Positions 1 to 64,000 of a DNA stretch of 64,000 bases are shown here, piece by piece. The position numbers and the translations under genes were made by a program. The notes below the pieces were generated by a model. That model made no database searches. It was not told the DNA's origin and saw nothing but the letters and a program-made list of their open reading frames with translations. Origin of the DNA: Nostoc sp. HK-01 (GTDB lineage: Bacteria > Cyanobacteriota > Cyanobacteriia > Cyanobacteriales > Nostocaceae); assembly GCA_003990705.1 (NCBI GenBank), contig AP018318.1:2111501-2175500 (forward strand), given 5' to 3'. Positions within the stretch are counted from its first letter, which is position 1. Each line of letters opens with the position of its first letter.

Positions 1-912
1 TCTGCGATCGCTGTTGATGCGTTTTGATTGACCATTATTATTCATGGGTATAGCATTGCGTGTCGGTCGAATACCGCTACCATATCTTCTGGCGTAAACT
101 TGCGTAAATTCTGCGCCAAAAAACAGAATTTGGGCGGCATAATAAACCCAAGCAAGAATTACTACTAGTGAACCCGCTGCACCGTAAGTTGAGCCAAAAC
201 TGCTATTACCAAGATATTGACCTAATAAATATCTACCCAAAGAAAACAATAGGGAGGTAATGACAGCACCAATTAACACATCATTCCAGGTAATTTTGGC
301 ATCTGGTAAAACTTTGAAAATTAGTCCAAATAATATTGTCGTAATCGCAAAAGAAAGAATAAAGTTAACAACTTGCCAAATAACATCTACACCAGGGAGT
401 AAGTTGCTAAAATAACCCACTACTGCCGTTAAAGCTGTACTAATAACCAGTGTGACTAATAGTAAAAAACCAATACCCAAAATCATCGCAAAAGATAAAG
501 CACGCTGACGTACAACATTTTTCATCGCCCGTCCAGGTTTTGGTTTGACTTCCCAAATTGTATTCAGAGCGTCTTGAAGTTCAGTAAATAAGCCTGTAGC
601 ACCTAAAAGTAAGAGTAAAATACTAATTACTGAGGCGATCGCACCTGTTTTTGGTTGGCTGGCGTTGCGGATGGCGATTTCGATAAACTTAGCTCCATCT
701 GGCCCGACTAAACCTTGAATTTGCCGGACAATTTCACCTCTAGCAGCCTCTTCGCCAAATACTGCACCAGCGATCGCAATGACAATAATTAGCAACGGTG
801 CAATCGAAAAAATTGTGTAGTAAGCTAATGCTGCGGCTAAACGAGAAGCTTTATCTTCGCTCCATTCTTGGAAAGTTTCTTGAAACAGCCCCACAATTGC
901 CTGAAAGTTCAT
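1..912 (-). CDS. YihY/UPF0761 family membrane protein (partial, C-terminus off the window)
   Basis: Reading down from the ATG at 912 gives 304 open codons with no stop before base 1, so the C-terminus is missing. The N-terminus has the family's amphipathic start followed by SRLAAALAYYTIFSIAPLL, then several long hydrophobic segments (about five to six membrane helices) and the typical GAAGSLVVILAWVYYAAQ stretch before a basic tail. The family was once called ribonuclease BN, but that activity belongs to another enzyme; its real role is unknown and is usually given as an inner-membrane protein or transporter-like. It is transcribed towards the window edge, away from nothing obviously related: the M16 peptidase genes upstream run in the same direction with a 126-bp gap. 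Confidence 0.85.
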   Translation of the reverse strand, partial: MNFQAIVGLFQETFQEWSEDKASRLAAALAYYTIFSIAPLLIIVIAIAGAVFGEEAARGEIVRQIQGLVGPDGAKFIEIAIRNASQPKTGAIASVISILLLLLGATGLFTELQDALNTIWEVKPKPGRAMKNVVRQRALSFAMILGIGFLLLVTLVISTALTAVVGYFSNLLPGVDVIWQVVNFILSFAITTILFGLIFKVLPDAKITWNDVLIGAVITSLLFSLGRYLLGQYLGNSSFGSTYGAAGSLVVILAWVYYAAQILFFGAEFTQVYARRYGSGIRPTRNAIPMNNNGQSKRINSDRR

Positions 913-1038
913 TTACTTAGTCTCCTTGTTGGAGGATATCGCTTTCTTCCTTGCTATATTTGATACTGATTTTATAAATAGCGACATCTTCCTAAAGGGG
1001 TTTGTGCAGCTTCCTAAAAGAGATATTTTTTAAATAAA

Positions 1039-2580
1039 TTATGAACCGGGAATCGTTATATCTATTGGTGTCACCTGTGTTGCCAGCTGCGTTAAAGGTG
1101 GTTGAATAGCAGTTTCATTCCCCACTACCAAAGTCACCAGATTATTTGGTTTGATGTATTGCTGTGCTACTCGTTGCACATCAGCTGCTGTAGTTGCAGC
1201 TACAGCTTTTTGGTAGCGAAATAGAAAATCCGCAGGATAACCGTAATATTCGTATGTCATCAACCGTGACAAAGTTTGGGCAGGGTATTGAAAATCAAAC
1301 ACAAAGGAGTTGAGTGTAGATTCTTTAGCTAAGGCTAGTTCTGCTGGCGTTATTCTTTGCTCTTGGATACGCTTGATTTCAGTCTGTAAAGCTTTGATAA
1401 ACTGTACAGTAGTCTCAGAGCGAGTTTTTCCATCAGCAACAAACACTCCAGGGTAATCGTATTCAGGACTCCAAGAAGCTTCTACATCGTAAGTTAACCT
1501 TTGACGCGATCGCAATTCATTAAATAAGCGTACATTTAACACGCCACTCAACACACTCAGCGCGCCATAGTCAGGACTATCTCTCTGTCCCCCTAAATGC
1601 CCCATACGAACACTACTCTGCGTTAATTGCGGTTGATTGGCAAAAAAGACACCACCTGTATTTGCTGGCGATACCTCTGGTAATTGGGATTTAGTGATAT
1701 TGTGGTTTGGCTGCCAATCGCCTAACTTAGCTTGGATGAGCGATCGCATTTTACTGGTGTCAAAATCACCCACAATTCCCAAAATTATATTATTGGGGTG
1801 GAAATATTGTTGGTAAAAGTTCAGCAAGTCTTCACGAGTAATCCGATTTACCGTTGCGTACTCTGCTGTGCGGGCATAAGGGCTATCTTTACCATAAATC
1901 AATTTCAAAAATTCCCGATCTGCAATACTATCTGGCTCATCGTTGCGACGAGCAATATTATCTTTCAACTGAGCCTTAGCTAAATCCAGCTTTTCCTGAG
2001 CAAAAACTGGTTCTCTCAACACCTCAGCAAACAAACCTAACACCATTTCGGCATCTTCGCTCAGTGCTTCAAAGCTGGCGCTACCTGTAGTGTCACCAAT
2101 ACTAGTTTCTACAGATGCGGCTCGCTGTCCTAACATCTCATTGAGTTCATCCGGCGAATGCTTCTTAGTCCCTCCAGTTCGCATTACTGTTCCAACAACA
2201 TTAGCTAAACCAACTTTATCTGCTGGTTCCAAGCGATTGCCTGTACGCACTAACGCTGCACCATTCAAAGAAGGTAGTTCGTGATCTTCCCCCAAATACA
2301 CAACCATACCGTTTTGTAAGACAAAGCGATCGTACTTGGGTAGCTTGATTTCAGGTAGTGGCGCAAACTGCAACTCGGTATAATACTTTGCTGTTGTTGT
2401 CGCTGCTAAAGTCAAGTTAAAAGTGCCAATTAAAAAGGCAACAGCAAGACTCAAAGCATAAAAAAACTTTTTGCTTTTGGAAATTTTGAATTTTGACAGA
2501 AGTCTAAGCAGAGATCTGCGTTGCTCAGAATTTCGGTGATTTTCCATCGGTTGTTTACTGTTCACCTTGCACCTAGACAT
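1039..2580 (-). CDS. M16 family peptidase, probable non-catalytic partner subunit
   Basis: A 513-residue protein with an N-terminal hydrophobic segment (about residues 38-60, ending LTLAATT) that looks like a signal peptide or anchor. The body has the two-lobed M16 fold signature (QNGMVVYLGEDHELP near the start; LFNELRSRQRLTYDVEASW in the second lobe). The zinc-binding HxxEH motif is absent at the expected place (GLANVVGTVMRTGG), while the Arg/Tyr pair of the second lobe is kept. In M16B enzymes such a protein pairs with a catalytic subunit, and the gene 57 bp upstream encodes one. The two form an operon read 4254 to 1039. An internal Met (MENHRN, residue 12) is an alternative start. Confidence 0.85.
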   Translation of the reverse strand: MSRCKVNSKQPMENHRNSEQRRSLLRLLSKFKISKSKKFFYALSLAVAFLIGTFNLTLAATTTAKYYTELQFAPLPEIKLPKYDRFVLQNGMVVYLGEDHELPSLNGAALVRTGNRLEPADKVGLANVVGTVMRTGGTKKHSPDELNEMLGQRAASVETSIGDTTGSASFEALSEDAEMVLGLFAEVLREPVFAQEKLDLAKAQLKDNIARRNDEPDSIADREFLKLIYGKDSPYARTAEYATVNRITREDLLNFYQQYFHPNNIILGIVGDFDTSKMRSLIQAKLGDWQPNHNITKSQLPEVSPANTGGVFFANQPQLTQSSVRMGHLGGQRDSPDYGALSVLSGVLNVRLFNELRSRQRLTYDVEASWSPEYDYPGVFVADGKTRSETTVQFIKALQTEIKRIQEQRITPAELALAKESTLNSFVFDFQYPAQTLSRLMTYEYYGYPADFLFRYQKAVAATTAADVQRVAQQYIKPNNLVTLVVGNETAIQPPLTQLATQVTPIDITIPGS

Positions 2581-2637
2581 ATTTTTAGTTCCTTTGCATC
2601 TTGTGCATTAGCCTGCGGCAAACGCGCATCTCATCCC

Positions 2638-4254
2638 TTATTGCGACAACAGCTTGCCAATCGTGCGATTTTCGGCTGTAAACGTTGCCTTTGTCACTCG
2701 CTGAATATCAGCAGGAGTTACTGCTGCAATTTCATCCAAATACTTAAACGAATTCCGCCAAGAACCAGTTTTTGCCTCATATTCCGATAATCGTCTCGCC
2801 ATACCCATATTGGAATTGAGGTTATCTAATAAAGCAGCTCTGATTTGAGTTTTCACACGTTGCAACTCAGTCGCTGAAACAGGCTCAGTCTTCAATTTGT
2901 CTATTTCCTTGTCCAAAGCTGCTGCCAACTCATCTATAGTGTGACCAGAAGCCGTAGTAGCCAAGAAAACTATCAAATTCGGGTATTTGTTGTCTGGTGT
3001 ATTAGTGTCACCATCTACATCTGATGCCAACTGCTGTTGTTCCACCAAAGACTTATACAACCGCGACGTGGGGCCAACCCATAATAAACTACCAATGATG
3101 TCATAAACTGCATTATCTGGATGGGTAACTGCCGGACGATGATAACCTTCCCAGTACAACGGTTGAGATGGAAGCCGCAAAGTCACCTCCCGTATTTGTG
3201 CCTGCGGTGGTTCCACCGGAATTTCTTCAATTGGTTTTGGTTTGGCTGGATAGCGCCCAAAGTAAATTTGTGCCAGTTGTTTAACCTCAGCCGGGTTGAC
3301 ATCTCCGACGATGGCGATGGTTAAATTGCTGGGTATATAGTGTGTATCAAAAAACTCTTGGACATCTTTTGGTGTCAAGTTGCGGATATCTTTTTCATAA
3401 CCAATTCCTGGCCGTCTGTAGGGATGAACTTTGAAAGCAGTATCTAAAAACTTTTCCCCCATCATTCCTGTTGGTGAGTTTTCTACACGCAAGCGTCGCT
3501 CTTCCAAAATGACATCTCTTTCTTTATAAAACTCGCGGCGAAATTCTGGTTCGAGAAATCGCTCAGACTCCAGTGACATCCACAGTTCCAACTTGTTGGC
3601 AGGAAGGACGTAAGGATAAACTGTTTTATCTAAATAAGTATAAGCATTTAAATCTCCTCCTGCTTGGCTGACAATTTGAATGAACTCATTCTCCTTAACT
3701 AGTTTGGCTGCTTGTGATTCTACTTGCTCAAACTCGGCTTGCAACTGAGCAACCTCATCTTGTTTACCATCAGCTTTTGCTGCTTTAATTTGAGTATTTA
3801 ACTGTTCTAAGCGGTCTAGTAGCGGTTTCTCTGCTTTATAGTCCGTTGTACCAATGCGCGTTGTACCTTTAAATGCTAAATGTTCAAGAAAGTGAGCCAT
3901 ACCAGTTTTCCCATCTGGCTCATCCACTGCACCCACATCTGCATAAGTCACGAAGGAAATTACTGGCGCTTGATGGCGTTCAAAAACAATAAATTTGAGT
4001 CCATTATCGAGACGAAACTCTGTCACTCGCTTAATCGCTTGATCTAGATAAGGTTGTATTGAACTAGAAACTGGTTGAGTTTGAGTTTTGCTTTTTTGCA
4101 GTGGTTGTTGAGGAGGAGATGCTGTCTGAATTTGGGCTACAGCAACTTCTGGTACTAACTTCCAGAATATAATTGTGAGGGCTATCAATATTGCCAACAG
4201 CCAACGCAATCTAACTGCACTAGGAATCAAGCGTTTAAGCTTAGCTAACAGCAT
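2638..4254 (-). CDS. M16 family zinc metallopeptidase, catalytic subunit
   Basis: A 538-residue protein with an N-terminal membrane or signal segment (residues 16-40). The inverted zinc motif is HFLEH (H121, E124, H125), followed by the distal acidic region ERDVILEERR (about 245-254), which supplies the third zinc ligand in this family. Between them is a charged, probably helical insert (about 140-190). The protein should degrade peptides in the periplasm or at the membrane with the inactive partner encoded immediately downstream. First gene of the pair; the 353 bases upstream separate it from the comM fragment. Confidence 0.9.
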   Translation of the reverse strand: MLLAKLKRLIPSAVRLRWLLAILIALTIIFWKLVPEVAVAQIQTASPPQQPLQKSKTQTQPVSSSIQPYLDQAIKRVTEFRLDNGLKFIVFERHQAPVISFVTYADVGAVDEPDGKTGMAHFLEHLAFKGTTRIGTTDYKAEKPLLDRLEQLNTQIKAAKADGKQDEVAQLQAEFEQVESQAAKLVKENEFIQIVSQAGGDLNAYTYLDKTVYPYVLPANKLELWMSLESERFLEPEFRREFYKERDVILEERRLRVENSPTGMMGEKFLDTAFKVHPYRRPGIGYEKDIRNLTPKDVQEFFDTHYIPSNLTIAIVGDVNPAEVKQLAQIYFGRYPAKPKPIEEIPVEPPQAQIREVTLRLPSQPLYWEGYHRPAVTHPDNAVYDIIGSLLWVGPTSRLYKSLVEQQQLASDVDGDTNTPDNKYPNLIVFLATTASGHTIDELAAALDKEIDKLKTEPVSATELQRVKTQIRAALLDNLNSNMGMARRLSEYEAKTGSWRNSFKYLDEIAAVTPADIQRVTKATFTAENRTIGKLLSQ

Positions 4255-4607
4255 ATATTTCGCTATTTTGGTAGTAGCAGATCGACTCAGCTAATCAGCA
4301 TTCAACTTGGATTTTTATGTCTTAGCCAAAATTTAGCAGTCAGTAACCAACAGATTACTTTCACTCTCAATTAGAAACTGAAAATTAAAAAATGTCTTTT
4401 AATTATTTCTCAGTCAAATTTTGTATTTTCCTCAAGAATCTAGCTGCTTTAATTGAGAGGAATTTATACCACCATGCAGATCAGCTTACTATCTATTATT
4501 AATAGGCAAGTGTAGATATACCCCTGACTATATTCATCCCCCAAATGCTGTATGCTTGTGCTTTGGTTTGAATCTGCCTGTAGATAGCTGCAATTTTGTC
4601 CTGATAA
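4255..4607. other. Intergenic region, AT-rich
   Basis: The 353 bases between the M16 operon and the 3' end of the comM fragment hold no convincing gene, tRNA or strong hairpin. They should contain the M16 promoter near the right-hand side of 4255 (minus strand), but I cannot point to a clear -10/-35 pair. Confidence 0.4.
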
Positions 4608-5489
4608 TCATAGCATTCTATCGATTGTGCGATACTGAATTGCTTCCGCTACATGATGAGATTGCAGGTCATCTTCTCCGGCTAAATCTGCAATAGTGCG
4701 GGCAACTTTGAGAATGCGATCGCTCGCCCTCGCTGATAAACCTAATTTATTGATTGCTGCTTCTAATAAAGAACGACTAGCATCATCTAACTTGCACCAT
4801 AGTGGCAGATGTCGGCTTTGCATTTGAGCATTGCAACGCAGATTTGTTTCTGTTTGGAAGCGGTGAATACTGCGATCGCGTGCTTGTTGAACTCTTTCCC
4901 TGACAGATTTTGATGACTCTCCTGTGGGTTGTTGAGTAATTTCTTCTGGTTTGAGGCGATTCACCGCCACCTGCAAATCAATTCTGTCCATCAACGGCCC
5001 AGAAAGCTTTGCCCAATATTGTTCTCTTTGTCTGGGCGAACAGGTACACTGTTGAATGGTATCGCCGTAGTAACCGCAAGGACAGGGATTAGTACTCGCC
5101 ACTAAAGTAAACTGCGCGGGAAAAACCACAGATTGTTTTGTGCGGGAAATGGTCACATAACCATCTTCTAAAGGCTGACGCAGAAATTCTAAAACATCCC
5201 GTTTAAATTCCGTAAGTTCATCGAGAAAAAGTATACCACGATGAGATAACGAGATTTCCCCAGGACGGGGAAAACTACCACCACCAACCAAAGAAGGGCC
5301 GGATGCAGAATGGTGAGGACTGCGAAAAGGGCGATCGCGCACTAAAGAACCACGATTTTTTAATAATCCAGCGACAGAATGAATCCGAGTTACTTCCAAA
5401 GCTTCCGAAAATTCCAGCGGTGGTAAAATTCCAGATAAACGTCTAGCTAACATTGTTTTCCCACTTCCGGGAGGGCCGACAAATATCAA
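4608..5489 (-). pseudogene. comM: comM (YifB) 3' fragment, separated by a mobile element
   Basis: This is the C-terminal 294 codons of a YifB/ComM-type Mg-chelatase-like AAA+ ATPase, a helicase that aids branch migration during natural transformation. It begins exactly at LIFVGPPGSGKTMLARRL, the Walker A region, and continues through the Mg-chelatase core (SPHHSASGPSLVGGG, LSHRGILFLDELTEF as Walker B, STNPCPCGYYGD) to the C-terminal domain. A TAA codon stands directly before the first codon (5490-5492) and belongs to the inserted element. The missing 216 codons lie at 13453-14100 in the same orientation; together they give about 509 codons, the normal length. The TTG at 5487-5489 is an internal Leu codon, not a real start. 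Confidence 0.93.
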
Positions 5490-5500
5490 TTATCTATAGC
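5484..5500 (+). repeat. Left end: coupling sequence plus terminal inverted repeat
   Basis: TATCAA (5484-5489) encodes the Leu-Ile of the comM Walker A leader and is read as target sequence. TTATCTATAGC (5490-5500) is the element's left terminal inverted repeat, identical in complement to the right end. The first in-frame stop after the comM fragment falls inside this repeat. Confidence 0.75.
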
Positions 5501-5613
5501 TCTTAAAAACAATTCTTTAAAGTAAACAACAACAATATTGACACAGAGCCAGCCTCATCGTAGAATACTTACACAAAGCTTTTCCACAAAGTAATAAACG
5601 TCTACAAAGTATC

Positions 5614-6741
5614 GTGAAAGTACAAAGGGTACGTATCCCTAACAGCGATAAAATCACATGGACAGTTTTAGGTACTGACTATTTGCCAGTTGCTCCAATT
5701 GAGCAATTTTTAAGGTATTTAGAAAGTGTAGAGAGATCGCCCAATACGATTAGATCTTATGCTCACCATCTAAAGCTTTACTGGGAATACCTACAAGCGC
5801 ATAACCTAGATTGGACGCAAATGGGTGTCATTGAGCTTGCTGAATTCATGGCATGGCTTAGAAGTCCTAATCCCCAAGGAGTTTTATCAATTCAAGAGCA
5901 AGAAGCAAAGCGCACAGAATCAACAGTAAATCTGATTCTGACATCAATTTGTATGCTCTATGATTTTCATGAAAAAACAGGCAAGGTTCCGTACATTCCA
6001 CTTTATCGGTCACAGGTAATGCCTGGGCGGAAATACAAAGGCTTCCTGCACCATATCACTAAAAGTAAACTAGTCAGAACTCGTTTGCTCAAACTGAAAG
6101 AGCCAAAACGCTTACCCAAAACACTTTCTCCTGAGCAAGTAGAGGAATTAATTAATTCCTGCACTCGACTCAGAGATAAATTTCTACTTTGTTTGTTACA
6201 TGAAAGTGGTATGCGAATTGGACAAGCTTTGGGTTTAAGACATGAGGATATTCATTCTTGGGATAATTTAATTAAAGTCACTCCCAAAGACAACAATGCC
6301 AATGGCGCTCGTGCAAAAACTAAGTCTTCTTATAATCTTCATGTCTCAAAAGAATTGATGGGCTTATATAGCAAATATCTGCAAGATGAATTCATGGAGA
6401 TACTTGGCAACGACCTTAGCGATTATGTCTTTGTCAATCTGTGGGACGGAAGGATTGGTTCTCCTATGACTTATAGCAATGTTATGGATTTGTTCAATCG
6501 CCTCAAAAGGAAAACTGGTATCGCTGTTCACCCCCACATGTTTCGCCATACTCATGCCACAGAACTAATTCGTCAGGGTGTAGGCATGGCTTATGTGCAA
6601 AAAAGATTAGACCATGCCAGCATTCAAACCACGTTCAACACCTATGTTCATGTCAACGACGAAGACATGAAAAGAGAATTGAGCCAATACTTAAATAATG
6701 GATATGATACAGAATCAGCAGACAATTCAGACACAGAATAA
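5614..6741 (+). CDS. Tyrosine recombinase, TnpA-like (Tn554 family)
   Basis: A 375-residue phage-integrase-type recombinase starting with GTG. The N-terminal SAM-like core-binding domain is about residues 25-125 (SPNTIRSYAHHLKLYWEYL). The catalytic domain (about 170-350) has R201 (GMRIGQALGLRHED), H308 and R311 (HPHMFRHTHATEL), H334 (LDHASIQTT) and the nucleophile Y344 (NTYVHV). It is the first of three overlapping genes: its last 44 bases overlap the next reading frame, implying translational coupling. By analogy with Tn554 it would cut and join one pair of strand ends during site-specific insertion and excision at comM. It lies 124 bp inside the left end, the usual place for an element's own recombinase. 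Confidence 0.93.
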   Translation: MKVQRVRIPNSDKITWTVLGTDYLPVAPIEQFLRYLESVERSPNTIRSYAHHLKLYWEYLQAHNLDWTQMGVIELAEFMAWLRSPNPQGVLSIQEQEAKRTESTVNLILTSICMLYDFHEKTGKVPYIPLYRSQVMPGRKYKGFLHHITKSKLVRTRLLKLKEPKRLPKTLSPEQVEELINSCTRLRDKFLLCLLHESGMRIGQALGLRHEDIHSWDNLIKVTPKDNNANGARAKTKSSYNLHVSKELMGLYSKYLQDEFMEILGNDLSDYVFVNLWDGRIGSPMTYSNVMDLFNRLKRKTGIAVHPHMFRHTHATELIRQGVGMAYVQKRLDHASIQTTFNTYVHVNDEDMKRELSQYLNNGYDTESADNSDTE

Positions 6742-8299
6742 AGTTTACAAATTTGTTAATTGCCCAAGGTGCAAAAGTACTAGTTTTAGAAAAAATGGTA
6801 AAAATCCATCTGGCACTCAAATATATAAATGTAGCCAGTGTGGAAGAACTTTTACTCCAGATGCACCAAATTTAATTCAAGAAAATCATGAAATCGATGT
6901 CAATCCTAAATCTGAATATTCTAAAGATATTTGGGATTGTCGTGCATTGGGGGTTGAAGGGGGTGTAGGAAAATCTAGCTATAAGCTAAATTTTATTCCT
7001 ATTAAACAGAAATGGTTGAAAGAAACAGCAAAAACCTATTTAAAAGTCTGTTTGAGTTCTATCACATTTGCGTCTGTACAAGAAAAACTTTATTCAATCA
7101 GAAAATTATCAAAGTTCTTGGCAGAAAACTACCCAGATATTACTCCAGAAAATATAGATAGAGATATCATCACTGAGTACACAATATATTTGGCAGGTCA
7201 AAAATTAGCATCAAGTACCCGTTATAAGTGTATTAGCGATGCAAAGCTATTATTTGATGCTGCTTATCAATATCAATGGCTTGATGTCCGAAGGTATTTG
7301 GTTCGTCCGGAAGATTTCCCCAAGAAAGAAAAACGACTCCCTCGCTACATTCCAGAGGAAGTCATGCAGCAACTCAATCAATACCTAGATGATTTGGCAG
7401 AGCCAATAATGAGAATGGTATTGGTGCTGCAAGAGTGTGGGATGCGAATTTCAGAGCTAGTAAATCTCAATTTTGATTGTTTATTACAGGATAAGACTGG
7501 AGATTGGTTTTTAAAATATTACCAATTCAAGATGAAAAAGGAAATTACTATACCTATTTCAAGAGAGCTTGTCAGAGTTATTCAAGAGCAACAGAGATAC
7601 ATCCGTCAACATTTTACTCAAAAAGAATTTAACTGTTTATTCTGTGCAAATGTAGGGGCAGTTAGACCTAATTTTATTCCGTCCCCTCGTGTGATGATGC
7701 GGAAAACATTACCCAATCATCTTAACCGTTTAGCCAAGAGAAGAAATATTTGTGACAACTCTGGCAATTTGTGGCATTTTCAAAATCATGCTTTTCGGCA
7801 TACAGTAGGGACGCGAATGATAAATAATGGTGTTCCTCAGCATATTGTTCAGAGATATTTAGGGCATGAATCACCTAATATGACTTCTGTTTACGCTCAT
7901 ATTCACGACCAGACAATGAAAGAAGAAATTGCAAAGTTTCAAGGCAAGGTCGTGAATGTTGTGGGGCAAGTTGTCGAACCTAATGACGTACAAGCAGATA
8001 TATCTGACTTGCAATGGTTCAAACGAAATATTCAAGCGCAAGCATTACCAAACGGTTCTTGCGCTTTACCCATAATTTCTCAAGGATGTCCTCATGCCAA
8101 TGCTTGCTTGACTTGCACTCATTTTCGTACAACTGCCGAGTATTTGTCAGAGCATAGACAGCAGTTAGATCAGACTAACCAACTTCTTCAAAAAGCTGAG
8201 GCTAATGGCTGGGTGCGCCAAGTTGAAATGAATCAGAAGGTGAAATCCAACCTAGAAAAAATCATTGAAACATTGGAGGCAGATTCAAATGACGGTTGA
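6698..8299 (+). CDS. Zinc-finger tyrosine recombinase, TnpB-like (Tn554 family)
   Basis: A 533-residue second recombinase. An N-terminal zinc ribbon (C22-x2-C25 and C45-x2-C48, with GxxxYKCSQCGRTFTPD between and after) resembles the DNA-binding ribbon of IS1-type and other transposases. A core-binding domain follows (about 110-200), then the catalytic domain with R250 (ECGMRISELVNL), H364 and R367 (HAFRHTVGTR), H390 (YLGHESPNMTS) and Y399 (VYAHIHD). Near the C-terminus is a further cysteine cluster (C454, C464, C470, C473; GCPHANACLTC), seen in TnpB-type recombinases. It overlaps both neighbours. The start could be ATG 6698 or ATG 6704. Confidence 0.92.
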   Translation: MDMIQNQQTIQTQNKVYKFVNCPRCKSTSFRKNGKNPSGTQIYKCSQCGRTFTPDAPNLIQENHEIDVNPKSEYSKDIWDCRALGVEGGVGKSSYKLNFIPIKQKWLKETAKTYLKVCLSSITFASVQEKLYSIRKLSKFLAENYPDITPENIDRDIITEYTIYLAGQKLASSTRYKCISDAKLLFDAAYQYQWLDVRRYLVRPEDFPKKEKRLPRYIPEEVMQQLNQYLDDLAEPIMRMVLVLQECGMRISELVNLNFDCLLQDKTGDWFLKYYQFKMKKEITIPISRELVRVIQEQQRYIRQHFTQKEFNCLFCANVGAVRPNFIPSPRVMMRKTLPNHLNRLAKRRNICDNSGNLWHFQNHAFRHTVGTRMINNGVPQHIVQRYLGHESPNMTSVYAHIHDQTMKEEIAKFQGKVVNVVGQVVEPNDVQADISDLQWFKRNIQAQALPNGSCALPIISQGCPHANACLTCTHFRTTAEYLSEHRQQLDQTNQLLQKAEANGWVRQVEMNQKVKSNLEKIIETLEADSNDG

Positions 8300-9203
8300 G
8301 CGTAATATTGAGGGACTGCGCGACAATGCTCAAAGGAAACGCGAAGAGACAAGAGAAAAAGCAGAGCGAGGAATTCAGCAGCTAATTAGGGAAAAGCGAA
8401 CTATTAACTTTAACACAGTGGCAGAAGTTTCTGGAGTTAGCAAAGCTTGGCTCTATAAAGAACATGATACTAGATCTCAAATAGAACATCTCAGGCAGAA
8501 TCAAGCTCAATCACAGAAAGTGCCACCAAAGCAAAAAACCTCAGATGCCTCCAAAGATGCAATCATTAAAACCCTCAAAGAAAGAATTAAAAAAATTGAA
8601 GCTGAAAACAGAGGGTTGCGCGACCAGCACGAAGCGATTTATGGACGAATACTTCAAGCTTCGGAGATAGAGCATAAATTAGAAAGACTAGAAGCAGAAA
8701 ATGCCAAGTTAAGAAAGGAATTAGAAGAATGTCGTTCTCATTCACACAAATCTTCTGTGTCTAAAATATCTAACCTCCAATCTGTTTCCTCTAAAAAGAC
8801 AGGGAAAATTAGTGATGTCATTAAAAGCGAGTTAAACGCTTTAGGCATTGAACTAAACAGTACTCTTGTATCTAAGATAAAGAATGCAGAAGAAGATGTG
8901 GTTTTAAACGCAATTGAGGCATTAAAGGAGCAATTGCAGTATAAAGTAATTCCAAGTCCAGGAGGGTGGCTTGTTAAAGCAATTGATGGTGAGTGGAAGC
9001 CAAATAAACCCCTTGGTGAAACTCGTTCCGCAGATGTGTTCGCGGAGTGGTACGGACTGGCAAGAGAACAAGGAATTGTGACTGGAAGTCGGAAGGCAGA
9101 AGATGACTCTGTGTGGGTTCAAGAAAACACTGGTCAGTGGGTTCCGTTTGAAGAATTTTCGTCAAGATGGACAATTGAATATTTGCGATTAAAATCTAAA
9201 TAG
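8289..9203 (+). CDS. DUF6262/TnpC-like coiled-coil protein
   Basis: A 304-residue protein when started at ATG 8289, which has a TTGGAGG ribosome site at 8274-8280 and overlaps the tnpB-like gene by 11 bp. The N-terminus (NIEGLRDNAQRKREETREKA, then INFNTVAEVSGVSKAWLYKE) is the charged helix plus helix-turn-helix typical of DUF6262 proteins that follow paired tyrosine recombinases. A long Glu/Lys-rich coiled coil follows (about 80-150). The C-terminal third (about 190-300) has no family I recognise. In Tn554 the third protein influences insertion orientation and efficiency rather than catalysing; a similar accessory role is inferred. Confidence 0.8.
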   Translation: MTVERNIEGLRDNAQRKREETREKAERGIQQLIREKRTINFNTVAEVSGVSKAWLYKEHDTRSQIEHLRQNQAQSQKVPPKQKTSDASKDAIIKTLKERIKKIEAENRGLRDQHEAIYGRILQASEIEHKLERLEAENAKLRKELEECRSHSHKSSVSKISNLQSVSSKKTGKISDVIKSELNALGIELNSTLVSKIKNAEEDVVLNAIEALKEQLQYKVIPSPGGWLVKAIDGEWKPNKPLGETRSADVFAEWYGLAREQGIVTGSRKAEDDSVWVQENTGQWVPFEEFSSRWTIEYLRLKSK

Positions 9204-9230
9204 CAGAGTTATCTGTTTAAAAATTTAAAA

Positions 9231-9418
9231 GTAAGAATTCTTACCTCTTAGAAAATAGCACAATCCTCCTAATTAGATTTTTAATTAGGAGGATCATTCT
9301 ATTTAGAAAATAAAATACAAGAAATCTCTTAATTTAAAAATAAAAGGTAAGGATTCTTACAATTAGATTTTAAATAGGAGAATCCTCCTAATTAGATTTT
9401 AAATGGGAGAATTCTCCC
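9231..9418 (+). repeat. Palindrome and tandem-repeat array before the KilA-N gene
   Basis: This 188-bp stretch is built from related symmetrical units. GTAAGAATTCTTAC (9231-9244) is a perfect palindrome with a near copy at 9347-9360. A hairpin with 13-bp perfect arms (9263-9275 and 9282-9294, ATCCTCCTAATTA) and a 6-base loop lies between them. Two 29-bp tandem units (9361-9389 and 9390-9418) share AATTAGATTTTAAAT and each ends in a palindrome of the form GGAGAATyCTCC. The array sits directly before the chosen KilA-N start (9454). It reads like an operator cluster or recombinase accessory-site array; which of these is not decidable from sequence. Confidence 0.75.
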
Positions 9419-9453
9419 ATTTAAAATTATTAAACGCAACAAAATATTTTATT

Positions 9454-11496
9454 ATGACTCTAACAAAAATTTCTTACGAGCTTTACGGTATTATCGTACA
9501 ACAACGTATTTGCGATGGATATGTTAATGCAACGCAATTATGCAAAGCACATAAGGAAATAACTGGAGAAGAAAAACTTCCAAAGTATTGGCTAATACTT
9601 GAGTCAACTAAAGATATTTTAATCAAGCTTTCTGAGATAGTATCTATGCCTGTGGAGAGCTTAGTAGAAGTGACTCAAGGTAAATATGGTGGAACATGGC
9701 TACATCCACGGCTGGTTGTTAGATTCACGATGTGGTTGAATAATGATTTCTCTCTTCAAGTTGAGGATTGGGTTCAAAAATGGTTTTCGGCTGAACAGAA
9801 GCCAGTTCAGATTTCATTTAGCGAATTAAATAGTCTTATGGGGTTGCTGGATACTGCTATACAAGCAGCAGAAATGACCCATACAATTCTGCATGGTTTA
9901 ACATACTTTCTTAATAGGGCTAGAGAAAATCTAGAAACAATTAGAAGCCTTGAAGATGCGGAAACTATAGTTAATAACAGTATTTATCAGCAGCAAATAG
10001 AGAAGGCGGAAAATAGACTTTACAATTTAGCTGATAGAGTAGAAAAGCTTAGGTTGATGAATTCTTCTCAGAAAAATGAAGTTATACATACAATTAACTT
10101 AGATATAAATGATTACCAAAAAAGTAAAGAAAGCGTGCTGGATATTTGCAGCCAAACACACAAATCTAAAATACTTGATTTTCTATCTATTCAACCTGAC
10201 ATAGCTTCTAATGGAACTGCACCAGTTTTATTTGAATTTAATCAGAATATATTAACGATTTTTTATACAAAACTAAATGCACAAATTAAATCTATACTTA
10301 ATGGTATTGATAATCATATTCAAGATAGCATCATAATTGATTACTGTTATTTAAATTCTCAAATTTTAAATGTAAACAATAAAAATATTAGTTTAGAAAT
10401 ACAGCAAGGAAAATTATGTTTAAATATTGATAATGGCTCCTATGTAGAGACTGTAGTGATACCACCTGTTGACGCTACCGATTTCATCCCTTGGGATGTC
10501 GATGATTTCATAGCAGATGACGTACTAGCTGAAATTGATGAAACAGCAGTTAGACAACTTAGATTTAAAGCAATTTTCAACAAAACTCATATCAGCAACG
10601 AAAACTTATATTGGGACGCTCTTGTTTATCTAAATCACATACAATTCATTCATGAAACAGCAAATGTTGTGTGTTCTTGCATGGTACCACTAAAACAAAA
10701 TATAAACAGGAGAGACTGTTTTCGCTTTGACATACATGAAAATGTTATCGAAATCGCTAATAGTTTTAAGTACAGAAAAATGACAATCATGCTAGACTAT
10801 GGCATAAAAAAGGCATTAATCAATCTGGACAACAATGTTTATATACTTACATCAGGTATTAAAAAAGAGTTTTCTGGTTGTTATGGCAGTTGGACTTGCT
10901 ATGGTGGCATACATCACACTAAAGGTTATTTTGTAAATAAGAGAGATTTTTGTAGAGCATTAGAATATTTTGCCATTACTGGCTCAGAATATGTAAATTT
11001 AAACTTTCAAAGCAACAGAGTAGATATTAAAAGTGCTGATCAAGAAGTTGCAAACATTATTACCATTCGATATCAAGGTACCGTCAGTCGTAGTTACTGT
11101 TTAGCAGCAACAATTTTATTGAACATATTAAAGTTAGTTGATGCTGATGAAGTATGTTTTTATATACCCGCTATAGATGAAATTTCTTCTCATGAATTAC
11201 CCAATCTTGCTTATATAGGACATCTACACTATATAAATCCTTTGCACTCAAGATATTTTGTTTGGTATTCTATATTTGAAGCAATTGAGCTATCTGATGA
11301 AGTTCGCAACTCCAATCAAGTCTTGCATGAAGCAGAAGCTCCTATGGAATTCAAACCCATTTATTGGAAGATAAAGGAAGGAAAAAACTGGGATAAGTTG
11401 TCGTCTTCACACATCCTAGAAGCAGTACAAGAAGAAGAAAACCAGAAATTTTGTCAGCTTCAGCTTAAGATAATTCCTCCATCCGACCAGGAATAG
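9454..11496 (+). CDS. KilA-N domain protein with unclassified, possibly clamp-like C-terminus
   Basis: A 680-residue protein from ATG 9454; an upstream ATG at 9403 lies inside the repeat array and is less likely. Residues 1-115 are a KilA-N domain (ISYELYGIIVQQR, CDGYVNATQLCKAHKE, WLHPRLVVRFTMWLN, VEDWVQKWF), a DNA-binding module common in phages and mobile elements. Residues about 120-200 are helical. The remaining 480 residues match no family I know for certain. Around 490-570 the order LxIxSAxxE, then IxIxYxG, then a hydrophobic helix and LVDADEVCFYI resembles the last domain of bacterial beta sliding clamps; this is a weak pattern match. Base composition is AT-rich, in keeping with transferred cargo. 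Function unknown. Confidence 0.8.
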   Translation: MTLTKISYELYGIIVQQRICDGYVNATQLCKAHKEITGEEKLPKYWLILESTKDILIKLSEIVSMPVESLVEVTQGKYGGTWLHPRLVVRFTMWLNNDFSLQVEDWVQKWFSAEQKPVQISFSELNSLMGLLDTAIQAAEMTHTILHGLTYFLNRARENLETIRSLEDAETIVNNSIYQQQIEKAENRLYNLADRVEKLRLMNSSQKNEVIHTINLDINDYQKSKESVLDICSQTHKSKILDFLSIQPDIASNGTAPVLFEFNQNILTIFYTKLNAQIKSILNGIDNHIQDSIIIDYCYLNSQILNVNNKNISLEIQQGKLCLNIDNGSYVETVVIPPVDATDFIPWDVDDFIADDVLAEIDETAVRQLRFKAIFNKTHISNENLYWDALVYLNHIQFIHETANVVCSCMVPLKQNINRRDCFRFDIHENVIEIANSFKYRKMTIMLDYGIKKALINLDNNVYILTSGIKKEFSGCYGSWTCYGGIHHTKGYFVNKRDFCRALEYFAITGSEYVNLNFQSNRVDIKSADQEVANIITIRYQGTVSRSYCLAATILLNILKLVDADEVCFYIPAIDEISSHELPNLAYIGHLHYINPLHSRYFVWYSIFEAIELSDEVRNSNQVLHEAEAPMEFKPIYWKIKEGKNWDKLSSSHILEAVQEEENQKFCQLQLKIIPPSDQE

Positions 11497-11625
11497 ATAG
11501 CATTCATAGTTTTTTGTATAAACTTTTTCAGAAATACCCTTGCTATTCAAGAAACGAGGTGTTACCTTGTAGAGACTAAGGGAAAAGATGTATACACAAA
11601 CTAATCCCTTGCAAAACTTATAACT

Positions 11626-11668
11626 AAACCCTGACCGGGGAATTCCTGGCCAGGGTTTTTGGTTTTTT
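11626..11668 (+). terminator. Strong hairpin with T-run: terminator or leader attenuator
   Basis: Bases 11626-11639 pair with 11645-11658 (AAACCCTG, mismatch, then CCGGG against CCTGG) around a short loop, followed by TTTTTGGTTTTTT. A second weaker inverted repeat (AAGGGA/TCCCTT) lies at about 11578-11610. The hairpin stands after the KilA-N gene and only about 10 bp before the next gene's ribosome site (AGGAGG), so it may end the KilA-N transcript or attenuate the small gene. Confidence 0.75.
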
Positions 11669-11677
11669 AGGAGGATT

Positions 11678-11869
11678 ATGGCTACGACAAAAGAAACTCT
11701 TGAGCATCAACTAAACATAAGACTATCTGAAGAAGAAAAACAAGCCTTGGAAATGGTTGCTCAAGCTACTGGACAAAGCAAAACGGCTTTAGCTCGTTCT
11801 TTGATTAAACCGACATTATTAGCAGCTATGTCTGTTATGCAGTTGCAAAATGTTGGGCTAAGTAGCTAA
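11678..11869 (+). CDS. Small ribbon-helix-helix-like protein
   Basis: A 63-residue protein with a very good ribosome site (AGGAGG ending 7 bases before ATG). The middle (LNIRLSEEEKQALEMVAQATG followed by SKTALARSLIKP) follows the strand-helix-helix pattern of Arc/MetJ-type regulators: a short beta-strand with alternating residues, then two helices. The hydrophobic tail (LLAAMSVMQL) is unusual. It may control the element's genes or be the antitoxin-like half of a pair, but no toxin is adjacent. Confidence 0.65.
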   Translation: MATTKETLEHQLNIRLSEEEKQALEMVAQATGQSKTALARSLIKPTLLAAMSVMQLQNVGLSS

Positions 11870-11896
11870 ATTTTTATTTTTACTACTTAGCTTCGT

Positions 11897-11964
11897 GGGT
11901 GATGCATGGTGCCAGACTAGTCTCCTAAACTGCGTGCTGGAGGGTTCAATTCCCTCATCATCCA
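11897..11964 (+). tRNA. Degenerate tRNA-Arg(CCU)-like sequence with minimal D arm
   Basis: The acceptor stem is seven pairs (GGGTGAT 11897-11903 with ATCATCC 11957-11963, one G-T pair) and is followed by discriminator A. The T arm is perfect (GAGGG/CCCTC around TTCAATT, 11940-11956). The anticodon loop CTCCTAA (11922-11928) has U33 and A37-A38, giving anticodon CCU; its stem has four pairs, one G-T. The D arm is only about 13 bases and cannot form a normal stem-loop, so the whole is 67 bases plus A. No CCA is encoded. It may be a decayed tRNA gene, a tRNA-like decoy, or a relic attachment site. It is cargo of the comM element. Confidence 0.6.
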
Positions 11965-12068
11965 ACATGATATTTATAACACTATATGCTAAAAAAATCC
12001 GACTATTGCCTTTCTTTACAATTAGTCTTTTAGTTTTGAATTTAATTTAAATCAGCTAATTGCAACGC

Positions 12069-12590
12069 CTATGCAGCTTGATTAGGTTGCGCCTTGGCTC
12101 TACGCTTAAAGTATTCAATATCGATAACTTTAGAGTTTTGCGCTACTTCCCAAATTTCATTAACAATATCTTGTAAAGCAGGAACGACTAATAGTGTATA
12201 TTGTCCTACTCCTTTACCTTGGCGATCTGCAATTTTAAGTGCTGAAATTCTTTCAGTAAAGTTCGACCAATTGTAATCTATCCAAAAAACTTCATCATTA
12301 AGAGCTACTATCTGCTTATCTCTTAAGCTTTTGTCAATTTGATATTCTTCAAAGTAATCCAGGATCTTTCTAATGACTTGGAGTGATGTCGTCTCCCTGA
12401 GATTGCGTATTGCTCTAACTTCTAAAATTTGTGACCAATTGTAATAAACGTCGGGTTTTTTCTTCCCATTCCACTCCCGCACAGGCTCAATCAAACCTGA
12501 ACGCTCAAGATACTGTAACTGATTGGATGTCGCTCCAGTCAGTTCCATTGTCTCTCGTCTAGTGAATTGGTCGATTATAGCCATCTTCAA
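12069..12590 (-). CDS. MerR-like winged-helix regulator
   Basis: A 173-residue protein with an N-terminal MerR-type DNA-binding region (FTRRETMELTGATSNQLQYLERSGLI, then a wing with YYNWSQILEVRAIRNLRE). It continues with a dimer-helix-like segment but lacks the cysteine motifs of metal-sensing MerR proteins. It is the only minus-strand gene within the element and lies between the tRNA-like sequence and the yjzC-like gene, so it may control element genes or act as an excisionase-like factor; this is inference. Start chosen as MKMAII; M3 is also possible. Confidence 0.75.
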   Translation of the reverse strand: MKMAIIDQFTRRETMELTGATSNQLQYLERSGLIEPVREWNGKKKPDVYYNWSQILEVRAIRNLRETTSLQVIRKILDYFEEYQIDKSLRDKQIVALNDEVFWIDYNWSNFTERISALKIADRQGKGVGQYTLLVVPALQDIVNEIWEVAQNSKVIDIEYFKRRAKAQPNQAA

Positions 12591-12647
12591 TAAAAGAATG
12601 TATTCAAACCCACAAAAAAGAATATATTTGTTAGCATGGTTGTCAAC

Positions 12648-12680
12648 GCATGAGCTAAGTGCAAGTTAGCTCATGCTGGT
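12648..12680 (+). promoter_or_regulatory. 11-bp perfect hairpin in the leader of the yjzC-like gene
   Basis: GCATGAGCTAA (12648-12658) pairs with 12666-12676 across a 7-base loop and is followed by TGGTTTTTAA. It lies between two diverging genes and 30 bp before the yjzC-like start, so on the plus strand it would form in the leader and could act as an attenuator. Confidence 0.6.
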
Positions 12681-12706
12681 TTTTAATTCAATAATGGAGT
12701 TTAACC

Positions 12707-12880
12707 ATGTCATACCGTCCCGGACAGTTAGTTCCCACAAGTGGTCAATATGCAGTTATTGATCCGTATGGGCGAAATACAGGTTATGAAGTTACGGCAG
12801 TCAAAGGAGAACATTTTCCGCCAACTTCTAGCCCTGGTTATAGCTTTCGTCTGGCTGACAGAACGAAGCACAGAGGTTAA
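12707..12880 (+). CDS. YjzC-like small protein
   Basis: A 57-residue protein not long enough for usual ORF cut-offs. The order RPGQLVPTSGQYAVID, GYEVTAVKGEHFPPT, PGYSFRLADRTKH fits the short YjzC family known from Bacillus and widespread in other bacteria, whose function is unknown. The start ATG is preceded by a usable AATGGAGT ribosome site. It is followed by a good terminator at 12931-12965, so it is probably a single-gene unit within the element. Confidence 0.8.
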   Translation: MSYRPGQLVPTSGQYAVIDPYGRNTGYEVTAVKGEHFPPTSSPGYSFRLADRTKHRG

Positions 12881-12930
12881 TCCTATTCTACCTTTCTTAT
12901 TTACTAAGTAAAGGTTGATTAACTTTAATT

Positions 12931-12965
12931 CAGGGACGGAGTGTTTAAAACTCTGTTCCTGCTTT
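12931..12965 (+). terminator. Rho-independent terminator after the yjzC-like gene
   Basis: CAGGGACGGAGT pairs with ACTCTGTTCCTG (12931-12961, two to three G-T pairs) and is followed by CTTTT. Confidence 0.7.
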
Positions 12966-13034
12966 TAGGTGCTTGTAAGGATATAGGTAGCGAGATAGTG
13001 AAATAGTTTCAAGCATTTGATCTAGAAATGAATT

Positions 13035-13373
13035 ATGCCTCTATATCTGATAACCAGTCTATTTGACGAAGGAATTAACCCCTCTAACTTCCGAGTGGTT
13101 GAAGCAGATTCAAAGCTAGATATTGCATCTCATATATTGTCTTATCCTCACCAATGGGAAAGATTTCTTCGTAGCTCTTTTCCAAGAGACTGGCGACACT
13201 TAGAATCGAACGTAGGTAGTCTTTGGGATTGCGTGCAAGCTCAAAGCATGACATCTGAAAGATTGCTGGAGCTAATTGATATGACTAGGGTGGATGGAGA
13301 TTCTGGAACTCAGTTAGCAATTCATGAAATCACTGTTCAGTTCCTAAGTGACATAAATACTAAATTCTATTAA
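13035..13373 (+). CDS. Hypothetical protein (element cargo)
   Basis: A 112-residue protein of unknown function: MPLYLITSLFDEGINPSNFRVVEAD at the start, then a segment rich in Trp and Arg (HQWERFLRSSFPRDW) and an acidic C-terminal helix region. No signal peptide, no membrane segment, no cysteine motif. It is the last gene before the element's right end, which lies 63 bp downstream. I recognise no family. Confidence 0.6.
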   Translation: MPLYLITSLFDEGINPSNFRVVEADSKLDIASHILSYPHQWERFLRSSFPRDWRHLESNVGSLWDCVQAQSMTSERLLELIDMTRVDGDSGTQLAIHEITVQFLSDINTKFY

Positions 13374-13422
13374 GGCTACGTTGTAGACATATCTACGATG
13401 TAAAATATAGTCCCAAAGAGAA

Positions 13423-14100
13423 TTACAGCCATTTGGCTATAGATAATTTTGAATTATGTCCGCCAGCAGCCGCAATTTCTAAAGCACGCCGACCATGAGC
13501 TTGTCCTTTAACATCATGTAAATCTGCATTAGAATAAGAGACTTGTACTGACTCAACTACATCATGTATCTTTACAGGTTGGTAACGTCCAGGATTATTT
13601 AATAAATCAACTACTTCCGATATACTTTGACAACCATAAACAGCCAATCCTTTTACTACAGCCGCTTCTTGGGCATTGTCAGCCGGGACAACTAAACCCG
13701 TAATTCCCATTTTTTGGGCAGTAGCAGCGATGGGTAAAACCCCAGCCACCGGGCGCAGACTCCCATCTAGTGAAACTTCACCGAGGAATAGATAATCACC
13801 CAATAAATCAGCATTAATTTGCTCAGAAGCCGCCAAAATACCCACACTAATCGGCAAATCAAAACAAGGGCCTTCCTTGCGTAAATCAGCCGGAGTCAAG
13901 TTAATCACGATTTTCCGCATCGGAAAAGCAAAACCAGCATTTTTTAAGGTAGCCTTCACCCTCTCTTTCGATTCCTGAACCGCGCTATCTGGAAGCCCCA
14001 AGACAATAATTCCTGGTAATCCCCCCGATACATCGACTTCCACCCCCACTTTTACCGCATCGATACCAACAATTGATGCACTCCAGACTCTCGCCAGCAT
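13423..14100 (-). pseudogene. comM: comM (YifB) 5' fragment, separated by a mobile element
   Basis: The first 216 codons (to AAGGHN at 13453) are the N-terminal Lon-protease-like S5 domain of YifB/ComM: MLARVWSASIVGIDAVKVGVEVD, GLPGIIVLGLPDSAVQESKERV, NLTPADLRKEGPCFDLPISVG, FLGEVSLDGSLRPVAGVLP. The last nine codons before TAA are element sequence. The fragment lacks the whole ATPase domain and should not work alone. It keeps its own start and promoter region in the 76-bp gap to the diverging HIT gene. The rest of the gene is at 4608-5489. Confidence 0.93.
13436..13452 (+). repeat. Right end: terminal inverted repeat plus coupling sequence
   Basis: GCTATAGATAA (13436-13446) is the exact complement of the left end. 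TTTTGA (13447-13452) sits where comM should encode Leu-Ile and instead encodes Ser-Lys; it is read as a 6-bp coupling sequence brought from a previous site. comM sequence resumes at 13453. Confidence 0.72.
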
Positions 14101-14176
14101 TATTTTATTCCTTAGTCATTAGTCATCCGTCCGTCTTATTATTGACAATTGGCAAATGACAAATAACAAATGACCA

Positions 14177-14524
14177 ATGACTAATCAAGACACAATTTTT
14201 AGTAAGATTATTCGTCGGGAAATTCCCGCCAATATCGTTTATGAGGATGATTTAGCTTTAGCGTTTACAGATGTTAATCCGCAAGCGCCAGTTCATATCC
14301 TCGTCATTCCCAAAAAACCCCTAGCTAAATTAGCTGAGGCGGAAACTCAAGATGCAGCTTTGTTAGGACATCTATTATTAACCGCCAAGCGTGTAGCCGC
14401 AGAAGCTGGTTTAACAAATGGTTATCGTGTTGTCATCAATACCGATGCTGATGCTGGTCAAACTGTCTTCCATTTACATCTGCATATTTTAGGAGGAAGA
14501 CCAATGGCTTGGCCTCCTGGGTAA
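14177..14524 (+). CDS. HIT family (HinT-like) nucleotide hydrolase
   Basis: A 115-residue protein with the full histidine-triad motif HLHLHILGG near the C-terminus and the usual leader IFSKIIRREIPANIVYEDD. HinT proteins hydrolyse adenosine nucleotide phosphoramidates in the cytoplasm. It diverges from the comM 5' fragment; the short gap between them is filled by heptamer-type repeats (variants of AATGAC). Confidence 0.95.
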   Translation: MTNQDTIFSKIIRREIPANIVYEDDLALAFTDVNPQAPVHILVIPKKPLAKLAEAETQDAALLGHLLLTAKRVAAEAGLTNGYRVVINTDADAGQTVFHLHLHILGGRPMAWPPG

Positions 14525-14545
14525 TGTTTAATCCTTAAAGAAGGG

Positions 14546-14635
14546 TATGAGGGTGTATGTGTTTAAAACCTTTATACCCTCATAGCCAATCTCCACAACC
14601 ATCTTTTGTGTGTACATCATCTCTGTGCATACCGT
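14546..14635 (+). repeat. Dispersed hairpin-plus-tail repeat, copy 1
   Basis: TATGAGGGT (14546-14554) pairs with 14576-14584, extended by TA/TA, and is followed by a tail reading AATCTCCACA..ATCTTTTGTGTGTA. The same layout (hairpin of a GGTGTA type, then AGTCTCCACA..ATCTTTGTGCGTA) recurs at 35040-35110. It stands after the HIT gene and before the hybrid kinase, so it may also serve as a terminator, although it has no T-run. Confidence 0.5.
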
Positions 14636-14738
14636 TAATCAATATCTAGTTGGTGGGAATACTAACAAAGTCCAGACAAGCTCTGCACTGCTTGTTGAGG
14701 AACAGCAAAAACCAACTTGTGCTATGAGGTACGTATAG

Positions 14739-17700
14739 ATGGTGACAGTAAACACTACCCCCATCATTCCCGGATATAAAATAAGCTCGCAACTGTACGC
14801 AGGCTCCAGAACCCAAGTATATCGGGCTATCCGCGAATCAGATCAACTTCCAGTCGTCATCAAGCTATTAACCTCAGAATACCCTACCTTTCAAGAACTA
14901 CTGCAACTCCGCAATCAATACACCATTAGCAAAAATCTCAACATTGTCGGCATTATTCAGCCATTATCATTAGAAACATATCACAACAGTTATATTCTGG
15001 TGATGGCAGATACAGGGGGAATCGCATTACGCGAATATATGCAAACTCATCCCCTCTCCCTGACAGAATTTTTGAGTATTGCCCTTCAACTAACCACCAG
15101 TCTCCATGAATTACATCAAAATCGAGTGATTCATAAAGATATTAAACCCGCAAATATCTTAATTCATCCCCAAACAAAACAAATCCAACTGATAGACTTT
15201 AGCATCGCTTCATTACTACCAAAAGAAACCCAAGAAATCAAAAATCCCAATGTTTTGGAAGGAACTTTAGCTTATATCTCTCCAGAACAAACCGGGAGAA
15301 TGAACCGTGCCATTGACTACCGGAGTGATTATTATTCTTTGGGAGTGACATTCTATGAATTGTTAACCGGAGAATTACCATTTAATAGCACTGACCCAAT
15401 GGAGTTGGTGCATTGTCATTTAGCGAAAATGCCAACAGTAATCGGGAACAGGAAAGAAATTCCCCAAGTGCTTTCAGATATTGTGTTGAAATTAATGGCG
15501 AAAAATGCCGAGGATAGATATCAAAGTGCTTTGGGATTAAAGCATGATTTAGAACTTTGTTTAGCGCAACTCCAAGATACAGGAGTAATTACAGATTTTC
15601 TCATCGCTGAACGGGATGTTTGCGATCGCTTCTTAATTCCCGAAAAACTATATGGTAGAGAAACCGAAGTTAATCGCTTATTACAAGCCTTTGAGCGCGT
15701 CGCCAATGGCATATCAGAAATGATGTTAGTAGCGGGATTTTCCGGGATTGGTAAAACCGCTGTCATTAATGAAGTTCACAAACCAATTACCCGTCAGCAA
15801 GGCTATTTTATCAAAGGTAAATTTGACCAATTTAATCGGAATATTCCCTTCAGTGCCTTTGTCCAGGCTTTGCGAGATTTAATGGGGCAATTGTTATCAG
15901 AATCGGATGCAAAATTGGTACAGTGGCGCAGTCAAATTTTAGAAGTGATAGGAGAAAATGGACAAGTTTTGATTGAGGTAATTCCCGAACTAGAACGAGT
16001 GATTGGTAAACAACCCCCAGCACCGTCACTATCGGGAACTGCGGCACAAAATCGGTTTAATTTGCTGTTTCAAAAGTTTATTGCGGTGTTGACGACAGTG
16101 GAACATCCACTGGTGATATTTTTGGATGATTTACAGTGGGCAGATTTGGCTTCTTTTGGGTTAATTAAACTGTTGATGGAGGAGAAAAACTATCTGTTGT
16201 TGTTGGGTGCTTATCGGAATAATGAAGTGTCGCCCTCACATCCGTTAATGTTGATGGTGGAGGAGATGAAGAAGGCTGGGACGACGATTAATACTATTAC
16301 TCTAGCACCCCTGACTGAGCAGGATACCAATCAGTTAGTAGCTGATACTTTACGTTGTAAAACCGAGCGAGCGCAACCTCTGACAAAATTAATTGAGCGT
16401 AAAACTCAAGGTAATCCGTTTTTTATTACCCAGTTTCTCAAGGCGTTATATGAAGATGGGGAAATTACATTTAATCATCAGCAAGGTTATTGGGAATGTG
16501 ATATTACCCAAATTCGGGCGCTATCGCTAACTGATGATGTCGTGAAATTTGTCGCCAAACAGTTGCAGAAGTTACCTGAAGCAACGCAAAATGTTTTGCA
16601 GTTAGCTGCTTGTATTGGTAATGCTTTTGATTTAAACACTTTAGCTATAGTTTCTCAGCAGTCTGTCACGGCTACTGCAACCGCATTATGGAAAGCTTTG
16701 CAAGAAGGTTTGATTTTGCCAACTAGCCAAACTTACAAATTCTTTCAGACAGAGAGTGAAGCACAAACTAATTCCCAGAAAAATATTGATGATGATTTTG
16801 TGAATTTGACTTATCGCTTTCTGCACGATCGCATTCAACAAGCCGCTTATAAACTAATTGCAGCCGATCAGCGACAAGCAACTCATTTGGCGATTGGTAA
16901 ATTACTGTATGCCAATACACCAGCAACTCAACTAGATAAACATATATTTGAAATTATCAATCACCTGAATAAAGGCATTGATTTAATTACTCAGCCTGAT
17001 GAAAAACTAGAGTTAGCCCAACTGAATTTCATAGCGGGATGCAAAGCTAAAAGTGCGATCGCATATAATGCAGCCGTCAATTATTTTACCCAAGGCATTG
17101 ATTTACTTCCTGCTGATCCTTGGACAACAAACTACAAACTTAACTTAAATCTGCATCACCAGCGTCTCGAAGCAGCTTGTCTAAATACCGACTTTGACAA
17201 GTTGGCAGCTTGGGGTGACATCATATTGCAATCTGCGACTTCTTTGCTCGACACTATCAAAGTCCATGAAACTCGAATGATGGCATTCCGTTCTCAAGGT
17301 AAATTTGCCGAAGTGGTAGAAACTGGGTTGCAGGTGTTGAAATTACTGGATGTGGAATTTCCTGAACAGCCAACTGTAGCAGATATTGGCGCAGCAGCCC
17401 AGTATACACGGCAGCTATGGCAGGAACGCACACCCTTAAGTTTTCTAGATTTGCCAGCGATGAACGACCCGCATCAACTCGCAGCAATGCAAATCATGAC
17501 CAAATTGGTGTCTTCCGTTTACGTTGCTGCACCTGCACTATTACCACTCATCACCTTCAAACAAGTGCAGATGTCTATCCAGTTTGGTAATTCGTCTATT
17601 GCAATTTTTTCTTATGCAGACTACGGATTAATTCTCTGTGGTTTTATGGGAGATATTCACGCTGGCTATGAATTTGGACAACTTTCATTAAAGTTACTAG

Positions 17701-20630
17701 AAAAATTCCAGATTAACGCCTTTAAAAGCCGAGCTTACTTTATTATTAACAGTTTTATTCGGCACTGGAAAGAACCTCTGCAAAATATTATTCCATCTTT
17801 GTTGGAAGGTTATCAAATTGGTTTAGAAACAGGAGACTGGGAATGCGTAGCCTTAAACTTAGTTTTATACGCTAAGTACAGCTATTGGAGTGGGCGAGAA
17901 TTAATTGATTTGGCTGAGGAAATGCAGCTTTATCGCCAAGTCATCAGTCAAATCAAGCAAAAGGCATCATTAAAATATTATGAGTGTTGTCAGCAAGCAA
18001 TTCTCAATTTATTGGGTGAGGCGGAAGTTCCTTATCTTCTACAAGGTACAGTTTTGAATGTGAGCGAAGTTTTACCCAGTTTACAAGCTTTGAGTGACCG
18101 ATTAGGTTTATTTTATATTTATTTGCATCAAGCATTTCTCTGTTATTTGTTTGAAAAATATGAACTAGCTGCACAACAAACAACCTTGGCAGAAAAATAT
18201 AGTGATGCTAGTAGTGGTAGTTTGATGATAGTTGTTTGGTTTTTTTATGATGCTTTAATTCATTTAGAACAGTATGAAACAGCAAATACTGAACAAAAAT
18301 CAATAATTATTGAGCGAGTCAATGATCATCAAGAAAAATTGCAAAACTGGGCAACTTTTGCCCCTTTCAATCATCAACATCGCTGGCAACTGTTAACCGC
18401 CGAACGTTGTCGGGTTCTAGGTCAATATTATGATGCAATGGCACATTATGATTTGGCTATTGCTGGAGCCAAAACCCACGGTTATCTACAAGAAGAAGCA
18501 CTTAGTAATGAACTGGCTGCAAAACTTTACCTGAATTGGGGCAAAGAGAAAGTGGCCGCAGGTTATATGCAGGAGGCGTATTACTGTTATGCGCGTTGGG
18601 GTAGCCAAGCCAAAATTAAGGATCTGGAAAACCGCTACGTCAATTTACTGCAACCCATTGTCCAGCAGAAATCACAATCGCTGAATGTACGGGAAACATT
18701 ATCAGTGAACGTTACTCCCCATGTTTCAGTTCATAGTTCCCAAGAGCAAAGTCGTATCAATGTTGCCTTTGATTTTGCTGCTATCTTGAAAGCTTCTCAA
18801 GCCATTTCTGGCACAATTCAACTGGATGAACTACTGCACCAACTAACTCAGATTATTTTGCAACATTCTGGGGGCGATCGCTGCGCCTTAATATTGCCTA
18901 ATCATCAAGGAGAATTTTTTGTCAGAGCAATTGCGACACCAGATAACACCGAACTTTTTTGTGAACCTTTAGAGAACAATCCAAATTTACCTGTCAAATT
19001 TATTCAATATGTGAAAAACACCCAAGAAATTCTGGTAATTGATGAACTGCAAACCGATTTACCTGTAATTGATGAGTATTTACAGCAACGACAACCAAAA
19101 AGTCTATTGTGCTTACCGATTCTCAATCAAGGTGATTTAATTGGCATTTTGTATTTAAAGAATCGCTCTACTAGTGGAGTGTTTACTAGCGATCGCATTC
19201 TCATTCTCAACTTTCTTTGTACTCAAGCGGCGATTTCTCTAGAAAATGCCCGACTTTATGAAGATTCTCAAATTTATGCTCAACAATTAGAACAATCTCT
19301 AGACAAGTTACGCCTGAGTGAAAATCGCTTTCAGAAACTCGCAGATAATATTCCAGGATTGATTTATCAAATTCGGATTCAAGCTGATGGTTCATCTTCC
19401 GTGTCTTATGTGAGTTCTGGGTGTCAAACTCTCTACGAAGTGGCCGCAGAAGATATACTATCAGGGAAATATAGTCTGCGTGATTTTGAACATCCTGACG
19501 ATCAAGCTGAGGCCTTTCGTGCCACTATGGAATCAGCGCAGAATCTCACCCCATTTCAACATGAGTGGCGAATTATTACACCCAATGGGACTATTAAGTG
19601 GGTAAAAGCCGCTTCCCGACCAGAAATTAGCGAAAATGGTGAAATGGTTTGGGATGGTATTGTGATTGATATTAGCGAACAGCAAGCTGCACTTCGTGAA
19701 CGCAAACAAGCTGAAGTTGCAATACAGCAAAAATCTCAAGAACTAGAAAAAGCTCTACAAGAACTGCAACAAGCCCAATTACAAATGGTGCAACAAGAGA
19801 AAATGTCTGCATTAGGTAGCTTGGTCGCAGGTGTTGCCCATGAAATGAACAATCCTCTTGGCTTTATTTGGGCTAGTCTCCAACAAGCTAAACCCATCTT
19901 GGCTGATATCAGCACGCACCTGCAACTATATCAACAAGCTCTACCAAATCCTCAAGATGAAATTCTTAATCATGCTGAAGAAATTGATTTAAATTATAGC
20001 TTAGAAGACTTGCCAAAAATACTTGATGCAATGCTAATTGCTTGTGAGAGATTAAAAAATATTAGTACTAGTTTAAGAACTTTCTCTCGTGCTGATCAGA
20101 CTTATAAAGTTTTATTTAACATTAATGAAGGCATTGATAGTACAATTTTAATTCTCAAACATCGTCTCAAAGCTAACGAAAAGCGTCCAGAAATTATCAT
20201 GGTTACAGATTACGAAAATTTACAACCAATAGCGTGTTTTCCTGGACAATTAAATCAGGTATTTATGAATATTCTTGCCAATGCTATTGATGCTTTAGAT
20301 GAGTCAAGTATCGGGCATAGTTTTGAGGAAATTAAATTAAATCCTCACAAAATTATTGTAAAAACTACCATTGAAAATTACTATCTCAAAATTTCTATTG
20401 CAGATAATGGCAAAGGCATAAGCGAAGATGTAAAAGTACACATATTTGACCATTTATTTACTACCAAAGAAGTCAATAAAGGTACAGGATTAGGACTGGC
20501 GATCGCCCAACAAATTGTCCAAGAAAAACATGGCGGCAAAATCACAGTTAATTCTGTGTTAGGACAGGGAACAGAATTTGTCATTTCCCTCCCACTGACA
20601 GATGAATCTAGCAAAAATAGTGTTACATAA
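14739..20630 (+). CDS. Hybrid Ser/Thr kinase - AAA ATPase - GAF - PAS - histidine kinase
   Basis: A 1963-residue cytoplasmic signalling protein. Residues about 10-270 are a Hanks-type kinase with HKDIKPAN (about 130-137) and SPEQTGRMN; the usual DFG is DFS. A STAND/AAA ATPase follows with GFSGIGKT (about 332) and FLDDLQWAD as Walker B, then a long helical TPR-like region. A GAF domain (about 1345-1505), a PAS domain with PAC tail (about 1525-1650), a histidine-kinase phosphoacceptor (GVAHEMNNPLGF, His about 1701) and an ATPase domain (NILANAIDAL, DNGKGI, GTGLGLA) complete it. This order is characteristic of multi-domain kinases in filamentous cyanobacteria. No membrane segment or receiver domain is present, so the input and partner are unknown. 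Confidence 0.95.
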   Translation: MVTVNTTPIIPGYKISSQLYAGSRTQVYRAIRESDQLPVVIKLLTSEYPTFQELLQLRNQYTISKNLNIVGIIQPLSLETYHNSYILVMADTGGIALREYMQTHPLSLTEFLSIALQLTTSLHELHQNRVIHKDIKPANILIHPQTKQIQLIDFSIASLLPKETQEIKNPNVLEGTLAYISPEQTGRMNRAIDYRSDYYSLGVTFYELLTGELPFNSTDPMELVHCHLAKMPTVIGNRKEIPQVLSDIVLKLMAKNAEDRYQSALGLKHDLELCLAQLQDTGVITDFLIAERDVCDRFLIPEKLYGRETEVNRLLQAFERVANGISEMMLVAGFSGIGKTAVINEVHKPITRQQGYFIKGKFDQFNRNIPFSAFVQALRDLMGQLLSESDAKLVQWRSQILEVIGENGQVLIEVIPELERVIGKQPPAPSLSGTAAQNRFNLLFQKFIAVLTTVEHPLVIFLDDLQWADLASFGLIKLLMEEKNYLLLLGAYRNNEVSPSHPLMLMVEEMKKAGTTINTITLAPLTEQDTNQLVADTLRCKTERAQPLTKLIERKTQGNPFFITQFLKALYEDGEITFNHQQGYWECDITQIRALSLTDDVVKFVAKQLQKLPEATQNVLQLAACIGNAFDLNTLAIVSQQSVTATATALWKALQEGLILPTSQTYKFFQTESEAQTNSQKNIDDDFVNLTYRFLHDRIQQAAYKLIAADQRQATHLAIGKLLYANTPATQLDKHIFEIINHLNKGIDLITQPDEKLELAQLNFIAGCKAKSAIAYNAAVNYFTQGIDLLPADPWTTNYKLNLNLHHQRLEAACLNTDFDKLAAWGDIILQSATSLLDTIKVHETRMMAFRSQGKFAEVVETGLQVLKLLDVEFPEQPTVADIGAAAQYTRQLWQERTPLSFLDLPAMNDPHQLAAMQIMTKLVSSVYVAAPALLPLITFKQVQMSIQFGNSSIAIFSYADYGLILCGFMGDIHAGYEFGQLSLKLLEKFQINAFKSRAYFIINSFIRHWKEPLQNIIPSLLEGYQIGLETGDWECVALNLVLYAKYSYWSGRELIDLAEEMQLYRQVISQIKQKASLKYYECCQQAILNLLGEAEVPYLLQGTVLNVSEVLPSLQALSDRLGLFYIYLHQAFLCYLFEKYELAAQQTTLAEKYSDASSGSLMIVVWFFYDALIHLEQYETANTEQKSIIIERVNDHQEKLQNWATFAPFNHQHRWQLLTAERCRVLGQYYDAMAHYDLAIAGAKTHGYLQEEALSNELAAKLYLNWGKEKVAAGYMQEAYYCYARWGSQAKIKDLENRYVNLLQPIVQQKSQSLNVRETLSVNVTPHVSVHSSQEQSRINVAFDFAAILKASQAISGTIQLDELLHQLTQIILQHSGGDRCALILPNHQGEFFVRAIATPDNTELFCEPLENNPNLPVKFIQYVKNTQEILVIDELQTDLPVIDEYLQQRQPKSLLCLPILNQGDLIGILYLKNRSTSGVFTSDRILILNFLCTQAAISLENARLYEDSQIYAQQLEQSLDKLRLSENRFQKLADNIPGLIYQIRIQADGSSSVSYVSSGCQTLYEVAAEDILSGKYSLRDFEHPDDQAEAFRATMESAQNLTPFQHEWRIITPNGTIKWVKAASRPEISENGEMVWDGIVIDISEQQAALRERKQAEVAIQQKSQELEKALQELQQAQLQMVQQEKMSALGSLVAGVAHEMNNPLGFIWASLQQAKPILADISTHLQLYQQALPNPQDEILNHAEEIDLNYSLEDLPKILDAMLIACERLKNISTSLRTFSRADQTYKVLFNINEGIDSTILILKHRLKANEKRPEIIMVTDYENLQPIACFPGQLNQVFMNILANAIDALDESSIGHSFEEIKLNPHKIIVKTTIENYYLKISIADNGKGISEDVKVHIFDHLFTTKEVNKGTGLGLAIAQQIVQEKHGGKITVNSVLGQGTEFVISLPLTDESSKNSVT

Positions 20631-20722
20631 TTTCGAGGTTAGAGTTCAGAATTACTCAAAAACCTGGAGTAACCAATATATTGGTATTCATCCTCCAGCG
20701 ATAAAATGCTTGGATGTGGTAA

Positions 20723-20786
20723 GAATTGTCTCTTTCTTTACAGACATTACTGTTAGTAATCCGGGGCAGTAAACCAAAGACAATTC
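20723..20786. other. Branched stem-loop between convergent genes
   Basis: An outer stem (GAATTGTCT 20723-20731 with 20778-20786, continued by TTTAC/GTAAA) encloses an inner perfect hairpin (ATTAC 20746-20750 with GTAAT 20756-20760). It lies in the 290-bp gap between the ends of the two kinase genes, where a bidirectional terminator would be expected; a small mobile palindrome is the alternative. Confidence 0.55.
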
Positions 20787-20920
20787 CTAACATATTGCCT
20801 TTACCTCCTTCCTCTTACCTCGATTATCATTCTTATGCAGATTTATTTATGTACAAAGATGTATTGATAAAACTTACTCACTTCTAACTTGGGTTAAATG
20901 TAGCTAGATAGGTTCATAAC

Positions 20921-22369
20921 TTAATATTTGTGGGACTGTGCAACTGGGATTTTTATGATAAATTCCGCTCCTTGATAAACAGATGAAATACACTCTAACG
21001 AACCACCATGTTGCTCAGTAATAATTTGATAGCTAACCGATAAACCTAGCCCAGAACCTTTACCAACAGCTTTGGTAGTAAAAAAAGGATCAAATAACTT
21101 TTGTCTAACTTGTTCGGGAATACCAAGGCCATTATCTATGATCCTAATAAGTATTTGTTGAGCATTCAGTTGTTGAGTACAAATACGAATTTCTGGCTGG
21201 GTATGTGAGAGGTTTCCTTGAATTAATGACTCTTCTAAAGCATCGATCGCATTGGACAAAATATTCATAAATACTTGATTTAGCTGGCGAGCATAGCACT
21301 CAACTAAAGGTAAATTGTCATAATATTTAAGAACCTGAATTTGAACATGATTGGCTGTAGTTTTCAAACGATGCTCCAAAATATTCAGTGTACTGTCAAT
21401 ACCCTGATGGATATCCACTGCTTTTAACTCGGCTTCATCTAGCCGCGAAAAGGTACGAAGAGAAACCACAATTTGCTGTATGCGTTCAGCACCGACTTCC
21501 ATTGAAGAGAGTAATTTTAGCAAATCTTCGACTAAAAAATCGAATTCCATCTCTTGAATTGTCGTTTGAATTTCCAGAGCAGGATTAGGATAGTTTATGC
21601 GGTAAAGATGAAGTAAATTCAGTAGTTGTTGGATATATTGATTAGCGTAAGTTAAATTGCCGTAGATAAAATTAACCGGATTATTGATTTCATGGGCAAC
21701 TCCAGCAACTAATTGACCTAGAGACGACATTTTCTCACTTTGGATAAGTTTAGCTTGAGTACTTTGTAATTCTTTGAGAGTTTGCTCTAGTTCTATTGCT
21801 TGCTGTTTGAGTTGAGCTTCTGCTTGTTTATGTTCTGTAATATCGTCTCGAACCACTAGTAAATATTTAGGCTCACCTTGAGAATCAAGAATCGGAGCTT
21901 TTTTAATCTGTAAAATACGGCTTTCGCCGCTTTTTTTCCGAATTATTTCTTCAGGAATCTCTAATAATGTTTTGCTATTAAGTGCTTCGTGATCTCGCTG
22001 TGTAAAAAAATCGGCCTCTTCTTTGGGAAATAGGTCGTAGTCGTTCTTCCCTAAAATTTCATCAGCACTGACCCCAGCTAACTTTTCTGCGGCTTGATTA
22101 CATAAGACAATTCGCAGATCAGCCGCATCTTTGACAAAAACTGCTACAGGCATGGTTTGAATCACAGAATGCAGAAACTGTTGAGTAGTTTGCAGTTGTT
22201 CTTCTATTCTTTGACGCTCATGCAGTGCAGCTTGCTGTTCACTCTTGTATTGCTGTAATTGATTAGTATATTCTAGAACTGTCTGGCGTAGTTCAGCATT
22301 ATCTGTTTTTAGTTGCTGAAGGCATTGACGTAAGCTGATTAACTCTTGATTTAACTCTTCAATAGACAT
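20921..22369 (-). CDS. PAS domain sensor histidine kinase
   Basis: A 482-residue soluble kinase. Residues 1-65 are a coiled coil, about 66-185 a PAS/PAC sensor (NQAAEKLAGVSADEILGKNDYDLFP), followed by a second coiled linker. The phosphoacceptor is H226 in GVAHEINNPVNFIYGN, and the ATPase domain has NILSNAIDAL, DNGLGIPE and GKGSGLGLS. It has the same kinase subtype as the C-terminus of the hybrid kinase, to which it is convergent, so the two may be related by duplication of the kinase module. No transmembrane segment and no adjacent response regulator. Confidence 0.93.
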   Translation of the reverse strand: MSIEELNQELISLRQCLQQLKTDNAELRQTVLEYTNQLQQYKSEQQAALHERQRIEEQLQTTQQFLHSVIQTMPVAVFVKDAADLRIVLCNQAAEKLAGVSADEILGKNDYDLFPKEEADFFTQRDHEALNSKTLLEIPEEIIRKKSGESRILQIKKAPILDSQGEPKYLLVVRDDITEHKQAEAQLKQQAIELEQTLKELQSTQAKLIQSEKMSSLGQLVAGVAHEINNPVNFIYGNLTYANQYIQQLLNLLHLYRINYPNPALEIQTTIQEMEFDFLVEDLLKLLSSMEVGAERIQQIVVSLRTFSRLDEAELKAVDIHQGIDSTLNILEHRLKTTANHVQIQVLKYYDNLPLVECYARQLNQVFMNILSNAIDALEESLIQGNLSHTQPEIRICTQQLNAQQILIRIIDNGLGIPEQVRQKLFDPFFTTKAVGKGSGLGLSVSYQIITEQHGGSLECISSVYQGAEFIIKIPVAQSHKY

Positions 22370-22781
22370 ACTGATTTATGATTTTTTAGTTTTAGACATT
22401 GAGAAAGCTATATATATCTCAATACAGTGAATTGATGTGTCTATTACCAGAGTTAAGTAACTTGAAAATGTGATGGCCATACAGAGATTTTGTGTTAGCA
22501 CAGTTGCTCATATCTATGAATTTGCTGGCGAAGAAGTTATGGTTAGAGAATTTAGCTAAATCTACTGTAATGGAAAGAGCCTGAGATCATTTTGCCCAAA
22601 TCAATATCAAATATTAACTACTAGTTACATTTAAATCCTCAGATTTTTTATAGCAGCGCGAGCGTTATATCAAGCTGATTCTGCCGCCGCCTATTAAACC
22701 ACAGCTTAATTAACTGCGGCCGGGACTCTAGAATGTCACGCTTACTGTGGCTTGTATTCTGACTGAGCAGCGGCATCCTGG
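22370..22781. other. Intergenic region upstream of the histidine kinase
   Basis: About 410 bases without a supported gene. It must hold the promoter of the minus-strand kinase near 22370-22450. A GC-rich patch with an imperfect palindrome (CCACAGCTTAATTAACTGCGG, about 22697-22717) breaks an otherwise AT-rich stretch. Confidence 0.35.
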
Positions 22782-22955
22782 TCAGAAGACTTCATCCATT
22801 GTCAAAGCTGGTGACTACCATTCGATTTTCTAGAAACAGGACTCATTGATCACCTGAATGCCCAAAACTGTGCGAATCCTGGAACCCTCAGCGAGCCGTA
22901 ACTTGACGATTTCACCGATTGTGAATTTAGGTGTTTCAATGCGTAGAGGTAGAAT

Positions 22956-24299
22956 CTTCAAGGGGCGACAAGCCAGTTAAAGAGCTTGCTGTATAAGCTT
23001 CATAGCCCTTAAACCTCGCTGATAATATGCTTGCTTATTGCGACTGAAACCGGCCAGTTCCTCGACCCATGCTTGACACTCATGCCAAGCAACTATCCAA
23101 TTTTGACCATATAAACCTATCCAGAAATTACTGTGACGTTTCTCATTTCTATTTTTTTCTTGGCTACGACAAATATATGATTCTTGTTTTTGAAATTTAG
23201 TCCTTTGTCCATGTAACCAAGCACTGGTCATAGCTAAAGCAATTAAGAATATTAAACGTACAAGTCTATCAGGATTAGCTTGAGAACTTTCCAAATTGTA
23301 ACCGCCAGTTTTACAATCTTTGAACATGGCTTCAATCCCAAAGCGTTGAGTATATATTTTGAGGGCAGTATTTAAATCAGGCAAATTAGTTAATAAATAC
23401 CAAGCTTCCTTTTCTTGTTTACTTCTATACTTTCTTTTCCAGTAGACTGCTAAATTAAACCGACCAAAACCTTTTTTCTGAGTCAACTTAACATTGGGAT
23501 AAAATTGACGAATACCAGGGTAAATCTCAATGCTACTTAAAGACTGAAATTTTTGTCTTTTTTCTTGAAAAGTCGTATCCTTTTTTTGACGAAATACAAA
23601 ACTCTGGTTCTGCTTGTGGAGCCAATGCGCCAGTTCTACGCTATGAAATTCTCTATCCCCGATAATCACTAATTTATACTTTTTTAATAAACGGATTACT
23701 GGGCGTAATACTTTTTGCTGTTCTTCTAAGTTACTGCTACCATCTTTTTCTAATAAGCACCAATATATTGGCCATGCTCTTTTTTGGTAAATCACACTTA
23801 CCATCAATATATTATTTTCTTTCCACTGTGTTCTATCCATCGCAATTGTTAACTGTGACCCTACTTTAAAATTTTGGTTAATTATTGCTTCAATGATAGG
23901 GAACCACAACAAGACTACACTCAAAGCATTTAGTGTTAAAAACCTTTGTAAATGCCGCCTACGACTATTTTGTTGTATAGGTAAAGGTAGTGTTGCTGCT
24001 AATCTTTCTATCCTGACCTGTTTCTGATTTTGTAACAACCACACCAACATCTTCAGAGTGATTAGCTGTGCTTTATTTAGGTATTTTTCTAAGAAGTTTT
24101 GGTAGAATGATGCCAGCATTATGACGACGGTCTTGGTCAAATTACGAGACCGTTCTTTTTTACCACGAAACTGATCTCCACAGAAGAGTCTACTACCCCT
24201 ATACAGTTCATTCTCAATAAGCATCTAATTTTTTCAAGGAGTCTGTGCCTCCCAAACCTTTATCTGTCCTGATTTAGAGGCGATTGTCGCCCCTTGAAG
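22956..24299 (-). mobile_element. IS4-family insertion sequence
   Basis: A 1,344-bp element with perfect 16-bp terminal inverted repeats (CTTCAAGGGGCGACAA at 22956-22971, complement at 24284-24299). It is flanked by a 7-bp direct target duplication GTAGAAT (22949-22955 and 24300-24306). It encodes one transposase on the minus strand. Ends and duplication are intact, so the insertion looks recent. Confidence 0.93.
22977..24119 (-). CDS. IS4-family DDE transposase
   Basis: A 380-residue transposase from the likely start MLASFYQNF; the frame is open 35 codons further to 24224, but that leader looks non-coding. DDE residues lie in AMDRTQW (first Asp), IGDREFH (second Asp) and the IS4 signature Y-x2-R-x3-E-x6-K in YTQRFGIEAMFKDCK. 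The protein appears full length and intact. A hairpin (ACGGTCT/AGACCGT, 24127-24153) sits just upstream of the chosen start, in the position where many IS elements block read-through expression. Confidence 0.92.
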   Translation of the reverse strand: MLASFYQNFLEKYLNKAQLITLKMLVWLLQNQKQVRIERLAATLPLPIQQNSRRRHLQRFLTLNALSVVLLWFPIIEAIINQNFKVGSQLTIAMDRTQWKENNILMVSVIYQKRAWPIYWCLLEKDGSSNLEEQQKVLRPVIRLLKKYKLVIIGDREFHSVELAHWLHKQNQSFVFRQKKDTTFQEKRQKFQSLSSIEIYPGIRQFYPNVKLTQKKGFGRFNLAVYWKRKYRSKQEKEAWYLLTNLPDLNTALKIYTQRFGIEAMFKDCKTGGYNLESSQANPDRLVRLIFLIALAMTSAWLHGQRTKFQKQESYICRSQEKNRNEKRHSNFWIGLYGQNWIVAWHECQAWVEELAGFSRNKQAYYQRGLRAMKLIQQAL

Positions 24300-24302
24300 G
24301 TA

Positions 24303-24373
24303 GAATCAGTAGACTTGTTCGTTTTACCATTTTTCTTTTTCTAAGCTAATATTCCGCATAAGTCTACTGATTC
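24303..24373. repeat. 71-bp segment with 14-bp perfect inverted repeat
   Basis: GAATCAGTAGACTT (24303-24316) is repeated in complement at 24360-24373. The segment contains the start of the decayed small gene and ends just before the stop of the sugar porter gene. It may be a terminator, with a large loop, or a miniature mobile palindrome; the IS target site overlaps its outer edge. Confidence 0.55.
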
Positions 24374-24378
24374 CTGGC

Positions 24379-25779
24379 TTACATATCTTCTAATTCCATT
24401 CCCTTAGTTTCCTTAATAAAGAAGAGAACAAAAAATAGTGAGATAGCTGCCGCAGTGGTATAGAGTCCGTAGGCTGCACCCAAGCCGAAATATTGCAGGA
24501 TGGGTGGGAATGAGGTGGAAACAGCGAAATTTGCTACCCATTGCATCGCCGCCGCCACAGAAAGTGCAGCCGCCCGAATTTTGTTATTAAACATTTCGCC
24601 TAACAATACCCAGGTGACTGGCCCCCAGGAAAAACCAAAGCAAAATACATATAGGTTGGCGGTAACAAGAGCAACAATACCTGTGCTACCACTGAGAGTT
24701 GGGTTCCCAGCAGCATCTAGTGGCGCAGTACCGAAAATTGATGCCATTGTTCCCAAGGTAATGGTCATACCAATTGAGCCGAGAATCAATAGGGGTTTGC
24801 GACCAAATTTATCGACGAAGGCGATCGCTACTAATGTAGTAATAATATTTACTGCACCTGTGATGACTGTAATTGTGAGGGAATCTTTTTCGGAAAAGCC
24901 AACAGCCCGCCATAAAACGCTGCTGTAGTAAAAAATGACGTTAATACCGACAAATTGCTGAAGTAAAGATATCCCGATACCAATCCAGACAATTGGCAGA
25001 AGTCCGCCACTCCGGCGTAGGAGGTCAGAAAATTGCGGTTCCCGTTCTCGCATGACTGTTTGGCGAATTTCCTCGATTTTGGCGAGGACGTTACCCCCGA
25101 TAATTTTACTGAGAACATTGGCGGCTTCTGGCTCTCGTCCTTGGGCAACTAAGTAGCGAGGCGATTCGGGAATCATTAAAGCGGCCATCCCATACAACAC
25201 CGCAGGCGGAATCTCTGTCCAAAACATCCACCGCCAAGCCGCAATCCCGAACAAAAAGGGAGATTCAGCTGAACCTGCTGATACTGCTATAAAGTAATCA
25301 CACAGCAGGGCAATGAAAATTCCAACTACAATCGCTAGTTGTTGCAATGACCCTAACCTACCGCGCAAATTGCTAGGAGAACATTCAGCAATGTAAGCAG
25401 GGGCAATTACACTGGCAGCACCAACGGCAAGTCCACCCAACAGCCGCCAAAAGATAAAATCCCAAATGCCAAAGGCAATCCCAGAACCAATAGCACTGAT
25501 GGTAAATAAGACTGAAGCTACCACCATTGCTTTAACTCGGCCATATCGGTCGGCAATTTTGCCCGCATAAAAGGCTCCTAATGCCGAGCCTAACAATGCC
25601 AGGGATACAGCAAGGCCAGTTAGTACGCTATTGGCGCTAAAAGCTGTGGATAAAGCTGCAACTGCACCGTTAATCACTGCTGTATCAAATCCGAACAAGA
25701 AGCCACCGAGGGCAGCAGCGCCAGCAATTAAAATTACATAGAAGGTGTTGGATTTACGACGAGTTGTGGTAGATGTCAT
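24379..25779 (-). CDS. MFS sugar porter
   Basis: A 466-residue protein with 12 predicted membrane segments and sugar-porter motifs: GFLFGFDTAVINGA in helix 1, DRYGRVKAM after helix 2, PESPRYLVAQGR before the central loop, QQFVGINVIFYYSS in helix 7 and DKFGRKPLL after helix 8. It should take up a hexose with protons through the inner membrane. It lies downstream of the frtABC-like genes on the same strand with a 122-bp gap filled by a dispersed repeat, so co-regulation is possible. In Nostoc relatives a glucose permease gene sits beside the fructose transporter genes; the exact substrate cannot be read from sequence. Confidence 0.9.
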   Translation of the reverse strand: MTSTTTRRKSNTFYVILIAGAAALGGFLFGFDTAVINGAVAALSTAFSANSVLTGLAVSLALLGSALGAFYAGKIADRYGRVKAMVVASVLFTISAIGSGIAFGIWDFIFWRLLGGLAVGAASVIAPAYIAECSPSNLRGRLGSLQQLAIVVGIFIALLCDYFIAVSAGSAESPFLFGIAAWRWMFWTEIPPAVLYGMAALMIPESPRYLVAQGREPEAANVLSKIIGGNVLAKIEEIRQTVMREREPQFSDLLRRSGGLLPIVWIGIGISLLQQFVGINVIFYYSSVLWRAVGFSEKDSLTITVITGAVNIITTLVAIAFVDKFGRKPLLILGSIGMTITLGTMASIFGTAPLDAAGNPTLSGSTGIVALVTANLYVFCFGFSWGPVTWVLLGEMFNNKIRAAALSVAAAMQWVANFAVSTSFPPILQYFGLGAAYGLYTTAAAISLFFVLFFIKETKGMELEDM

Positions 25780-25818
25780 GGTTGTATTTGGTATTGGGGA
25801 ATAAGATCATGAGTTATT

Positions 25819-25845
25819 CACGCAGAGACGCGGAGGCGCAGAGAG
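25819..25845. repeat. Dispersed intergenic repeat of the CACGCAGAG type
   Basis: CACGCAGAGACGCGGAGGCG followed by CAGAGAG is one of several related copies in this window: about 42908-42940 (complement), 56649-56689 and 57700-57777. All are intergenic. Such GC-rich repeats are frequent in Nostoc-type genomes. Confidence 0.65.
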
Positions 25846-25901
25846 AAGAAGGAGAGTTGATAGTGCTGAATATTCTTCGCCCTGCACCTTTGCACTCGTG
25901 C

Positions 25902-26900
25902 CTAACGTCTGGAACGTCTACGGAGTCTATCAATCATGACTGCGGCAATAATTACTAGTCCTTTCACGACTAGTTGCCAGAAGTAGGACATATTTAATAG
26001 GGTCAAACCATTGTTGAGAACGGCAATAATTAATGCGCCTAACAGTGTGCCACCAATGGTGCCGATACCGCCCGTGAAGCTGGTGCCACCGAGGATGACG
26101 GCGGCGATCGCATCTAATTCATAACCCTGTCCTAATATCCCTGTGGCACTATACAACCGACTGGCACTCATAATTCCGGCTAAACCTGCCAGCAATCCAC
26201 TCACGCCATAAACAAATAGCAAGACGCGATTGACTTTGATACCTGTTAATCTGGCGGCGCGTTCGTTACCACCTACTGCATATATCTGCACACCTAAAAC
26301 AGTTTGGCGCAGGACAAACCAACTCACAGCTACAGTTAACAGGGCAATGATGACTAGCCAGGGAATGGGGCCAACGTAGCTATTACCTATCCAAGCAAAG
26401 TTGATGTTACGGTTAATAACTGTTGTACCATTGGCAACTAAAAAGGCCGCACCCCTTAAGGCGGTTAATGAACCCAAGGTGACAATAAACGGCGGTACAT
26501 CCAAAAAGGTGATTAAGGCACCGTTGAGTAAACCTAAAAGCAAACCTGTCAGTAAAGCAGCTGGGACAGCCAACCAACCTAAAGCCGGCAGCAAAGAGAC
26601 TAATACCGCAACTACAGCAGATACAGCCAAGATTGAACCTACGGAAAGGTCAATCCCACCAGTGAGAATCACAAATGTCATCCCGGTTGCCAGGACAATA
26701 TTAATTGATGCCTGACGTAAGATGTTGACGGCGTTACCTGCTGTGAAAAAGTTGGGACTTAGCAGGGAAAATAAGATGCAGATAATTACCAAAATCGGTA
26801 GAATACCCGCAACTTGCAAGAAATTATTGATGGATTTACGCCGACTGGCTGTGGAATTTTGGCTAGGTCTATTGTTGACAGGTCTTAAGGTTTGACTCAT
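25902..26900 (-). CDS. frtC: Sugar ABC transporter permease (FrtC-like)
   Basis: A 332-residue membrane protein of the ribose/xylose/fructose permease family (RbsC-like), with about eight to ten helices and the family segments [18 protein letters not shown] and [27 protein letters not shown]. Its ATG overlaps the TGA of the ATPase gene by 4 bp (26897-26900), a classic coupled operon junction. It forms the channel of the importer whose ATPase and binding protein are encoded upstream. The frt name rests on the whole gene set matching the Anabaena variabilis frtRABC arrangement. Confidence 0.9.
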
Positions 26901-28450
26901 GATGCTGTTACCTCCGATGCTCCAGTTGCATAGTGCATAATGTTTTCTTGGGTGATTTCTCTGTCTGGGGTGTCGTCTAGTTCGCCCACTAATTGCCCTT
27001 CGCGCATGACTAAAACGCGATCGCTCATTCCCACAATTTCGGGCAGTTCGCTGGAAACCATGAGAATTGCGACTCCTTGGGCGGCTAAATCACTGATAAT
27101 CCGGTAAATTTCGCTTTTCGCCCCGATATCTACGCCGCGTGTTGGTTCATCTAGCATCAATACTCTGGGGTTAATGGCTAACCACCGCGCCAGCAGGAGT
27201 TTTTGCTGATTACCACCGGAAAGATCCACGGCGCGAATTTCTAAGTTAGCTAGTCGGATATGGAAGTTTTCGACGGCTTCTGTGGCAATTTTATTGACTG
27301 AAACCCAGTTAACAATGCCACCTTTGGCATCTTGTTTGAGTCGATTCAGTCCAATATTCTTGCGGGAACTCATCTCTAGAAATAAACCTTGGTCTTTGCG
27401 GTCTTCGGGGACGTAGCCAATACCTGCGGCGATCGCATCACTAGGGGAATTAATCTCTAGTTTTTTGCCATTTAAAAATATTTCCCCACTAGCTTTGCGG
27501 TCAGCACCAAAAATCAACCGCGATACTTCTGTCCTTCCTGCACCTACTAACCCAGCTAGTCCTAGAATTTCGCCCGCACGTAGTTGAAAACTAGCTGGTT
27601 GTATCTTGCGCCCATCACTAATATTTCTAACTTCCAGCACCACTGCACCCGGATTCTTTTGTCGTTGATGTTCGTAGAAGTCCTGCATGGAGCGACCGAC
27701 CATCATCTGTACCAATCGCTGGGGCGAAATTTCCTCACGAGTTAGACTGCCAATATATTGACCATCACGTAGTACACTAATTCGGTCAGCCAAGGCATAG
27801 ATTTCTTCCATACGATGACTGATATAAATAATGGCAATGCCATCGTTGCGGAGTTTGCGAATCACTTCAAATAAGCGCTCAGTCTCGCGGTCAGATAAGG
27901 CGGCTGTTGGTTCATCCATGACCAAAATCCGGCTTTTATCTTTCAGCGCTCTGGCAATTTCGACTTGCTGTTGTTCGGCGATCGCCAATGTACCTACTAT
28001 TGTTTGTGGTGTAAAAGTCGCCCCCAAACTGTCTAGCACCTGCTGGGCTTCGAGTTCCATTGTTTTGCGGTCTAAAAACTGACCACGCTGCAACTCGCTC
28101 CCCATAAACATATTTTCGGTAACGGTTAAATTGGGTGCGACGTTCAGTTCTTGATAAATCAGATTAATCCCCGCTTGTCTGGCTGTACCAGGATCGGTAA
28201 TTTTTACTGTTTGACCATTAATGCGAATCTCCCCTTCATCAGCAATGTAAGCACCCGCGAGAATTTTCATTAATGTGCTTTTACCCGCCCCATTTTCACC
28301 CATAAGGGCGTGAACTTCTCCGGGATAAATGGTCAGATTCACACCTTGCAACGCCGCAACACCATGAAATCGTTTAGCAATTCCCTGCATTTCTAATACA
28401 GGAGTGGTAGTTGCCGGTGGAGAAAAATCTGTTTGAATATTTGTTGTCAT
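26897..28450 (-). CDS. frtB: Sugar ABC transporter ATPase, two ABC domains (FrtB-like)
   Basis: A 517-residue protein from ATG 28450 ([12 protein letters not shown]); the frame is open to an ATG at 28537, but that leader overlaps the frtA-like gene and a tandem-repeat stretch. Domain one has Walker [11 protein letters not shown], a signature region ([15 protein letters not shown]) and DEPTAAL. Domain two has the degenerate [25 protein letters not shown] and DEPTRGVD. This one-active, one-degenerate layout is typical of RbsA/MglA-type sugar importers. Acts at the inner face of the membrane with the permease. Confidence 0.93.
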
Positions 28451-28530
28451 AAATTTCAGTGCTAAGTGTTGAGTGTTGAGTGAAGGATAATAACTATTAC
28501 CTCCTGCCTCCTGCCTTTTGCCTCCAAAAC

Positions 28531-29556
28531 TTACCAACCAGTTGATGTACTGACGTTCTCTTTTGTAATCAACTTGGCGGGAATCAAAATGTCGGGTGAT
28601 TTCGGTTTTTTGCCGTTTAAAATATCGTTTCCTACCCGAACTGCTGTTTGCGTCATACCGCTGGGATTTTGAGTCGCAGTTGCCGCATATAAGCTATCGT
28701 TAGAGGCGATCGCTTCGATTGCTTCTGGCGCACCGTCAACTCCCACAATGAAAAATTCGCTGCGTTTGGCTTGGTTGGCGGCTAAATCAACTCCCACGCC
28801 ACTAGGATCGTTGATGGCAAAAACAGCATCAATTTTGGGAAAAGTTACTAGGATATCGCTCATCACTCTGAGTCCACCATCCCGGCTACCTTCGGCGTTC
28901 TGGTCTTTAGACAGGATTTTGATATTGGGATATTTAGCTAAAACTTTCAAACAGCCATCAACGCGCTGAATGACGGAAGTTACTGGCGGCCCGTTAACTA
29001 TAACTACATTGCCTTTACCTTTGAGGCGATCGGCAATATATTGACAACTAATTTCTCCGGCTTGCAAGTTATTCGTGGTGACGGTAGCGTCTACCTCTGC
29101 GTCTACGCCTGTGTCTACCGCAATGACAATCTTGCCTGCTTTTCTGGCTTGCTCAACTGCTGGTCTGATACCTTTACTGTCAGCCGCATTCAGAATAATA
29201 ATGTCAGTATTCGCCGCCACGAAGTTTTCAATTTGATTAAATTGCTGGTTTAGGTCATATCCGCTAGAAACAACGGTGACTCTGACATCATTACCACCAA
29301 TTTTTTTCGCTTCTTTCTCCGCGCCTTTGGCCATGACAACAAAGAAAGGGTTACTTAAATCGCCTAGCGTCACACCAACAGATCGTAATTTAGTATTGCG
29401 ATCGCCTACGGTGGTCTGAGTATTTATATCAGTAACATTTTTGGCCTCAGTGTTAATGGCTGTGTTGCCATTGGGAGAAATATTACTACAGCTGACCAAA
29501 GTACCACTGACAATACTTAATAAGGTCGCTGCCATCGCCTGTTTTTTCACATTCAT
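28531..29556 (-). CDS. frtA: Sugar-binding lipoprotein of ABC transporter (FrtA-like)
   Basis: A 341-residue periplasmic binding protein of the ribose/fructose class. A signal with lipobox (GTLVSC) near residue 23 marks it as a lipoprotein. Family features are [49 protein letters not shown] and [13 protein letters not shown] 29556 is preferred over ATG 29562 because AAGAGG then stands 6 bases upstream. It delivers sugar to the FrtB-FrtC complex and is the first gene of the minus-strand operon. About 390 bp separate it from the regulator's operators. Confidence 0.9.
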
Positions 29557-29951
29557 CCACATCCTCTTAAAAAAGCTGGTAAAACCGGAAATATGTGTAG
29601 AAATATTAACTAAGCTAAAATCATCTTTTAATTTTGCTTTCTGCCTTTTGTTTTCTGCTTTCTCCTAACGATAGATATTTACTCCGACTTAACTGGAAAA
29701 AGTTGTCATTGTTTTCGATTTTGCTAAAAGTTGAGTCTGTGTGTGAAAAAAGTTTACTCAAGTCGGCAAACATTTTCAGATGAATTTTAGATTGATCCCT
29801 CATATTGTTCTGAAGGCTTTCAGCATTAAGTAACTATTGGTGAAAATCCTGTAATCTCAAGACTTCAAGCATTTGTTCAAATTTCAGCAACAGGTTTTTT
29901 TGGGAGAAAATGTTGTTAAATCTGATTTTCTTAATGTTTAAACTGATGTTA
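29557..29951. other. Intergenic region between frtA and the frtR operators
   Basis: About 395 bases with no gene. It must contain the frtA promoter. Near 29600-29670 there is a pyrimidine-rich short tandem repeat (TTTCTGCC-like units). No second copy of the TGCACA palindrome was found here. Confidence 0.4.
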
Positions 29952-29999
29952 TGCACAGGTGTGCATTCCTGATGTCTTTTATTTTTGCACACCTGTGCA
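29952..29999. promoter_or_regulatory. Two LacI-type operators
   Basis: TGCACAGGTGTGCA (29952-29965) and TGCACACCTGTGCA (29986-29999) are 14-bp palindromes with identical half-sites and centres 34 bp apart. They lie 48 bp before the regulator's start codon, in the divergent region shared with frtABC. LacI-family repressors bind such palindromes and paired sites can be bridged. They are the likely targets of the regulator encoded next door. Confidence 0.82.
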
Positions 30000-30046
30000 T
30001 AAAATTTGTGTTAATTTTATTTAAGTTGCTTAGGGTAGTGCTGAAC

Positions 30047-31102
30047 ATGACTAAACGAAAGATTTCTATTGAAGATATTGCTCGCAAAGCAGGTGTTTCT
30101 CATTCCACGGTTTCACGCGCTTTACGAGACAGTCCGTTGATTAGTTCTAAGGTGCGGGAGGAAATCAAAAGACTGGCGCAGGAAATGAACTATGTACCAA
30201 ATGCGATCGCTCAAAGTTTACAAAATCAGCGAACTTATACCGTTGGGGTAATTGTCACATCCATAGCTGATCCCTTTTTTGGCGAACTAGTAGAGGGAAT
30301 TGAACAAGTTGCGAGACTTGCTGGCTTAAATGTGTTGTTAAATGCTTCACATGGAGATTTTGATCAGGAAATAGCCGCTATTGAGAATTTTCATTACCGC
30401 CGAGTAGACGGAATTTTAGTCGCCGACTCACGCATAGGTAAACACTACACTCAACAGTTAACCCAATTTACTGTGCCAACAGTTCTCATTAATATCGATA
30501 CAGAAGATCAAAGCAAAACATTTCACTCAGTCGCCATAGATGACCGCTTAGGTGGCTGTTTAGCTGTAGAACATCTCCTAGATTTAGGACATATTCGTAT
30601 CGGTTATTTAGGTGTAGGTGATGGTAGCAAAGCAGACCAACAGCGCCTAGAAGGTTATCGAATGGCTTTGAATCAAGCAGGTCTACCACAAAATACTAAC
30701 TGGGTCGCAATTCCCCAGCGGGATGAGCAAGCAATCAGCGATATTGATATCGGTAAAAAAATGCTACCGCAATTAATAGCCGCTGGAATAACTGGCATAT
30801 TTTGCTACAACGATATGGTAGCAGTTGGCGCTCTCTTAGCCTGTAAAGAACTGGGTATTTCAGTACCTGAAAATTTGAGCCTGGTGGGATTTGATAATAT
30901 TGCTCTGGCCAGTTACATTACCCCACCACTCACAACAGTTAGTCAACGTATGGTAGAAATGGGCGAGTCGGCTATGACTATGCTGCTGGATTTATTTGAG
31001 GGGAAAGCTGTAGACAATATTCTTCTCTCTCCGTTTTTAGTTAAAAGGGAGAGTACAGCAACAATTAGTAAAGCAAAAAAATCAGTGATTACATTGAGGT
31101 AA
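30047..31102 (+). CDS. frtR: LacI family regulator (FrtR-like)
   Basis: A 351-residue regulator from ATG 30047; the longer open frame from 29951 runs through the operators and is not credible. The N-terminal helix-turn-helix is ISIEDIARKAGVSHSTVSRALRD, followed by the hinge helix (NAIAQSLQNQRTYTVGVIV) and a periplasmic-binding-like sugar-sensing domain (GVIVTSIADPFFGELVEGIEQ, GFDNIALASYITPPLTTV). It should repress its own gene and frtABC through the two palindromes upstream, with sugar as the inducer, as shown for FrtR of A. variabilis. Confidence 0.92.
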   Translation: MTKRKISIEDIARKAGVSHSTVSRALRDSPLISSKVREEIKRLAQEMNYVPNAIAQSLQNQRTYTVGVIVTSIADPFFGELVEGIEQVARLAGLNVLLNASHGDFDQEIAAIENFHYRRVDGILVADSRIGKHYTQQLTQFTVPTVLINIDTEDQSKTFHSVAIDDRLGGCLAVEHLLDLGHIRIGYLGVGDGSKADQQRLEGYRMALNQAGLPQNTNWVAIPQRDEQAISDIDIGKKMLPQLIAAGITGIFCYNDMVAVGALLACKELGISVPENLSLVGFDNIALASYITPPLTTVSQRMVEMGESAMTMLLDLFEGKAVDNILLSPFLVKRESTATISKAKKSVITLR

Positions 31103-31511
31103 AAACTTAAATTGCTGGTAAAGTTTATAAGTATGTAACAAATAATTAAGCAAAAAAATTACGTATCTACAAAAAAATCACCGGAGCAGTTAGAGATAAA
31201 ACACCGCTCCGGTTAAATAATATAGATAAAATACTCAAAGTTATGAAAGTGGATTTACGCAACAACCTTTCTCGATAAACTTACGGTAGGCTATGATTTC
31301 GTCAATGCTGCTAAGAAAAGTTGTTTAACTCAAACTTTAGTAATTCTGCAATGCTTATGGTCAAGAAAAATAATAGAAGACTCTGGATCAGGGAATATTT
31401 GTAAAAAACTAGAGACTTTACCTTCAGAAGGTTGGGCGGTAGATTGTTCTTTGTCAAAGTTAAACATCCAAAAAATATCCTCCCAATCCAAAATCTGAAA
31501 TCCTAAACTAA
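31103..31511. other. Intergenic region with terminator-like hairpin
   Basis: ACCGGAGC (31180-31187) pairs with GCTCCGGT (31206-31213) about 80 bp after the frtR stop, followed by an A/T-rich tract; it probably ends frtR transcription. Nothing else in the 409 bases looks coding. Confidence 0.6.
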
Positions 31512-31748
31512 TTAGTCATTGTCCCATTGTTCACGACCAATCAGGTCGCCAATGCGATCGCGCAGTAGAAAATCGCATTTTTCTAACTCACATTCAACGC
31601 ATACCCACTCTCTTGCTGGGATGTATTGGCAGAGTGTATATATTGGCTGTTGTCGGCTAACCATCCCCTTCTGCACCAGTCGGCGTGCTTCGTCTTGGAT
31701 TACATCTAGAGAGTAGTAATTGATAGAAGGCACCGTATTCACACTCAT
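31512..31748 (-). CDS. DUF4327 family protein
   Basis: A 78-residue protein matching the conserved cyanobacterial DUF4327 pattern: YYSLDVIQDEARRLVQKGMV, RQQPIYTLCQYIPAREW, VCVECELEKCDFLLRDRIGD. The two-Cys VCVEC motif is part of the family. Function unknown. Single gene with its promoter in the long gap to the right. Confidence 0.92.
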   Translation of the reverse strand: MSVNTVPSINYYSLDVIQDEARRLVQKGMVSRQQPIYTLCQYIPAREWVCVECELEKCDFLLRDRIGDLIGREQWDND

Positions 31749-32562
31749 GATTTTTACTCACACATTTATACGTACATAGTATTCCCACTTATGATGGGAA
31801 ACAAACATGACAGAGATTAGACTTGCAACTAGGGTTTTGTATTTTGCTATACGGAACTAATTCCATTTTGACGCTACACACCCTCAAATTATCTAAAGAA
31901 ATGTTGAGAAAGTCAACATTTTCTGACATTAGCTTGAGAGAATGTCAATACAAAGATCCTATAGTAGTAGAATTTACTTCTTAATGAAGGTTGTGTTATC
32001 TACCTTAAAGAAGTTCTCAACCTTTACAGGAACTGCCTTCAAGCATAATTGGGCAGACCATCATAGTTCATACTGTAAATTTAGTTATGTAATAAATAGT
32101 GTGTCAGCCATGTTTAAAGCTGCTGAAATACGTCCATAACTAAACACGCGAAAGGTTTTTCGGGAAGAATAGAAGTATAAACTATTGCAAAATATAAGCG
32201 CTAAAGTACACCACAAAAACTTGCACAGCAGCAGATATTAATCATTTCTTAAAAAATAATCGAAGTTCTGCTGGTTATTTGCGGCACTGCGGGTACTTTC
32301 ATTGGGATTTTGGATTTGAGATTAACTCCACAGATAAATCTCAAGGCTTGTATCCTTTGAGAACTATTAGTTATAACCTATTGAGATTTGTAACAAATTC
32401 AGAATTCACTCAGGTAGTTAGCCTGTGTTGAACTTGAAGATGTGTATTTACCTCCGTTAACCTTTAGTTATATTCAAACAGACCTACTCTCATCACGTCT
32501 GTAAACTTCTTGGCGAATATCCAGAGATCAATTGTTCTAAAGTTACTTTTAAATCAGCTTGA
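31749..32562. other. 814-bp intergenic region with two small hairpins
   Basis: No credible gene. AATGTTGA (31900-31907) pairs with TCAACATT (31913-31920), and directly after it TGACATT pairs with AATGTCA (31923-31929 with about 31940-31946). A further inverted repeat (TTGAGATT/AATCTCAA) lies near 32318-32345. The twin hairpins might belong to a small RNA or to the DUF4327 upstream region. Nothing else stands out. Confidence 0.4.
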
Positions 32563-32949
32563 TTAAGGCATAAATCGATCTAAAGCCGCCTTTAATTGTT
32601 CAATTTCCACATCTATATTGCCTTCCTTGGCGGCTCTGGCGATACACTCCGTTAAGTGTTCATCTAGCACGATTCTGGCAACTCGGTCTAATGCGCCCCG
32701 AACTGCGGCAATCTGCAATAATACATCAGGGCAGGGAGTACCTTGCTGCACCATTGTTTTAATACCGCGAACATGGCCTTCTATCCGTGACAGCCGATTC
32801 ACAATTTTGCGTAAAGACTCTTCACTATGGACATGAGTATGACCAGATTTTCCATGACCATGAATATGATCTGCATCGTGGGTGTGGAAGTTTTCGGTTG
32901 ATGGGGAGATAGGCAAGGACTCTGGTGTTAATTGGTTTGATCCATTCAT
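32563..32949 (-). CDS. CsoR/RcnR-family metal-sensing repressor, InrS-like
   Basis: A 128-residue protein with the DUF156 helical-bundle pattern (LRKIVNRLSRIEGHVRGIKTMV). Metal ligands expected for the family are present: C73 (GTPCPDVL), H98 and C102 (DEHLTECIARAA), plus a His-rich N-terminus (HTHDADHIHGHGKSGHTHVH) that can supply the fourth ligand. The sequence around these residues is very like InrS, the nickel sensor of Synechocystis, which represses a nickel-export gene. No exporter gene is adjacent, so its target must lie elsewhere. The metal is inferred, not proven. Confidence 0.88.
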   Translation of the reverse strand: MNGSNQLTPESLPISPSTENFHTHDADHIHGHGKSGHTHVHSEESLRKIVNRLSRIEGHVRGIKTMVQQGTPCPDVLLQIAAVRGALDRVARIVLDEHLTECIARAAKEGNIDVEIEQLKAALDRFMP

Positions 32950-33039
32950 GGTATTAAAACACTGGCAGTACTAAGATCCTAGCCCAGAATAAACGCATCT
33001 AAGATTTTGACCAAGGATGAGCCGCACTGAAATTCTCAG

Positions 33040-34437
33040 TCATCTGAGGAGGTTCTTATATATTTTTCCGTCCTTCATAATCACGATGAAGTTCTTGCCT
33101 GGATTCTCAATCAGCTTGATGTTTTTTAGAGGATTACCATCCATCAATAGCAGGTCAGCCAGTGCGCCTTCTTCGACTACGCCCAGTTTGCCTGGGTAGG
33201 GATTGCGTGGGCCAGACAGTGCAAGCAGTTCGGCATTTGTGCTTGTTGCCATCTTTAAAACTTCAGATGGTGTGTACCAGCGAACCATTTTCGTAAGTTG
33301 CGCCCCTTGCCGGGTAGCTAGTTTAGCATCGAATAATAAATCAGTACCCCAAGCTGTTTTGAGGTTGTATTTCTTCGCCAGGGTGTATGCAGTATCTGTC
33401 CCTCTGGCCACTTCTAGTTGTTTGGCGTAGTTAGCCGACCCTTGTGGAAACGGAATTGCATCTTTGTCATTGAGGAATGGCTGTATACTCAGCCAGATGC
33501 CTTTTTCAGCCATGAGTTTCGCCGTCCCCTCATCCATCAACTGTCCGTGTTCAATGCACTTGACACCAGCCCGAATCGCCTTTTGAATTGCGCGAGGTGT
33601 ATAGGCATGGACTGTTACATAAGTGTTCCAGTCTTCAGCAGCCTCGACTGCGGCACGTAACTCAGCTTCCGTGTACTGGCTGACATCCAGCGGGTCATGA
33701 TTTGAGATGATACCGCCACCAGCCGCCAGCTTAATCTGGGTAGCACCTTGCATAAGTTGTTCACGAGTTCTGCGGAGTACTTCATCCACACCATCTGCGA
33801 TCGCACTCACACTGCTACCTAGAACTTCTGGGCGGTTGAAGTTTGTATAAGGTTCCCAAATAAAATCTTTTGGTGTGCGGTAATCACCATGTCCGCCAGT
33901 CTGCGAGATCATCGCGCCACTAGGATAAATGCGCGGCCCCACCACATCACCTGTATCAATTGCCTGCTTGAGGTCGAACACTGGCCCTGCCAAATCACGA
34001 ACACTGGTGAATCCGCGTAGCACCATTTGTTCTGCTGCGGTTTGTGCTTTCTGATTCAAGACTTCAGGACTAACTTTTGGCGAGAGTAACTCCTCACTCG
34101 TACTGGCAATCATAAACAGATGGACATGGTTATCAATCAGTCCCGGCATCAGTGTGCGATTATTTCCATCTATTCTGGTCAACTTTATGCCCGATGCTGT
34201 GGCAATTGGAGTTTGAGAAATGGTTTTAATTTTATTACCAACGACCAAAACATTCGATGGCTCAGAAAGCTGATCAGAAGTACCATTGAAAATACGAACG
34301 TTCTCGAACAGGATGTTGTTGGGTTCCTGAGTGCGAACACCAGAGGATGAGTGAATTTGAGCATAGCCTGTTTGTGTAATAAATCCGAGTAGTGCAAGTA
34401 TCAAAGCCCCTAATGCAATTTGGTAGCGAAATTGCAT
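33040..34437 (-). CDS. Secreted metal-dependent amidohydrolase
   Basis: A 465-residue protein from ATG 34437 (MQFRYQIALGALILALLG), chosen because GAGGAG lies about 8 bases upstream; the frame is open 7 codons further. A cleaved signal ends near GYAQ. Metal-site motifs follow in order: DNHVHLF (HxH), QIKLAAGGG (Lys), VHAYTPRA, EHGQLMDEG and WGTDLLFD. This is the imidazolonepropionase-like/prolidase-like amidohydrolase group, which cleaves cyclic or peptide amide bonds. Being exported, it probably acts in the periplasm. Substrate unknown. The gene just upstream is a frameshifted pseudogene. Confidence 0.88.
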   Translation of the reverse strand: MQFRYQIALGALILALLGFITQTGYAQIHSSSGVRTQEPNNILFENVRIFNGTSDQLSEPSNVLVVGNKIKTISQTPIATASGIKLTRIDGNNRTLMPGLIDNHVHLFMIASTSEELLSPKVSPEVLNQKAQTAAEQMVLRGFTSVRDLAGPVFDLKQAIDTGDVVGPRIYPSGAMISQTGGHGDYRTPKDFIWEPYTNFNRPEVLGSSVSAIADGVDEVLRRTREQLMQGATQIKLAAGGGIISNHDPLDVSQYTEAELRAAVEAAEDWNTYVTVHAYTPRAIQKAIRAGVKCIEHGQLMDEGTAKLMAEKGIWLSIQPFLNDKDAIPFPQGSANYAKQLEVARGTDTAYTLAKKYNLKTAWGTDLLFDAKLATRQGAQLTKMVRWYTPSEVLKMATSTNAELLALSGPRNPYPGKLGVVEEGALADLLLMDGNPLKNIKLIENPGKNFIVIMKDGKIYKNLLR

Positions 34438-34549
34438 ATGATATCTCCTCATTGGCAATTCTAAATGTGGAAAATTAAAAACGACTTCCGGGGCTTTGCA
34501 ATACTCACAACAATGGTTTGCTGATTGTGCGATTAGTTATAGTAGGGAT

Positions 34550-34911
34550 TCATGAATTCCCTTGCTGTATCAAGGCTGAGGTTCGGGCTGTTGCTGCTCT
34601 CAGTTCTGCTTCAACTAACCTATCTAATTCTGCTTGTTGTTCTGGCGGCAATTGCTGCTGTTGATCTCGTGCTAACCGGCATAGATTCATTAACTCTGAT
34701 AGGCGTTCTTGTTGCTCGGCACTGAAAAACGAGTCAGAACGAAAGCTTTGAATAATCAGTAGTGCGCTAAATTCAATTTCATCTAACTGGGCAGTTAAGG
34801 CATCAAGAGCTTGTCCCGCAGTTTTGCAACAGAATGTTTATCTCCAGCGATCGCACGATAGGATTTCTCACCCTTAGCATCAGAAATTGGCAAAATTGCT
34901 ACTGTCTTCAT
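34550..34911 (-). pseudogene. Frameshifted hypothetical gene
   Basis: ATG at 34911 starts MKTVAILPISDAKGEKSYRAIAGD and reaches a stop 38 codons later. Shifting frame near 34825-34832 gives KTAGQALDALTAQLDEIEFS, then LLIIQSFRSDSFFSAEQQER and a Gln/Glu-rich tail to TGA 34550-34552. The total of 362 bases is one short of 121 codons, so loss of a single base (a G before GCAAAAC would restore it) explains the break. The protein resembles short cyanobacterial hypotheticals of about 120 residues. Sequencing error is possible. Confidence 0.65.
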
Positions 34912-35039
34912 GCTTCTAGCTAAAAATCACCTGCCTTAAATTATAGCTCTATTCACTCAAGGTCAGGTTGCAGAACAGTTACCCTAGAAGAATTTCGTAA
35001 AATATTGAGCGATCGCAGCAATGCTTATTTGTAAGCAGC

Positions 35040-35110
35040 AAGGTGTACTTATTAAAAACCCTTACACCTCCACACCCAGTCTCCACAGACAATCTTTGTG
35101 CGTAAGTCTT
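35040..35110 (+). repeat. Dispersed hairpin-plus-tail repeat, copy 2
   Basis: AGGTGTA (35041-35047) pairs with TACACCT about 16 bases on, and the tail AGTCTCCACAGACAATCTTT then GTGCGTA resembles the tail at 14546-14635. It lies in the 428-bp gap (34912-35339) before the HtrA gene, in which I see no coding sequence. Confidence 0.5.
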
Positions 35111-35339
35111 GGTGATACCCGAACCTTTACAGGGTAAATGTCCGTAATAGCTATCAGGGGAAATTTTCAATTAATTTAAATTACAGGTAGTACACACGAT
35201 GCTTTAGTTCCAGTATTGAGTATCTAAAGCAGTAGACAAAAGTTAGTACGCAGGAATTTCATCCTACCTGTAAAAATAACTTTAGATAGATTTGTCACGA
35301 CTAAGCAAAAATTCGGCTTCTAAAATTTAGGTTGTGATT

Positions 35340-36563
35340 ATGCGATTGTCCAAAATAACCCGTTCTCTACGTAGACTTAGTACCCATATTTTCGCCATAT
35401 TTTTGGGAGTCTTGCTCACGGTTAGCACTCTGCGGGTGTTACCTTCCCAAGCGGAACCTGCACCCAGTTCAGCAAAAGTTGGTGATGCACCAGAATTAAT
35501 TGCTCAACGCCAATCACCAGCTACGGCTGCTATTGGTAATAGTAGTTTTGTCACAGCAGCAGTGAATCGTGTTGGGACAGCTGTAGTGAGAATTGACACA
35601 GAACGCACAATTACTCGCCGTCGGGTCGACCCTTTTATGGAAGACCCATTTTTCCGGCAGTTTTTTGGTGATGGCTATTCTCAACAATTACCGCCAGAAC
35701 AGTTACGCGGTCTCGGTTCTGGGTTCATTATTGATAAAAGTGGTTTGGTTTTGACCAATGCCCACGTTGTTGATAAAGCAGATAAAGTGACAGTTCGTCT
35801 CAAGGATGGTCGTACTTTTGAAGGCAAAGTTCAAGGTATTGACGAAGTGACAGATTTAGCGGTGGTGAAAATTAACGCTGGTAAAGATTTGCCCGTTGCA
35901 CCATTGGGTTCTTCTAATGCTGTACAAGTAGGAGATTGGGCGATCGCAGTTGGTAATCCTTTAGGCTTTGATAATACAGTTACTTTAGGTATTGTCAGCA
36001 CCCTCAAGCGTTCTAGCGCCCAAGTAGGAATTTCTGACAAACGCCTAGACTTTATTCAAACCGACGCAGCAATTAACCCCGGTAACTCTGGCGGGCCATT
36101 ATTGAATGACCGTGGTGAAGTAATTGGCATTAACACCGCAATTCGGGCTGATGCGATGGGTATTGGCTTTGCTATTCCCATTGATAAAGCTAAAGCGATC
36201 GCCACACAACTGGAACGGGATGGTAAAGTTGCTCACCCTTATTTAGGTGTGCAGATGGTCACATTAACACCCGAATTAGCTAAACAAAATAACAGCGATC
36301 CCAACTCTACATTTGAAATCCCAGAAGTGAACGGGGTTTTAGTCATGCGAGTTATTCAAAATTCCCCAGCTGCTAAAGCAGGTATTCGCCGTGGTGATGT
36401 CATCCTGCAAATAGATGGACAAGCCATTACTAATGCAGAACAGTTGCAGAACTTTGTGGAAAACACCAACCTTGGTCAATCCTTACAGGTAAAAGTCCAA
36501 CGAGGTAGTCAGACACAACAGCTATCAGTCCGCACTGCTGAGTTACAAAACGCTAGTTCGTAA
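35340..36563 (+). CDS. HtrA/Deg family serine protease with PDZ domain
   Basis: A 407-residue protein from ATG 35340 with an N-terminal signal or membrane segment (residues 17-37, ending LPSQA). The trypsin-like domain carries the triad H142 ([10 protein letters not shown]), D172 (TDLAVVKI) and S250 ([10 protein letters not shown]). One C-terminal PDZ domain (about 295-400) contains [22 protein letters not shown]. Equivalent to the HhoA/HhoB/HtrA proteases of cyanobacteria, which degrade or refold damaged proteins in the periplasm or thylakoid lumen. A strong terminator follows. Confidence 0.95.
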
Positions 36564-36586
36564 GTGCTAATTTCTGATGTTTGAAA

Positions 36587-36622
36587 ATGGGGGTAAGCCT
36601 TAGCATATCCCCATTTTTTTTT
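36587..36622 (+). terminator. Rho-independent terminator of the HtrA gene
   Basis: AATGGGG (36587-36593) pairs with CCCCATT (36609-36615) and is followed by nine T residues. Confidence 0.9.
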
Positions 36623-37047
36623 GAGTTTTATCCCACAGTGCTGATTAGCAACATCGTAATTTCAAAATATAATGCTAGTCAGATATATTAGGACAATTTG
36701 AAAGCTTGAATGCCATAAATAGTAAGATTGTCTTCCAGCATAGCTGCCTCCTGCCTTCTGCCATAGTTTATGACTTTAGTCATCTCATAATCAATACTTT
36801 CTTCACGTCCTTATTTCTGCGGAGTTTTCTAAACTGAAAATGAAAGTTAACCAGCAATCTTATTGAGAATTAGAAAATAATTGATACCTAATTAACTAGC
36901 GTAAATACTTGTCTCATTAGTGAAATTCCGTAAAAGGAAACGCTGTTGCTAAAAGTATTTTCTCTGGTTAGCTAACGGGTGTAATTGACGAATTCTTGAG
37001 GAAGGCTGTAGCTAACTTAGCAATAAAAAACTCCAGGAGATTTGAAT
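36623..37047. other. Intergenic region
   Basis: About 425 bases holding a short CTGCCTCCTGCCTTCTGCC repeat (about 36744-36762) and, at the right end, the leader of the small secreted protein with AGGAG at 37034-37038. No gene seen. Confidence 0.4.
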
Positions 37048-37263
37048 ATGATGAAACGCATTCTTGCCGGAACCTTAATAGCTCTACCACTTTCAATATT
37101 TGCTGTGCAAACTCAAGCATCAGCCGCACAGGTTATTATCAGACGTGATAACCATCGACCTGTAGTTGTACGTAAAGTTGTACGCCAGAGATGGGTTCCA
37201 GCGCACTGGGAAAGAACACCGCGCGGTCGGCGTTGGGTTGCTGGTCGCTATGTAAGGTATTAA
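37048..37263 (+). CDS. Small secreted basic protein with aromatic W-x-P-x-HW motif
   Basis: A 71-residue protein with a signal peptide (MMKRILAGTLIALPLSIFAV, cleavage probably after SA-A) and a mature part rich in Arg and Val. The C-terminus WVPAHWERTPRGRRWVAGRY resembles YXWXPGHW-type repeats of small exported proteins. ATG 37048 has AGGAG 9 bases upstream; the next ATG follows immediately. Function unknown; an envelope role is likely. Confidence 0.72.
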   Translation: MMKRILAGTLIALPLSIFAVQTQASAAQVIIRRDNHRPVVVRKVVRQRWVPAHWERTPRGRRWVAGRYVRY

Positions 37264-37468
37264 TTGATGTGCTTGTCACTGTATTAAACTAAAACACGTT
37301 TAAATCACAGAATTGGAAAAGTTGTCATTAGTCATTTGTAAATACAAATGATTAATGACAGTCTCAACCACAAAATTGGCAACTTGAATGCACACCAGGT
37401 TAACAGTGTTGATTGTCTTATGAAAGTTGTGATTTACATTGGGAACTATACAGTTACAAGGAGAGTTT

Positions 37469-39718
37469 TCATCCTTTAACGGGTACGTTGGGGGGACACC
37501 AAAACAGGTTTTTGCTGGAAATACCCAGAGATTCTAGAATTCCGCGCATAATCTCTGTGCAGTACATCCAATGTTCTAAGTCGTCATACATAAGATCGGG
37601 ATTAAACTCGACATTGTAATGCAGCACATTTGGGATGTCTAAAAATTCATCAGAGTTTTGGGGGGAAAGCAGCAAAAGTTGAAATGGTTTACCTTGGCAT
37701 TGTTTTTCTAGTTTATTCAGCAAATCTATCACGCCACCGCGATCGCCTATCCCAGTGCGGACAAAAAGTGCTTGGTCGCAATTTTCAATTGTGTACCAAA
37801 ATCTTTGGGAACGTGCTGTATAGCGCACTCGCATCCGTTCATAAACAGGAGACATATCATTTACAGGGTCGTCTGTTTCTTCAACTTCATGGGCGAAGGA
37901 CAAACCAGACCATTTGCTGTGGTAAATCCTACCTGCTTCTGGATTGTAATGCAGGAAGTTGGGGTTCCACATATCATCAAAACGATTTTCGATGATATCT
38001 GCGATGTCTGCAATCTTGGTGGTGCGGGTAAGGTCAAAGGGAAAAGCTGGGCCGTCATATTCCATTTTATACAGCATCATTCGCACAGCACAGCGATCGC
38101 CTAAGGGGACAATTGCTACTCTACTAATGTCTGATAATTTACATTGATATTGAAATAACACCGCAGATTGGGGTGGGAGTTTCACCCGACTTTCTAGTCC
38201 CTGATTGCCAATCATCATTGTACGGAAAGGAATTTCAGGATGCAGCGGGTCTTCATAAACACCTGCTGGCATTGCTTTAAGGGCGTTTCGCACCTCTTTC
38301 CACATGGGATGGATGTTGTACTCGTGGTCTGATTCGTTGATTACCCAGAGGTGGTGTTCATCTTTTTGCAAAATTCCTAAATGCCCATCATAGAACAAAA
38401 CTTGGGAGTTGTTCGGCGCAAATAGATTAAATGATGCAGTATATTCGACATCAGCACCAGGGAGTATTTCTACGGTTGTGGCGATCGCGCCATCTTCCTG
38501 CACAGCAAAGAAGGGGAGTGTTCCTATCTGGGGATTTTTAGCAATGTAAATACCTGGGAGCAATCCGGCTGTATTTTGCAATACAGTTTGGATTTCTTGC
38601 CAATAAGGTGCAATGGTGTAACTGTATTTTGATGGATTGCTGATTCGTAAACCCTTCTCTGCAATACAAGCACAAACATAAAAGCCTGCATTATCAAGAT
38701 AAATGGGGATTTCGTTCGGTTGCCAAAAATGTTGGTTTTCTCTGGCTAATTCGGCTTTATCGATGTCAAATAATTGCAGGTTAATCGCCTCATACATCAA
38801 GCGATGACCAATGGTGTTGGGATGCGCCGGGTCGAAAGATATACCATCACGCCAGCGTCCCTGACCATTATCTAACACTGCCAACCAATCCAAAATCGGC
38901 ACACCCCAATTTAACATCCGATTGTGTGTTTCTTGTAACAGCCAATAATGCTCAGGAGAATAATCACCATTGGGATAGACACTTCCCAAAATCGGCCGCG
39001 CTCCTAGTTGGCGCGTCATTTTGACCAACTGCTGCAACCCGCTTTCAAACCGCCTTTGGATTGCTCGCCGTTCGTGAGGGGAACAATAAGCTAATCCTTC
39101 ATTACCGAGCGACAGGGCAATAATGACAACATCCGGTTGTTCTGGTGTCACTACTGAGCCAAAGCGGGCGATCGTTCTGCTGACATTGGCTCCCACCTCG
39201 GAAACATTGACTACTCTGTGGTCATATTTTTGCTGTAAAGCTTGCTCTAGTTGTCCAACCCAACCGTCTAACAGCCAGGCTTTATGACCCAAGGCGACAG
39301 AACTACCAATGACGACGACTTTTAAATTGTCTTCTCCTAAACTTTGTTTAACAGGAGTTGGCTGCTCAGTATAGCCAAAGGGATAAGGCTGCAAATAACC
39401 GAATGCCCCATCATCCACAACAATAGTACCTGAATACTGATGATTAATCGGCAACCAACGATTGAACCCAAAACCTTCCCATTCACCCCAACTTTTGGCA
39501 TCAAAACGGACATATTTATATTCCACGCTCTGTCCATCGCCTGATTCTCCAGATGGCTGAATATCAATTTCGTCTGTCCACCATAAAGGATAGCGATCGG
39601 CACTGGTGCGGAGGTGAATACATCTAGTAATATCCCACAATCCCAACTCGGAAGTAGAACCAACCAGAGCAATGGATTCACCAGTTTGTGTATATGCACT
39701 AACCTGGAATCGATACAT
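37469..39718 (-). CDS. CBM20 - SGNH hydrolase - DUF1796 fusion protein
   Basis: A 749-residue protein with three recognisable parts. Residues 1-95 are a CBM20-type starch-binding domain (VGSTSELGLWDITRCIHL, YKYVRFD). About 130-330 is an SGNH/GDSL hydrolase: the nucleophile block IGSSVALGH (Ser 139-140), the Asn block SLGNEG (206) and the catalytic DPAHPN. After a linker of unclear fold, about 525-745 matches DUF1796, described as a putative papain-like peptidase (VPLGDRCAVRMML, PAFPFDLTRTT, FLHYNPEAGRIYHSKW). No signal peptide is visible, so a cytoplasmic role on glycogen or a modified glycan is conceivable. Single gene. Confidence 0.82.
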   Translation of the reverse strand: MYRFQVSAYTQTGESIALVGSTSELGLWDITRCIHLRTSADRYPLWWTDEIDIQPSGESGDGQSVEYKYVRFDAKSWGEWEGFGFNRWLPINHQYSGTIVVDDGAFGYLQPYPFGYTEQPTPVKQSLGEDNLKVVVIGSSVALGHKAWLLDGWVGQLEQALQQKYDHRVVNVSEVGANVSRTIARFGSVVTPEQPDVVIIALSLGNEGLAYCSPHERRAIQRRFESGLQQLVKMTRQLGARPILGSVYPNGDYSPEHYWLLQETHNRMLNWGVPILDWLAVLDNGQGRWRDGISFDPAHPNTIGHRLMYEAINLQLFDIDKAELARENQHFWQPNEIPIYLDNAGFYVCACIAEKGLRISNPSKYSYTIAPYWQEIQTVLQNTAGLLPGIYIAKNPQIGTLPFFAVQEDGAIATTVEILPGADVEYTASFNLFAPNNSQVLFYDGHLGILQKDEHHLWVINESDHEYNIHPMWKEVRNALKAMPAGVYEDPLHPEIPFRTMMIGNQGLESRVKLPPQSAVLFQYQCKLSDISRVAIVPLGDRCAVRMMLYKMEYDGPAFPFDLTRTTKIADIADIIENRFDDMWNPNFLHYNPEAGRIYHSKWSGLSFAHEVEETDDPVNDMSPVYERMRVRYTARSQRFWYTIENCDQALFVRTGIGDRGGVIDLLNKLEKQCQGKPFQLLLLSPQNSDEFLDIPNVLHYNVEFNPDLMYDDLEHWMYCTEIMRGILESLGISSKNLFWCPPNVPVKG

Positions 39719-40159
39719 AGATTTTTTATTGATTTAAGAATAAAATGCTACAGAGTAAGCTAAATTCTGAGATGTTTTGACAGTATCACATACTACATCT
39801 AAAGTTTGTATTCCCAAGATTAGGGGCGAATAGGCGGAGCCTACGCCCTTGCATCATTTTTGGAGATGTTTATTAGCCTTGTATTGGTTCCTGAGATTCA
39901 AAATTTTACGTTAGAAATAATCCTATTTTGGCTGCATAAATTATTGATATGGACTGCCTTATTTTATCCTAGATAAATTTAAAAGCAGTTTAAATTGTAT
40001 TTTTAAAATTTTCTTAAAAATGATTACCAAAGCTTAAATTTTAGTTAATCAATTAATAATTATCTCCTTTGCACCAACATAAAATTAGCCCTTAATTTTT
40101 TAGCTCACTTTTGGGAATTCTAAAATTAGGCAATTTATTTAGAGAATAAAGGTGATTTT
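39719..40159. other. Intergenic region with a GC-rich hairpin repeat
   Basis: Divergent promoters for the fusion protein and the CHAT protein must lie here. At 39824-39848 GGGCG-AA-TAGGC pairs with GCCTA-CGCCC around GGA, a compact hairpin with a two-base bulge that stands out from the AT-rich surroundings and looks like a dispersed palindromic repeat. Confidence 0.5.
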
Positions 40160-42889
40160 ATGGTTAGGTGGAAGATACGTGGCTTGAGAAAATGGCAATT
40201 TCTTCCATTTATAGCGGGTTGGACAATCATTATTTTGACTAATGTTTTGTGGCTTTCAGCAGCAAGTTCCACAACTGCGGTACAGTATCCGGTAAATATT
40301 GCCCAAACAAATACGCCGAATGTGACTCGTGCTAATGCTCAACAAGTATATGGGCAAGGAAAAGAATTATATCAGCGCGGAAATCAGGAAGGCAGATCAG
40401 AATATTTACTACAGGCGATCGCTAAATTTGAACAAGCATTGGTATTATATCGTCAAGCAGGCGATCGCGCTTCAGAAGCCTTTACTCTCGCTTATATTGG
40501 CAAAATTTACTCCAATTTCGGCGACAAATACAAAGCACTAGAATACTACCAGCAATCTCTAGCCATAGACAAAAATCTCGGTGACAAAGCCGGAGAAGCC
40601 ACGCTCCTCAACAACATTGGCAAAATTTATTCAGAATTAGGGGAAAAGCAAAAAGCGCTGGATTATTACAACCAGTCTCTACCCCTAAGACAATTGGTAA
40701 AAGATAAAGCAGGCCAAGCCATAACTTTAGGTAATATCGGTACTGTTTACAGTTTTTTAGGTGAACAGCAAAAAGCATTAGATTATTACAACCAATCTTT
40801 GATTCTCAAGCAACAAGTAGGAAATAAAGCTGCGATCGCCAGTACCCTAAATAGTATTGGCAAAACCTACTCTGACTTAGGAGAAAAGCAAAAAGCGCTT
40901 GATTACTTGAACCAATCTCTACCACTATTTCAACAAGGGGGAGACAAAGCCGATAACGCCATTGCTATCAGTAATATCGGCAAAATCTACTCTGAGTTAG
41001 GTGAACAACAAACAGCGCTCAATTATTACAATCAATCTCTGCCCATATTTCAACAAGTAGGGTATAAATTAGGGCAAGCAATTACTTTAAATAACATTGG
41101 TGAAGTTTATTTCCAGTTAGGAGAACAGCAAAAGGCGCTGGATTATTACAACCAATCTCTCCCTATCTATCAACAATTACGGGACAAATCTAGAGAAGCT
41201 CATACTATCTATAACGTCGCCACTGTTAAATATGACCAAGGAGAATTGAATACAGCCCTGACGGAGATAGAGAAAGTGATCAAAATTGTTGAAGACCTCC
41301 GCAGCAAAATTGACTCTCAAGAACTCCGCACCTCATATTTTGCCACAGTACAAAATTATTATCAGTTCTACATTGATGTGTTGATGCAATTGCACAAACA
41401 GCAACCAGAACAAGGATATGCGGCTTTAGCACTAGAAACCAGCGAACGTTCCCGCGCCCGTAGTCTTTTGGAACTGCTGAGTGAAGCCAACACTGATATT
41501 CGTCAAGGTGTAGAGCCAAAATTACTTGCTCAAGAACGCAAGTTGCAGCAACAACTTGATGCTTTAGAAAAACGCCGCATCCAACTGTTACAAGGTAATT
41601 ACACTGAAGAACAGGTACAAGCTTTAGATCAAGAAAATGAAGCACTTTTAGAAGCATATCAGCAAATCCAGGCACAAATTCGGGCTACCAGTCCCCGTTA
41701 TGCCGCACTAACTCAACCCCAACCTCTCGCACTCGCGCAAATTCAACAGCAAGTCCTCGATGATAACACCTTGCTTTTAGAATATTCTCTGGGGAAAAAG
41801 CGCAGTTACTTGTGGTTAGTTACCAATAAAAGTATTACCAGTTACGAATTACCCAAGCGAGCAGATATTGAAACGATTGTGCAGAAGTTCCGTCAAGAAA
41901 TCACTATGCCTTATTTAAAGCATAGTCAATCTATAGATGCTCTATCTAAAATCATACTTGCACCAGTCGCCCAAAAATTGCAAAAACAACGTTTAGCGAT
42001 CGTCAGCGATGGTGCTTTGCAATATGTACCATTTGCGTCGCTGACAACGGGTAGCGGTACTCAATATGAACCATTACTGCTCAACCATGAAATTATTACT
42101 CTCCCATCAGCATCGATATTAGCTATCCTCAGAAGTGAACACAAAGAACGCAAATCTCCACCTAAAACATTAGTTGTGTTGGCAGATCCTATTTTTAATC
42201 GCAATGATGAGCGTTTGCAAAATAAAGCACAAGTATCGCACTCACCTGTGCTAGAAAGCAATTTAGACAGCTTGGCTTTAAGCAAATCAGCCGCAGACTC
42301 AGATATTAACTTTGAGCGTCTACGCTTTACACGCCAAGAAGCCGAGCAAATTCTGGCTCTTGTACCTGTTAATCAACGCAAAGAAGCTGTGGATTTTCAC
42401 GCTAGTCGAACAACAGCAAGCAGCGAAAATTTGAGTCAATATCGGATAATCCATTTTGCTACTCATGGCATTCTCAATAGCAAACATCCAGAATTATCAG
42501 GAGTAGTATTATCGCTATTTGATCCTCAGGGAATGCCACAGAATGGCTTTTTACGCTTGCGCGATGTCTTCAACCTCAACCTCAAAGCAGAATTAGTAGT
42601 TCTCAGCGCCTGTCAAACCGGATTGGGAGAAGAAGTAAAGGGCGAAGGTTTAGTCGGGTTAACTAGAGGATTTATGTATGCAGGTAGCCCACGAGTGGTG
42701 GTAAGTATGTGGAGTGTTGATGATCAAGCAACATCAGAATTGATGAAGGCTTTTTACAAGAATATGCTAAAAACTGGATTAACACCTGCGGCAGCTTTAA
42801 GGAAAGCACAACTAGAAATTTGGCGCACTCAAAAATATGTTGCACCTTATTACTGGGCAGCTTTCACTTTACAAGGTGAATGGATGTAA
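40160..42889 (+). CDS. TPR - CHAT caspase-like protein
   Basis: A 909-residue protein with an N-terminal membrane or signal segment (about 15-38). About seven tetratricopeptide repeats follow with a 40-residue period (ALDYYNQSLP), so regular that the DNA also repeats every 120 bp. A coiled coil (about 425-510) leads to a C-terminal CHAT domain with the His of HFATHGILN (about 770) and the Cys of VVLSACQTGLGE (about 817), the caspase/separase-type dyad. CHAT-TPR proteins are numerous in filamentous cyanobacteria; some relatives act with CRISPR or cell-death systems, but no such partner is adjacent here. Confidence 0.93.
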   Translation: MVRWKIRGLRKWQFLPFIAGWTIIILTNVLWLSAASSTTAVQYPVNIAQTNTPNVTRANAQQVYGQGKELYQRGNQEGRSEYLLQAIAKFEQALVLYRQAGDRASEAFTLAYIGKIYSNFGDKYKALEYYQQSLAIDKNLGDKAGEATLLNNIGKIYSELGEKQKALDYYNQSLPLRQLVKDKAGQAITLGNIGTVYSFLGEQQKALDYYNQSLILKQQVGNKAAIASTLNSIGKTYSDLGEKQKALDYLNQSLPLFQQGGDKADNAIAISNIGKIYSELGEQQTALNYYNQSLPIFQQVGYKLGQAITLNNIGEVYFQLGEQQKALDYYNQSLPIYQQLRDKSREAHTIYNVATVKYDQGELNTALTEIEKVIKIVEDLRSKIDSQELRTSYFATVQNYYQFYIDVLMQLHKQQPEQGYAALALETSERSRARSLLELLSEANTDIRQGVEPKLLAQERKLQQQLDALEKRRIQLLQGNYTEEQVQALDQENEALLEAYQQIQAQIRATSPRYAALTQPQPLALAQIQQQVLDDNTLLLEYSLGKKRSYLWLVTNKSITSYELPKRADIETIVQKFRQEITMPYLKHSQSIDALSKIILAPVAQKLQKQRLAIVSDGALQYVPFASLTTGSGTQYEPLLLNHEIITLPSASILAILRSEHKERKSPPKTLVVLADPIFNRNDERLQNKAQVSHSPVLESNLDSLALSKSAADSDINFERLRFTRQEAEQILALVPVNQRKEAVDFHASRTTASSENLSQYRIIHFATHGILNSKHPELSGVVLSLFDPQGMPQNGFLRLRDVFNLNLKAELVVLSACQTGLGEEVKGEGLVGLTRGFMYAGSPRVVVSMWSVDDQATSELMKAFYKNMLKTGLTPAAALRKAQLEIWRTQKYVAPYYWAAFTLQGEWM

Positions 42890-42959
42890 AAAGGAATAGA
42901 ACTTCTGACGCTCTGTGCATTTCTGCGCTTCTGCGTGAGACAAATTTATGCCAAGCCAA

Positions 42960-44030
42960 TTAAACAACCACAGGTGTACTGTTAAATCGCTGAACTCCTG
43001 GTATTTCTAATACTAAATCAGCGCCGTAAACATTAGCTGGGGTTTGAAATCCTGGCTTTACTTCACCTTTGATGATGTGTTGGAGAACTACTACAGCAGA
43101 TAAAGCCGTAAAATTGTATGCTTCCGGGCCGATAAGTGTCGCTGTGACTTGACGACCAGATTTATCTTCCGCAATACCGACAACTCCAACCTTACCTTTA
43201 GCGCGTTCTGCTTCACTTGGCCCTGGGGGTAATTTTTTAATTAAATTAGCTAAGGTGCTTTGAAACAGTGATGAGCTAAATAACCAGCCTAAATACTGGC
43301 TGCTTTCCATGAGGAAACTTACAGGGTTGGGAAAAACGGCGTAAGTCTCAATATTCGGAATTCCAGTGCTGTGAAATGCAGTGACAATATCAGCACGCCA
43401 GGGGTTAGTTACCGCTGTGACAACACCAGCACCAAAATCAACTTGACGTTTTTTCTCGGCTGGTCGAGCCGGAATCAATTTACCTGCTGTTCTGACTACA
43501 CCCATTTCATGTAAGCTGGGCAGAACAGTGTTAGCAGTTCCTTGAGAAACACCGCCTTCAGTTTCATAGATTAATGTGAGAGTGTTGGCGGTTGGTAACT
43601 GAGATTTAAGATAAACTGCAAGACAATCAGTCGGGACGACACCAAACCCGACACCAGGAAGTAGCATGATTCCGGCATTTTTCGCTTCCGTGTCCCGTGC
43701 GGCTAAAGCTTGAAATTCCGGAACTTCCCCAGCGATATCTAAATAATGGGTTTGAGTTTGCAAGCAGACATCAACCAGTGATTTGGCAGTTTTGGCAAAA
43801 GGCCCTGCACAATTGAGGACAACTGTAACATCTTGGAGAGATTGTGCGATCGCCTGAGAATCATCCAAACTAAAAACACGAAATTCAAAGTTTAACTTTT
43901 CCGCCGCTAATACCAACGTACTTTGATTTCGTCCAGCCAAAATTAAATCTACACCCTGACTTTTTGCAGTTTCCGCTATCAATTTCCCTGCATAGCCAGT
44001 CGCACCATACAATAACACCTTTGCGGTCAT
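42960..44030 (-). CDS. Saccharopine-dehydrogenase-like NADP-binding reductase
   Basis: A 356-residue protein from ATG 44030 (MTAKVLLYGATGYAGKLIAE), with a Rossmann fold at the N-terminus (GATGYAGKL; LAGRN as the NADP(H) adenine-phosphate region; NCAGPFAKTAKSLVDVC). The middle has LLPGVGFGVVPTDCLA, as in the saccharopine-dehydrogenase-like and trans-acting enoyl reductase groups. It has no signal peptide. It is the last gene of the minus-strand oxidative-metabolism cluster, 112 bp after the ABM gene. It may reduce a product of that cluster; the substrate is unknown. Confidence 0.85.
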   Translation of the reverse strand: MTAKVLLYGATGYAGKLIAETAKSQGVDLILAGRNQSTLVLAAEKLNFEFRVFSLDDSQAIAQSLQDVTVVLNCAGPFAKTAKSLVDVCLQTQTHYLDIAGEVPEFQALAARDTEAKNAGIMLLPGVGFGVVPTDCLAVYLKSQLPTANTLTLIYETEGGVSQGTANTVLPSLHEMGVVRTAGKLIPARPAEKKRQVDFGAGVVTAVTNPWRADIVTAFHSTGIPNIETYAVFPNPVSFLMESSQYLGWLFSSSLFQSTLANLIKKLPPGPSEAERAKGKVGVVGIAEDKSGRQVTATLIGPEAYNFTALSAVVVLQHIIKGEVKPGFQTPANVYGADLVLEIPGVQRFNSTPVVV

Positions 44031-44142
44031 AGTTATTTCCAAATTAAATACTCACAAATCCCCCTTTTGCAGCTATGAGCAATAAACATTCAAATTCCCC
44101 CCTTTTTAAGGGAGGCTAGGGGGGATATAACTTTAACTTGAT

Positions 44143-44448
44143 TTAATTATTAACAATCTGTTGCCATAACTTAACTTCTGGCGGTTCTAGCAAAAACTCT
44201 TCGGCTTTAGCCCCAAGCGCCCGAATATACGGCTGTTGTAAATGCAGATCCAAAATTGCTTGACTAGCCCAATTTTCGTGCAGCAAAAACAAAGATGGGT
44301 CTTCAATGGATTGATGTAAATCATAATTAATACATCCATCTTCGCTACGAGTGAGCGCAATCACAGGCTCAAACTCTTGCCGAAATCTATCTTCTAAACC
44401 CTGCTTTACTTTTAGACGAGCAGTGACTGTAACTTGTTGACCTGACAT
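44143..44448 (-). CDS. Antibiotic biosynthesis monooxygenase (ABM) domain protein
   Basis: A 101-residue single-domain protein with the ABM ferredoxin-like fold pattern: VTARLKVKQGLEDRFRQEF, EDGCINYDLHQS, FLLHENWASQAILDLHL. Relatives such as YgiN are cofactor-free quinol monooxygenases. It lies 104 bp after the lipoxygenase gene. A second ABM protein is encoded at 58349-58639. Confidence 0.88.
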   Translation of the reverse strand: MSGQQVTVTARLKVKQGLEDRFRQEFEPVIALTRSEDGCINYDLHQSIEDPSLFLLHENWASQAILDLHLQQPYIRALGAKAEEFLLEPPEVKLWQQIVNN

Positions 44449-44552
44449 ATAGATTCTCCTGTGTGGATAGATGCGAGATTAATCAAGTAAAAAATTAAAA
44501 GTAAAAAGGCAAAATTATTTTTTTCTTGTTACCTTTTTACTTTTTACTTCCA

Positions 44553-46193
44553 TCAAGTATTGATACTGTTAATAATTTGCGAAGGTTTGAGGTAATCATA
44601 AGGTATAGGACGAGTTTGATTTCTAATATCAATTTTTCGTTCTATATCATGCAAATTCTGTTGGAATTGCACCACTAATTCCTGTGCCAATGGGTCAGCA
44701 AATTCTTCATCGTAATACCCCAATTTGTCGTGGTGGTACGATGTTAAAATATGTGTCCACATTACTTGATCAGCAGCTTGCTTGAAAGGTGGTAATATCT
44801 TCATAATCGTTTGCATATCCACGCCCTTTTTTTCTGGCGTTGGATGATAAGCTGCATAGGGCATATTCGGTACGAAAGCCATATACTCGTACTGAGAAAA
44901 ATTTAAAGCAGAGTGGAAAGGAGCGCAGGTGAAAATTACAACCGTGATAATTTGAATTAATTGGTCTACGGTTTCAATTTTTTCTGGCATTCCTTTAACG
45001 CGACCACCATCTTGAGCAACTAATTCCCTTGCCCAATTTTGTAATTCATAATCTTCGCTCAAATCTTGGGAAGTTTGGTAATAAAGTTGCAGATAGTCTG
45101 TAACAAATTTTTGAATGGCATCCCAAATTAATATTCCATCATCTCGAAAGGGAAAATGCGGTAATATTTCTGGATCATCCATATTTTGATTTCTCATTAA
45201 TGTCGGGAAGACAAATTTCTCGACACTCCACTCTTGATAAGTTTTCACGACAAAAGTTAAAGACTCTTGCAAAGAACCAGCCATAAATTCATCGACTGGC
45301 CCACCTGGCTGTAAAAAGTGAGTGCGTCCTAAATCGTTATCAAATAACATAAACCGGAAGTGCGGTTTTAGTAGTAAAGCAATGGGATGATTGGCTGCTA
45401 ATTGGCGTGCTGTGGCAATACAAAAAGGAGCCATAACAGCATGAGTATAAGCAAAATGACTACCTAATTCTTGATGGTTTCCGTCAGCAATCTGCACAGA
45501 GGTTTTTGCTAAAAACCAATCTAGATAAGGATCATCAGGAGTGTAAATCAATCCATCTGTCCCAGGATCATTATTTAATTTAATTGCTACTGGACGCAAG
45601 GAACCACCATTTGGTAAACCGTTGCTCTGCCAGTAAAATAAAGCTTGCGGCTTAGGTAAATACTTTCTCAGGTTTTGAGAAATACCACCTTTAATATCAA
45701 AGAGTGTGGGATAGTCTAATAAATAAAGTTTACCTTCTTTGAGAGCCGCTTCTAAACTACTTTCTGTCCCGACAGATTTTTGAAAATGGGCGTTTGTTAT
45801 TCCAAGCTTTTCTGGTAAACTATCAATTCTTTGAATAGCTAAAGGGTTCGCACCTGATAATCTTTGCTCGGCAAAACATGAGTCTGTTTTATAATTGTTC
45901 ATCACTGCTGGTTTAGGTAGCAGCGTTAATAGTTCTTCGTATTCTTCTAATTCATCTAAAGGGTCAAGGAAATTTCTTGCTTTGGCAGCCAGCATATTTG
46001 GTGCTAAATTTGCCATACTAGCGAGGCGTTTAGCCGTATATTCTGCGGAGAATAATTCTTGGTGAGGGACTTTATCTATAACGGGAATAGGAGCTAGATA
46101 ATTGTGATTAAATTTATAATCTGTTTGGTTTTTGACTAGCTCATCTTTGCGGATGTTAGGATTAGGATCTACCTGGGGTAAATATGGTTTCAT
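44553..46193 (-). CDS. Lipoxygenase (PLAT-less)
   Basis: A 546-residue non-haem iron dioxygenase that inserts O2 into polyunsaturated fatty acids. Iron ligands seen are H246 and H251 (SHFAYTHAV, the H-x4-H motif), H427 and N431 (FHSALNFSQYEY). The protein lacks the PLAT lipid-binding domain of plant enzymes. The usual C-terminal Ile ligand is replaced: the chain ends NSINT, with Thr last. The fatty-acid hydroperoxide made would be a substrate for other enzymes in the cluster. It lies 152 bp after the alpha/beta hydrolase gene in a minus-strand series. Confidence 0.93.
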   Translation of the reverse strand: MKPYLPQVDPNPNIRKDELVKNQTDYKFNHNYLAPIPVIDKVPHQELFSAEYTAKRLASMANLAPNMLAAKARNFLDPLDELEEYEELLTLLPKPAVMNNYKTDSCFAEQRLSGANPLAIQRIDSLPEKLGITNAHFQKSVGTESSLEAALKEGKLYLLDYPTLFDIKGGISQNLRKYLPKPQALFYWQSNGLPNGGSLRPVAIKLNNDPGTDGLIYTPDDPYLDWFLAKTSVQIADGNHQELGSHFAYTHAVMAPFCIATARQLAANHPIALLLKPHFRFMLFDNDLGRTHFLQPGGPVDEFMAGSLQESLTFVVKTYQEWSVEKFVFPTLMRNQNMDDPEILPHFPFRDDGILIWDAIQKFVTDYLQLYYQTSQDLSEDYELQNWARELVAQDGGRVKGMPEKIETVDQLIQIITVVIFTCAPFHSALNFSQYEYMAFVPNMPYAAYHPTPEKKGVDMQTIMKILPPFKQAADQVMWTHILTSYHHDKLGYYDEEFADPLAQELVVQFQQNLHDIERKIDIRNQTRPIPYDYLKPSQIINSINT

Positions 46194-46345
46194 GATGATT
46201 TGTGAGTAGGGAATTTATAATTACTTAGTTCATAGAATGGTAGCGATAACGAAATCTAACAAAGTTTTGATGATGTTGGGTTTTGTTCCTTAACGCAACC
46301 TACTGAACTTGTGCAGGCAAGATGCCTGCACCACAAGAGTTACAC

Positions 46346-47404
46346 TTAAACAGAACGAGAAAGTGAATTAGCTTTGGGAGTCTTATTTTTCACAACGTGA
46401 ATGATTTTTTTAATTACTTCATCATTGTGCCAATAGCTACCATGTGGATTGTCGGGTAGCAGAGACAGCAGTAAAGGTAAATTGGTTTGTGCAAGTGGAG
46501 TTTGTGCAATGAGATTTTCTAACCAGCCTAACCATCCTGTGCTGTGGGTGATAGTATCTTGGATATCTAAGTATTCAGTGTAACCATCCACTAAATCTAT
46601 CATCATTTTTTGCAGTGGGTAGGCGATGGGATCAGCAGGATGAATATAGTTCCACCAAGGTAGTTTTTCTCTTGGGCTTGCTTCTTCTTGCAGAGATTTT
46701 AATAATGTCTGGAGTTTGGGTGTAATGTCGTGGCTACTGCTTGCACCTATCTCATTTTGACCTACGAATGTTTGGAGGTTGGGTGTAATGTCGTGACTAC
46801 TGCTTGCGCCTGTCTCATCTTGATCTGATTTGACATCGGTCAAACTAAAGATGGCGACAGGTGAACCCATTGTGTGAATACTCGCAATTTTAATTCCTTC
46901 ATAGCGATCGCGATTTTCCCCATCTACGCCAAAAATGGCATCCCGAATAGCCATCACATCATCATGGGCGGGTGCATTTTGATCTTCCCACCGACTGGCA
47001 AACAAAATGTCAAATAACATGACTGTTCCCCAACTGTGGGTAACTATATGCAGCCGATCATCAGGTTTGGCTTTCAGTAGTCCACTGTCAGCTATCTGTT
47101 TTTTGAGTTTGCGAACGATTTTTGCGCCTACATAACGGCTGATATAAAGTGCAGCATCTCCAGTAAAAGGAAGAATTTGCTGTTCCCGAATGTTGTGGAA
47201 CCACATCTGATTCCAATCGGATGAACTTCTGAGTTGTCCCAGTAGTTTAGTTTCTGGTTGTTGATTGATATCACCCCAGTAAAAAGGGATGTTTTGGAAA
47301 TTGCGATCGCTCGCACTTTGCGCTAACCGTTGAAACAGTTCATCAGCGTAGTTCGGGTTGCGGATAGTCACGCCATGAATAAACAAAACGTAGTCTGTAG
47401 CCAT
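46346..47404 (-). CDS. Alpha/beta-hydrolase-like protein with internal duplication
   Basis: A 352-residue protein from MATDYVLFIHGV (47404); the frame is open 7 codons more. It starts with the oxyanion-type FIHGVT and has the nucleophile elbow THSWGT. A 21-residue unit (GASSSHDITPxLQT) occurs twice in tandem because of a 63-bp DNA duplication (46704-46829), probably in a surface loop. No signal peptide. It follows the cytochrome gene by about 51 bp and precedes the lipoxygenase, so it may release or modify fatty acids for it. Substrate unknown. Confidence 0.8.
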   Translation of the reverse strand: MATDYVLFIHGVTIRNPNYADELFQRLAQSASDRNFQNIPFYWGDINQQPETKLLGQLRSSSDWNQMWFHNIREQQILPFTGDAALYISRYVGAKIVRKLKKQIADSGLLKAKPDDRLHIVTHSWGTVMLFDILFASRWEDQNAPAHDDVMAIRDAIFGVDGENRDRYEGIKIASIHTMGSPVAIFSLTDVKSDQDETGASSSHDITPNLQTFVGQNEIGASSSHDITPKLQTLLKSLQEEASPREKLPWWNYIHPADPIAYPLQKMMIDLVDGYTEYLDIQDTITHSTGWLGWLENLIAQTPLAQTNLPLLLSLLPDNPHGSYWHNDEVIKKIIHVVKNKTPKANSLSRSV

Positions 47405-47455
47405 TACAACACCCCTTTTCTGCAAGTTTTGGCGAAACGACGATGCGGCTCAGGT

Positions 47456-48889
47456 CTACAAAGTTTTTAAGTACTCAATCAGTGCTTTTTTATCGTCACT
47501 GGGCAAATCAGTACCATAAACATGTCCCTGATTGGAATTAGCAGCAACGGTCGTATCATATTTAAAACCTACACGTTTAGCTTCTTCTCCTGCGGAAATA
47601 AAGCCAATTTTTTGCGAATCGTAAACATCGTAACCCCGATAAAAGGTTTGGGGACGATTCTCTGGTTTTTCTAACAAATCTTGCAGAGATGGGACAGAAC
47701 CGTTATGCAAATATGGCGCTCTAATCCACAGCCCATCCAGAGATACAGCCACATAGCCGTTGGTTTTGCGTAATTGGCTAAAGTCCCAAGGATAACCGTC
47801 ACCAAAGTGGTTGTAGGTGTCGGCGGCCTGTTGTGTCCACATATCTAGACGATGGCGGTCTGTTCCTACTTCGTCTACAGGGATAACTGTACCTGTTCTT
47901 TCACCACCAAAGGCGTGACAAGATGCACAGGTATTAGCAAAAATTTGACTCCCTTTATTCACCAATTTCTGATCAATTGCAAAGGGATATTTGGGTGGGG
48001 AAAGTTCGCTGATATAGTCTTCTACTCGTTGTAAATCAGCCACAGGTAAAGAATCTTTGGTTGCACCATCCCCAATTGCGCCTGTTTGTACAGTTTCTTT
48101 GAGAGAAGTTTCTAAACCATCCCAATGCAAAGCAAATCCTTTGTGTAATGCCTGATTCCAAATTGGCATCATATCAGAGTTACCGATAGTGTCATCTTTG
48201 GGCAGTTTTAAAGTGTTGAATTTGACTGGGTTAAAGGGATCAATCCGACCAGCCCCCCAGTTGGGACGAGAATCCATCCAGGCGAAGTCGGCGCTTTGTT
48301 GCAGTAGGGCTTTTTTGGTTTGGGGAATAATCAAAAAGCGATAAAGTAAGTTTTCTACCCAAGAAAACTCATGATTATATTTGATTTCGTCCAGGATATA
48401 GTCGGCGGTAAATCTGGGATCGCTGGCGGCTGCACCCAAAAACCGCACATAAGCTTGCGAGTTGAATTTGTTAGAAGGCCCAGCGGGAAAAATTTGGGGT
48501 TTTTCTAAGGGACTAGTTCTATAGGTAGCCGTATGACATACCGCACAAGTAATCCCTACGCGGGGAAAACCAATGGTTTTTTTAGTAAAACCAATTGGGG
48601 TTTCTTTGCCTTCTTCCCAAGTAATTCCTAAAGAAGTGTAACCGCCTGGCCCTGGTAGTTTATCGGGAAAGATACGGGGAAGTACTAACCAAATCCAATA
48701 AGGTATCCCTTGGGCTGCTTCTGTACCAATGGAACCATATTTAAAATGTTCTTCTGGAGATTTGTAGGTCAGCGGCACATCCCGAAATAAATGATACCAA
48801 GCTGTGTATCCTACTCCCCCGACTAGTAAAACAACAACTAAAGCAATGCTGACGAGAATTCTGCCTAATTTCTCTTTGAAAATTTTCAT
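47456..48889 (-). CDS. Di-haem c-type cytochrome (paralogue A)
   Basis: A 477-residue protein with one N-terminal membrane anchor (residues 11-30) and an exported body. Two haem c sites are visible: CAVCH (115-119) and CASCH (about 319-324). The conserved opening EEHFKYGSIGTE, PYWIWLVLP and GYTSLG is shared with the protein at 49363-50835, so the two are paralogues. The architecture (LxxPYLHNGSVPSLQDLLEKPENRP near the C-terminus) is that of di-haem peroxidase/thiol-oxidoreductase-like cytochromes. It may pass electrons or catalyse an oxidation in the periplasm or lumen. Spacing to the neighbours is 26-51 bp. Confidence 0.9.
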   Translation of the reverse strand: MKIFKEKLGRILVSIALVVVLLVGGVGYTAWYHLFRDVPLTYKSPEEHFKYGSIGTEAAQGIPYWIWLVLPRIFPDKLPGPGGYTSLGITWEEGKETPIGFTKKTIGFPRVGITCAVCHTATYRTSPLEKPQIFPAGPSNKFNSQAYVRFLGAAASDPRFTADYILDEIKYNHEFSWVENLLYRFLIIPQTKKALLQQSADFAWMDSRPNWGAGRIDPFNPVKFNTLKLPKDDTIGNSDMMPIWNQALHKGFALHWDGLETSLKETVQTGAIGDGATKDSLPVADLQRVEDYISELSPPKYPFAIDQKLVNKGSQIFANTCASCHAFGGERTGTVIPVDEVGTDRHRLDMWTQQAADTYNHFGDGYPWDFSQLRKTNGYVAVSLDGLWIRAPYLHNGSVPSLQDLLEKPENRPQTFYRGYDVYDSQKIGFISAGEEAKRVGFKYDTTVAANSNQGHVYGTDLPSDDKKALIEYLKTL

Positions 48890-48915
48890 AACATTACATT
48901 GCTCCTTGGTAGAAA

Positions 48916-49347
48916 TTAGGAGAATTGTTTGACTGGTTCTTTGGCGATCGCCTCAGCATTTTCACTCCGCAAAGCTAGAGTTAAGAAAATCGCTTCTATT
49001 ACACCAAAAAATAAGTCTACAAAGGCAATAGATAAAAAGCCTTTATCTTGCCCAAAAAAGAACACGGCACAAATAAAAAATGTCGAACCAAATGCTCTGG
49101 AAGGAAAGATAGAAATCCAAGCAGTTGCCTGATATCTATAAGGGTCTATGGCTCCAGGAATGTAAAATGCACTAATGATAAATAACAGCATTCCCGCCGT
49201 TCTTACCCAGATAATTGGTTCTGGTTGGTGCATCTTTAAAAACCACAGCATAAACTCTGGAAAGAAGCAAGAGAAAATGACAAAAAGCATATTCACCATA
49301 ATGCCCAGCCAAGTTACACGGCTAAACCATTTTGCGTAATTATTCAT
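48916..49347 (-). CDS. Small four-helix membrane protein between two cytochromes
   Basis: A 143-residue protein with four hydrophobic segments (about 10-35, 45-65, 75-100, 105-125) and charged ends. No family recognised. It lies 15 bp after one di-haem cytochrome gene and 26 bp before the other, a spacing that implies a shared transcript and perhaps a membrane complex. A quinone or anchor role would be speculative. Confidence 0.8.
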   Translation of the reverse strand: MNNYAKWFSRVTWLGIMVNMLFVIFSCFFPEFMLWFLKMHQPEPIIWVRTAGMLLFIISAFYIPGAIDPYRYQATAWISIFPSRAFGSTFFICAVFFFGQDKGFLSIAFVDLFFGVIEAIFLTLALRSENAEAIAKEPVKQFS

Positions 49348-49362
49348 TTTTTTGGCTCCTAA

Positions 49363-50835
49363 TTATAGCTGCTTCATGTACTCAACCAACGCATCTTTTT
49401 CTGCTGGTGAGAGTTCTACTCCATATACATGACCGCTGTTACTATTTCCAGGTTTGGTCGTATCAAATTTAAAATATTGTTTGCCGTTTTCTTGGGCAAC
49501 AGTTGACACAAACCCGACTTTTTCTCGATCAATCACGTCGTAACCCCGATAAAACTCTTTGGGTCGATTTTCTGGTTTTTCTAGCAAATCTCGTAATGTG
49601 GGAACTGAGCCATTATGTAAATAAGGGCCGCGTAACCAAATACCATCTAGTGGTGCATTGGCGTAGCCATTCGTTTTGCGGAAATGATTAAACCGCCAAG
49701 GATAACCTGCATACAAAGTATTTTGGTTAGATAGGGTTTGGTAGGTAAAGGAATTGAGACGATGGGGGTCTGTACCAATTTCTTGAATGGGAACAACTTT
49801 ACCTGTATATTTTCCGCCAAAGGCGTGGCAACTAGCACAATTATTGGCAAATAGTGTTTCTCCGGTAGCTGCTAAAGTTTGATTAACTTGATATGGATAT
49901 TTGGGTGGTGGTAATGTCCACAACCAATCAGCTACTCGTTGAATTCTATCTATATCGATTGTGGTGGGTGTAACTCCCGCACCTAAAGCCGCACTTTTGT
50001 TCCGTTCGTCAACAGAATCGTTATTCCCATCCCAGTGTAATTCCATGTCTTTACGCTGTTTTTGATTCCACACGGAGGGGAAATCTGATGTGCCAATTAA
50101 TTCATCCTCACGCAATTTATCCATTGGAAAATGAAATTGAATTGCTTTATAAGGATTGAAAGTATCGACTCTACCTGGCCCCCAATCTGGTTGCTGATAG
50201 ATGAAGGACAGGCGACTTCTTTGATTAATTAGTGCGTCGCGCGTTTGAGGAATGGCAATAAAGCGATAAACTAATTTTTCAATTGGGTTAATACCGCCAC
50301 TAATTTTTTCAATTTCTGGCAGCATCCGATTAGCAGTAAAGCGCGGGTCTATAGCAACTTCGGATAGGAATTTGATGTATCCTTGCAAGTTTACTACATT
50401 AGCCGGCATTGCTGTCTTGATTTCGCGATAGCTATTTGGTGTCTCACGCAGTGTACCTGTATGACACACCGCACAATTCAAGCCAACACGGTTAATAAAC
50501 ACCCGCCGTTGCGAAAACCCAATCGGTAAATCCTTTCCCGGTTCTTGAATAAAGCCCAAGGAAGTGTAACCTTGATCTGGCAATTTATCAGGAAATAATT
50601 CTGGCAGAACTTTCCATATCCAATACGGAACGCCATTTACTTCTTCACTACCAATAGAACCGTATTTAAAATGGTCTTGGATATCGGCGTAATCAACTGG
50701 GGAGTTAGAAATAGCAGGCCAAATGAGAAATACAATTACTGCGATAACTCCCACAATTGCACCCAAAACCCACTTGAAAACCGCTTTAGTTCCTTTAACA
50801 ACGCTGGGAACTAGCGTAGGGCTTGTTTGAGTCAT
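49363..50835 (-). CDS. Di-haem c-type cytochrome (paralogue B)
   Basis: A 490-residue protein with an N-terminal anchor (about 20-42) and haem sites CAVCH (121-125) and CASCH (about 332-336). It shares HFKYGSIGSEEVNGVPYWIWK, GYTSLG and the C-terminal GPYLHNGSVPTLRDLLEKPENRP with paralogue A. It lies 58 bp after the ene-reductase gene and 15 bp before the membrane protein. The same electron-transfer or peroxidase-like role is likely; which substrate it oxidises cannot be told. Confidence 0.9.
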   Translation of the reverse strand: MTQTSPTLVPSVVKGTKAVFKWVLGAIVGVIAVIVFLIWPAISNSPVDYADIQDHFKYGSIGSEEVNGVPYWIWKVLPELFPDKLPDQGYTSLGFIQEPGKDLPIGFSQRRVFINRVGLNCAVCHTGTLRETPNSYREIKTAMPANVVNLQGYIKFLSEVAIDPRFTANRMLPEIEKISGGINPIEKLVYRFIAIPQTRDALINQRSRLSFIYQQPDWGPGRVDTFNPYKAIQFHFPMDKLREDELIGTSDFPSVWNQKQRKDMELHWDGNNDSVDERNKSAALGAGVTPTTIDIDRIQRVADWLWTLPPPKYPYQVNQTLAATGETLFANNCASCHAFGGKYTGKVVPIQEIGTDPHRLNSFTYQTLSNQNTLYAGYPWRFNHFRKTNGYANAPLDGIWLRGPYLHNGSVPTLRDLLEKPENRPKEFYRGYDVIDREKVGFVSTVAQENGKQYFKFDTTKPGNSNSGHVYGVELSPAEKDALVEYMKQL

Positions 50836-50893
50836 TACAAAGTCACTCTCTGGTTAATAGTCAAGAGTCAATGGTCAATGGTCAAATGACAAA

Positions 50894-52312
50894 TTAAACA
50901 TGTAAGACCGGAACTTCGGTGTTATGTTTTGCTGACTCATCGCCATGAAATACTGACATAACTTCTGCCATCATCGCTTCATAGTCATTATCAAAGCGAC
51001 TTAATTCATAACAACCCAAGGGGTTTTCAATGACGTTGAGTAGGCATTTGTTGCAATAGGTACATGGTCTATCTGGTAAGTCTTTGCCTTGTTGTAATTG
51101 TTTTGGTAAATCGTTATTAGCAATCAATTGTCGAGCAATTGTCACACCATCACAATAGCCGTCGTCAATGGCTTGGCGAATAAATGAACCTTGTTGAAAA
51201 CCACCAGTACACAAAACCGGAATATTGACGGCTTGTTTAATGGCGCGTGATGAAAGTAAATTTCTCCCTTGGTTTTCTATCAAGAGTTTTCTCATTTCAT
51301 CATCAGAGACATAATTACCGTTAAATGCTGGCGGTGGGAGTTGTTTCTTCACCCGATTCCATAAGAATTTGAAAATTGGATTCAACAATTTGTAGCGGAA
51401 TAAGATGTAGTTGCGAATTGTTTGATTACCGCTGGAGAGCATTGTGTCATAGGTTTTAGTAATGACTTCAAAATTAAAATCTCCAATGGGGTTTAGGGGA
51501 TGAGGAAATAAACTTCCTACCGATACGTGGACTGCATCTGCACCGGCTTCTTCAGCCCATTTACAAATCTGTACAGATTCTTCTAAAGTATTTCCGGGTT
51601 TCTCCCAAGGAATTACCGCATCGTTGTAATCAATGGCACTAATTTTAAATTGTAGGTGGAAGTCTTCGCCGACTTCTTTGCGAATCGCGCGAATTACATC
51701 TAATAAAAACCGCGCTCGATTTTCTAGTGAACCACCATATTCGTCGGTGCGATCGTTAATTCCTGAACTGAGAAATTGATTGAATAAATAACCGTTCCCA
51801 CTGTGTAGTTCTATACCATCTAAACCAGCTAAACGCGCCCGTCTAGCACCATCAGCAAACATTTGGATGGTTTCTTTAATCTCTGTCAAAGTCATCGCTT
51901 GGCAAAGTAAGCCGTGGAATGATTCAGTTTTGCTGGTAGAACTTAAGGCTTTTAAACCGTCATTTTCTACACCGCCAATGTCTTGCTGTCTTCCAGAATG
52001 GCTGAGTTGCAAAATTAATTTACAGTCATATTCATGGACTTTTTCACCTACTTTGCGCCAAAAAGGAATCCGTTCATCGCAGTGAATTGTGGCGTAATTA
52101 GGCATAATTCGACCACGAATCGCTACTGGTACAAAAGAAGTAATAATTGCCCCAACTCCACCACGGGCAAATTTTTCTTCCCAATTAATTCTGGCTTGAG
52201 TACCAGAACCATCATAGTTATCCCACCTCCCGGATATACTGGAGCGAAAAATCCGGTTTTTGACAGTGAGATTCCGAAATTGCAATGGCTTAAAGATAAT
52301 ATCGTTTTCCAT
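50894..52312 (-). CDS. NADH:flavin oxidoreductase (old yellow enzyme family)
   Basis: A 472-residue FMN-dependent TIM-barrel reductase. Family signs are FKPLQFRNLTVKNRI at the start, LQLSHSGRQ, ELHSGNGYLFNQFLSSGIND (with His and Asn for substrate binding), RTDEYGGSLENRARF and the FMN-phosphate region VLCTGGFQ. A late Cys cluster (CTYCNKC, then Cys after 11 residues; about 416-437) resembles the iron-sulfur site of dienoyl-CoA-reductase-type members, but the C-terminal flavin domain of those is absent. It would reduce conjugated C=C bonds of lipid or terpenoid enones. First gene of the minus-strand series. Confidence 0.92.
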   Translation of the reverse strand: MENDIIFKPLQFRNLTVKNRIFRSSISGRWDNYDGSGTQARINWEEKFARGGVGAIITSFVPVAIRGRIMPNYATIHCDERIPFWRKVGEKVHEYDCKLILQLSHSGRQQDIGGVENDGLKALSSTSKTESFHGLLCQAMTLTEIKETIQMFADGARRARLAGLDGIELHSGNGYLFNQFLSSGINDRTDEYGGSLENRARFLLDVIRAIRKEVGEDFHLQFKISAIDYNDAVIPWEKPGNTLEESVQICKWAEEAGADAVHVSVGSLFPHPLNPIGDFNFEVITKTYDTMLSSGNQTIRNYILFRYKLLNPIFKFLWNRVKKQLPPPAFNGNYVSDDEMRKLLIENQGRNLLSSRAIKQAVNIPVLCTGGFQQGSFIRQAIDDGYCDGVTIARQLIANNDLPKQLQQGKDLPDRPCTYCNKCLLNVIENPLGCYELSRFDNDYEAMMAEVMSVFHGDESAKHNTEVPVLHV

Positions 52313-53075
52313 ACTCTCCTTCCTATTTGCAATAGAATCAAGTATTAATACGCGAGTGCGACTTATTTTTTTAACTCCTGTCCAAACCTCTCTCCCCGGA
52401 GGAGAGAGGCTTTGATTCTTGCTCCCTTTCTCTACAAGGGAAGAGGTTGGGGGTTAGGTGTAAAAAAAATTTACACATAGCGTTGTGTAAACAAAAACCA
52501 CCCAGATAAATACTATTGATAGATACTCTGGGGTTTTGTTTTGAATACTTACAAGTTCAAGATTATGTTTTTCGGATGTAATGTAGAAGATTAATTTTTT
52601 GTTACTTAGTTTGCTGCCCAAATATTAAACTGAAGGCTTACCAGATAAAGGTTGAGCCATTAAATCAGATTTTTTTATAACTGAGTGAAACTAGCAACCT
52701 CAACGAATCAAATCTTAAGAAATACTTTTTTTGATACCAAGGTTAACGCAATATTAACGCACTCTCCTACACAACAATTTGTTACAAAATTAGCCTAGTT
52801 TTAAATGTCGCTTACAAGATAACAAATACAGTTTGTTACACCAGGATAAATTTACAATTTTTTAAAGAAATCAGTTCACAAAGGAGCAAATTTTTTAGTG
52901 ACGTTTGCCAAGCTTGTGTAGTAACTTCATAGATGACAGTGCCTAAATTAAGGTGCAATATGATTTATTCGCTAAATATCTCTGAAGGATCAATCAGGAA
53001 CATAGCGAATTAATTGTGAAGCTTTGTTATTAAGATGCACCTGATTAAGTTTAGGTGTTACTCATTGAGAGTTTT
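52313..53075. other. 763-bp divergent control region with repeats and hairpins
   Basis: It separates the ene-reductase series from the RoxA/B-like series and should hold both promoters. A hairpin CCTCTCTCC/GGAGAGAGG (52387-52409), followed by a repeat-rich stretch to 52460, looks like a dispersed repeat. A second structure, AAAACC..CCAGA with TCTGGGGTTTT (52494-52537), is followed by T-rich sequence. GTAACA-type palindromic words occur near 52780-52850. No gene is supported. Confidence 0.5.
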
Positions 53076-55082
53076 ATGAACAAAATACGCCTATTGTGGA
53101 AAGGCTGTTTGGTGGTCTTCGCTGCGATCGCAATTACATTTTGCGGTTGGTATAGCACACCAATAGCTCTAGCTAGTGAGTATAGTGAAACACCTGCTCC
53201 CATCTCCAATGAGTATAATGATGCGGCTTATACCGATAACTGCGATGGTATCGGATATCTCCCGCCATATACTAAGGAGAATCTTACCGAAGCTGAAAAA
53301 AGAGGTCGTTGTACTTGGTACTTATGGACTGGTGGTAATGCTACATACTATCGAGACATTGCCAAGCGCACCCACGGTGGTGTTGACCTACTCCAGCTGA
53401 TTAACTCGAAGCAGTATGACCATGATCAGCGTTTGCAACGTTTTGGCGCAATCAACGACCCTGGATGTGAAAAAGCCAAAGAAGAAGATGAATATGGGTT
53501 TTTGTTGGATAAGTGTAAAGACCCCCTGTCTACTGGTGTGATTGGGTTACGCAAGTTCCCCAACCCCAAATTTGACAAAGCAAAATGGAATTATGACCAA
53601 TACATTAAGGATTCGGAAATTGAGCCACCTTATCTGATTGGCCAGTCTTGTGCTATTTGTCACGTTGCTTTAGACCCACTGAACCCACCCAAAGATAAAG
53701 AACACCCCCAATGGGAAAACCTCGTTCCCGCTTTGGGAAATCAGTATATTAAAGAAAGCGAATTATTTTCTACGAAACTCAGGGATGATAGCTTCATCAA
53801 GCAAGTCTTAGATGCTCAACGTCCAGGCACATCTGACACATCGCGGATTGCTACAGATCACATTAATAATCCTAATGCGATTAACGCCATTTTTAATTTA
53901 GGCGATCGCCCCACATACCCAGAGGTGATGAACGACGGTTCCACCAAAAATGTCAATCACATTCTCAAAGATGGTGCAGACTCCACAGGGGTAGCTATTG
54001 CTTCTTTGCGTGTTTACGTCAACATTGGGATGTGTGGTGACTATTGGTTAAGCCTCCACGAAGCAATGTTAGGTAGAACTCCGCAACGTCCTTTTGATAT
54101 CGAAACAGCCAGAAAGAATTGCGAAGGCTGGAGACAAACAGAAGCACGCATGGCTGATGCAGAAGCATTCCTCAAAACTATCCAACCGATGCACCTCAAA
54201 GATGCACCCGGTGGTGAAGCTTTCTTAACCAAAGATGAAAAGGTTCTCGAACGCGGCAAGATAGTTTTTGCTGATACCTGTGCATCTTGTCACTCTAGTA
54301 AGAAGCCACCTGCTGAAATTGCGGCTGACCCCGACCAAGCTAAGAAATGGTACGAAGAATCTGTACTCAGTAGTAATTTCCTCGACCATAATTTCTTATC
54401 GGATGACCAACGCTACCCAGCTACACTGATTGGTACGAATATTTCCCGTTCTTTAGGAACTAACGCCACCAAAGGGCATATCTGGGATCAGTTCTCTTCT
54501 AAAACTTATAAAGAACTACCTTCTCCTGGTGAACTGACGCTGTATAATCCCTTCAACGAAGCCAAACCGATCAATTTCCAAATACCACAAGGCGGCTTAG
54601 GCTATTACCGCACACCTTCACTAATTAGTATTTGGGCAACAGCACCATTTCTCCATAACAACACCCTAGGTTTGTATAACGAAGATCCTTCTGTGAAAGG
54701 TCGGATAGCAGCTTATACCGATGCTATGGAAAAAATGCTCTGGCCAGAAAAACGTGAAGGCATTATCAGCAGAACTGACCGCAAAACTAAATTAGATTTG
54801 CCCCCAGGAGATCCCAATCCCAGATTGCGTTTACCTATACCTAAAGGTATGCCTGTCAACTTGTTGGCAAATGTCAATATGAGAGAGGCAATTACTTCTC
54901 TTAATCTAGGTAACTTATTCCAAGATTTAAGGCCAGAAGGCGGCATCAAAGGTAAACTTGCCCGTGTCTTATTAAGAGCGAATAAATCTCCTGACTTCGT
55001 TGAAGATAGGGGTCATACTTTTGGTGCTAATTTATCTGATGATGACAAAAAAGCCCTGATCGAGTTTGTGAAAAATTTCTAA
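53076..55082 (+). CDS. Large di-haem cytochrome c, RoxA/RoxB-like
   Basis: A 668-residue exported protein from ATG 53076; the frame opens at a GTG 7 codons earlier. A signal peptide (about 1-36, ending ALAS) precedes two haem c sites, CAICH (192-196) and CASCH (402-406). Length, haem spacing and the order GQSCAICHVALDP, then CGDYWLSLHE, then CASCH and FLHNNTLG recall the di-haem rubber oxygenases RoxA and RoxB, which cleave polyisoprene C=C bonds with O2. I cannot check the key residues of those enzymes from memory, so the assignment is to family only. It faces the lipoxygenase series across the control region. Confidence 0.8.
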   Translation: MNKIRLLWKGCLVVFAAIAITFCGWYSTPIALASEYSETPAPISNEYNDAAYTDNCDGIGYLPPYTKENLTEAEKRGRCTWYLWTGGNATYYRDIAKRTHGGVDLLQLINSKQYDHDQRLQRFGAINDPGCEKAKEEDEYGFLLDKCKDPLSTGVIGLRKFPNPKFDKAKWNYDQYIKDSEIEPPYLIGQSCAICHVALDPLNPPKDKEHPQWENLVPALGNQYIKESELFSTKLRDDSFIKQVLDAQRPGTSDTSRIATDHINNPNAINAIFNLGDRPTYPEVMNDGSTKNVNHILKDGADSTGVAIASLRVYVNIGMCGDYWLSLHEAMLGRTPQRPFDIETARKNCEGWRQTEARMADAEAFLKTIQPMHLKDAPGGEAFLTKDEKVLERGKIVFADTCASCHSSKKPPAEIAADPDQAKKWYEESVLSSNFLDHNFLSDDQRYPATLIGTNISRSLGTNATKGHIWDQFSSKTYKELPSPGELTLYNPFNEAKPINFQIPQGGLGYYRTPSLISIWATAPFLHNNTLGLYNEDPSVKGRIAAYTDAMEKMLWPEKREGIISRTDRKTKLDLPPGDPNPRLRLPIPKGMPVNLLANVNMREAITSLNLGNLFQDLRPEGGIKGKLARVLLRANKSPDFVEDRGHTFGANLSDDDKKALIEFVKNF

Positions 55083-55225
55083 AACAACTCGTCAAAATAC
55101 TTGGTCTTTAACTAGTCGTTCCCAGGTGTAACTTGGGAACGATAAATATTTGTATTAAGAGTCAATAATCAAGAGTTACTAGTTAAATAACTAATGACCA
55201 ATAACAATAAACAAGGAGGATATCA

Positions 55226-56641
55226 ATGCACTATTTGCCAATTATTTATGTTCGCGGCTATGCAGGTACAGATAAAGATGTTGACCAAACTGTAAATGAT
55301 CCATTTTATGGATTTAATAGTGGTTCAACTCATATTCGCGTAGGAGAAAAAGGTACTCCCGAAAAGTTTTTTTTCGAGAGTCCATTGTTACGCTTGATGA
55401 CTGACCACGGTTATCGCCCGGTGTTTGATAATAAGCAACTGAGTAGTAATATCAAAACTATTTGGATTTATCGATTTTATGATATGACTTCTCCTAGTTT
55501 TGGTGATGAAAACACAGTCAGACTAGAAATGGAGGAAATAGCTAAGGGTTTAAGAGACTTAATTAATGTTGTAAAACATGAAAGTGGAGCAGAAAAAGTT
55601 CATTTAATTGCTCACTCAATGGGAGGTCTTGTCTGTCGCAGTTTGATGCAAAAAATTTATCCAGATAACGGCGAAAAAGCTGAAGATCATATTGATAAAT
55701 TATTTACTTATGGTACACCGCATGGTGGGATTTATTTTCAAGTTGGTAGCGGCTTAATTGAAGGTCTCAGAGATACAGTGAGATGGAATAATTCTGATGA
55801 TTTTGGCCCCCAAAGAATGTATGAATATTTCACTCCCGAAAATAAACTCAACTCGATGCGTTCACTACCGCAAACTTTTGACCCGCAAAATCTAGATGAT
55901 GCTTTTTCACCAGACCGCGTTTTTTGTATTATTGGTACGAATGCGCGTGATTATGAAAGTGGTGCTGGTTTGTCACAAAAGGCTGTAGGGCCACAAAGTG
56001 ATGGTTTAGTTCAGCTAGATAAAGCTTATGTTAGAGGAGCGCATCGCGCTTATATTCATCGCACTCATGGCGGACGCTATGGGATGGTGAATTCAGAAGA
56101 AGCCTATCAAAATCTGCAACGGTTTTTGTTTGGTGATATCAAGGTCAAGCTGTCTCTGAGTAATGTAGAATTAAGCGATCGCCAAAATACTTTTTATCAA
56201 ATGGAAGTTCGGGTGGCTTTGCGCGGTCTTCCTACTCCTATACACGAACAAGCCATTGACCGTTATTGTCCCATTACTGTGGAATTAACCAGAGATAAGC
56301 CTGTACCACTATTTACAGCTTTCTTAATTCCTCGTTATGCAGTTAACGCCGATAATACTTGTAGATATGCAATTCGTTTGGCGTTGCATTCGTTTACAAA
56401 GAAAGAAAGAGATTGGTTGTTTGATAGTCACATCGACCAGTTACCTTTATGGTCTGATTATTTAATTGTGGATGTCACAGCTGAAGATGATATATACAAG
56501 GCAAAATACTGTTGGAACTCTGAAAATTTAGAGCCAAATATTGACCTCGGCGTAGGTGCTGATATTCTCTTACCTCAGCGCGGTCGTGATGTTGTGGGGA
56601 CAAAAGCAGCAATTAAGTTAGAAATTTCCCAATGGCAATAA
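55226..56641 (+). CDS. Lipase-like alpha/beta hydrolase
   Basis: A 471-residue protein with AGGAGG 9 bases before ATG. It starts with LPIIYVRGYAGT (oxyanion region) and has the nucleophile elbow HLIAHSMGGLVCRSLM, followed by the typical TYGTPHGGI. The C-terminal half is rich in beta-strands and unclassified. No signal peptide. It lies 143 bp after the RoxA/B-like gene in the same direction and probably hydrolyses an ester or lipid related to the pathway. Confidence 0.85.
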   Translation: MHYLPIIYVRGYAGTDKDVDQTVNDPFYGFNSGSTHIRVGEKGTPEKFFFESPLLRLMTDHGYRPVFDNKQLSSNIKTIWIYRFYDMTSPSFGDENTVRLEMEEIAKGLRDLINVVKHESGAEKVHLIAHSMGGLVCRSLMQKIYPDNGEKAEDHIDKLFTYGTPHGGIYFQVGSGLIEGLRDTVRWNNSDDFGPQRMYEYFTPENKLNSMRSLPQTFDPQNLDDAFSPDRVFCIIGTNARDYESGAGLSQKAVGPQSDGLVQLDKAYVRGAHRAYIHRTHGGRYGMVNSEEAYQNLQRFLFGDIKVKLSLSNVELSDRQNTFYQMEVRVALRGLPTPIHEQAIDRYCPITVELTRDKPVPLFTAFLIPRYAVNADNTCRYAIRLALHSFTKKERDWLFDSHIDQLPLWSDYLIVDVTAEDDIYKAKYCWNSENLEPNIDLGVGADILLPQRGRDVVGTKAAIKLEISQWQ

Positions 56642-56648
56642 TTTTTTA

Positions 56649-56810
56649 AACGCAGAGGTACGCTAAGGTAGGCGCAGAGTTACGCTGAGTTTTTAGGAGT
56701 GCATTGGAGGGTAGGAGGGAGATTTTTAGATTTTTAGGAAACATTATTGATTTTGCTGTAGTCAGTCATTAGTCATAAGTAATAAATTGCGAATGACTAA
56801 TAACTAACTA
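56649..56810. repeat. Dispersed repeat plus short tandem repeats
   Basis: A CGCAGAGGTACGC-type dispersed repeat (56649-56689) is followed near 56760-56810 by AGTCATTAGTCATAAGTAAT-type heptamer repeats. Similar tandem heptamers occur at 14101-14176, 37325-37360, 50855-50890 and 55150-55215. Confidence 0.6.
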
Positions 56811-56840
56811 TTTTTTCTAAATTTTAATTAAGGTAAAGTT

Positions 56841-57632
56841 ATGCAAAGCGATCGCAAAAAAACTGCGCTAATTACTGGTGCATCTGGTGGGATTGGTTAT
56901 GAATTTGTTAAGTTATTTGCTCAAGATAAATACAATTTGGTATTAGTCGCTAGAAGTGAGCAAAAACTCCATCAAATTGCTGCGGAATTAAGAACTAACT
57001 TTAGGATTGATGTCAAAGTTATCGCTAAAGATTTGGCGAATCCTGCTGCGCCAGAAGAAATTTTTGCTGAGTTACAACAAGCTTCTATTAAGATTGATGT
57101 TCTGATTAATAATGCGGGATTTGCTAGTTATGGTTTGTTTAACGAAACAGATTTAACTGCGGAATTACAAATGCTGCAAGTTAATGTGATGTGTCTGACT
57201 CATTTAACTAAGTTGTTTCTCAAGGATATGGTGAAGCAAGGTTATGGCAAAATTTTGAACTTGGCTTCGACTGCGGCTTTTCAACCAGGCCCGTTAATGG
57301 CAGTTTATTATGCGAGTAAGGCTTATGTATTATCATTTTCAGAAGCGATCGCTAATGAATTAGAAGGTACAGGTGTTTCTGTAACTGCGCTTTGTCCAGG
57401 GCCGACAGAATCCAATTTCCAAAAACGCGCCGCAATGGAAGACTCAAAACTTGTCAGTGGTCAAAAAATTATGGATGCGGAAACTGTGGCTAAAATCGGT
57501 TACGAAGCTTTGTTTGATAACAAAACTGTGGTTGTTCCTGGCTTAAAAAATAAACTACTCACGGAAACTGTTAGATTCACCCCCAGAAAGCTGGTGACTA
57601 AAATCGTCAGAAGTATGCAAGAAAGCAAATAG
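56841..57632 (+). CDS. Short-chain dehydrogenase/reductase
   Basis: A 263-residue classical SDR: TGASGGIGYEF (cofactor-binding glycines), NNAGF, catalytic Ser in LASTAAFQPG and YYASK (Tyr and Lys). The Arg at the end of strand 2 (VARSEQK) suggests NADPH. It would oxidise or reduce an alcohol or carbonyl, and as the third plus-strand gene of the divergent cluster may act on an oxidised lipid. A sequence like this is also common as a general housekeeping reductase. Confidence 0.93.
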   Translation: MQSDRKKTALITGASGGIGYEFVKLFAQDKYNLVLVARSEQKLHQIAAELRTNFRIDVKVIAKDLANPAAPEEIFAELQQASIKIDVLINNAGFASYGLFNETDLTAELQMLQVNVMCLTHLTKLFLKDMVKQGYGKILNLASTAAFQPGPLMAVYYASKAYVLSFSEAIANELEGTGVSVTALCPGPTESNFQKRAAMEDSKLVSGQKIMDAETVAKIGYEALFDNKTVVVPGLKNKLLTETVRFTPRKLVTKIVRSMQESK

Positions 57633-57699
57633 TGATGGTCGGTTGGGTGCAGACGCACACACAATATTTGCTCTGTAACCCAACATTTTTTAAATGATT

Positions 57700-57777
57700 T
57701 CACGCAGAGGAGCGAGTGCGTTGCGCGGGTTCCCCGCGTTATAGCAACTGGTGTAGCGCAAAGTCGCAGAGAGGATG
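57700..57777. repeat. GC-rich dispersed repeat
   Basis: Contains CACGCAGAGGAGCG, then the small palindromic GCGCGGGTTCCCCGCG core (about 57724-57740) and CGCAGAGAGG. The CGCGGGTTCCCCGC core recurs at about 61471-61486. Confidence 0.6.
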
Positions 57778-57913
57778 AGAGGTGATAGTTTTGAATGACT
57801 CAGCACTCAGCACTTTTTTCGCATCAGGATTTACACTAATACACAATTTATTAAGTACGGTGTTACGCTGAGGTATTCAAATCTACATAAATACCAACTG
57901 TGTAAATTCTGAT

Positions 57914-58339
57914 ATGTCTAAATTAATATCAGCTTTTTTAATTACCGCTACTTTGCTATTGACAGCCAGCAATGATTCTAAAATTTCAATGGCGGGAACT
58001 TGTGCTTCTAACTGTGGTAAGGCTCCAATTCAGTTTACACCAGGGCAACGTATCCGCGTGCAAGTAGTTAACAGAACACCCCGTGTGCTTCAACTACAAA
58101 AACCTTCAATTACTGACCCGGTTTCCCTAAATCCTGGACAAAATTTATATTTAGACCAGCTAGAAGGTACTGAACCAAATACATCTTTAATATTTTGGGA
58201 TAACACGGGTAGGTCAGTAGAAGCTAATCTTTCTCGACCTAATTTAGCTACCTTGCGCGTGGAACTGCGTCCGACTTGGCGGGTTCCTGGCGATCGCTCG
58301 GTATATATTCAAGATGATGGTAGGATAAATGTTTTGTAA
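57914..58339 (+). CDS. Small exported protein of unknown function
   Basis: A 141-residue protein with a signal peptide (MSKLISAFLITATLLLTAS) and a mature part with two early cysteines (CASNC) and beta-strand-rich sequence (GQRIRVQVVNRTPRVLQLQ, LRVELRPTWRVPGDRSVYI). This looks like a small conserved periplasmic protein of cyanobacteria. It is 9 bp before the ABM gene and probably co-transcribed with it. Confidence 0.7.
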   Translation: MSKLISAFLITATLLLTASNDSKISMAGTCASNCGKAPIQFTPGQRIRVQVVNRTPRVLQLQKPSITDPVSLNPGQNLYLDQLEGTEPNTSLIFWDNTGRSVEANLSRPNLATLRVELRPTWRVPGDRSVYIQDDGRINVL

Positions 58340-58348
58340 TCCTACATT

Positions 58349-58639
58349 ATGATTCTGGAAGCAGTAATGCTCAGTGTTAAAAGTGGCACTGAGCAAAATT
58401 TTGAAACCGCTTTCCAACAAGCCTCGCCTCTAATTTCATCAATGAATGGCTACATATCCCATGAACTTCATCAATGTCTGGAAGTCAGGGGTAAATATTT
58501 ATTGTTGGTGAAATGGGAAACTTTAGAGGCGCATACAATCGGCTTTAGAGGTTCACCTGAATATCAGCAATGGAAACAACTACTCCACCATTTTTATGAG
58601 CCGTTTCCGACGGTTGAACATTTTGAACCTATTTTATAA
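58349..58639 (+). CDS. ABM domain protein (second copy)
   Basis: A 96-residue ABM-fold protein (MILEAVMLSVKSGTEQNFET, NGYISHELHQCLEVRGKYLLLVKWE, FYEPFPTVEHFEPI). Same superfamily as 44143-44448 but clearly divergent. Probably co-transcribed with the exported protein before it. A strong terminator follows. Confidence 0.85.
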   Translation: MILEAVMLSVKSGTEQNFETAFQQASPLISSMNGYISHELHQCLEVRGKYLLLVKWETLEAHTIGFRGSPEYQQWKQLLHHFYEPFPTVEHFEPIL

Positions 58640-58660
58640 AAGTCAGGCTTCAGTTGATAA

Positions 58661-58692
58661 AAGGGTGTAACTTCAAGTAGTTACACCTTTTT
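58661..58692 (+). terminator. Rho-independent terminator after the ABM gene
   Basis: AAGGGTGTAACT (58661-58672) pairs with AGTTACACCTTT (58679-58690), followed by TT. Confidence 0.85.
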
Positions 58693-58712
58693 GATTGCAA
58701 TCGCCACAATTT

Positions 58713-59177
58713 ATGCAACAGATAATAGATAATATCAAGCAAACTATAGTACAAAGAAAAATACTTTGGGCTTATCCAATTGCAAACAAATTACAAAAAT
58801 ATCATTATAGTTTGGCAATTAAATGGGCAGTAGAATCTATACAAATATATTCATCTGAGATTAAATCAGACAAACTCTCCAAGCTTGATAAATATATTCA
58901 GCAAGCAATGGATTCGCAAAATATTTTAACTCCTCAACAATGTCTTGAGATTAGTCGAGAAATATGGTATCTGCCTGACAGGGAAGAAATTCAAACTGCT
59001 GTAGCTCGACTATGGGGTTCGATATCAGCTTTTAAAGATGGAGACGAACATGGTGGAATAATGGAAGCCACTATGACTGTTGAATTATTATTACCCGATC
59101 TATCTGATCGTCTTCTATTAGAGCGATATTTAGAAGCTGCTGTAAGAATTTGCGAAGAATACGAATTACAAAACTAG
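58713..59177 (+). CDS. Hypothetical protein
   Basis: A 154-residue protein starting MQQIIDNIKQTIVQRKILW; a TTG six codons earlier is less likely. It is mostly helical, with an acidic C-terminus (ELLLPDLSDRLLLERYLEAAV) and no signal, membrane segment or metal motif. I do not recognise the family. It stands alone between a terminator and recJ. Confidence 0.6.
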   Translation: MQQIIDNIKQTIVQRKILWAYPIANKLQKYHYSLAIKWAVESIQIYSSEIKSDKLSKLDKYIQQAMDSQNILTPQQCLEISREIWYLPDREEIQTAVARLWGSISAFKDGDEHGGIMEATMTVELLLPDLSDRLLLERYLEAAVRICEEYELQN

Positions 59178-59312
59178 GCTTTTGAGTAGTGCGCTCACAT
59201 TTATTATTTCTGTGATCGCTCATTGCGAATTCTCGACAATGATAGAATAAACTGTCTTAAAAGTGTTATCAGTTAAGAGTTAAGCAACAACTCCCAACTA
59301 TCGTCCTTCATC

Positions 59313-61406
59313 GTGCTAGACCGACCTTTAACAGAACGTTCACAAATTCGCAAACGCTTACCGAATCAGCGTTGGCAAATTTATCCCCAAAAAACAGATT
59401 TAGCTGAAAAACTGGCAGTTTCTATCAATCTATCTCCCATCATTAGCCAGTTATTGATTAATCGTGGTATTGAAACACCAGCACAAGCACAAGCATTTTT
59501 AGAGCCAGAATCGATAGTTTTACCTTCACCTTTGGAAGAATTTCCCGATTTGGCGATGAGTGTGGAGTTGTTGCAAGAGGCGATCGCATCTCAAAGTAAA
59601 ATCGCTATCTGTGGAGATTATGATGCAGATGGTATGACTAGCACTGCATTACTGTTGCGGAGTCTGCGGGCTTTAGGCGCACAGGTAGATTATGCTATTC
59701 CTAGTCGGATGCACGAAGGTTACGGTATTAACAAACGCATCGTTGAAGAATTTCACAGTGAAGGTGTCAAACTAATTCTCACTGTCGATAATGGTATCTC
59801 TGCTTATGAACCCATTGCTAGAGCCAAAGAACTCGGCGTAAAGGTCATTGTCACCGACCACCACGACATTCCGCAACAATTACCCCCAGCCGATGCTATC
59901 CTCAACCCCAAACTCATCGCCGAATCTTCACCTTACCGCGGTGTGGCTGGTGTTGGTGTAGCTTACATTCTGGCGGTATGTCTCGCACAACAGCTAGGTG
60001 AAACCAGAGGCTTAATTCAGCCAATGCTAGAATTATTCACCCTCGGAACTATTGCAGATTTAGCGCCTTTAACTGGTGTAAATCGCCGCTGGGTAAAACG
60101 CGGTTTAAAACATTTACCCAAGTCTAGATTACCTGGTGTGCAAGCGTTAATTCAGATAGGCGGTGTGCAAGCTAAAGAAGCAGGGGAGCAGAGGAGCAGG
60201 GGAGCAGGGGAGAAAAATTCTTCCAAGTCACTCAAACCTGAAGATATTGGCTTTCGTCTTGGTCCGAGGATTAATGCAGTTGGTAGAATTGGCGATCCTC
60301 AGACGGTGATTGATTTGCTGACTACGGATGATATGGGAATTGCACTGACCAGAGCAATGCAGTGTGAACAAACAAACACTAGCCGTCAGCAAATGTGCGA
60401 GGAGATTGAACAAGAAGCGATCGCTTATGTAGAATCAGAATTCATCGCCTCTTTACCGCAAGACCGGGTATTGGTTGTGGTGCAGCCTGAGTGGCATCAT
60501 GGGGTGATTGGGATTGTCGCCTCTCGCTTGGTGGAACGCTATGGTGTGCCTGTTTTTATTGGTACTTATGAAGATGCAGGACATATCCGCGGTTCAGCGC
60601 GGGGAATTCCTGAGTTTCATGTGTTTGAAGCGTTGGAATACTGTCGAGATTTGTTAGGTAAGTTTGGTGGACACAAAGCAGCGGGTGGATTTTCTTTACC
60701 CGCAGAAAATTTAGAATCGGTGCGATCGCGGTTAATTGATTTTGCTAACCAGTGTCTAGAACCGCAACACCTCAAACCACTCCTCAAGATTGATGCTCAA
60801 GCTAATTTCGATCAAATTAATCAGCAGCTTTTTCAACAGCTAAATGCACTGCATCCTTGCGGTATCGATAACCCCGACCCAGTTTTTTGGACTGCAAATG
60901 TGCAAGTCATTGAACAGCAAATTGTGGGTAAGGGTCATATTAAGGTAACACTCGCCCAAACTATCAATGATCAGCAATATATAATTAAGGCGATCGCTTG
61001 GCGTTGGCGTGATTACTTCCCTTTACCACAACGGGTTGATGTCGCTTATAAGTTGCGCGAAAACACTTTTAACGGCAATACTAAGATTGAATTAGAGTTG
61101 CTTGGAGTTAGATTAACAACAGTTGCTACGCAAATCTTTTACACTGCGCTACCCAACTCACTTAGAACCACTTTTGAGTACAAGCAACGTCAATATACTT
61201 GTGGCATCTATCAAAATAACTCTTTACCAGAACTCAGAATTAAAAATCCTGAAGGCAAAATTCTCGTCATGCACCCAGAACGTATAATTGGCTTGTTGGG
61301 AACCAGTCGTGAAAATGCTATAGAGGTTGATATATCTCAACCACAATATGATTCTATTATTCAAGCAGCGTTGCAAGCATTATCATACATAAATGCTGAG
61401 TCATGA
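59313..61406 (+). CDS. recJ: RecJ single-strand-specific 5'-3' exonuclease
   Basis: A 697-residue protein with a GTG start. The DHH domain has DYDADGMTS (102-110), the SRMHEGYG motif and TDHHDIP (181-187); the DHHA1 domain has GKFGGHKAAGGFSLP (about 449-463); an OB-fold and a cyanobacterial C-terminal extension follow. RecJ resects DNA ends in recombination and mismatch repair with Mn/Mg. An extra segment of about 20 residues at 288-308 (KEAGEQRSRGAGEKNSS) is translated from a tandem repeat. Not in an obvious operon. Confidence 0.96.
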   Translation: MLDRPLTERSQIRKRLPNQRWQIYPQKTDLAEKLAVSINLSPIISQLLINRGIETPAQAQAFLEPESIVLPSPLEEFPDLAMSVELLQEAIASQSKIAICGDYDADGMTSTALLLRSLRALGAQVDYAIPSRMHEGYGINKRIVEEFHSEGVKLILTVDNGISAYEPIARAKELGVKVIVTDHHDIPQQLPPADAILNPKLIAESSPYRGVAGVGVAYILAVCLAQQLGETRGLIQPMLELFTLGTIADLAPLTGVNRRWVKRGLKHLPKSRLPGVQALIQIGGVQAKEAGEQRSRGAGEKNSSKSLKPEDIGFRLGPRINAVGRIGDPQTVIDLLTTDDMGIALTRAMQCEQTNTSRQQMCEEIEQEAIAYVESEFIASLPQDRVLVVVQPEWHHGVIGIVASRLVERYGVPVFIGTYEDAGHIRGSARGIPEFHVFEALEYCRDLLGKFGGHKAAGGFSLPAENLESVRSRLIDFANQCLEPQHLKPLLKIDAQANFDQINQQLFQQLNALHPCGIDNPDPVFWTANVQVIEQQIVGKGHIKVTLAQTINDQQYIIKAIAWRWRDYFPLPQRVDVAYKLRENTFNGNTKIELELLGVRLTTVATQIFYTALPNSLRTTFEYKQRQYTCGIYQNNSLPELRIKNPEGKILVMHPERIIGLLGTSRENAIEVDISQPQYDSIIQAALQALSYINAES
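60181..60214 (+). repeat. Short tandem repeat inside recJ
   Basis: CAGGGGAGCAGAGGAGCAGG and the next bases repeat a GGGGAGCA-type unit about four times. Such repeats are normally intergenic in these genomes, but this one is in frame in recJ. Confidence 0.8.
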
Positions 61407-61465
61407 ATACTGATTTTTCACTCAGCACTCAAAACTCAGCGAGAAGTTGCGTGCGGAGAGAACTT

Positions 61466-61530
61466 GCGTGCGCGGGTTCCCCGCATTGAGCAAAGTTCGA
61501 GGAGTTCCCCCCGTTGAGTAAACTTCGGTG
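61466..61530. repeat. GC-rich dispersed repeat
   Basis: TTGCGTGCGCGGGTTCCCCG at about 61465-61484 and the related GAGTTCCCCCCGTTGAGTAA just after it match the palindromic core seen at about 57721-57745. It lies between recJ and psb30. Confidence 0.5.
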
Positions 61531-61541
61531 ACTCAGAACTC

Positions 61542-61676
61542 TTACAGGTTGCCGTTGCGAAAAGCCAAAACAAAAATTACAGCAGGCCCAGCAATGACAA
61601 TTAGTGCTACAGAGAGTAGCTGGAAAATAACTTCCCAATTGATACTGGTGACAGCGCTAATGATACCGTCAAACAT
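61542..61676 (-). CDS. psb30: Photosystem II protein Psb30 (Ycf12)
   Basis: A 44-residue single-helix protein. The segment [19 protein letters not shown] and the end [12 protein letters not shown] match the conserved Psb30/Ycf12 pattern. It is a small thylakoid-membrane subunit of photosystem II that stabilises the complex. Too short for usual ORF cut-offs. It is read from its own promoter in the gap before the YkgJ-like gene. Confidence 0.93.
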
Positions 61677-61807
61677 TTTTTCTCTTTCCTCCCAATTATC
61701 TTAAAACAGTTCGATAATCAATTAGTTGCAAAACCCGCATTTGATCATATCCGCCAATGGTATGCAAGTTTTAATTTACTTAACAAAATTATAGGAAAAA
61801 ACATAAA

Positions 61808-62158
61808 ATGGCAAACTGGCAATGTGTCAAACAATGTGGAGCCTGCTGTAATCTCGACCCAGCAGAACGTCCCGATTTAGATGAATATCTCTTACCAGAC
61901 GAGTTAGAACTTTACCTGAGTATGGTAGGCAAAGATGGCTGGTGCATCAATTTCGACCACGATACAAGAGAATGCCAGATTTACGCCAACCGTCCGCGCT
62001 TCTGTCGGGTAGAAGCTGAGGCGTTTCAAGATATGTATGGGATTGAGCCAGAAGAACTTAATGATTTTGCTATAGATTGCTGTCGCCAACAAATTGAAGG
62101 GGTATATGGCGATCGCTCTTTAGAAATGTTGCGCTTCGATAAAGCCGTGGGGATTTAA
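61808..62158 (+). CDS. YkgJ family cysteine-cluster protein
   Basis: A 116-residue protein with the YkgJ-type cysteine pattern: CVKQCGACC at the N-terminus, then CINFDHDTRECQIYANRPRFC in the middle and CC near the C-terminus. The family is thought to bind zinc or an iron-sulfur cluster; its function is not established. Diverges from psb30. Confidence 0.88.
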   Translation: MANWQCVKQCGACCNLDPAERPDLDEYLLPDELELYLSMVGKDGWCINFDHDTRECQIYANRPRFCRVEAEAFQDMYGIEPEELNDFAIDCCRQQIEGVYGDRSLEMLRFDKAVGI

Positions 62159-62374
62159 ACTTATATGAAGTTAATTCTCATCTGAAACATCATTTTAAAG
62201 CTGCTTCCCACCAACTTCGTAGAGGATGATTGATTTGTTTATCGTACATACTGGTATCACTTATTGTAACTATTTTACTGTTGCCATATATTCACGCCAA
62301 ATAGTTGCAATTTATGACAACAATCTGAGAAAATGAGAAGAATATGAAAATAACCTAGCAACAAAACTACGCCT

Positions 62375-62767
62375 GTGAAACTCGACTCTGCACCCGTAGC
62401 TATTTCTGCGAAAGACCTGCCAGAATTAAAGGAAGATACTACATCTCAACTCACTACTGTAATTACTGCTAGTCACAAAAAGCGGGACTCAGCATTTGTA
62501 GTGTTTGGCACAACATTCATTACCATCTTTCTTGCAGAAATTGGTGATAAAACTCAGCTATCGACTTTATTAATGAGTGCAGAATCTCATGCACCTTGGG
62601 TAGTTTTTCTAGGATCGGGGGCTGCACTAATCACAACAAGTTTGCTAGGTGTACTCTTGGGTAGTTGGATATCTAGCCGCCTCAGTCCCAAAACTGTAGA
62701 AAAATCCGCCGGAGTCATGTTGCTGTTAATTTCAGTGATGCTGTTTTGGGATGTATTGCAAGGTTAG
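62375..62767 (+). CDS. Half-size UPF0016 (Gdt1/Mnx-type) manganese exchanger, first subunit
   Basis: A 130-residue protein with a GTG start and a 45-residue soluble lead. It carries one copy of the family motif E-x-G-D-K-T/S (AEIGDKTQLSTLLMS) and three membrane helices. Usual Gdt1/Mnx proteins have two such halves in one chain. The next gene supplies the other half, so the two are expected to dimerise into a Mn2+ exporter or thylakoid transporter. I recall that such hemi-exchangers were described in Anabaena, but cannot confirm orthology. Confidence 0.88.
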   Translation: MKLDSAPVAISAKDLPELKEDTTSQLTTVITASHKKRDSAFVVFGTTFITIFLAEIGDKTQLSTLLMSAESHAPWVVFLGSGAALITTSLLGVLLGSWISSRLSPKTVEKSAGVMLLLISVMLFWDVLQG

Positions 62768-62805
62768 TTTACATTGCCTATTTATTCCTTACTCGCTCTA
62801 AATTT

Positions 62806-63108
62806 ATGGATTGGCATCTTTTAGGACTAAGCTTTATTACAGTTTTTTTATCAGAATTAGGCGACAAAAGTCAGTTAGCGGCGATCGCACTTTCGAGTCG
62901 TGGTCAATCTCAAAAAGCGATATTTTTCGGTACAGCAGGCGCATTATTATTAACTAGCCTTTTAGGCGCATTGGCTGGTGGTGCGGTAGCAGAGTTATTA
63001 CCTACACGGATATTAAAAGCGATCGCGGCTATGGGTTTTGCCATCCTAGCTGCAAGGTTGTTGTTTTTTAACAATGAAGAATCGCCAGATTCGGAACCAA
63101 CACCCTAA
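62806..63108 (+). CDS. Half-size UPF0016 manganese exchanger, second subunit
   Basis: A 100-residue protein from ATG 62806 with three helices and the second family motif (SELGDKSQLAAIALSS). The frame is open back to 62746 within the first gene, but the ATG start is much better. The 38-bp gap to the first subunit and the strong terminator that follows mark a two-gene operon. Confidence 0.88.
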   Translation: MDWHLLGLSFITVFLSELGDKSQLAAIALSSRGQSQKAIFFGTAGALLLTSLLGALAGGAVAELLPTRILKAIAAMGFAILAARLLFFNNEESPDSEPTP

Positions 63109-63127
63109 ATTATTACTGAAAAATGAG

Positions 63128-63161
63128 AACCCCAGTTTTACTAAAAAACTGGGGTTTTTTC
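63128..63161 (+). terminator. Rho-independent terminator of the UPF0016 operon
   Basis: AACCCCAGTTTT (63128-63139) pairs with AAAACTGGGGTT (63145-63156) and is followed by T residues to 63160. Confidence 0.95.
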
Positions 63162-63238
63162 ACATTCAATTTTTGTCACGAGTCTTCAATAAATAACGGT
63201 GGAGAAGTTTTATCCTTCCTACTCCCCATTTTCTTTAT

Positions 63239-63730
63239 TTATTCAACTTGTACCCGCCAGCATTGGCTTAACAATATTCCTCCAGTCACTAGCTTAACTG
63301 CGTCTAATATCCAGTAACCGCCGTGTAGTAAATCCATTGATGCTGGAACTGTAGCTGTTTCAAACAAATTGAGATGAATTCCAGCAGCGCACATATTTGG
63401 AGTTAAAAAGTAAGTTTCTAGCAGAGAGACTGTGAGCAAAATAATAGCAAAAACAATGGTGTTAGGATGCCAGTTATGCTTGGTTTTACTCAAAGCCAAC
63501 ACACCAGTTAAAATTACCGCAGCAGATAACAATTCAATCCGATTAAAATTCCAAAAAATTGCATAGCCAGCTGTAGTAAAACCAGCTTCGGTCATCATAC
63601 CAGAAAGATAAAGACTAGGCATTATTACCCAATCTAAAATTACGCTGGCACTTAGCCAAAAACCCAAGGTCAACATAATGGCGGGTTGCCAAATTGACCG
63701 CTTGAATGCAACTGTAGCAAGTGTATTCAT
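63239..63730 (-). CDS. Four-helix integral membrane protein of unknown function
   Basis: A 163-residue protein with four hydrophobic segments (about 14-38, 62-82, 90-110, 135-155). The pattern (LDWVIMPSLYLSGMM, FNRIELLSA, HLNLFETATVP) is typical of a conserved cyanobacterial membrane protein without assigned role. Convergent with the UPF0016 operon. Confidence 0.75.
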   Translation of the reverse strand: MNTLATVAFKRSIWQPAIMLTLGFWLSASVILDWVIMPSLYLSGMMTEAGFTTAGYAIFWNFNRIELLSAAVILTGVLALSKTKHNWHPNTIVFAIILLTVSLLETYFLTPNMCAAGIHLNLFETATVPASMDLLHGGYWILDAVKLVTGGILLSQCWRVQVE

Positions 63731-64000
63731 AATACGAAATAATTACTGCTCTTTTACTCTTAGTTTCTAACTTAAAGAGTGACTTTGACAACAAATATCA
63801 ATTAACTTTTACGAATTAGTATTAACTAGGAGAATAAAAATGTAACGAAAGGTAAAAAATAAAATTTATCTCTAAAGGTAAATAGTCAAATACCTGTCAT
63901 AAAAACATCTATTGTTGTGCTTGTTTATAACTGAATATGACTGAAATATCCATGCACAGCGCACTCAACATACAATATTAATAAGTAATCATCCAAAAAA
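63731..64000. other. AT-rich sequence at the window edge
   Basis: The last 270 bases hold the upstream region of the membrane protein gene and no supported gene or structure. Confidence 0.4.

Follow-up and report, generated by a model that had tools for sequence, protein, structure and literature searches.

Organization of the interrupted comM locus

Within the window, the whole 64,000-nucleotide stretch of Nostoc sp. HK-01 DNA that was analysed, comM (yifB) is interrupted by a Tn554-like element (Table 1). The sequence-only reading had proposed this interruption with exact ends, and both points were confirmed, the flanks being two pieces of comM. The element starts with TTATCTATAGC at 5490 and ends with GCTATAGATAA at 13446, and these 11-bp inverted ends are perfect. 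The expected 6-bp coupling sequence was found on each side, TATCAA on the left and TTTTGA on the right. Both comM pieces are 97 to 98% identical to an intact comM of the same genus and contain neither stops nor gaps.

Table 1. Features of the interrupted comM locus, in window positions
Feature	Position	Strand	Remarks
Tn554-like element	5490..13446	+	7,957 bp; ends TTATCTATAGC...GCTATAGATAA
Predicted sigma-70-like promoter upstream of tnpA	5538..5566	+	TTGACA-17-TAGAAT; 1 found versus 0.9 expected in shuffles
tnpA	5614..6741	+	Tyrosine recombinase, 375 aa, GTG start
tnpB	6698..8299	+	Tyrosine recombinase, 533 aa, N-terminal zinc ribbon; proposed target selector
tnpC-like	8265..9203	+	DUF6262, 312 aa, TTG start
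Cargo, KilA-N domain protein	9403..11496	+	697 aa
Cargo, MerR-type regulator	12069..12590	-
Cargo ORF	13035..13373	+	112 aa; matches no family
comM 5' part	13453..14100	-	Codons 1-216; TIGR00368, 282 bits; ORF extends to 13423
comM 3' part	4608..5489	-	Codons 217-509 at 4611-5489; Walker A and Walker B; TIGR00368, 446 bits
Left hexamer	5484..5489	+	TATCAA; TnpA side; native comM sequence
Right hexamer	13447..13452	+	TTTTGA; foreign

Joining the flanks through the left hexamer restores a 509-aa ComM reading HN-LI-FVGPPGSGKT, in the frame of intact relatives, so the anticipated rejoining to a normal-length gene holds. The right hexamer likewise gives 509 aa, but with HN-SK-FVGPPGSGKT. The left hexamer is native, because uninterrupted Walker A sites encode LI, LV, or VI (63, 9, and 2 of 74 sites in distinct contexts). 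Under the rule described for SE and Tn554 (PMC10214605), the right hexamer would be a fingerprint left by the site that the element occupied before. The insertion had been placed at the Walker A codons; it does adjoin the motif but is not inside it, as the core occupies codons 217 and 218 and the GPPGSGKT loop begins at codon 221. As the DNA stands, comM is inactivated. A search for relatives with uninterrupted comM, suggested as a check, found it as one open frame of 510 to 514 aa in 7 of 10 other same-genus genomes; in the remainder, comM is broken elsewhere (G001 and G003) or there is none (G009).

The MerR-type cargo has homologues in the element of genome G447 (48% identity) and in an element of Xenococcus PCC 7305 (55%). 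An Rfam search of positions 4500 to 14200 returned no match, PADLOC gave only weak partial matches for the cargo, and a search of viral contigs yielded a single remote recombinase (26%). The tnpA, tnpB, and tnpC frames are open and the ends are intact. The TnpA catalytic residues, which we take to be R201, H308, R311, H334, and Y344, are invariant in all three aligned TnpA proteins, and tnpB has a dN/dS of 0.09 between G000 and G117. These features argue against a dead relic, in which the element would be immobile and comM a pseudogene. A second copy was not found in the genome, where other TnpA matches are 28 to 32% identical, and a relic does exist in G151, in which a 2.6-kb insert retains only the first 128 TnpA residues, but we regard this explanation as very improbable for the window.

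Relationship to Tn554 and other mobile elements

The gene order is that of the Tn554 family: two Phage_integrase proteins in overlapping frames are followed, where tnpC would be expected, by a DUF6262 protein, and position and DUF6262 match are what the TnpC-like label denotes. Like the Tn554 family of Staphylococcus and Enterococcus, the window element has tnpA-tnpB-tnpC grouped at one of its ends, encodes two tyrosine recombinases, and inserts site-specifically, without target duplication but with a 6-bp coupling sequence. The absence of target duplication and the native hexamer on the tnpA side follow the family pattern, with one related element (G447) ambiguous. Copies on Staphylococcus and Enterococcus plasmids match the window TnpA at 43% identity over 96%, their records saying only tyrosine-type recombinase, and homologues occur in 179 plasmid records, including those of Streptomyces, Rhodococcus, Nostoc, and Calothrix, all at <60% identity. 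The target of Tn554 itself is radC (att554), whereas the window element lies at the Walker A site of comM and its relatives also use recQ and a PLD-HhH gene. Insertion in radC defines Tn554 itself and not the wider Tn554 family. The hosts also differ, as the window element and its relatives are cyanobacterial and the Tn554 hosts reported in the relevant part of PMC10214605 are Staphylococcus and Enterococcus alone.

Strand-biased circularizing integrative elements (SE) keep the native 6 bp next to the integrase and carry a 6-bp fingerprint on the far side (PMC10214605), a rule common to the window element despite a different host range. The elements inserted at Walker B in G003, G118, and G125 resemble GInts in having three recombinases and a TnpC-like gene, unlike the two recombinases of the window element. 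Heterocyst DNA interruption elements (nifD, hupL, fdxN, and others) are likewise recombinase elements inside conserved cyanobacterial genes; the window element type differs in extending beyond the heterocyst-forming family and in showing no sign of programmed excision. Table 1 of Hilton 2016 (PMC4874684) includes a phospholipase D gene and recQ among interrupted genes, and comM is absent from that table. The claim that comM is a known island target in Acinetobacter is supported by published accounts (PMC4774983 and PMC11472951). AbaR/Tn7-like and other islands of Acinetobacter, Aggregatibacter, and others are also mobile elements in comM, some with defence genes, but their transposition machinery and host phylum differ from those of the window element.

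comM as an insertion hotspot

Of 217 same-family genomes, 15 have an interrupted comM. The interrupting elements are of Tn554-like, GInt-like, and serine-recombinase types and occupy at least four sites. Two control genes gave fewer partial matches: lepA in 2 of 217 (G158 and G188) and uvrB in 1 of 217 (G158; 2 if the slightly weaker G198 is counted), although these counts come from genome tables only and are cruder than that for comM. The difference between comM and the pooled controls is significant (P = 1.4e-5, or 4.7e-5 with the G198 uvrB counted). Counting every not-intact case gives 29 for comM, 5 for lepA, and 6 for uvrB (P = 9.6e-6 and 3.1e-5), including very weak or absent lepA in G155, G165, and G191 and uvrB in G031, G091, G119, and G177. 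comM is thus a hotspot for mobile elements.

The comM survey covered 30 same-family genomes picked by eye for a weaker best match (the window genome and 29 others), so that a split near either gene end could escape it. The pieces of interrupted comM lie on different contigs in G040, G178, G179, and G145, and no recombinase was found in the last; the third of the pieces in G137 lies on a separate contig, and codons 310 to 321 were not found there. The relic of G151 is also counted among the 15 interrupted genes. Among the other 15 genomes, comM is frameshifted in G116 and G208, lacks large parts in G025, G139, G212, and G213, gave no usable piece in G009, G030, G084, G091, G182, and G191, is disrupted towards its 3' end, on or close to a contig boundary, in G124 and G153, and is intact in G183. 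Outside the family, 21 of the genomes with weak comM matches were examined.

Five genomes of three families carry the element type of the window at one and the same codon of comM, with orientation and the terminal TTATCT in common; two of these genomes, G353 and G447, lie outside the family of the window. The shared codon and orientation, together with recombinases related to each other, exclude chance. The hexamers on the two sides differ in three of the five insertions and are equal in two, and in G000 and G040 it is the TnpA side that carries the native hexamer. Both hexamers of G447 (TACCTG and TGCATC) are unlike the codons of seven comM genes of its own family (LI in six, LV in one). The 14 relatives found with TnpA identity of ≥63%, window included, lie in comM (5), recQ (4), PLD-HhH (4), and elsewhere (1). 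The insertion sites are at or near conserved motifs: Walker A and Walker B of ComM, Walker A and what we take to be motif V of RecQ, and the HKD motif of PLD. The last gene is named PLD-HhH (nuclease-like) because its NucT and ComEA matches fall below NCBI curated cutoffs, so that it is weakly connected with DNA uptake.

Probable persistence of the insertion

The sequence-only reading suggested a reversible, possibly heterocyst-linked comM switch, in which precise exit in some cells or conditions would restore competence or recombination. Such exits have precedents in heterocyst nif elements and Listeria comK prophages. Removal of the element with the native hexamer retained restores the comM frame exactly, and the recombinase frames are open. 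The split pieces also look constrained: when each is compared with its closest match in a set of 20 intact comM genes (from 36 intact same-family loci), dN/dS is 0.037 to 0.117, computable for 18 of 20 split genes, and resembles that between intact genes (median of 0.066, 190 pairs). Elements that were never excised would leave decaying genes, as argued in Hilton 2016 (PMC4874684).

Purifying selection was nevertheless rejected as proof of excision, since element and comM divergences disagree in two pairs and the divergence may mostly predate insertion. Synonymous divergence is 0.09 for TnpA versus 0.60 for comM between G118 and G125, and 1.27 for the recombinase versus 0.14 for comM between G178 and G179; between G000 and G117 it is 0.74 for TnpB, 1.56 for TnpA, 1.54 for TnpC, and 0.87 for comM, values that point neither way. 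Repeated insertion can therefore explain the intact comM pieces, which may merely reflect recent arrival. The foreign hexamer expected as an excision scar is present in none of the 74 uninterrupted Walker A sites, although excision leaving the native hexamer would leave no scar, and 90 Walker B matches (duplicate loci included) encode FL (85), FM (4), or FA (1), without a clear scar. Furthermore, comM is frameshifted or largely missing in 6 of 217 genomes. The same insertion in two other families also speaks against a switch, and a heterocyst link as a requirement is ruled out by the same element type at the same codon in G353 and G447, which we take to be non-heterocystous because GTDB places heterocyst formers in one family. 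SE elements circularize without an empty donor site (PMC10214605). The switch is thus unlikely, and excision of the window element is unsupported.

Target choice and proposed mechanism

The TnpB phylogeny sorts by insertion site and those of TnpA and TnpC do not. In the TnpB tree, the five comM sequences form a single clade (support of 100/99), as do the pairs inserted at recQ motif V (100/99), recQ Walker A (97/92 with 18 sequences and 89/84 with 13), PLD site 1 (93/93 and 97/96), and PLD site 2 (100/100). Grouping the comM insertions into one clade is rejected with the TnpA sequences (AU test, P = 3.1e-4) and with those of TnpC (P = 1e-57). With 13 sequences, the TnpB tree requires 4 target changes, the minimum, equalled by 6 of 20,000 label shuffles; the TnpA tree requires 6 (1,150 of 20,000) and the TnpC tree 7 (7,907 of 20,000). 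These target groups are small (2 to 5 sequences) and the TnpB idea arose after the trees were seen; for the nine comM and recQ sequences alone, 336 of 20,000 shuffles match TnpB. Among TnpB segments, residues 211 to 310 require 5 target changes and residues 411 to 533 require 6. As its tree follows insertion site and those of its partners do not, TnpB probably selects the target, with its first ~400 residues as an exchangeable module.

A wider proposal, which we offer tentatively, is that TnpB is an exchangeable target reader whose first ~400 residues are swapped like a specificity subunit. One stock of TnpA and TnpC could thereby be directed to the Walker A sites of ComM and RecQ, to RecQ motif V, or to either of two PLD-HhH sites. 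Taken with the unrelated recombinase elements that likewise insert in comM, this would represent a convergent attack by mobile elements of cyanobacteria on host DNA uptake and recombination genes. Alternatively, the sites may be neutral landing pads, the recombinases recognizing DNA conserved for catalytic motifs in common, dispensable genes, with loss of function incidental. The positions at or near conserved motifs of ComM, RecQ, and PLD, and the several unrelated recombinases that target such motifs in comM, are consistent with this, but lepA and uvrB also encode P-loops and show just 2 and 1 to 2 partial matches in 217 genomes. All three targets are also linked to DNA processing, in a small sample of three genes with one weak link, whereas Table 1 of Hilton 2016 (PMC4874684) has interrupted genes without an evident link to DNA uptake. 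Neutral landing is possible but, on balance, doubtful.

The reading we favor, with a probability of roughly 0.6, is that site-specific Tn554-like insertion inactivates comM, that TnpB chooses the target, that the insertion is probably lasting and not a programmed switch, and that the likeliest benefit is protection from removal. TnpA, TnpB, and TnpC would insert a circular copy at the 6-bp core immediately ahead of the Walker A codons, so that the native 6 bp remain beside TnpA and the circle-borne 6 bp come to lie on the far side, a reaction suggested by the observed hexamer pattern. TnpB would pick the target, chiefly through an N-terminal part of ~400 residues that comprises the zinc ribbon and the SAM-like and catalytic domains, and exchange of this part, as the trees suggest, would switch elements with mixed TnpA and TnpC among comM, recQ, and PLD-HhH. 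The insertion probably persists until recombination or decay removes it. The likeliest benefit, a plausible one, is that loss of the target would keep transformation or recombination from removing the element. Counting against this reading, the main text of a competence screen in S. elongatus (PMC7125226) does not refer to ComM, and the pertinent section of PMC7292380 does not list it as a required factor.

Significance

The transposition route of Tn554 is termed unresolved in PMC10214605, and nothing on which protein picks the target was found in the sections of that source on Tn554. Elements that share a TnpA clade yet use different genes make the question of target choice testable, and an exchangeable TnpB, if true, would offer a natural means of retargeting Tn554-type integration. 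The habit of mobile elements of breaking comM, known from published accounts of Acinetobacter, Aggregatibacter, and others, now extends to cyanobacteria. In cyanobacterial comM, several unrelated recombinases act at few fixed codons, which allows testing of whether breakage protects the elements.

Split comM and the element within it

The comM gene (TIGR00368) of Nostoc sp. HK-01 lies in two open pieces on either side of a Tn554-like insert with perfect 11-bp inverted ends. The sequence-only reading, that removing bases 5490-13446 with one coupling hexamer would restore a normal-length gene, was upheld: rejoining through the left hexamer gives a 509-aa ComM as in relatives, and rejoining through the right one replaces LI with SK ahead of the Walker A motif. 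The comparison that it proposed with relatives found comM in a single frame in seven of 10 other same-genus genomes. The right hexamer is foreign to comM, encoding no Walker A variant among 74 comM sites; the element's donor site is expected to carry this hexamer, and no such site was found.

Coordinates of comM, its insert, and genes of comM elements in other genomes (L-numbers are loci)
Feature	Position	Strand	Remark
comM codons 1-216	13453-14100	-	open
comM codons 217-509	4611-5489	-	open
Insert	5490-13446		7,957 bp
Left hexamer			TATCAA
Right hexamer	13447-13452		TTTTGA
ShosA, Baaleninema simplex PCC 7105	L180:7463-8476	-	DprA family
GInt-like recombinase	L019:8169-10829	-	zinc-ribbon array

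Adjoining the 3' piece, and reading in the opposite direction to comM, are tnpA, tnpB (whose product bears a zinc ribbon at its N terminus), and, where tnpC would stand, a DUF6262 gene; genes for a KilA-N protein and a MerR regulator and a small open reading frame come after them. Copies on Staphylococcus and Enterococcus plasmids share 43% identity with TnpA over 96%; homologues occur in 179 plasmid records from many genera, some cyanobacterial, every one at <60% identity.

Repeated interruption of comM

Interruption of comM was found in 15 of 217 same-family genomes. Partial matches to the control genes were rarer (lepA, 2/217; uvrB, 1/217, perhaps 2; comM versus both pooled, p 1.4e-5, or 4.7e-5 counting the doubtful uvrB case). 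The wider search covered 388 same-order genomes, 317 of them outside the family, where 21 genomes with weak comM matches were inspected; because several of these assemblies are fragmented, no rate is given. Interruptions there include the Walker A insertions of B. simplex PCC 7105 (G353) and G447. The portions covered of the literature searched on comM, transformation, islands, Nostoc, and cyanobacteria and on Tn554 and cyanobacteria contained no previous account of comM interruption in cyanobacteria, and Table 1 of Hilton 2016 (PMC4874684) has comM neither among its 22 interrupted ortholog groups nor among three further ones.

Sites of comM interruption (G-numbers are genomes compared; G000 is Nostoc sp. 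HK-01)
Site	Recombinase	Genomes
Walker A	Tn554-like	G000, G117, G040
Walker B	three-recombinase, GInt-like	G003, G118, G125, relic G151
Walker B	serine	G001, G050, G150, G178, G179, G137
Codon 43	serine	G137 (second interruption), G157
Codon 89	none identified	G145
Codon 283	Tn554-like	G287 (outside family)
	serine	G223, G296, G394, G256, G412, G235 (outside family)

Synonymous divergence of element and host gene disagrees in both directions (G118/G125, TnpA 0.09 versus comM 0.60; G178/G179, recombinase 1.27 versus comM 0.14), a mismatch that, on these sequences, points to repeated insertion and not long retention. The dN/dS of split comM against the nearest intact copy (0.037 to 0.117; 18 of 20 computable, two saturated) falls inside the intact range (0.015 to 0.169; 20 genes, 190 pairs), so selection gives no firm word on function after insertion.

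Several further arrangements were observed. In G001 (L018, L082), ~1.67 Mb separates the two halves of comM on a single 7.1-Mb contig, provided that the contig is circular; a serine recombinase adjoins the 5' half, and the arrangement reflects either a very large interruption or subsequent rearrangement. Diverged extra copies of the last 45 to 75 codons occur separately from the split gene (L106, G178:C19, G179:C138), as if another element type used the comM 3' end and supplied a replacement. Three same-family genomes listed as 99% complete (G009, G030, G084) yielded no comM piece and may have lost the gene. The recombinase of the GInt-like Walker B elements (L019, L096, L098) carries a long N-terminal zinc-ribbon repeat array; the way its internal repeats match when G118 is compared with G125 suggests that the array varies, and it may read the target. 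Between these two genomes, dN/dS is 0.87 for TnpB and 0.96 for TnpC.

Insertion at codons 216/217, in shared orientation and with terminal TTATCT, is common to the window element and those of Nostoc desertorum CM1-VF14 (G117, a MAG), Calothrix rhizosoleniae SC01 (G040), G353, and G447. Hexamers far from and near TnpA, on the comM strand, are respectively TCAAAA/TTGATA, TTGATT/TTGATT, TAGATC/TTAATT, TTAATT/TTAATT, and TACCTG/TGCATC; both of the last pair mismatch the LI (six) or LV (one) of seven same-family comM genes. If the hexamer far from TnpA preserves the sequence of the preceding insertion site, as under the rule for Tn554 and strand-biased circularizing integrative elements (PMC10214605), two of the five could have originated in a comM site with the identical hexamer.

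Target choice and TnpB

Relatives were defined by TnpA identity of ≥63%, which gave 14 with the window included, 13 from TnpA searches and G447 reached only via comM. Targets were examined for these and, among elements at ≤60%, for G287 only. The site was comM, recQ, or a PLD-HhH nuclease-like (PLD) gene in 13 of 14 (12/13 minus G447; 11/12 minus the window as well), and comM in five. Insertions in recQ lie at FGMGI (Nostoc carneum, Xenococcus PCC 7305) or LPTG|GKS (Kastovskya, Nodosilinea), and those in the PLD gene at the HKD motif (G175, G015) or a second site (G117, G026). Both target halves were visible in Kastovskya, G175, G015, all five comM insertions, and the PLD insertion of G117; the other four showed one half within the stretch retrieved. 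No gene was recognized in the Hassallia flank. N. carneum RecQ exceeds the TIGR00614 cutoff. The PLD gene exceeds those of PLDc_2 and HHH_3 in Pfam and falls below those of NucT (41.5 bits; cutoff, 297), implicated in Helicobacter pylori natural transformation in the part of PMC5714352 consulted, and of the ComEA models (54.8 of 152.35; 44.0 of 53.1).

In the TnpB tree, the 13 known-target rows cluster by insertion site. Rows for comM and recQ are intermixed in the TnpA and TnpC trees, where G353 groups with Nodosilinea and G447 with Xenococcus, the latter pair beside G040 for TnpA. For a comM clade, the AU test gave p 3.1e-4 with TnpA and p 1e-57 with TnpC, rejecting it in both; it likewise rejected the two recQ pairings, at p 0.01 or less for either protein. 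Per 20,000 label shuffles of the 13 rows, the observed count of target changes was matched by 6 for TnpB, 1,150 for TnpA, and 7,907 for TnpC; with the nine comM/recQ rows alone, 336 shuffles did so for TnpB and every shuffle did for the other two proteins. Residues 1-120, 121-210, and 311-410 of TnpB each require only the smallest possible number of target changes, 4, whereas 211-310 require 5, and 411-533 require 6. We infer that TnpB, mainly before residue ~410, picks the target and has been swapped between elements, a reading from 13 rows framed after the trees were seen.

Cargo and competence

Defense genes of the RmrTA and ShosTA types lie in the comM element of G353 (RmrA, 396 bits; ShosA, 291; ShosT, 149; RmrT, 66); ShosA, itself of the DprA family, adjoins ShosT and the RmrTA pair, placing two defense modules within comM. 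The comM elements of G117 and G447 carry, respectively, a KilA-N protein matching PDC-S13 (57 bits) and a CoiA-like nuclease domain, and type I methylase and specificity genes occur in the GInt-like element of G003. Such defense cargo parallels the CBASS and Zorya systems described in Acinetobacter comM in the part of PMC11472951 consulted.

Croucher 2016 proposed, in the section consulted (PMC4774983), that mobile elements break competence genes and thereby escape removal. Against such a benefit, a term search of the main text of the Synechococcus elongatus screen (PMC7125226) found no mention of ComM. Both dprA and a ComEC N-terminal domain are present in all five Walker A hosts, so, judging from gene content, a competence pathway could be available for these elements to disable.
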